IMG/VR virus record: IMGVR_UViG_3300006846_000063
Span: 1-21,617 of that record
Strand: one strand, 5' to 3'
Length of the DNA stretch: 21,617 nt
Source: a virus
The notes below the pieces were generated by a model. That model had not been told where the DNA came from and searched no databases. It worked only from the letters and a program-made list of their open reading frames with translations. Positions 1 to 21,617 of this stretch are shown in pieces (the first letter of the stretch is position 1; every line of letters starts with the position of its first letter). Position numbers and translations under genes: made by a program.

Positions 1-755
1 GCGCCGAGACGCTCGACATCTCCCCGACCGAGACCTTCACCGCCGCCGAGTTCAACTACAAGCAACTCGCCGGCAACGTGACGATCACCGGCCTCGAGGA
101 GATCCAGAACTCCGGCAAGGAGGCCGTCCACAACCTCCTGAAGTCGCGGATCCGCAACCTCGAGAAGTCGATGAAGAACACCATCGCCACGGCGCTCTAT
201 GCCAACGGCACGGGTTCTTCGTCGAAGGAGGTCGGCGGGCTGCAGCTACTGGTCGCCGACGTTCCGACCAACACCGTCGGCGGCATCAGCGCCAACACCT
301 ATCCGTGGTGGAAGAACTACGTCTATGACTTTTCCGACAACACGGAGACGGCGTCGACGGATTCGATCCAGCACGCGATGAACCTGTCCTGGATCAACAC
401 CGTGCGCGGTTCCGACCAGGCCGATATCATCACCGCCGACGCCAATTACTATCTGCTCTATCTGGAGTCGCTGACGCCCAACCAGCGTTTCACCGACGAC
501 AAGGGCGCCGGCGTCGGCTTCACCAACCTGGTGTACCAGGCCAAGGTGCCGGTCATCTATGACGACCAGTGCCCGGCCAACCACATGTACTTCCTGAACA
601 CCGACTACCTGTTCCTTCGCCCCGCGAAGGGCCGGGAGTTCGTGCCGCTCGGCGAGAAGTCGAGCGTCAACCAGGACGCGCTGGTGATGCCGGTGGTGTG
701 GGCCGGCAACATGACCACCTCGAACCGCAGCCTCCAGGCTGTGATCTGCGCATAA
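1..755 (+). CDS. Major capsid protein, 5'-truncated by the window edge
   Basis: This forms the icosahedral shell of the phage head. The reading frame is open from base 3 without a credible start codon (the GTG at 78 lies inside the conserved region), so the true start lies upstream of the window. About 250 residues are visible. The segment around LAGNVTITGLEEIQNSGKEA matches my recollection of a major capsid protein family in Rhizobiales phages and prophages, where this stretch lies in the first third of the protein. Codons end mostly in C or G, as expected for a highly expressed late gene. A strong Shine-Dalgarno sequence for the next gene follows the stop directly. The HK97-type fold is assumed from family knowledge and cannot be seen in the sequence. 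A long - strand frame across it is an antisense shadow. Confidence 0.8.
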   Translation, partial: AETLDISPTETFTAAEFNYKQLAGNVTITGLEEIQNSGKEAVHNLLKSRIRNLEKSMKNTIATALYANGTGSSSKEVGGLQLLVADVPTNTVGGISANTYPWWKNYVYDFSDNTETASTDSIQHAMNLSWINTVRGSDQADIITADANYYLLYLESLTPNQRFTDDKGAGVGFTNLVYQAKVPVIYDDQCPANHMYFLNTDYLFLRPAKGREFVPLGEKSSVNQDALVMPVVWAGNMTTSNRSLQAVICA

Positions 756-768
756 GGAGGACCGACAC

Positions 769-1269
769 ATGCCGAACACTCACTATGCGATTTCGGGGCT
801 GGTCAACGTCAAGCTCGGCGACACCCACGCCGCGGCGCAATACGCACCCGGCACCAGCGTGAAGGGCAACAACGCGTCGGAGTGGCTCTACGTGGTCGCC
901 GGCGGCACCATCGCCCAGTATGCCTGCGTGGCGGTTGAGTTCGCGGGCACGGCGTCGCCCGTCACCCACGCACTGGCGCGCGCCGGCAACACCATCGGCG
1001 TGGCGCAGAATGCGATTGCCTCCGGCGAATACGGCTGGGTCGCGATCAATGGCCATTCGTTGCGGGTGAACACGCTCGCGGCGGAGGGCGTCGGCGTTAC
1101 GCTCTACACGACAGACACCGCCGGCGCGCTCGCCGATGCTACGGCATCGGGCTCGGCGGCGACGGTCTTTGGGCTGACGCTGGTGGCGACCGCGTCCGGC
1201 GCGACGGCGTCGAACGCCGCGTGCATCATGCAGAACCCGGTGGTGCGCAAGACCATCGTGGATGCGTAA
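769..1269 (+). CDS. Head decoration-like protein
   Basis: This 166-residue protein is rich in Ala, Gly, Thr and Val and looks all-beta. It has no charged helices, no membrane segment and no catalytic motif. Its place directly after the capsid gene, and segments such as YGWVAINGHSLRVNT followed by GVGVTLYTTDTAG, resemble small capsid decoration proteins (DUF2190-like or trimeric head-stabilising proteins). The inferred role is to bind the outside of the capsid and stabilise it. The start is well supported: AAGGAGG lies at a good distance before ATG 769, only 13 bases after the capsid stop, so both genes share one message. Strong hairpins follow the stop. A head-fibre or other virion protein is the main alternative. 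Confidence 0.6.
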   Translation: MPNTHYAISGLVNVKLGDTHAAAQYAPGTSVKGNNASEWLYVVAGGTIAQYACVAVEFAGTASPVTHALARAGNTIGVAQNAIASGEYGWVAINGHSLRVNTLAAEGVGVTLYTTDTAGALADATASGSAATVFGLTLVATASGATASNAACIMQNPVVRKTIVDA

Positions 1270-1279
1270 GCACTGACAG

Positions 1280-1305
1280 CCGATCGGGCGGCGACGTCCG
1301 ATCGG
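1280..1305 (+). terminator. Strong GNRA-capped hairpin after the decoration gene
   Basis: The arms CCGATCGGGCG and CGTCCGATCGG pair over 11 positions (one G-U) around a GCGA tetraloop, 10 bases after the decoration gene's stop. No T-run follows. It may therefore stabilise the 3' end of the abundant capsid/decoration message, or act jointly with the terminator at 1321, rather than terminate alone. The outer 8-base arm CCGATCGG is itself palindromic. Confidence 0.55.
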
Positions 1306-1320
1306 TACTGCATTCACTCA

Positions 1321-1350
1321 GGGCGGCCGGCAACAGCCGCCCATTTTTCT
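1321..1350 (+). terminator. Rho-independent terminator / leader hairpin before the zincin gene
   Basis: The 7-bp G+C stem GGGCGGC/GCCGCCC is followed by ATTTTTCTT, the classic form of an intrinsic terminator. Inside the loop one more G-C pair closes a GCAA tetraloop after a C-A mismatch. It lies between the decoration gene and the Shine-Dalgarno GAGGAG of the gene at 1364, so it could limit readthrough from the capsid genes. A near copy stands before the gene at 12776. Confidence 0.7.
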
Positions 1351-1363
1351 TGAGGAGCTACTC

Positions 1364-2659
1364 GTGGCGAACGTTACGAACGAATTGCTAGTGCAGACCA
1401 TGATGCAACCGCAGCCTGATTCCGAACGGAACAGAGTCCAACCCGGCAGGCTTGCAAAAGCACTGGCCCGCGGCGTTGAGGGATTTCGACAAGGCTTTGG
1501 TGATCAGGAGTATGGAATGTCGCGAGAATTCCGGGCGCGATACCCTGGCTTAGCGCCGTGGCAGGTGGTTGTCGGCCCGGCGGATGTGTTTATGCGCGCC
1601 ACATCGGGAGTTCTTGGGGGTGCGAGCGGCGCAATTGCCGGCGGTGCCGAAGCCATGGGCATGAGCGAAGCGGACGCGAATAGGCTCCAGCGCGACCTGA
1701 ACATTTTTGGAATTGTGTCGGGGGCGGTGGTGCCGACACCGACAATGCCGCTTCGACCCGCTGCTGCGCGGCGAGGACAAGTTCCGCATCAAGCTTCCCT
1801 CGCTGGCCGGTCAGAAGGAAGTCTGCCCTCCGAAGGCACGCTCGCGGGTCGTGCGCCGGTCCTTGATCGACAGCCTCCGCCTGGCCTCGGCGCCCAAGCC
1901 ACTCGGGGCGTTAGCAGCGATCTGCCCTCGATGTATCCTCCACCGCCGAAGCCGCCGCGTGCGCTGACCGACGATTATCGCAACGGTATCCCAGCAGATA
2001 GTTTAGGCAGGTTGACTCGTACAATCGACGGAGACCCTCTCGTTGCCGAAAACGTGGCTGGGTGGACGAAAGTGGGAGAGCCCCAAAGAGGCCTGTCGCA
2101 GGAGCAGGTGCTGACGATGATGGAGAAGCTGTTGGGGAAACCGCCTGAATACAAGCGGGCGAGTGAAATGGGAAACTACGTGGCCAAGACAGAATACCAT
2201 CCGACCACGGGCATGCCTACAAGAGTGGTGATCAGCGAAGGCGTCGAGCCGGACGCTCTTCGCAATATCCAGCGTCATGAGGCCTCACACGTCATTGAGC
2301 AGACCGCGGGATTGATCTCGAGGGATGGCCTCACAAAGGAGCTTAACTCTCTTTACGGCAGCCTGAACAATCCGAAGCGAGACGGCCTCGATGCCTATCC
2401 GGGTGACGTTTACACTCCATGGCATCGCAAGTATCGACCCGAGGAGGTTGACCGCGAGTACATCGCCGAGGCAATTCGAGCCTACCTGACCGATCCGAAC
2501 TATATCAAAACGGTGGCCCCGAATGTAGCGGCAGCGATTCGTCGCGCGGTAAATAGCAATCCACTCACGGCGCCGTACATTCAGTTCAACAGCCTCCCAT
2601 TTCCTAAATATGCAGGTCTTGAGCGGCCCTCTGACCAACCGCCGTCCACGAGTTCCTAA
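1364..2659 (+). CDS. Phage zincin-domain protein with an NVTN-type N-terminus
   Basis: The gene starts at GTG 1364, six bases after GAGGAG. The 431-residue protein has an N-terminal module (about 1-125, NVTNELLVQ, then Gly/Ala-rich helical sequence), a Pro-rich linker (about 125-205) and a C-terminal zincin-like domain (about 205-431). H305, E306 and H309 of HEASH form an HExxH zinc site. EYIAEAIRAYLTDPNY, about 60 residues later, could supply the gluzincin glutamate, and the ending with IRRAVNSNP and IQFNSL matches a C-terminal domain I recall from large polyvalent phage proteins of Rhizobiales. The inferred role is a virion-associated or ejected peptidase-like protein. Its N-terminus and upstream hairpin recur at 12738-13045. 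Codons are less G+C-biased than in the capsid gene, which suggests accessory origin. Activity and substrate are unknown. Confidence 0.6.
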   Translation: MANVTNELLVQTMMQPQPDSERNRVQPGRLAKALARGVEGFRQGFGDQEYGMSREFRARYPGLAPWQVVVGPADVFMRATSGVLGGASGAIAGGAEAMGMSEADANRLQRDLNIFGIVSGAVVPTPTMPLRPAAARRGQVPHQASLAGRSEGSLPSEGTLAGRAPVLDRQPPPGLGAQATRGVSSDLPSMYPPPPKPPRALTDDYRNGIPADSLGRLTRTIDGDPLVAENVAGWTKVGEPQRGLSQEQVLTMMEKLLGKPPEYKRASEMGNYVAKTEYHPTTGMPTRVVISEGVEPDALRNIQRHEASHVIEQTAGLISRDGLTKELNSLYGSLNNPKRDGLDAYPGDVYTPWHRKYRPEEVDREYIAEAIRAYLTDPNYIKTVAPNVAAAIRRAVNSNPLTAPYIQFNSLPFPKYAGLERPSDQPPSTSS

Positions 2660-2670
2660 CAGACGACCGC

Positions 2671-2686
2671 GAGCGCGCGGGCGCTC
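2671..2686 (+). terminator. Possible weak terminator hairpin
   Basis: GAGCGC and GCGCTC form a perfect 6-bp stem around GCGG, 11 bases after the stop at 2659. There is no T-run. It could mark a 3' end or just stabilise the transcript. Confidence 0.3.
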
Positions 2687-2763
2687 CTGGAAGTTCCATC
2701 AACCATAGATATGTTGTAATGTTCTCCGAATAGCTCTCCCTGACCGCCGGGGTGGAGGACAAA

Positions 2764-3198
2764 ATGCAAAATGGCGTCACTCACTTACCGTACGGTATCT
2801 GTGTCAAGTCCAGCGTCGAGCTCGCGTGGGACGAAACCATATGGCTCGATTGGGATGAAGAGATCGGCTGGTATGATCCCTACGCAGGGCGAGCCGAAGA
2901 TCTATATTGGAATCCGGAATCAGGCTGGTTCGATCCTTTGGCGTCGTTCAAAGAGTATCAGTTGACAATGGCGCGGCTTGAGGCCCGAGAACCAAAACTC
3001 ACGCCATGGGGGTGGCTTCGTTCGCAGGTGTATTTCCTTAAAGAAGATTTCTTGATGTGGATGAGAAATACGACCTATCACGGACGACAGCGGGATTTGG
3101 AGTTTCGCCGTGAGAACCGCAGGGCGCAATTGCATGCGTATTTTCGAGCCTTCACGGGGCGTCTGAGTAAGATTTTGTGGCGACGGCCCATGACCTAA
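2764..3198 (+). CDS. Trp-rich hypothetical protein
   Basis: I do not recognise this 144-residue protein. The ATG at 2764 is preferred over an in-frame GTG at 2752, because GGAGG at 2754-2758 sits at the right distance before it. The first half is acidic and rich in Trp, with two imperfect copies of a short unit: DEEIGWYDPYAG and NPESGWFDPLAS. The second half is basic and helical (Arg-rich around LEFRRENRRAQL) with further aromatic residues. No signal peptide, membrane span or catalytic motif is evident. It stands alone between structural genes, has lower G+C than its neighbours, and converges on the - strand gene at 3252. It looks like a late-acquired accessory gene. Confidence 0.55.
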   Translation: MQNGVTHLPYGICVKSSVELAWDETIWLDWDEEIGWYDPYAGRAEDLYWNPESGWFDPLASFKEYQLTMARLEAREPKLTPWGWLRSQVYFLKEDFLMWMRNTTYHGRQRDLEFRRENRRAQLHAYFRAFTGRLSKILWRRPMT

Positions 3199-3234
3199 AC
3201 AAAAATTATCATCGACCGCACTGAGCAAGGTCAA

Positions 3235-3250
3235 GGCGCACGCCTGTGCC
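3235..3250 (-). terminator. Possible terminator of the - strand membrane protein gene
   Basis: Read on the - strand, GGCACA and TGCGCC pair (one G-U) around a 4-base loop, directly after the TAA of the gene at 3252-3608. TTGACCTTG follows. The T-content is modest, so support is weak. Confidence 0.3.
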
Positions 3251-3251
3251 G

Positions 3252-3608
3252 TTACGTTGTTATGGCAGCGAAGATCGCGCAGAACACGGTCAGCACCAAG
3301 ATGCCGCCGGTGACCATCTGCCAATCGCGCTTTACCACTGCGAGGCCATAGGTCCAACTCATGTGCGGCACGCTGGAAAGGAAACCTACAAAAACGACCA
3401 CCTGCATCAGAATAAATATGATGGCGATCAACCCCAGGGGCCCACCCACCAGAACACCGAATGCCGGACCGCCACGCGCGCTGTCAATTCCCATGACCGC
3501 ATAGCAAACGACGAGCGCGGTCACGTAAAGAGTGACACCCGCGATGAAGAGCAGGTTGCCTAGTCTGGCTTCGGTCCCTGCTCGGTGAGCCTCGTGGGCT
3601 TGCGACAT
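3252..3608 (-). CDS. Small integral membrane protein, candidate moron gene
   Basis: This 118-residue protein is encoded against the direction of the structural operon. It has three or four hydrophobic segments: about 17-39, 48-78 (long enough for one or two spans) and 98-117. Short polar loops separate them, and the N-terminus is soluble and His/Arg-containing. The start is supported by GGAGAG seven bases before ATG (coding-strand sense). No family could be named. The opposite orientation, its own spacer (3609-3763) and its place at an operon boundary fit a phage moron expressed separately, perhaps acting in the host membrane (for example in exclusion). That role is inference. Overlapping + strand frames have no plausible start or composition. 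Confidence 0.6.
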   Translation of the reverse strand: MSQAHEAHRAGTEARLGNLLFIAGVTLYVTALVVCYAVMGIDSARGGPAFGVLVGGPLGLIAIIFILMQVVVFVGFLSSVPHMSWTYGLAVVKRDWQMVTGGILVLTVFCAIFAAITT

Positions 3609-3763
3609 CGATAAACTCTCCAGCCTGGGATCTGAGCCCCCGACCCATCGAAACTTACCTGATTTGGGCGGGGCGTTGAAGCGTCAACAGCGCTCATCCT
3701 GGCAATCTGACTGGCTGACAAAGCACGCAATCAGCCTCCCGCAATCGCAACAGGCTTGACCTC

Positions 3764-4495
3764 ATGACAATCAAACCCATGGACGTGTGGATCGGATTCG
3801 ATCCACGCGAGACGGCTGCATTCATGGTGGCGCGCGAGAGCGTCCGCCAATTCGATCGCAGCATTCCGGTCGCGGCCGTGCGATTGCGGCAGCTCCAGGA
3901 GGCGGGGCTCTACACGCGGCCGACGTCGCGCCGGCTCGGCAAACTGTGGGACGAAATCTCCGGCGCGCACATGGCGACGGAATTCGCGATCACGCGCTTC
4001 CTGGTGCCGGAGTTGGTCAGGCGGCAGGGCGACGCGGTGCGCGGCTGGGCGCTGTTCATGGATTGCGACGTGCTGCTGCGCACGAACCTCTATGAGCTCA
4101 AGGCGCTCCTCGACGATTCGAAGGCCGTAATGTGCGTCAAGCACGACCATCGCCCGTCGTTCAACGTGAAGATGGACGGCCAGGAGCAGACGTCTTATCC
4201 GCGCAAGAACTGGTCGTCGGTGATGGCTTTCAATGTCGATCATCCCGCCAACGACGCGCTGACGGCCGACCTGGTCAATGCGCTGCCGGGGCGAGATCTG
4301 CATCGCTTCTGCTGGCTTGCCGACGACGAGATCGGCGCGTTGCCGCCCGAGTGGAATCATCTCGTCGGACACAGCGATGACGGGGACGATCCGAAGATCG
4401 TGCACTTCACCGACGGCGGTCCGTGGTTCGAGGCGTTTCGTAACGTGCCCTATGCCGATGAATGGTTCGCGGTGCTGGACCGGATGGTGGCCTGA
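3764..4495 (+). CDS. GT-A type glycosyltransferase (GT8-like)
   Basis: This is a predicted nucleotide-sugar transferase of 243 residues. WIGFDPRETAAF near the N-terminus and FMDCDVLLR at about 98-106, carrying the DxD metal/nucleotide-sugar site D100-C-D102, are typical of GT-A enzymes of the GT8-like kind. KIVHFTDGGPWF near the C-terminus matches the conserved His/Gly region of those enzymes. There is no signal peptide or membrane span, so it is cytoplasmic. The stop overlaps the next gene's start (TGATG), so it is translationally coupled to the methyltransferase-DUF115 gene and then to the head-tail genes. The substrate could be a virion protein, host surface glycan or DNA; nothing here decides. 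The RBS is weak and the start is the first ATG of the frame. Confidence 0.7.
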   Translation: MTIKPMDVWIGFDPRETAAFMVARESVRQFDRSIPVAAVRLRQLQEAGLYTRPTSRRLGKLWDEISGAHMATEFAITRFLVPELVRRQGDAVRGWALFMDCDVLLRTNLYELKALLDDSKAVMCVKHDHRPSFNVKMDGQEQTSYPRKNWSSVMAFNVDHPANDALTADLVNALPGRDLHRFCWLADDEIGALPPEWNHLVGHSDDGDDPKIVHFTDGGPWFEAFRNVPYADEWFAVLDRMVA

Positions 4496-5958
4496 TGCTG
4501 ATTTCGCCCGACTACCTGGCTTTGCAGCAAGCGCTGCATGCCGATGGCCGCTACGGGATCAGCAGCGGCCGCTGGGTCGACATGGTCCGTGGCTTGAAGG
4601 AGCGTGAGCAGTGCTCGGACATCCTTGACTACGGTTGTGGGCAAGGACAGCTCAAGGCGGCGTTGGGTGACGGGGTGCGGGAATACGATCCGGCGATTGC
4701 TGGGAAGGATGCTGATCCTGAGCCTGCCGATCTCGTCGTGTGCACCGATGTGCTCGAGCACATCGAGCCCGATTGCCTCGACGACGTGCTGCTGCATCTG
4801 CGCACGACGGTAAAGAAACGGCTGTTGTTCGCGATTTCGCTGCGCCCGGCCGGCAAGACACTGGCCGATGGTCGCAACGCGCATCTGATCGTCGAGAGCG
4901 CTGAATGGTGGCTTGAACGGCTGGCACCGTATTTTCGCGTGCTTGAGACGATCGAGACCAGTCGTCGTGAGCTCGCCGGCATCGCCAGACCGGTCAGCGT
5001 CGTCGGAGCGATCAAGTCGGTCGGGGTGATGAAGGACGAGCGCAACGATCACACGCGCCAAAATGTGCTCAAGACGCCGAAGCGGATCCCGGACCAGCCG
5101 GTGGCGCCGCACGACCTCGTGGCGCTGATCGCCTGCTACGGGCCGTCGTTGCGCGCGACCTGGCCGTCGTTGCCGCAACAAAGGAAGAAGCTCAACGCGA
5201 CGCTGGTCTCGGTGTCGGGTGCGCATGATTTCCTGCGCAAGCACGCCGTCGTGCCCGACCTGCATGTCGAATGCGATCCGCGGCCGCACAAGGCCAGGAT
5301 GATGCGCAAGCTGAGCCGCAAGACCGCGTACATGATGGCTTCCTGCTGCCATCCGGACGTGATCGACCCGCTTGCCGGCTATGATCTCACACTTTGGCAT
5401 CTCTACAACGGGCCGGAAAGTTTTGAGGTCCGCGACATCAAGAGCGAGGAAGGCTGCGCGATGATCCCCGGCGGCGGCTCGGTCGGGCTGCGCACCATCA
5501 CGCTGCTCTATTTTCTCGGCTACCGAAATTTCATCGTGCACGGCATGGACTGTTCGTTCGAAGATACACCAGCGCGTTCACGCGCGTCTTCAACGTATAA
5601 TGCCCAGCATGCCGGCGCGCACAGCGGCAAAGTCCAGAACACCATCGAGGTCAATCCGGCTTGCAAGGTCGGTGACGAAACGATGCGCTCCGACAAGTGG
5701 TTCAAGACCTCTCCGGTCCTGGTGAGTTACGCCAACCACATGCTGAAGGATCTGCGCATCGGCCGCTATCCGGCCTGCAATTTCTATTGGTACGGCGACG
5801 GACTGTTCCAGGAAATGCTGCGGCTGCAGAACCTGCAGATGCGGGCGCTCGATGCCGATGCGCAGGCGAGGGGGATCGACCAGGTTTACCGCGAGCCAGC
5901 GGACTATTTCAGCATGAACGAGCGCGACACGAACAGCTCTGAGGAGAACGCTGCATGA
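4495..5958 (+). CDS. SAM methyltransferase fused to a DUF115 (MptE/Maf-like) domain
   Basis: This is a two-domain protein of 487 residues. At about 40-160 lies a class I methyltransferase: ILDYGCGQGQL (motif I, 43-53) and VCTDVLEHIEP (82-92). At about 205-450 lies a DUF115-like region: ALIACYGPSLR, LHVECDPRPHK (about 257-266) and GCAMIPGGGSVGLRT, followed by FIVHGMDCSF. DUF115 proteins include archaeal MptE and the Maf flagellin glycosylation factors, which handle nucleotide-activated sugars. The fusion therefore suggests sugar transfer plus methylation, which is inference. The ATG at 4495, overlapping the preceding stop, is chosen over an upstream in-frame start inside the glycosyltransferase gene. 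It ends in an ATGA overlap with the next gene. A long - strand frame across its first half is a shadow. Confidence 0.7.
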   Translation: MLISPDYLALQQALHADGRYGISSGRWVDMVRGLKEREQCSDILDYGCGQGQLKAALGDGVREYDPAIAGKDADPEPADLVVCTDVLEHIEPDCLDDVLLHLRTTVKKRLLFAISLRPAGKTLADGRNAHLIVESAEWWLERLAPYFRVLETIETSRRELAGIARPVSVVGAIKSVGVMKDERNDHTRQNVLKTPKRIPDQPVAPHDLVALIACYGPSLRATWPSLPQQRKKLNATLVSVSGAHDFLRKHAVVPDLHVECDPRPHKARMMRKLSRKTAYMMASCCHPDVIDPLAGYDLTLWHLYNGPESFEVRDIKSEEGCAMIPGGGSVGLRTITLLYFLGYRNFIVHGMDCSFEDTPARSRASSTYNAQHAGAHSGKVQNTIEVNPACKVGDETMRSDKWFKTSPVLVSYANHMLKDLRIGRYPACNFYWYGDGLFQEMLRLQNLQMRALDADAQARGIDQVYREPADYFSMNERDTNSSEENAA

Positions 5959-6563
5959 CACTCACCGACATCACGCTACCCGAGGTCCGGGTTTACACCC
6001 AGTCCGCCAAGTTCTTCCGCCGCGGCGATCAGGACTTTATCGAGATTTCCTTCATCGGCGCCAAGGACACCCTGGTCGAGAAGGTTGCGCCGGTACACAT
6101 GGCGCAGTTCCGCAACGAATGGGACGCCTACTGCGACGGCCGTCCGATGCAGCGCCGGGACGGAATCACCCTGACCGAGCTGCCCGGCCTCGATGAGGAG
6201 AAGGCCGCGAGCTACATCGCGCGCAACGTCCACACGCTGGAGGAGCTGGCGGCGCTGAGCGACGCGCAATGCCAGGGCATCGGCCACGGCACGCTCACGG
6301 ACCGTCAGGGTGCGCGCAAGCTCGTAATGCAACGCCAGCTCGAGCGCCGCGACCGGATGCAACGCGCCGTGCACGAGGCGACCGCCGCCATCGGGCCGAA
6401 GCCGGCCGAGCAATATGCGCCGCGTGCCGATATCGAGGCCGTCAAGGGCGAGCTCGCGGAGCTGAGGCAGGGCATCGCTGATCTTGCGGCGGTTGTCGGC
6501 ACGAACACCGGACGGAGCGGAAGGTCGAAGGCGGCCGCGGCCAAACGGAAGGGGGCTGTCTGA
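5955..6563 (+). CDS. Small phage protein with a helix-hairpin-helix-like segment
   Basis: This is a 202-residue protein, joined by ATGA to the gene before and by TGATG to the adaptor gene after. Residues 1-70 look like a small mixed alpha/beta domain. Residues about 75-120 (LPGLDEEKAASYIARN, HTLEELAALSDAQCQGI, then a Gly and DRQGARKLV) have the pattern of Rad51/NusA-type helix-hairpin-helix repeats. A coiled coil follows (about 145-180, IEAVKGELAELRQGI), then a Lys/Arg/Ala-rich tail. Its position just before the adaptor suggests a virion or assembly role. Binding of DNA, or of the portal complex, through the HhH-like part and basic tail is a guess. I cannot give it a family name. Confidence 0.55.
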   Translation: MTLTDITLPEVRVYTQSAKFFRRGDQDFIEISFIGAKDTLVEKVAPVHMAQFRNEWDAYCDGRPMQRRDGITLTELPGLDEEKAASYIARNVHTLEELAALSDAQCQGIGHGTLTDRQGARKLVMQRQLERRDRMQRAVHEATAAIGPKPAEQYAPRADIEAVKGELAELRQGIADLAAVVGTNTGRSGRSKAAAAKRKGAV

Positions 6564-7276
6564 TGGCGCTCTCCACGCTTCTTGAGATAGGCAACCGGGC
6601 GGCCGACGAGCTCTCGCTCGCCCACCAGTCGGCCTATATTGGCAGTATCGTGCCGGATGCACGCACGATGCTGGCCTGCGCCAACGCCGCGGGGCGCGAC
6701 TTGATGCGAGCGCACGAGTGGGGCGCGCTCCAGACCCTTGGCATCGTCACGACCGCGAACGGCGTCGCGAGCTATCCACTCGCGGCCGATTTCGACCGGA
6801 TGATCGCGGATACGGGGTGGGATCGCAGCAACGACTGGATGATGGTCGGGCCCGACACGCCGCAAATCAATCGCTACCTCAACGAAAGCGGTGTGGCGCA
6901 GACCGGCGCGCGCAAACGCTTCCGGCTGCAGGGGTCGAGCATCGTGATCTTCCCGACGCCGGCCGCGATCGAGACGCTGGTCTACGAATATGTCTCGAAC
7001 AAATGGGCACGCTCGAGCATCGCGGTCGCGCAGGCGGAATTTGCCGCCGACACTGACACTACCGTGTTCGATCCGGATCTGATGCGCGCCGAGATGAAGT
7101 GGCGCTACCTCGCCGCCAAGGGCATGGCGTTCGACGATGCCCGCGCCGACGCGATGGCGATCCGCGAAAGCCGGATTGCCGCCGATCTCGGCGGCGCCAG
7201 GATGTCGATGGCGCCGGCGCCGGGGTCGCAGTTCATCGAGCTCGACAATCTTCCCGACAACTCCTGGTCACTCTGA
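6563..7276 (+). CDS. Head-tail adaptor protein (SU10/P22 gp4-like)
   Basis: This is the predicted adaptor ring that sits under the portal and connects the head to the short tail. The 237 residues carry an N-terminal helical bundle (LLEIGNRAADELSL, then ACANAAGRDLMRAHEWGAL), a beta-rich middle (YPLAADFDRMI, and RKRFRLQGSSIVIFPTPAA followed by a strand ending YEYVSNKWA) and a C-terminal helical part (LMRAEMKWRYLAAKGM). That order and those phrases are typical of phage adaptor proteins in P22- and SU10-like viruses. It overlaps the preceding stop by one base and is followed one base after its own stop by the nozzle gene, which fits the adaptor-nozzle gene order of such phages. Confidence 0.75.
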   Translation: MALSTLLEIGNRAADELSLAHQSAYIGSIVPDARTMLACANAAGRDLMRAHEWGALQTLGIVTTANGVASYPLAADFDRMIADTGWDRSNDWMMVGPDTPQINRYLNESGVAQTGARKRFRLQGSSIVIFPTPAAIETLVYEYVSNKWARSSIAVAQAEFAADTDTTVFDPDLMRAEMKWRYLAAKGMAFDDARADAMAIRESRIAADLGGARMSMAPAPGSQFIELDNLPDNSWSL

Positions 7277-7277
7277 C

Positions 7278-8834
7278 ATGTCCGCACGGATGACAGCGCG
7301 CCCGCGCCGGCGGGCGCCGTTCAATATCGCCTCGATCCCGCCGCCGGTCGGCGGCTGGAACCGGCGCGACGCCATCCCAATGATGGATGAACGCGACGCT
7401 ATCCGCCTCGACAATTGGATTCCGGATACCAACTCAGTCCACCTGCGGGCCGGCTATACGACACATGCGCCGATCGCGGCAACCGCGACCGCGGTCGAGA
7501 CGCTGATCCAATACGTTCCGCCGAATACCGCGAACGCCAAGCTGTTCGCCGCTATTCCTTCCGCGCTCTATAACGTCACCGCGGCGGCGACCGCGTCGTC
7601 GACCGCAGTTGCGATCAGCGGGCTTGCGAACGGTCGCTGGCAATACGATCAGATGACCAACACCGCCGGCACGTTCCTGATGATGGCGAACGGGACCGAC
7701 GCGCCTCGTCTTTACGATGGCACGACGTGGACGACCGCGAGTGTCACCGCGTCGGGCCTCACGACCACCAACATCGTCGCCGTGCACAATCACATGAACC
7801 GGCTCTGGCTGGTCGAGGAGAACCAGCTCCACGTTTGGTACCTGTCGACCAGTGCGATTGCCGGGGTGCCGACGAAATTCCTGCTTCCCTTCCGCAAGGG
7901 TGGGAAGTTGGTGGCGATGGGCTCGTGGACCCGCGACGGCGGTTCTGGCCCCGATGATTACGCGGTTTTCGTGTCGTCGCGTGGGGAATGCCTGATCTAT
8001 GCCGGCACCGATCCCTCGAGCAGCACCACATCGGCGCTGGTCGGTGTCTACTCGATTCCCGAGGTCATCGGACGGCGCTGTCTCATCAGCGCCGGCGCGG
8101 ATCTCGGCATCCTGACGTCACAAGGGTTGGTGCCGCTGTCGCAGATCCTCGGGATGACCACGGGCGCGTCATCGCGGGCGAGCTTCACCGACAAGATCAG
8201 CGGGCAGTTCCGTGATCAGTATCAGGCCAGCGGCACGGCGTTCGGGTGGCAATGCATCGAATATCCGAAGCAGAACCTGCTCATTATCAACGTGCCGATC
8301 TCTGAACGGAGCCTGCAGCATCAGTACGTGATGAACATCAACACCGGCGCCTGGTGCCGCTTCACCGGGATCAATGCTGGTTGCTGGTCGCTGCTCGGCG
8401 ACAGTCTCTACTTCGGCGGCAATGATGGCGTCGTGCGTAAATTCGACTCCGGCCACCTCGACGGGTCAAGCAACATCACCGGGACGCTGCAATCGGCTTA
8501 CGGCATCTTCGGCTCGGTTCAGACCAAGCGCTACACCATGGCGCGACCGCTGTTCCTGGCGCCGTCCGGCTACAATCCGCCGGTCACGATCCAAACCGAC
8601 TACGACACGTCGGAGCCGGCCGTCAGCGTCGTGTCGGTGCAGACCGGCGGGACGCAGTGGAACGCCGCGCAATGGGACACGTTCCAGTGGGCCGGCGGCG
8701 CGGTGCCGTCGCTCGGGTGGCAAGGCGTGACGGGCGAGGGGCGAGCGGCCTCGATCGCGTTCGGCGTCTCCGCACAGGAGGAGCTTACGTACAACGGCGC
8801 GGATATCGGATTTGAGCGAGGGAATTATCTATGA
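7278..8834 (+). CDS. Tail nozzle / tubular tail protein
   Basis: This is a 518-residue, beta-rich protein, likely the nozzle that continues the adaptor ring in short-tailed phages (similar in role to P22 gp10 or T7 gp12). The N-terminus (NIASIPPPVGGWNRRDAIP, then DNWIPDTNSVHLRAGY) is the usual opening of this group. The middle has repeating strand patterns expected of a propeller-like body (AVHNHMNRLWLVEENQLHVW, LISAGADLGILTSQGLVPL). The C-terminus has RYTMARPLFLAPSGYNPP and a Trp-rich strand region. The ATG at 7278 lies directly after the adaptor stop; the frame is open further upstream but that part only overlaps the adaptor gene. It ends in an ATGA overlap with the next gene. Confidence 0.7.
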   Translation: MSARMTARPRRRAPFNIASIPPPVGGWNRRDAIPMMDERDAIRLDNWIPDTNSVHLRAGYTTHAPIAATATAVETLIQYVPPNTANAKLFAAIPSALYNVTAAATASSTAVAISGLANGRWQYDQMTNTAGTFLMMANGTDAPRLYDGTTWTTASVTASGLTTTNIVAVHNHMNRLWLVEENQLHVWYLSTSAIAGVPTKFLLPFRKGGKLVAMGSWTRDGGSGPDDYAVFVSSRGECLIYAGTDPSSSTTSALVGVYSIPEVIGRRCLISAGADLGILTSQGLVPLSQILGMTTGASSRASFTDKISGQFRDQYQASGTAFGWQCIEYPKQNLLIINVPISERSLQHQYVMNINTGAWCRFTGINAGCWSLLGDSLYFGGNDGVVRKFDSGHLDGSSNITGTLQSAYGIFGSVQTKRYTMARPLFLAPSGYNPPVTIQTDYDTSEPAVSVVSVQTGGTQWNAAQWDTFQWAGGAVPSLGWQGVTGEGRAASIAFGVSAQEELTYNGADIGFERGNYL

Positions 8835-9991
8835 CGGCGGATTCGAATCGTTTTGCTGACGTGCTGATGGAACCGTTTGAGGCGGCCGCATTGCGACAAC
8901 GGCGGGCGGCTCAGCGGCAGTTGCGCGGAGTCCTGCCATCCGAACCGGCTCGCCAGGAGACGTTAGGCGAAATCTGGAATAGCCCGACGCCGGGCAGTCT
9001 CTTCGACATCGCGCAAGGAATTGCGTCGGGATTCCGTGGTGCCGGCCGGGCATTGTCCGGCGGATATGCCGTTCAGCCCGAGACACCCGGCCAATGGTCG
9101 GAGCCCGATGAATTCCGCGCGCAGCATGCCAGGCGGCAAATGCAATCCGATGCGTCGGCGCTCGCAGGGGCGGTCACGCTCGGCTCGCTGCCGCGAGTGT
9201 TGGCGAGAGGCGCTATCGATCCAAATGCTCTCGGCGCGGGCTCGCCGCCGCGGCGACTGTCGATGGACGCAGAGTCGGTTGCGGCGCGTGCGGACGCGAT
9301 GGATCGCGTCTTTACGGGACGATCCCATTTGGCGGCGGTCGAGAAAGCCGAAGCTGCTCTTGGCGTGCCGATCGACAGGCTCCCGCTGGCACCCTATCCG
9401 GACGGTTTTGTAACGACCTCCGGCCGCTATGTAAGCCGGCACGAGGCGGCCGAAATCGCGTCAGAAACCGGCCAATTGAGGAGACCGCCGGAAGCGCCCG
9501 GATATATGGGGCTTGCATCCGAGCACACGCGGATGGCTGGGACCCCTAACCCTGCTGCTTCCGGCGGACGTACTCGCAGAACCGAAAATATCGGTACATC
9601 AGCTCCTGACTTACCGGGCGGAGGGGGAGGGGTTTGGCTGCGACGGGAACCAGGGGACGGCACAACCGCTCTATGGTCGCGCGCCGCGCGTCCTGCGCAA
9701 GTTGATGTTCAGGGGGCGACGGTTCCGGAGATTCATTCGACATTGGCTGCTGCCTGGGAGCATGGGCATGATGCCGTTTGGCTGAAAAACTATACGCCAC
9801 CTGGGGGCGCAAGCGAAACGGTTTTGGTTGTTCGGGACGCTGCGCAACTACGTGATCCAAAAGCAAGATTCGACCCGGCGAAGATCAACAGCCGCAATGT
9901 GATGGCCACCGGCGCCGGCCTCGGGCTGTTCGCGCCCCTGACGTTCCCGCTGGCCAGAACGGAGCACCAATCCGAACCGCCGGCGCAATGA
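8831..9991 (+). CDS. Virion-associated protein with an ADP-ribosyltransferase-like C-terminus
   Basis: This is a 386-residue protein, coupled by ATGA overlaps to the nozzle gene before and the GNAT gene after. The N-terminal half is helical, with Ala/Arg-rich stretches and a Gly-rich segment (IAQGIASGFRGAGRALSGG) like those in phage internal virion proteins. The region at about 310-359 (HGHDAVWLKNYTPPGG, VLVVRDAAQLRDPKARFDP, SRNVMA) follows a pattern I know from the C-terminal ART-like domains of phage polyvalent proteins: a strand with V-x-L/F-x-N, a strand ending in a V-x-D turn, then Q-(I/L)-R-x-x-x-A-x-FDP. Active-site residues of an ART (R-S-E or H-Y-E) cannot be assigned with certainty, so a catalytic role is open. 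It is probably packaged, possibly ejected. Confidence 0.5.
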   Translation: MTADSNRFADVLMEPFEAAALRQRRAAQRQLRGVLPSEPARQETLGEIWNSPTPGSLFDIAQGIASGFRGAGRALSGGYAVQPETPGQWSEPDEFRAQHARRQMQSDASALAGAVTLGSLPRVLARGAIDPNALGAGSPPRRLSMDAESVAARADAMDRVFTGRSHLAAVEKAEAALGVPIDRLPLAPYPDGFVTTSGRYVSRHEAAEIASETGQLRRPPEAPGYMGLASEHTRMAGTPNPAASGGRTRRTENIGTSAPDLPGGGGGVWLRREPGDGTTALWSRAARPAQVDVQGATVPEIHSTLAAAWEHGHDAVWLKNYTPPGGASETVLVVRDAAQLRDPKARFDPAKINSRNVMATGAGLGLFAPLTFPLARTEHQSEPPAQ

Positions 9992-10491
9992 GCCCTCTCA
10001 TCGTCGGCTCGATCCTCATCGGCGCCGACGTGCTGGTGGGCGAGATGGTGAAGTCGCGCATCCCACACATGCGCGGCCTAGATTGGGGGCCCTGCGCCAC
10101 GCTGGGAGTCGTCCGGCGCGGCAAGCTGGTCGGCGGTGTTGTCTACCACTGCTATCGCGGCTTCGATGTCCAGATCAGCGGCGCTTTCGATCAGGTCGGA
10201 TGGGCGCTGCCCGGGACGTTGCGGGCGCTATGCGCCTATCCGTTCCTAGAGCTGAAGGTGCAGCGCGTGAGCGTGCTCACCGGACGCAGGAACAAGACGG
10301 CACGAAAACTTCTGTGCGATCTCGGATTCAGATTCGTCGGTGTCGCCAAACGCGGCCTCGACGGAGTCCAGGACGCATTCATCTTCGAACTGCTGAGAGA
10401 AAACTGCAAATGGTTGAAGGATAGAGACAATGGGACAATCAGCACCACAAGCTCCTCCGCCGCCCGATCCATACAAGACTGCCGCGGCTGA
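9988..10491 (+). CDS. GNAT-family acetyltransferase-like protein
   Basis: This is a 167-residue protein with a GNAT arrangement. The strands around CATLGVVRRGKLVGGVVYH match beta 2-4. The region YPFLELKVQRVSVLT, followed by NKTARKLLCDLGFRFVGVAKR, matches the acetyl-CoA-binding strand, the helix, and the LGF...G...R ending typical of phage GNATs. The start overlaps the preceding stop (ATGA). The 3' end overlaps the next gene by 62 bases in another frame, which gives a Ser-rich tail outside the domain. The acyl acceptor is unknown. Such genes are common among structural genes of alphaproteobacterial phages. Confidence 0.65.
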   Translation: MSPLIVGSILIGADVLVGEMVKSRIPHMRGLDWGPCATLGVVRRGKLVGGVVYHCYRGFDVQISGAFDQVGWALPGTLRALCAYPFLELKVQRVSVLTGRRNKTARKLLCDLGFRFVGVAKRGLDGVQDAFIFELLRENCKWLKDRDNGTISTTSSSAARSIQDCRG

Positions 10492-11323
10492 GGGGCAATC
10501 GAACGTTCAGACCGCAATTGCCAATTCTGTCGTGGCCAACCCCAACACCTATGGCCCGACCGGCTCGACCACTTACGCGCGGAGTGGCGAGATGCAGACC
10601 GTCACGATGCCGGATGGATCGACCACGCAAGTCCCACGGTATAACCAGACCACAAGGCTCTCTGACGCTGAGCAGAGAATCTATGATCTGAATGCGCAGG
10701 CGCGAACAAATGTCGGCCAGATTGGGGTCGATCAAAGCGCTAGAATCGGAGAGCTTCTTGGCAGGCCGGTTGACCTTTCAGGGCTTGCGGTTGATCCGAA
10801 CAGTTTCAACGAACAGCGCGCCCGCACAGAACAGTCGTTGCGCGATCGCATGGCGCCGCAGAATGCGCGCGATCTTGCGGCAGAGCAAGCGAGACTGACC
10901 AATCAAGGATTTATGCAGGGCACCGAGGCGTGGCGTGGTGCCATGGATGATTACAATCGTCGCATCAACGATCAGAACCTTGCGATTGTCGGCCAGGGAT
11001 TGAGTGAGCAGCAGGGCATGTATGGAATGGCGAGCGATGCGTCATCCCGCGAAATGCAGCGCCGTATGCAGGAACGCAACCAGCCAATCAACGAGATCAC
11101 GGCATTGATGAGCGGCAGCCAAGTCTCGATGCCGAATGCCCCGGGCTACAACGCCCCGACGATTGCCGGAACCGGCATCGGACAGAACATCTACAACACG
11201 GCCGCGCTGCAGCAGAAGCAATACGAACAGCAGGTCAGCCAATACAACCAGAATCTCGCCGGTATGTACGGGCTTGGCCAAGCTGCGATCGGTGGCGCCG
11301 CGCGATATTGGGGAGGAAAGTGA
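10430..11323 (+). CDS. Gln/Asn-rich virion structural protein
   Basis: This is a 297-residue protein starting at ATG 10430, inside the end of the GNAT gene, with AAGGA eight bases upstream. It has a Pro-rich start (APQAPPPPDPYKTAAAEGQS), then helices with many Gln, Asn and Met, and no membrane span, signal or Cys. The order (Pro-rich start, PNTYGPTGSTTYARSG, then a DGSTTQVPRYNQT segment and helical DLAAEQARLTNQGF) matches a conserved structural protein I recall from short-tailed phages of Rhizobiales. That protein is encoded just after the nozzle region and often annotated as a tail or DNA-transfer protein. A tail-associated or ejected role is inferred; the exact function is unknown. Confidence 0.55.
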   Translation: MGQSAPQAPPPPDPYKTAAAEGQSNVQTAIANSVVANPNTYGPTGSTTYARSGEMQTVTMPDGSTTQVPRYNQTTRLSDAEQRIYDLNAQARTNVGQIGVDQSARIGELLGRPVDLSGLAVDPNSFNEQRARTEQSLRDRMAPQNARDLAAEQARLTNQGFMQGTEAWRGAMDDYNRRINDQNLAIVGQGLSEQQGMYGMASDASSREMQRRMQERNQPINEITALMSGSQVSMPNAPGYNAPTIAGTGIGQNIYNTAALQQKQYEQQVSQYNQNLAGMYGLGQAAIGGAARYWGGK

Positions 11324-11325
11324 CC

Positions 11326-11772
11326 ATGACTGACTATTTCCCGAACGCGTACCGCAACAGGAATCCTTATTTCGAGGCCATGCTCAAAGAGGGGACGAAT
11401 ACATCTCCGATCGGTGCGCATTCGCAGGGGGCGTCTCGACTGGCCTTTGCGTTGCTCGCCGGCCTCGAACGCGGTCAGATGGACCGTGAGGCACGCGAGG
11501 CCCGTCAACGGATGCAACAGCCGCCGGCAATCGCGAATCCTCAGGCCGGCGCTGCTGGGACGTTGAAGAGCCCACCGCTCGGCGGTTCGCCCGGCGCGCC
11601 GACGGTGCCTGGAGCGCCCCCGCAGCAATCCGCACCGGGGGGAGTGCCCTATATTGCACCGCGGACCGAAGCGTCTTCCGGCTTCGAGTCTCGTTGGCCG
11701 CCGGAAGGAGCGTTCAGTTCGCACCCGGCTGATTGGTTCGGCCACGTCAAGCGACTGGGAGGGTGGGAATAG
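11326..11772 (+). CDS. Small phage protein, possibly truncated
   Basis: This is a 148-residue protein. ATG 11326 is chosen because GGGAGG (11311-11316) precedes it; an in-frame start at 11308 would lie on that RBS. The N-terminal 60 residues (YFEAMLKEGTNTSPIGAHSQ, then a helix through ALLAGLERGQMDREAREAR) resemble the start of a family found after the preceding structural protein in related phages, where a longer helical or Pro-rich body follows. Here a Pro/Gly/Ala-rich linker (NPQAGAAGTLKSPPLGGSPG and more) leads to a short tail and stop. It may be an N-terminal remnant, or a short version bridging to the virion. Function is unknown. Confidence 0.5.
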   Translation: MTDYFPNAYRNRNPYFEAMLKEGTNTSPIGAHSQGASRLAFALLAGLERGQMDREAREARQRMQQPPAIANPQAGAAGTLKSPPLGGSPGAPTVPGAPPQQSAPGGVPYIAPRTEASSGFESRWPPEGAFSSHPADWFGHVKRLGGWE

Positions 11773-11882
11773 GTTCGGCTCTGGAGGGAGGAGCAAGCGC
11801 CCGGTGGGCATTGTAAGGAACGACCTCGATCCCACAGGGTCGGGCGCACGCCGGCATTTCTGTCAGTCCATCACCAGGAGAT

Positions 11883-11910
11883 TTGACGAGTCGCATTCCG
11901 ACGCCATAGT
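11883..11910 (+). promoter_or_regulatory. Possible sigma-70-type promoter before the metzincin gene
   Basis: TTGACG (11883-11888) and CATAGT (11905-11910) are separated by 16 bases in a 199-base spacer that otherwise shows no gene. The -10 match is poor. A separate promoter would fit a moron that is expressed apart from the late operon. Confidence 0.22.
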
Positions 11911-11971
11911 TCCGCCTCGGGTGAATTATCCCATTGTGCTGATGACAGCGGTCTATCCCCGGGGAAGTCAC

Positions 11972-12664
11972 ATGCTGGCGCAACGCGGTGGGATGAGCCG
12001 GAGAGCCTTTGCGGGCGGCTTGGGAACGCTTGTCGCAAGCCTGCCGAACGTTTGTCTTGCGCAGTCTTGGCCAACCACCGGCTATTGGGGTGTCTGGAAG
12101 CGAATTCCTTCGATCCTTGTTGTTTCAGATCCCAAAGATCCAAGGTTGCCGGCCGTATACGACGCTGTCGCTTTTTGGAATGCGATGTTCTCCAATCTTG
12201 GCAGCCCGTTTCGTCTTGGTTCCGTGAGCCACATAGCTGAAACGGTCCCACCACAGGACTCTCTCCGCAATTTCCACCGAGGCCTCGATCAGGTTCTGCA
12301 AATAGTCGGTTCGAACAATATGATCTTGCTCGACCACGTTCGTGACCTAAATGGAGATGTGGTCATTGCTCTGCTGAACGGGCCTACGTCGTTCTTCGCA
12401 GCGAGTGGCGGAAGTCGGAAAGTCCTGGTCGTGATACGGGACCATCGAACTTATTCATCCGATAAGTCGAATGAGCTTCTGGTCACGATCGCGCATGAGC
12501 TCGGCCATGTGATTGGATTGGATCACAACGATGATGAAACCGCGCTGATGTGCGGCAGCAATTGCATCGACACGTCCAAGCGTTTCTTGTCGCTTACGAA
12601 ATACGAAAAGAACCGAATTCTTCACATGTACCCTGCGGGCTGGCGGGGCGACGCATCGCGCTAG
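11972..12664 (+). CDS. Tat-exported matrixin-like metalloprotease
   Basis: This is a predicted secreted zinc peptidase of 230 residues. The N-terminus has a twin-arginine signal, S9-R10-R11-A-F13, followed by a hydrophobic Gly/Ala/Leu stretch ending near CLAQ (28-31). The catalytic site is complete: HELGHVIGLDH gives zinc ligands H175, H179 and H185 and the base E176. ALMCG (191-195) supplies the Met-turn, so it belongs to the metzincins, matrixin-like group. C-terminal KRFLSLTKYEKNRILHMYP fits the end of such domains. The frame is open upstream, but the codons there do not look coding; ATG 11972 has GGGGAAG in front. Codon use is less G+C-rich than in the structural genes. A secreted protease is unusual among virion genes; it may act on the host envelope or be a cargo gene for the lysogen. 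Confidence 0.75.
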   Translation: MLAQRGGMSRRAFAGGLGTLVASLPNVCLAQSWPTTGYWGVWKRIPSILVVSDPKDPRLPAVYDAVAFWNAMFSNLGSPFRLGSVSHIAETVPPQDSLRNFHRGLDQVLQIVGSNNMILLDHVRDLNGDVVIALLNGPTSFFAASGGSRKVLVVIRDHRTYSSDKSNELLVTIAHELGHVIGLDHNDDETALMCGSNCIDTSKRFLSLTKYEKNRILHMYPAGWRGDASR

Positions 12665-12670
12665 AGAGTT

Positions 12671-12684
12671 ACGGCATTCGCCGT
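12671..12684 (+). terminator. Possible terminator hairpin after the metzincin gene
   Basis: ACGGC and GCCGT form a 5-bp stem around ATTC, six bases after the TAG of the metzincin gene. A mixed T-rich stretch (CAATCAATCTTTC) follows. The stem is short, so this is weak. Confidence 0.3.
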
Positions 12685-12737
12685 TCAGGCAATCAATCTT
12701 TCACACGATTCTCGCAGGTCGATCTTTTTTCACCCCG

Positions 12738-12757
12738 GGCGGCTGGCGACAGCCGCC
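12738..12757 (+). promoter_or_regulatory. Leader hairpin, second copy of the one at 1321
   Basis: GGCGGCTG and CAGCCGCC form a perfect 8-bp stem closed by a GCGA tetraloop. ATTCTTATT follows, then TTGGAG and ATG 12776. Sequence, spacing (18 bases from stem to start here, 21 at 1343-1363) and the following codons resemble the leader of the zincin gene. It can be a terminator for transcripts from upstream or a 5' element of the gene it precedes. Confidence 0.55.
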
Positions 12758-12775
12758 ATTCTTATTGGAGATGTC

Positions 12776-13045
12776 ATGACTGAAAACGTCACAAACATGC
12801 TGCTTGCACAATTGCTTCTGGCGCGGGATCCGCCGCCGCAGCGAACAGAGCAACCGCTGAATTTTGACAACAGGTGGTGGCCGGATGCTTTCGAATCGCA
12901 GCTCCCATATTGGCTTGGGCTCACTCGGACGCAGCCCCCGCCGCCACCGTTGTGGTTGGATCGCAGGAACATCGATCGGCCGTTTCGGCGAGGCTTCGAA
13001 GAGTTCGACGCGGAGTACCCAGGTCGACCGCTTCGGCGACCTTAG
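12776..13045 (+). CDS. Short paralogue of the zincin protein's N-terminus
   Basis: This is an 89-residue protein with TTGGAG six bases before ATG 12776. Residues 3-13 (ENVTNMLLAQL) align with ANVTNELLVQT of the protein at 1364, and EEFDAEYPGRPLRR aligns with REFRARYPGLAPWQ further on. No counterpart of the C-terminal zincin domain follows: the frame closes in a Pro/Arg-rich end. It therefore looks like an N-terminal module left after loss of the effector part, or a small gene made only of that module. It also contains WWPDAFESQLPYWLGL and a run of five prolines. Function is unknown. The gene at 13110 follows in another frame. Confidence 0.5.
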   Translation: MTENVTNMLLAQLLLARDPPPQRTEQPLNFDNRWWPDAFESQLPYWLGLTRTQPPPPPLWLDRRNIDRPFRRGFEEFDAEYPGRPLRRP

Positions 13046-13109
13046 ACGCTATGGTGATCCGCATACCACGCACCTAGTCGTCGAACACCGCAAATCAGGA
13101 AAATACGTA

Positions 13110-14219
13110 ATGACTACGATCCCTCTATCCATGCGTGAAGGTCACGGCCAGACGCTGTCCGGTGGCGACGCGCCGCTTGCTGCGTCGCGCTCTGACGATG
13201 ACGGCAAGCTCGACGAATTGATCGACAGCGTCACCGCGACGATCACGAGCCGCGACGCGTCCAATGGCGAGCGCGACGAGATATTGCTCGACGATTCTTC
13301 AGGCGACGAGAGCGACACTTGGCGCGACCTGAAGGCCAAGCTCGACGATCCCGAATCGGTGCACGAGCGCGGGCCCGACACTGGGCTCGACCGTGCGTTG
13401 AAGGTGGCGGTCGATCGCCACGCCAGCCAGGAGGCGGAGAGCGCCGACTTCCACCACTCGCGCCAATGGCGGGCCGAGCTCGAGCAGCGGTACGACGGAC
13501 GTGTGGCGATCGGCGGCCTGCTTGACATGTTTGCGGATTGGCACGAGCGCCTCAAGGTGAATCCGCGCGCTGCCGCCGACGCGATCGCGTCCTCCTATCT
13601 CAAGCAGGCGCCTGACGCGGTTTCCCACGAGGTCCGGCGGCCGGGCAAGCCCGAAGGCGCGGCGCGCGCGGAGAGCGCGAATGCCGACCAAAAGCTGAAT
13701 GGCATCCTCGATGCAGCGATCGACCGGCATCATGGCGAGGGCGACGGCGAACAGCGAACATTCGCTGCGAGCGCCCGGCATCGCGCGGCGCTCAAAGAGA
13801 TGTTTCCCGGCATGTCCTACGCAGAGGCATGCCGCCGTGTCGTGAAGCTCGATGGCGATCTGCATCGCGATCCGCTGGCGACGGCTGGGCGCCTGGCGGC
13901 GACCTACGGCATGACGGTGACGCCGGCGCAGCAGGCCGTCGCCGAGCACCGGCAGGCGGCGGCGGGCGATGCACAGCAAATGGTCGCGTCCGCTGCGGAG
14001 CACATGCCAGAGCTGACGGAGATGGAGGACGAACTGGTTGAAGTGCTAGGCCGTCCCGACTTCGTGCATGGGCCGGACATGCAGAAAAACCTGCTACGTG
14101 CGCATCACGTGGTGCAAATGGCGCGCGACGCGCGACGGCGCGACCTTCATGTCACGCGACGGGCCCCGGCCCGTGACGATCTCGACGGCCAGATCGCGCA
14201 GGCGATGCAGGGCGCGTAA
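13110..14219 (+). CDS. Charged helical phage protein with a tandem internal repeat
   Basis: This is a 369-residue soluble, highly charged protein. ATG 13110 (AGGA about ten bases upstream) is preferred to starts further up, which overlap the gene at 12776. Residues 1-90 are acidic and low in complexity. Two copies of a unit of about 75 residues follow, at about 92-166 and 196-268. Both have the pattern L-x-x-(A/I)L-x-x-A(V/I)DRH, ... (H/A)SxxxR(A)xL..(R/M)(Y/F)xG, ... L..(N/D)P.A(A/T)A...A(S/T)Y. A further helical part includes MPELTEMEDELVEVLGRPDF and an Arg-rich end. Similar segments (a helix, then DP..T...LA..YG) occur in uncharacterised proteins of alphaproteobacterial phages. A scaffolding-like or ejected role is possible; no enzyme motif is present. 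Confidence 0.55.
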   Translation: MTTIPLSMREGHGQTLSGGDAPLAASRSDDDGKLDELIDSVTATITSRDASNGERDEILLDDSSGDESDTWRDLKAKLDDPESVHERGPDTGLDRALKVAVDRHASQEAESADFHHSRQWRAELEQRYDGRVAIGGLLDMFADWHERLKVNPRAAADAIASSYLKQAPDAVSHEVRRPGKPEGAARAESANADQKLNGILDAAIDRHHGEGDGEQRTFAASARHRAALKEMFPGMSYAEACRRVVKLDGDLHRDPLATAGRLAATYGMTVTPAQQAVAEHRQAAAGDAQQMVASAAEHMPELTEMEDELVEVLGRPDFVHGPDMQKNLLRAHHVVQMARDARRRDLHVTRRAPARDDLDGQIAQAMQGA

Positions 14220-14351
14220 GTCGGGCAGCCTGGCCAGCTAATCTTGCAAAGGCGGCAACTCGCAACCCGTTCTCGAATCGGCGGGCTCGCGCTTGCGTGA
14301 GACGACGACAGATTCGACGACGGTTTCAACGACTCTAATTTGGAGGCACCC

Positions 14352-15626
14352 TTGGCATTCAACGGCTCAGGCGTCCACAATCGCGTCCACGACTGGACGC
14401 AGGATTTGACCAATACTATTCCCGTCACCGCATCCCGCATGGATGCGGAGCACGACGACATTTCGACGGCGCTCTCGTCGGTCATCTGCCGTGATGGGCA
14501 GAGCACGACGACGGCGCGGATTCCGTTTGGGGCCGGACTTTCGGCGGCTGCCGGCGCGACGTCGTCAGTCGCCTATGCTCAGACCAATGACCTGAACACG
14601 GGAATGTACTTTCCGGCAACGGATCAGTGGGGCTTGGTTGCCGGTGGCACGGCGGTTGCGGTAGGCACGGCATCTGGTGTTGCTGTAACTGGAGCGTTCA
14701 GCACGACCGGCGCTGTAACGCTCTCGGATGCTCTAGCACTAACTGGCAACTTGGCGATCAATACCAACAAATTCACGGTGACGGCGGCTAGCGGCAACAC
14801 GGCGATTGCTGGCACGCTTGGTGTCACGGGTGATGTCGCGGTCAATACCAACAAATTCACCATTGCGGCCTCGTCGGGGAATACGGCAGTCGCGGGAACG
14901 TTTGGCGTAACCGGAGCTTCGACATTCGGTGCGGCTGTCACGGTTTCGGCCGGCGGTGCGGCTATCATCGGCAGCTCATCGGTCACTGGCTCGCTCACGG
15001 TATCGAGTAACTTTACTGTCTCCGGCGGAACCGTCTCGCTTCCTGTCGCAACTGTTGCAGACGCCGCCTTGGCCACGCCAGGATGCATGAAATTGATTTT
15101 GTCGCAGACAGCTTCCGGCTCAGCGACGATCGACTTCAATCAAACCAACGCTGCAGCTGCGTTCAACGGCACCTATAAACGATTGATGGTCGTCATATCG
15201 AGCATTAAGCCAGCGACAAACGACGTTGAGCTGTGGTTCCGCGTCGGTACTGGGGCGGGCCCTACGTACCAGACAACGGGATATTCCTATGCCAATGATG
15301 CGAGCATACCTGGTGCGGCCGGCAATCCGACGGGGGCAAGTGCTTCTAGAATTATCGTCGCTGGTGATGGAGCTTCTAACAGAGCAATTGGTAACGGGAC
15401 TGGAGAAAAGTACTGCGGCACGCTCTGGTTCGACGCCCCGGAGCTGTCCGATATCATGCCGGTCTGGTACGAGGGCGGCTACATGAGCGCTGATACCCAG
15501 TGGTATCAATACAATGGCTCTGGCGCGTATACCACTGCTGGTGCGATCACCGCAATTCGCTTCATGATGGAGTCGGGAAACATCGCTTCCGGGACGTTCG
15601 CGCTTTATGGGATAAAGAATTCCTAG
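14352..15626 (+). CDS. Tail fibre A
   Basis: This is a receptor-binding fibre of 424 residues. The likely start is TTG 14352, five bases after GGAGG; the in-frame TTG at 14340 overlaps that RBS. The first 45 residues (AFNGSGVHNRVHDWTQDL, then RMDAEHDDISTALSS) are the usual virion-anchoring head of fibres in this phage group. The shaft (about 60-240) is Gly/Ala/Thr/Val-rich with a 28-residue tandem repeat. The C-terminal domain (about 240-424) is a jelly-roll-like tip that ends in AIRFMMESGNIASGTFALYG, a common fibre-tip ending. The stop codon shares CTAG with the stop of the - strand methyltransferase. A 132-base spacer upstream (14220-14351) shows no gene and no clear promoter. Confidence 0.75.
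   Translation: MAFNGSGVHNRVHDWTQDLTNTIPVTASRMDAEHDDISTALSSVICRDGQSTTTARIPFGAGLSAAAGATSSVAYAQTNDLNTGMYFPATDQWGLVAGGTAVAVGTASGVAVTGAFSTTGAVTLSDALALTGNLAINTNKFTVTAASGNTAIAGTLGVTGDVAVNTNKFTIAASSGNTAVAGTFGVTGASTFGAAVTVSAGGAAIIGSSSVTGSLTVSSNFTVSGGTVSLPVATVADAALATPGCMKLILSQTASGSATIDFNQTNAAAAFNGTYKRLMVVISSIKPATNDVELWFRVGTGAGPTYQTTGYSYANDASIPGAAGNPTGASASRIIVAGDGASNRAIGNGTGEKYCGTLWFDAPELSDIMPVWYEGGYMSADTQWYQYNGSGAYTTAGAITAIRFMMESGNIASGTFALYGIKNS
14742..14909 (+). repeat. Tandem 84-bp repeat in the fibre A shaft
   Basis: Two in-frame copies of 84 bases (14742-14825 and 14826-14909) encode 28-residue units beginning TGNLAINTNKFTV and TGDVAVNTNKFTI. The 19-base stretch TCAATACCAACAAATTCAC is identical in both (14758 and 14842). 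Such units can lengthen or shorten the fibre shaft by recombination. Confidence 0.75.
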
Positions 15627-16384
15627 TCAGTAGGAACGATCAAGTAGTTGTGGCCCATGATCTGTTTCTTGATCTTGTATCCAAGGCTGGAGATGACTTC
15701 TTCATAGTCTCTGAAAGACGTTCCGAATTGGGCCTGTAGCTGTTGCTCGAACTCGAACAGAACGGGGCTTCGATTGCCTTTGATTGTTTGCGCCGCCCCA
15801 TTGATTGCATTCAGATCGCTTCCCTGAATGTCGATCTTTATGAAGCTAACGTTGCCGATGCCTAAGTCGTCGATCGCGGTTGAAATAACCGCGCGCCCTT
15901 CGGATGCTCTTGGGTCGATGCCATAGGCGCCGAAGCAAGCGATGTTCTCAGGCACCGGATAGATAAGCGTCTTGCCGCTCTCGGACCAAACTGCAGATTC
16001 GTGAACAATGATATTTCTGGCTTTGTTGGCCTCTACATTCATGCGCAACAAAGAGCAGACAAACGGATCGGCTTCGAACGCATGAACTTTGCCCTTTTGC
16101 CCAACCATCCGTGAGAATAGAACGGCCATTTGGCCGAAGTTGGAGCCAACGTCCAGTACCGCCGTTCCTGGTCTGATGTGTTTGGCGGACTCTTTCACAA
16201 CCTCTCTCTCAAAGATGCGTCCTCGCCGCATCGTTATTGCAATCAGGTCGTCGATGAGAGGAAGCCACCAGTTACCCGTTGTTGTCTTGAAATAGCCAAT
16301 CTCGTGACCCTGTACGACCTTGGTTTCGGTCGGCGCGACTGGCTTGCGCCTTGGAAGACCCAGAAATCTGCTCAACCTGCTCAT
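15623..16384 (-). CDS. FkbM-type methyltransferase 1, antisense between fibre genes
   Basis: This is a 253-residue SAM-dependent methyltransferase. VLDVGSNFGQMAVLFSRM (77-94) is motif I, VHAFEADPF (100-108) holds the acidic ribose-binding residue, and FIKIDIQGSDLNAINGAAQT (181-200) with PVLFEFE is the FkbM signature. FkbM-family enzymes O-methylate sugars, polyketides and other surface molecules. The ATG at 16384 is favoured; the frame is open to 16456 through fibre B's coding region. No good RBS is seen; AAGGG lies about 14 bases upstream. The stop overlaps that of fibre A on CTAG, and the start is 9 bases from the start of fibre B, so any promoter must lie inside fibre B. Its G+C is lower than in the structural genes, which suggests acquisition. 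Confidence 0.7.
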   Translation of the reverse strand: MSRLSRFLGLPRRKPVAPTETKVVQGHEIGYFKTTTGNWWLPLIDDLIAITMRRGRIFEREVVKESAKHIRPGTAVLDVGSNFGQMAVLFSRMVGQKGKVHAFEADPFVCSLLRMNVEANKARNIIVHESAVWSESGKTLIYPVPENIACFGAYGIDPRASEGRAVISTAIDDLGIGNVSFIKIDIQGSDLNAINGAAQTIKGNRSPVLFEFEQQLQAQFGTSFRDYEEVISSLGYKIKKQIMGHNYLIVPTD

Positions 16385-16393
16385 GATATGCCA

Positions 16394-16522
16394 ATGCCCT
16401 TCACCGGTGACACCTTTACCCACCTTTTCGACTGGGAGAAAGACCCTCAGCGCCAAGAAAAGATCGTCAACGCAGGTCTTGAAGCTGAATTTGACGGAAT
16501 CGATACGGCACTTTCAACGCTC
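16394..16522 (+). repeat. Fibre head module, copy 1 of 2 (partner at 17554-17682)
   Basis: These 129 bases match 17554-17682 at about 80% by eye. Most differences are in third codon positions, so the encoded heads (MPFTGDTFTHLFDWEKD and onward) differ at about three of 43 residues. This shows an old duplication under purifying selection and defines a swap point for different fibre bodies. Confidence 0.75.
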
Positions 16523-16716
16523 AAAGTAGTCGGCCATGGCGTCGGTCCTGTCAGCGTCGCGGATTGCCGCTCCGTGCTGTTCGGGGGCGGCAGGACGCGT
16601 CGGGAGCGGTGGTCAACTTCAACAATGGCGACGTGACATCACGCGTTCGGCTTATCGCTCGCAGCGACGCTGTGGATCCCCACCGTTACCACTTCATAAT
16701 TCTATCGAACGAATGA
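16394..16716 (+). pseudogene. Short tail fibre B with a -1 frameshift
   Basis: The first 43 codons (16394-16522) encode the same fibre head as fibre C, with about three residue changes. The original frame ends at TGA 16634-16636 in an Arg-rich, unlikely tail. From the G5 run at 16583-16587 the -1 frame gives a normal-looking fibre sequence (QDASGAVVNFNNGDVTSR, then HRYHFIILSNE) and stops at TGA 16714-16716, one base before the stop of the converging methyltransferase. One missing G would explain this; -1 slippage on C-GGG-GGC is an alternative. The joined product would be about 107 residues. No RBS is visible before ATG 16394 or the in-frame ATG 16388. Either a decayed gene, a sequencing error or a frameshifting gene. 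Confidence 0.6.
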
Positions 16717-16717
16717 A

Positions 16718-17536
16718 CTATCTGAACGATCGCAGCCGTCTTCCAATCGATTTGATAGTGCATTTGGTCGCGCGCCACTTCGGGATACCAAGCGCGCTTG
16801 CGGAAAGTTTTGGGTTGTTGAAGCGGTAGCCGCCGTGAAGTCCGACATTCCGCTCAAATAAGTAATTGGCGTCCTTGTTCGTTACGGCTGAATACCAGTC
16901 GGCCCAGCCTTGGGCTGCTGTGATGGTTGGTAACTCTGCTTGCGCGCCCGCGTCGTTGGCGAGAAAGAAAGCGTTGCCGCCGAAATAGCAGACCAGCCGA
17001 TATCCGAGTTCGTTGCCGCGCCGAACAAAAGCGGCGAGCGGTTGCCCCACATTGCGCCTCGCCGTCTTGGCAGGGAGCAATTCGGTTCGGTCAGGTCCAT
17101 GCTCTGGTTGTACTTCAACGACCACGAGGCGTGGTCGGTGATCCAGGTCATCCAGCGCCGAGAAGTGATCGAAATCCAGCCCGTCAATATCGATTGAGAG
17201 AAGGTCTAGCCGTCGTTTCGCAAGTCCGGTGGATTTTAGGATGTCCGCGAGATTGTTGCACTTCGTGCCCACTGCAGCGTTTACGCAAACGACCTGTTCG
17301 TTAGACAGATAGGTCCGCCGAAGTTGCTGGAATCGTTCAGGGCAGGCTTCAATCAGCAGCGCGCTCCAACCATCGAGGATAAGTGAGCGGGTGTTCGATA
17401 GGTGTAGCCCATCCCATGCGCCAAATTCGCAACAGAACCTTTCGCTGGCGCCGATGACATCGAAAACCCTTTGAATGATGCCGTCTTCGCCACTCTGCGA
17501 GAAATGTTTCTGCTGGTAGTCGACTAACCGCTGCAT
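16718..17536 (-). CDS. FkbM-like methyltransferase 2, antisense between fibre genes
   Basis: This is a 272-residue predicted methyltransferase, only distantly similar to methyltransferase 1. The N-terminus QQKHFSQSGEDGIIQRVFD is a known opening of an FkbM-like group. EFGAWDGLHLSNTR (37-50) is a variant motif I, ALLIEACPERF (59-69) carries the acidic residue, and LDLLSIDIDGLDFDHFSAL (110-128) followed by RLVVVEVQPEHG corresponds to the FkbM core. Start choice: ATG 17536 without a clear RBS, or TTG 17554, which would add six residues and sit on the ATG of fibre C on the other strand. Its stop (16718-16720) lies one base from fibre B's shifted stop. The target is unknown; the setting suggests surface sugar or virion modification. 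Confidence 0.65.
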   Translation of the reverse strand: MQRLVDYQQKHFSQSGEDGIIQRVFDVIGASERFCCEFGAWDGLHLSNTRSLILDGWSALLIEACPERFQQLRRTYLSNEQVVCVNAAVGTKCNNLADILKSTGLAKRRLDLLSIDIDGLDFDHFSALDDLDHRPRLVVVEVQPEHGPDRTELLPAKTARRNVGQPLAAFVRRGNELGYRLVCYFGGNAFFLANDAGAQAELPTITAAQGWADWYSAVTNKDANYLFERNVGLHGGYRFNNPKLSASALGIPKWRATKCTIKSIGRRLRSFR

Positions 17537-17553
17537 TCTGGAGAGCTCGCCCA

Positions 17554-18471
17554 ATGCCTTTCACAGGCGACACCTTTACTCATCTTTTCGATTGGGAGAA
17601 AGACCCCCAGCGCCAGGAAAAGATCGTCAATGCAAGATTGGAGGCTGAGTTCGACGGATACGATACTGCACTATCGGCACTCCAATTCGACACCCGCGAG
17701 AGGCTAAACGCAAACCGGACCTACTACGTAAGGACGGACGGTAGCGACAGCAATACAGGATTGGTGGACAGCGCGGGTGGGGCGTTTCTGACGATCCAGA
17801 AGGCAATTGACGTTGCAGCCGCTCTTGACATCACGATCTTCAACGTGACGATTCAGGTCCGCAACGGGACCTACACGGGCGCTGTCACGCTCAAAGACCC
17901 GGTCGGTGCTGGCACCGTCACGATCACGGGCGACACGACCACGCCTAACAACGTGGTCATCAGCACGACCTCGGCGACGGCGTTCACGGTCAACAAGACT
18001 CAGCGCGTCAACGTGACAGGTGTGAAGGTCACGACGGCCACCTCGGGCTTCGGCTTCTTGGTGTTTAACGGGGCCAAGCTGTCGCTGACGCACATCGACT
18101 TCGGTGCTATCGCGACCGGCGGTGCGGGAATCTTCGCGACTGACGGCGGCACGCATGTCGTTCTTGGCGGCGCAAACTGTAAGTGGTCGGGAAATTGCGA
18201 CCGCCTTCTCAGCCTCAACAACCAAACCAACTTCAACTTTAACGGCACGATCACGCTCCTCGCGAACGTTACGGTTGCTTCCGACACGATCGGCGTTAAC
18301 GGCCTCTCGTTCGTGCAGTCGACCGGTACGTGGACATTGGGCGCGTTCACGGTGACGGGCACACGCTTCAACAACGTCAACAAATCGCTCATCCAAACCT
18401 TCGGCGCTGGGGCCTCCTACTTCCCCGGCACCGTTGCCGGCACAACGGACGCATCCAGCACATACGCATGA
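17554..18471 (+). CDS. Tail spike C with a predicted beta-helix
   Basis: This is a 305-residue receptor-binding protein. The start ATG 17554 has GGAGAG eight bases upstream. Residues 1-43 are the shared head module (FTHLFDWEKDPQRQEKIVNA). From about 50 onward, TYYVRTDGSDSNTGL and FLTIQKAIDVAAALD open a right-handed parallel beta-helix of the pectate-lyase type. Repeating N/T/V strand turns such as ATSGFGFLVFNGAKLSLTHI continue to about 270, then FPGTVAGTTDASSTYA ends the protein. No catalytic residues for polysaccharide cleavage can be assigned by eye, so binding and depolymerase roles both remain possible. A small fibre-associated gene follows at once. Confidence 0.7.
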   Translation: MPFTGDTFTHLFDWEKDPQRQEKIVNARLEAEFDGYDTALSALQFDTRERLNANRTYYVRTDGSDSNTGLVDSAGGAFLTIQKAIDVAAALDITIFNVTIQVRNGTYTGAVTLKDPVGAGTVTITGDTTTPNNVVISTTSATAFTVNKTQRVNVTGVKVTTATSGFGFLVFNGAKLSLTHIDFGAIATGGAGIFATDGGTHVVLGGANCKWSGNCDRLLSLNNQTNFNFNGTITLLANVTVASDTIGVNGLSFVQSTGTWTLGAFTVTGTRFNNVNKSLIQTFGAGASYFPGTVAGTTDASSTYA

Positions 18472-18478
18472 GGACGCG

Positions 18479-18859
18479 ATGATCTTCGACCCGAAGCATT
18501 GGTATTGGTTTGTTGCTGGCGACGAGACGCGCGTGTTCTCGAGCCGGGCAGGGGACTACGTCCAACTGACCAACCCGGCCTATGTCGCGTGGCGGGCCGA
18601 CGGTGGCGTGCCGACGCGCATCGTCAGCGAGGCCGAGCTTGGTGAGGTGTTATCGCCGCATCGTGTTCGCCCGAACGACGCGGCAGTACTCGAAGCTTAT
18701 CTCGATACCCAGGCGGGCGAGGTGATCGACGCCTTCCAGTTCAAGATTCTCTTCCAGCACGAGAACCGCCTGCGCGCGTTGGAGCGCTGGGCGGGCCTCG
18801 ACAACAAGCCCAACCTCACCCCCGCGCAGGCGCGCGCAGCCGTAAAGGTGATGCTTTGA
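18479..18859 (+). CDS. Fibre-associated small phage protein
   Basis: This is a 126-residue protein whose ATG 18479 has GAGG of the TGAGGACG stop region of the spike gene as its RBS, so the two are co-translated. The N-terminal half (FDPKHWYWFVAGDETRVFSS, then YVQLTNPAYVAWRADGG) is a small Trp-rich beta domain. The second half is helical (FQFKILFQHENRLRALERW). This type is found after tail fibre genes in many rhizobial prophages and is thought to be a fibre-assembly protein or attached virion protein. The assignment rests on position and general likeness. Confidence 0.55.
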   Translation: MIFDPKHWYWFVAGDETRVFSSRAGDYVQLTNPAYVAWRADGGVPTRIVSEAELGEVLSPHRVRPNDAAVLEAYLDTQAGEVIDAFQFKILFQHENRLRALERWAGLDNKPNLTPAQARAAVKVML

Positions 18860-19056
18860 CCGAGCTAATTCGCAGCGCACTTAGGCGCGTCATTCGCTAG
18901 GCACTCGGCCCGACGACGACCGATGCGGCGACGCACGACCCGGCCGGCCTCGACGAAATCGCGCGCGGCTGATGGTTCAAATCCGAGAGGCAACGAGCAA
19001 GGACGACCTTGAAGCGGATCGATGATCTCGAACGCACGTGGCTGGCCCGCGATTAG
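18856..19056 (+). pseudogene. Decayed small gene with two in-frame stops
   Basis: One reading frame from TTG 18856 to TAG 19054 makes sense as protein except for a TAG at 18898 and a TGA at 18970. It reads MTELIRSALRRVIR, stop, ALGPTTTDAATHDPAGLD and EIARG, stop, WFKSERQRARTTLKRIDDL, then ERTWLARD. The helical, charged last part is coding-like. The first codon overlaps the preceding stop, as in functional neighbours. It may be a former small gene between the fibre and lysis modules. The remaining 113 bases to the endolysin hold no gene. Confidence 0.35.
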
Positions 19057-19169
19057 GTCTGCCCCCGGTCTCGCCGTGCACGATCGACGCGAACTCTGAC
19101 TCGCACCCTGACAGTTTTCCACAGAGCGTCGTGAGGCGCTCGCATCCAAACAAATTGACGAGGTGGGAC

Positions 19170-20402
19170 ATGGCCCGTATCGCCAAGGCCCTTGACGAAT
19201 TGCGTGCGCAAATCAACGCGAAGTATCCCGGCCGCAGCAAGATATCAGACGGATGGATCGGTGATTCCGCTCACGCAGCACGGGCGTCGGATCACAATCC
19301 GAATTCCGTCGGAGTCGTGACCGGGCTTGACGTCACGCATGATCCGGCGCGCGGCTTCGACAGCTGGAAATTCGCGGACCTGCTGCGGATCAACAAAGAT
19401 CCGCGCATCAAATACGTGATTTCGAACGGTCGGATATTCTCATCCGTGGTATCGCCCTGGATTTGGCGATCATATACCGGAGCGAACAAACACGCGCATC
19501 ATGTCCACATTTCGGTGATGGGTGACGCCTCGCTCTACGATCTCGGGTCCGCGTGGAAGATCGACGATCCGATCGATTCATCCGCCGTCACATCAAGGCC
19601 AATCGAAACCAGACCCATGGGCATCACGCCCGACATGCGCCGGAGGATGGCGAAGAAGATCATCCAGTTCGAGGGACGGATCGTAAACGGCAAGCTAGCC
19701 GTCTACAGCCCACCGGCCAATGACGGTGGCGGCGCGTTCGAGGTCGCCGGGATCAACGTCAACTACCACCCGGCGATGGCGACGCGGCTGCGCGACCTGA
19801 TCACTGCAGGGAAGGCGGACCAAGCGGAGAATGAGGCCGCCGACTATCTGATCGACTACACCAAAGCCGCCGCCGGCTGGACGGAATACGCGGGTGTCGA
19901 GTTCTATCTGCGGGACTCGATCTTCAACCGCGGTCCGAAGGGCGCGGTGCGCATCTTACAAAGGTCGCTTGGTGTTCCCGATGATGGGGAGATCGGCCCG
20001 CGGACACGCGCCGCGATGGCGAAGCTGACCGCAGACGAACTGCTGACCAAGCTCCGCGCCGGCCGAGAGAATTATGAACGCGGGGTCGTCGGGTACCGCG
20101 CCAATTTCTGGAGGGGCCTGGTGAACCGCTGGGACAAGGCGCTGGTTGCCGCGCGTGAGTTCCAGAGAGAGCAGGGCGCGCTGCCGTTCAAGAAGACGGT
20201 CGGCACAGGCGCCGGTACCGCCGTCGTCGCCGTCACGTTCTGGGATTGGATCGTCGCGCATCCCGTGCTCTCGGCGATCCTCGCAGCAAGCGCTCTCACC
20301 ATTCTCGTTCTCGGCATCCGTCAACTCAAAGCATCGCGCGAAAAGCCGCCGGCGCACCCCATTGCCCCGACCCCCGCAATCATCGAACAGGAGCATCCAT
20401 GA
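19170..20402 (+). CDS. Endolysin: M15-like peptidase + GH108-like muramidase + membrane tail
   Basis: This is a peptidoglycan-degrading lysis enzyme of 410 residues. Residues about 20-120 form a zinc peptidase-like domain: S40-D-H42-N-P, then GLDVTHD with D54, and HAHHVHIS with H113, in the M15/VanY spacing. Residues about 150-340 form a second domain of the GH108/PG_binding_3 kind: KIIQFEGR with E168 as possible catalytic acid, DGGGAFEVAGINVNYHP, and FYLRDSIFNRGPKGAVRILQ followed by a peptidoglycan-binding-like DDGEIGP. Residues about 346-383 hold hydrophobic stretches (TAVVAVTFWDWIVAHP, LSAILAASALTILVLGI), then a Pro-rich tail. The start at ATG 19170 has AGGTGGG before it; upstream in-frame starts have none. 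It ends in ATGA with the next gene. The C-terminal membrane segment could tether the enzyme. Confidence 0.75.
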   Translation: MARIAKALDELRAQINAKYPGRSKISDGWIGDSAHAARASDHNPNSVGVVTGLDVTHDPARGFDSWKFADLLRINKDPRIKYVISNGRIFSSVVSPWIWRSYTGANKHAHHVHISVMGDASLYDLGSAWKIDDPIDSSAVTSRPIETRPMGITPDMRRRMAKKIIQFEGRIVNGKLAVYSPPANDGGGAFEVAGINVNYHPAMATRLRDLITAGKADQAENEAADYLIDYTKAAAGWTEYAGVEFYLRDSIFNRGPKGAVRILQRSLGVPDDGEIGPRTRAAMAKLTADELLTKLRAGRENYERGVVGYRANFWRGLVNRWDKALVAAREFQREQGALPFKKTVGTGAGTAVVAVTFWDWIVAHPVLSAILAASALTILVLGIRQLKASREKPPAHPIAPTPAIIEQEHP

Positions 20403-20725
20403 TCGCCACCGTCATCCTCGTCGTCCTGCTCTGCCTCGTGGCTTGGCAAATCTATGAAACCGTGAAGGCCTATGGCCGCGCGACGGGTTCAAGCTGGGAG
20501 CGCCTCAAGGCGGCTTTCCAGGATTCTGCGACGATCGCATGGGCGCGCCTGAATGCCATGAGCGCTGTCGTTGTGGCCGCGTTGGCGGAAATCTCGGCAT
20601 GGTTCGGGGCGCCGGGCGTCCAGCAGGCCATCGAGCCCTATCTGGGGCCGCGCTACATGCTGGCCTATTTGCTGGTCGTTCTTGTCGGCGCCGAAGTCGC
20701 GCGCCGCCGCAGCCTGTCGGCCTGA
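20399..20725 (+). CDS. Small membrane protein, holin candidate
   Basis: This is a 108-residue protein overlapping the endolysin stop (ATGA). It has a strong N-terminal hydrophobic helix (2-23, TVILVVLLCLVAWQIY), a central amphipathic or hydrophobic stretch (MSAVVVAALAEISAWFG) and a third helix near the end (YMLAYLLVVLVGAEVA), followed by RRRSLSA. Two or three spans, small size, a basic tail and position in the lysis module make it a holin candidate. No family name is certain. Confidence 0.55.
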   Translation: MIATVILVVLLCLVAWQIYETVKAYGRATGSSWERLKAAFQDSATIAWARLNAMSAVVVAALAEISAWFGAPGVQQAIEPYLGPRYMLAYLLVVLVGAEVARRRSLSA

Positions 20726-20729
20726 CGAC

Positions 20730-21101
20730 ATGATCTCGATCATCACGGGTCTTCTGGGACTTGCCGATCCGATCTCGCGGATTGGCAAGTCGATCGCAGA
20801 TGCCCGCATCGCGGCCATGCAGGCCTCGACCGACAAGGAGAAGATCGAGCAGGAAGAGCGGGTCAGAGCGCTCGAGGCGCGTCGCGGCGTCATGGAGCGC
20901 GAGGCCGACGGCAAAATCAATCAGATCATCCGCGCGCTGCTCGCCGTTCCGGTCATCGTGTTCCTCTGGAAGGTGATCATCTGGGACAAGGTGCTGGCGC
21001 TCGGTACGACCGACGATCTGTCCGAGAACCTTTGGTACGTCACCATGATGGTACTCGGCTTCTATTACATCCATTGGACGGTCGGGAGGTTGAAGCGATG
21101 A
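20730..21101 (+). CDS. 3TM-type holin-like protein
   Basis: This is a 123-residue protein starting four bases after the preceding stop. After a short hydrophobic start (SIITGLLGLADPI), residues about 20-62 form a charged coiled coil (ASTDKEKIEQEERVRALEAR). Two hydrophobic helices follow (68-84, ALLAVPVIVFLWKVII; 101-117, LWYVTMMVLGFYYIHW), then a basic end. This resembles the holin family of 3TM proteins associated with gene transfer agents and prophages of Alphaproteobacteria. It may be the holin, or form it together with its neighbours. Confidence 0.55.
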   Translation: MISIITGLLGLADPISRIGKSIADARIAAMQASTDKEKIEQEERVRALEARRGVMEREADGKINQIIRALLAVPVIVFLWKVIIWDKVLALGTTDDLSENLWYVTMMVLGFYYIHWTVGRLKR

Positions 21102-21352
21102 CGCCAGAAGAAATCGATTCGATCGCCACCACCGCGGCGGAACGGGCGGTCAAATCCACGCTGCTCTCGCTCGGCATCAATATCGAAACGCCGGCGGAGA
21201 TCGTCGAGGCGCAGCTCGACTTCCGGCACCTGCGGGCCTGGCGCGAGAGTACCGAAGCCGTGAAGCGAAAGGCGCTGCTGACGGCGGTCACCGTCGTGGT
21301 GACCGGCGCACTCGGTTATCTGGTGCTGGCCTTCCGCGGCGGTGCAAATTGA
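21098..21352 (+). CDS. DUF6127-like membrane-anchored small protein
   Basis: This is an 84-residue protein coupled to the gene before by ATGA. The first 55 residues are helical and soluble (EEIDSIATTAAERAVKSTL, AEIVEAQLDFRHLRAWR). A single membrane span near the end (LLTAVTVVVTGALGYLVLAF) is followed by a short Gly/Ala-rich tail. The overall layout matches DUF6127 proteins of alphaproteobacterial prophages, found in lysis modules. Its task is unknown; an accessory lysis role is likely. Confidence 0.55.
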   Translation: MTPEEIDSIATTAAERAVKSTLLSLGINIETPAEIVEAQLDFRHLRAWRESTEAVKRKALLTAVTVVVTGALGYLVLAFRGGAN

Positions 21353-21363
21353 AAGCGCAGAAG

Positions 21364-21617
21364 ATGAGCGTTCCCGTTGACGACCTCCCGCCGGCTGTCC
21401 GTGTCGGCCCGCACGACATCCGCTTCGCGACCCTCGGGACCGCCGATGCGCGCAAGAACTATGGAACGTTCATCCCCGCCGAGCAGGAGATCCAGCTCCA
21501 GCAGGCGTATTCCTCCGGTTCGATGGCGGCCGAGACCGTGCTGCACGAGCTCATGCATGCGGTCTTCGCCGTCGGGGCGGTGCAGGTGAAGCTGGGCGAG
21601 GAGCACATCGTGTCCGT
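21364..21617 (+). CDS. Zincin-like phage protein, 3'-truncated by the window edge
   Basis: The frame runs off the window, with about 84 residues visible. VRVGPHDIRFATLG and the following beta-rich part lead to ETVLHELMHAVFA, whose HELMH is an HExxH zinc site (H-E-L-M-H at about residues 60-64). Short phage proteins with this order (VRVGP..., QEIQLQ, then HE..H) are known to me from rhizobial prophages and resemble ImmA/IrrE- or SprT-type peptidases. ATG 21364 is used; an in-frame TTG at 21349, overlapping the preceding stop, would add five residues. Neither has a strong RBS. The rest of the active site lies beyond the end. Confidence 0.6.
   Translation, partial: MSVPVDDLPPAVRVGPHDIRFATLGTADARKNYGTFIPAEQEIQLQQAYSSGSMAAETVLHELMHAVFAVGAVQVKLGEEHIVS

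Follow-up and report, generated by a model that had tools for sequence, protein, structure and literature searches.

Two minus-strand genes of the FkbM methyltransferase family are placed between the fibre genes of a short-tailed phage, and the reading we favour, as reasonably probable, is that they are receptor-modifying morons, that is, sugar O-methyltransferases that would lower phage adsorption. By analogy with known phages, such morons probably serve superinfection exclusion. The layout of the locus, the FkbM membership of the two genes, their intact motifs, their absence from close relatives and their lower GC content are all directly observed.

The window, by which we mean the whole 21,617-bp virus record analysed, encodes a short-tailed phage with PHROG matches for a major head protein, a tail protein and virion proteins. 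The same virus was found on a second contig of 40,439 bp (99.97% over the whole window), and since the plus, minus, plus, minus, plus arrangement is also present there, it is not an assembly error of one contig. The last 205 bp of the window (21413-21617) are repeated about 0.9 kb onward with 95.6% identity (36520-36724 of the longer contig). Relatives of the protein encoded at 7290-8834 occur in phages of Rhizobium, Bradyrhizobium, Sulfitobacter and Myxococcus and in bacterial genome contigs, from Mesorhizobium and from others that are mostly alphaproteobacterial. On the 40-kb contig, itself probably incomplete, we found no integrase or repressor and recognised no replication genes, and DNA polymerase A was not found in the relatives; an integrase is present in two relatives (G017 and G020), and prophage relatives occur in Rhizobiales. 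No structured RNA or tRNA was found. Elsewhere in the window, an antisense ORF of 118 aa with hydrophobic stretches and no Pfam match lies in the head-gene region (3252-3608, minus strand), and a Matrixin-like (PF00413) metalloprotease with a signal-like N-terminus is encoded among the virion and ejection genes (11972-12664, plus strand). The stretch between the head and tail genes (3764-5958, plus strand) encodes one protein that matches PHROG_28018, of unknown function, and another, 498 aa long, that combines a methyltransferase-like region with an MptE-like domain (PF01973, 1.6e-17); these genes are possibly further glycan-related cargo.

The locus itself reads fibre A (14352..15626, plus strand), a first methyltransferase, MT1 (15623..16384, minus strand), an ORF with head B (from 16388, plus strand), a second methyltransferase, MT2 (16718..17536, minus strand) and spike C (17554..18471, plus strand), which is the strand order given in the original prediction. 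Its further claim that each methyltransferase starts within 20 bases of a plus-strand head was borne out, the ATG of MT1 at 16384 lying next to the ATG of B at 16388 (or 16394), and that of MT2 at 17536 next to the ATG of C at 17554. The methyltransferases also end where the preceding fibres do, as had been claimed: the stop codons of fibre A (15624-15626) and MT1 overlap in the palindrome CTAG, and the MT2 end at 16718 adjoins the out-of-frame continuation of B, which ends at 16716. MT1 and MT2 are indeed only distantly related, with no BLASTP similarity between them. The layout is real and tidy, and was misread in part, B being a remnant.

Fibre A (424 aa) uses a TTG start with a GGAGG Shine-Dalgarno motif at 14342-14346 and matches PHROG structural proteins. 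It has an A-type N-terminal head, a repeat body and a variable C-terminus, and its first half is 50-58% identical to the fibres of three relatives (L163, L165 and L166). The original prediction spoke of the same fibre head; this holds closely for B and C, which share a head repeat of 135 bp at 82% DNA identity (16391-16525 and 17551..17685, both plus strand), but not for A, whose head has 32% protein identity to the other two. The predicted fibre B (16388..16716, plus strand) does have a head, located in an 82-aa ORF that runs to 16636, but the fibre is not intact: a short body follows in another frame to 16716, and the frameshifted ORF lacks a Shine-Dalgarno motif, while A has GGAGG and C has GGAG. 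In the second frame, ASGAVVNFNNGDVT is a 14-residue match to a stretch of the L163 fibre. Judging from its sequence, B is probably a decayed, dead fibre. With B a remnant and head A distant, the locus has two antisense methyltransferases but only one intact B/C-type fibre.

Of the 129 bases compared between heads B and C, 23 differ, 18 of these at third codon positions, and the proteins differ at 3 of 43 residues. As these differences are mostly synonymous, each head evolved as part of a functional protein until B was disrupted, and such a divergence makes a very recent duplication of head B within its own genome less likely; the two heads may instead come from different phages. Head B had no match among GenBank phages, and a search for a minus-strand promoter within the head repeat gave nothing exceeding chance. 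Another viral contig (L022:656-6146) has about six copies of a fibre with a C-like body in tandem, and fibre duplication recurs in that fibre family.

Spike C (305 aa) combines the B/C-type head with a predicted beta-helix body, and its relatives were found in many phages. Its structure model (pLDDT 78.6, pTM 0.75) has a low-confidence head, and the body gives beta-helix matches. We considered a pectin methylesterase, on a weak NF041901 match (1.9e-5) and fold matches, and rejected it: TM-scores were below 0.5 and no Asp or Arg is invariant across the C-terminal two thirds of the family alignment, and for these reasons spike C is treated here as a binding beta-helix. The predicted beta-helix, with its weak resemblance to pectin methylesterases and no conserved Asp pair seen in the family alignment, adjoins the methyltransferases. 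A small protein follows (18479..18859, plus strand), the same gene being found behind the C body in L004 and L085; from its position it is a possible fibre chaperone.

FkbM enzymes transfer methyl groups onto hydroxyls of small molecules and sugars. MT1 (253 aa from ATG 16384) matches PF05050 at 1.1e-14 and TIGR01444 at 1.7e-24, above the cut-off, keeps the SAM-binding motifs DVGSNFG and IKIDIQG, and its profile matches the solved FkbM structure 2py6. MT2 (272 aa from ATG 17536, or 278 aa from TTG 17554) is a divergent FkbM-like protein, which matches PF05050 at 1e-7 (32.7 bits against a cut-off of 22.7) and scores 21.8 against TIGR01444, below the cut-off of 37.7. Its motifs EFGAWDG and SIDIDG are common to its homologues in Rhizobiales genomes. 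A profile search of the PDB with MT2 together with its cellular homologues gave no match, and a structure model of MT2 from one sequence (pLDDT 31) was not used. The methyltransferases have a GC content of 51-55% against 62% in the other genes, and a GC3 of 0.62 against 0.75-0.82, a base composition that is only supportive because the GC3 of fibre A is also low (0.64). When both genes were scanned for promoters, of the sigma-70 type only, and for terminators, the results were no better than shuffles. Insertions in a host FkbM gene were reported in two phage-resistant clones of Serratia symbiotica, among clones with other LPS mutations (PMC12505973), which ties this enzyme class to phage receptors.

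The site between fibre A and spike C is empty in relatives of the same podovirus kind. In L085, a 42-kb relative with an integrase, 3 bases separate the end of fibre A (5291) from the start of a full-length spike C relative (5295), and the small gene behind the latter resembles the gene after C in the window. The end of fibre A overlaps the start of a B/C-type head protein in L165/L167, and in L163, the closest relative (80% for the tail protein), as in L166, fibre A is present without a methyltransferase. There is no FkbM match anywhere in the records of L085, L163, L165/L167 and L166, and no antisense methyltransferase beside the heads in L056-L075, L085, L163 and L165-L167. The 1.9 kb with MT1, B and MT2 is thus most readily seen as having been added in this lineage, and the methyltransferases, on this comparison, as its cargo. 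The original prediction had proposed a fixed cassette of fibre head and FkbM gene; since near relatives have these heads without an antisense methyltransferase, a finding that the prediction itself had named as counting against it, the two are not an obligate pair, and such a cassette is ruled out by the empty sites.

We also surveyed the neighbours of 117 other distinct fibres sharing the C body or a head, inspecting two genes on each side with our own simple codon-model gene caller, and counting antisense neighbours of at least 200 residues and sense neighbours of 200-700 residues. An antisense neighbour was present at 10 of the 117 fibres (L041, which has two, was counted once), and six of these neighbours belong to two enzyme classes: SAM methyltransferases at L004, L104 and L039, the last an FkbM, and acyltransferase-3 proteins (PF01757) at L006, L111 and L117. 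Among the sense neighbours (n=144), there is a single SAM methyltransferase, and glycosyltransferase hits were obtained for three. The difference gives a Fisher p of about 1e-7 (2e-6 counting the glycosyltransferases, 2e-4 after removing three of the six hits), values to be read with the ten antisense genes, the crude gene caller, the relatedness of the fibres and some flanks that may be host DNA (L039) in mind. With 6 of 10 antisense neighbours against 1 of 144 sense neighbours, the association between fibre and enzyme is not random. Most surveyed fibres have no antisense enzyme; a large antisense gene, if there is one, is usually of a surface-modifying type. What had been predicted as a receptor-binding gene paired with an enzyme for surface sugars is thus upheld in its geometry, by this enrichment together with Sf6 oac and P22 gtrABC, and not in its fixed pairing: the link is a favoured position.

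On the reading that we favour, insertion, or recombination via the repeated fibre-head sequence, would have put the methyltransferases between fibre genes that are direct neighbours in relatives, with fibre B as a putative decayed passenger. They would be made from minus-strand transcripts of their own, independently of the late operon, either in lysogeny or early in infection, and MT1 and MT2 would methylate the host LPS or capsule sugars bound by the fibres; methylated receptor sugars would then lower the adsorption of the same and of rival phages. Here, expression, substrate, effect and lysogeny are what we infer.

The main competing account, unlikely although a serious contender, is that the methyltransferases are neutral or transient hitchhikers, which arrived with fibre exchange via the conserved head, play no role in receptor choice, and adjoin fibres because this region tolerates insertion and recombines often. 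Their sporadic occurrence, the decay of fibre B and the 82% identical heads as crossover sites are in keeping with it, as are FkbM genes found elsewhere in other phages, flanked by ribonucleotide reductase genes in DLP_6 and close to the tape-measure gene in L049. However, while fibre B decayed, neither methyltransferase lost its full-length frame or conserved motifs, and the set of antisense genes next to fibres leans to surface-modifying enzymes, not arbitrary genes. The tight packing of each methyltransferase with a head, and the different enzymes beside different fibre bodies, would also suit a host-range module along the lines of the original prediction, in which the enzymes alter the surface in lytic infection, progeny with the linked fibre bind the modified receptor, and matched pairs are swapped. 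We regard this as improbable, given that relatives have fibres without methyltransferases, that fibre B is a remnant, and that L004, with a C body at 83% identity, has a non-FkbM methyltransferase one fibre upstream. No second phage had close relatives of both the fibre body and the enzyme. Methylation of the phage's own fibres, which the original prediction had offered as another option, or of another virion protein, would explain adjacency and nothing more; it is very improbable, since the late genes lie on the other strand from the methyltransferases, the same fibres occur in near relatives that lack these enzymes, and the known substrates of FkbM enzymes are small molecules and glycans. 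The option of fibre methylation found no support.

A broader idea, doubtful but quite conceivable, is a "bind-and-mask" locus common to many kinds of phages, in which a slot at the fibre end would repeatedly take an antisense receptor-editing enzyme (FkbM, another methyltransferase or acyltransferase-3), swapped with the fibre body through exchange via the conserved fibre-head sequence. If true, phages would have an overlooked receptor-masking chemistry in the methylation of O-antigen or capsule sugars, which would join acetylation and glucosylation as a means of shutting out later phages, and the antisense slot beside fibres would offer a simple way to find receptor-modifying genes in metagenomic phages with unknown receptors.

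The arrangement is similar to that of phages known to modify their receptor. In the short-tailed Shigella phage Sf6 (AF547987), tailspike gene 14 (13719-15590, plus strand) is followed by oac (gene 15, 15624-16625, minus strand), an enzyme gene that is likewise antisense and convergent, with 33 bp from the tailspike stop to the oac end. Unlike the window, where two methyltransferases are placed between fibre genes, Sf6 has a single gene for a membrane O-antigen acetylase, next to the integrase where the late region ends, and with an annotated putative promoter and terminator. In Salmonella phage P22 (NC_002371), tailspike gene 9 (plus strand) is also followed by antisense, convergent receptor-modifying genes (gtrC, gtrB and gtrA, minus strand), but these form a three-gene glucosylation system with its own promoter, located at attP and without a methyltransferase. 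P22 GtrABC blocks adsorption (PMC10883804) and D3 acts likewise through acetylation, Sf6 and Sf101 also altering the O-antigen (PMC11436027); the word "methyltransferase" is absent from the latter, a review of superinfection exclusion. Our literature searches for phage O-methyltransferases in O-antigen modification, and for opposite-strand acyltransferases at fibres, found nothing.

Four Rhizobiales prophages of the same podovirus kind as the window have short antisense ORFs of 73-105 aa, several of them hydrophobic, in the interval from the last large ejection-type gene to the fibre (L178:17368-17882, L183:17485-17757, L188:17658-17975 and L191:17572-17808). P22 has its antisense sieA and the ant moron at this place, and by analogy these ORFs are candidate superinfection-exclusion genes. 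A further prophage of this kind, in Mesorhizobium 1M-11, harbors an antisense FkbM gene past the lysis genes, the only FkbM match of that genome.

FkbM genes are also found near fibres in Sinorhizobium phages. In AP-16-3 (OP484857), the authors noted an ORF resembling bacterial FkbM (PMC10460002); this gene (UYE95745; PF05050, 1.4e-11) is antisense and convergent as in the window, with 41 bp between its end and that of an 825-aa gene, probably tail fibre H. However, AP-16-3 is a siphovirus-type temperate phage, with one methyltransferase after the fibre and no repeated head. In the temperate phi3LM21 (MF614628), the FkbM gene p49 directly follows two tail fibre genes (PMC5537653), but on the same strand as the fibres. 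L004 (IMGVR_UViG_3300050500_000141) is also similar, in that the end of an antisense SAM methyltransferase overlaps the stop of one fibre and the downstream fibre has a C body 83% identical to spike C; the enzyme, however, is a Methyltransf_11 and not an FkbM, the genome is unrelated and has an integrase, and the fibre heads differ. On the favoured reading, the window presents a known kind of viral trick, with a less usual chemistry, two enzymes, and a site between fibre genes.
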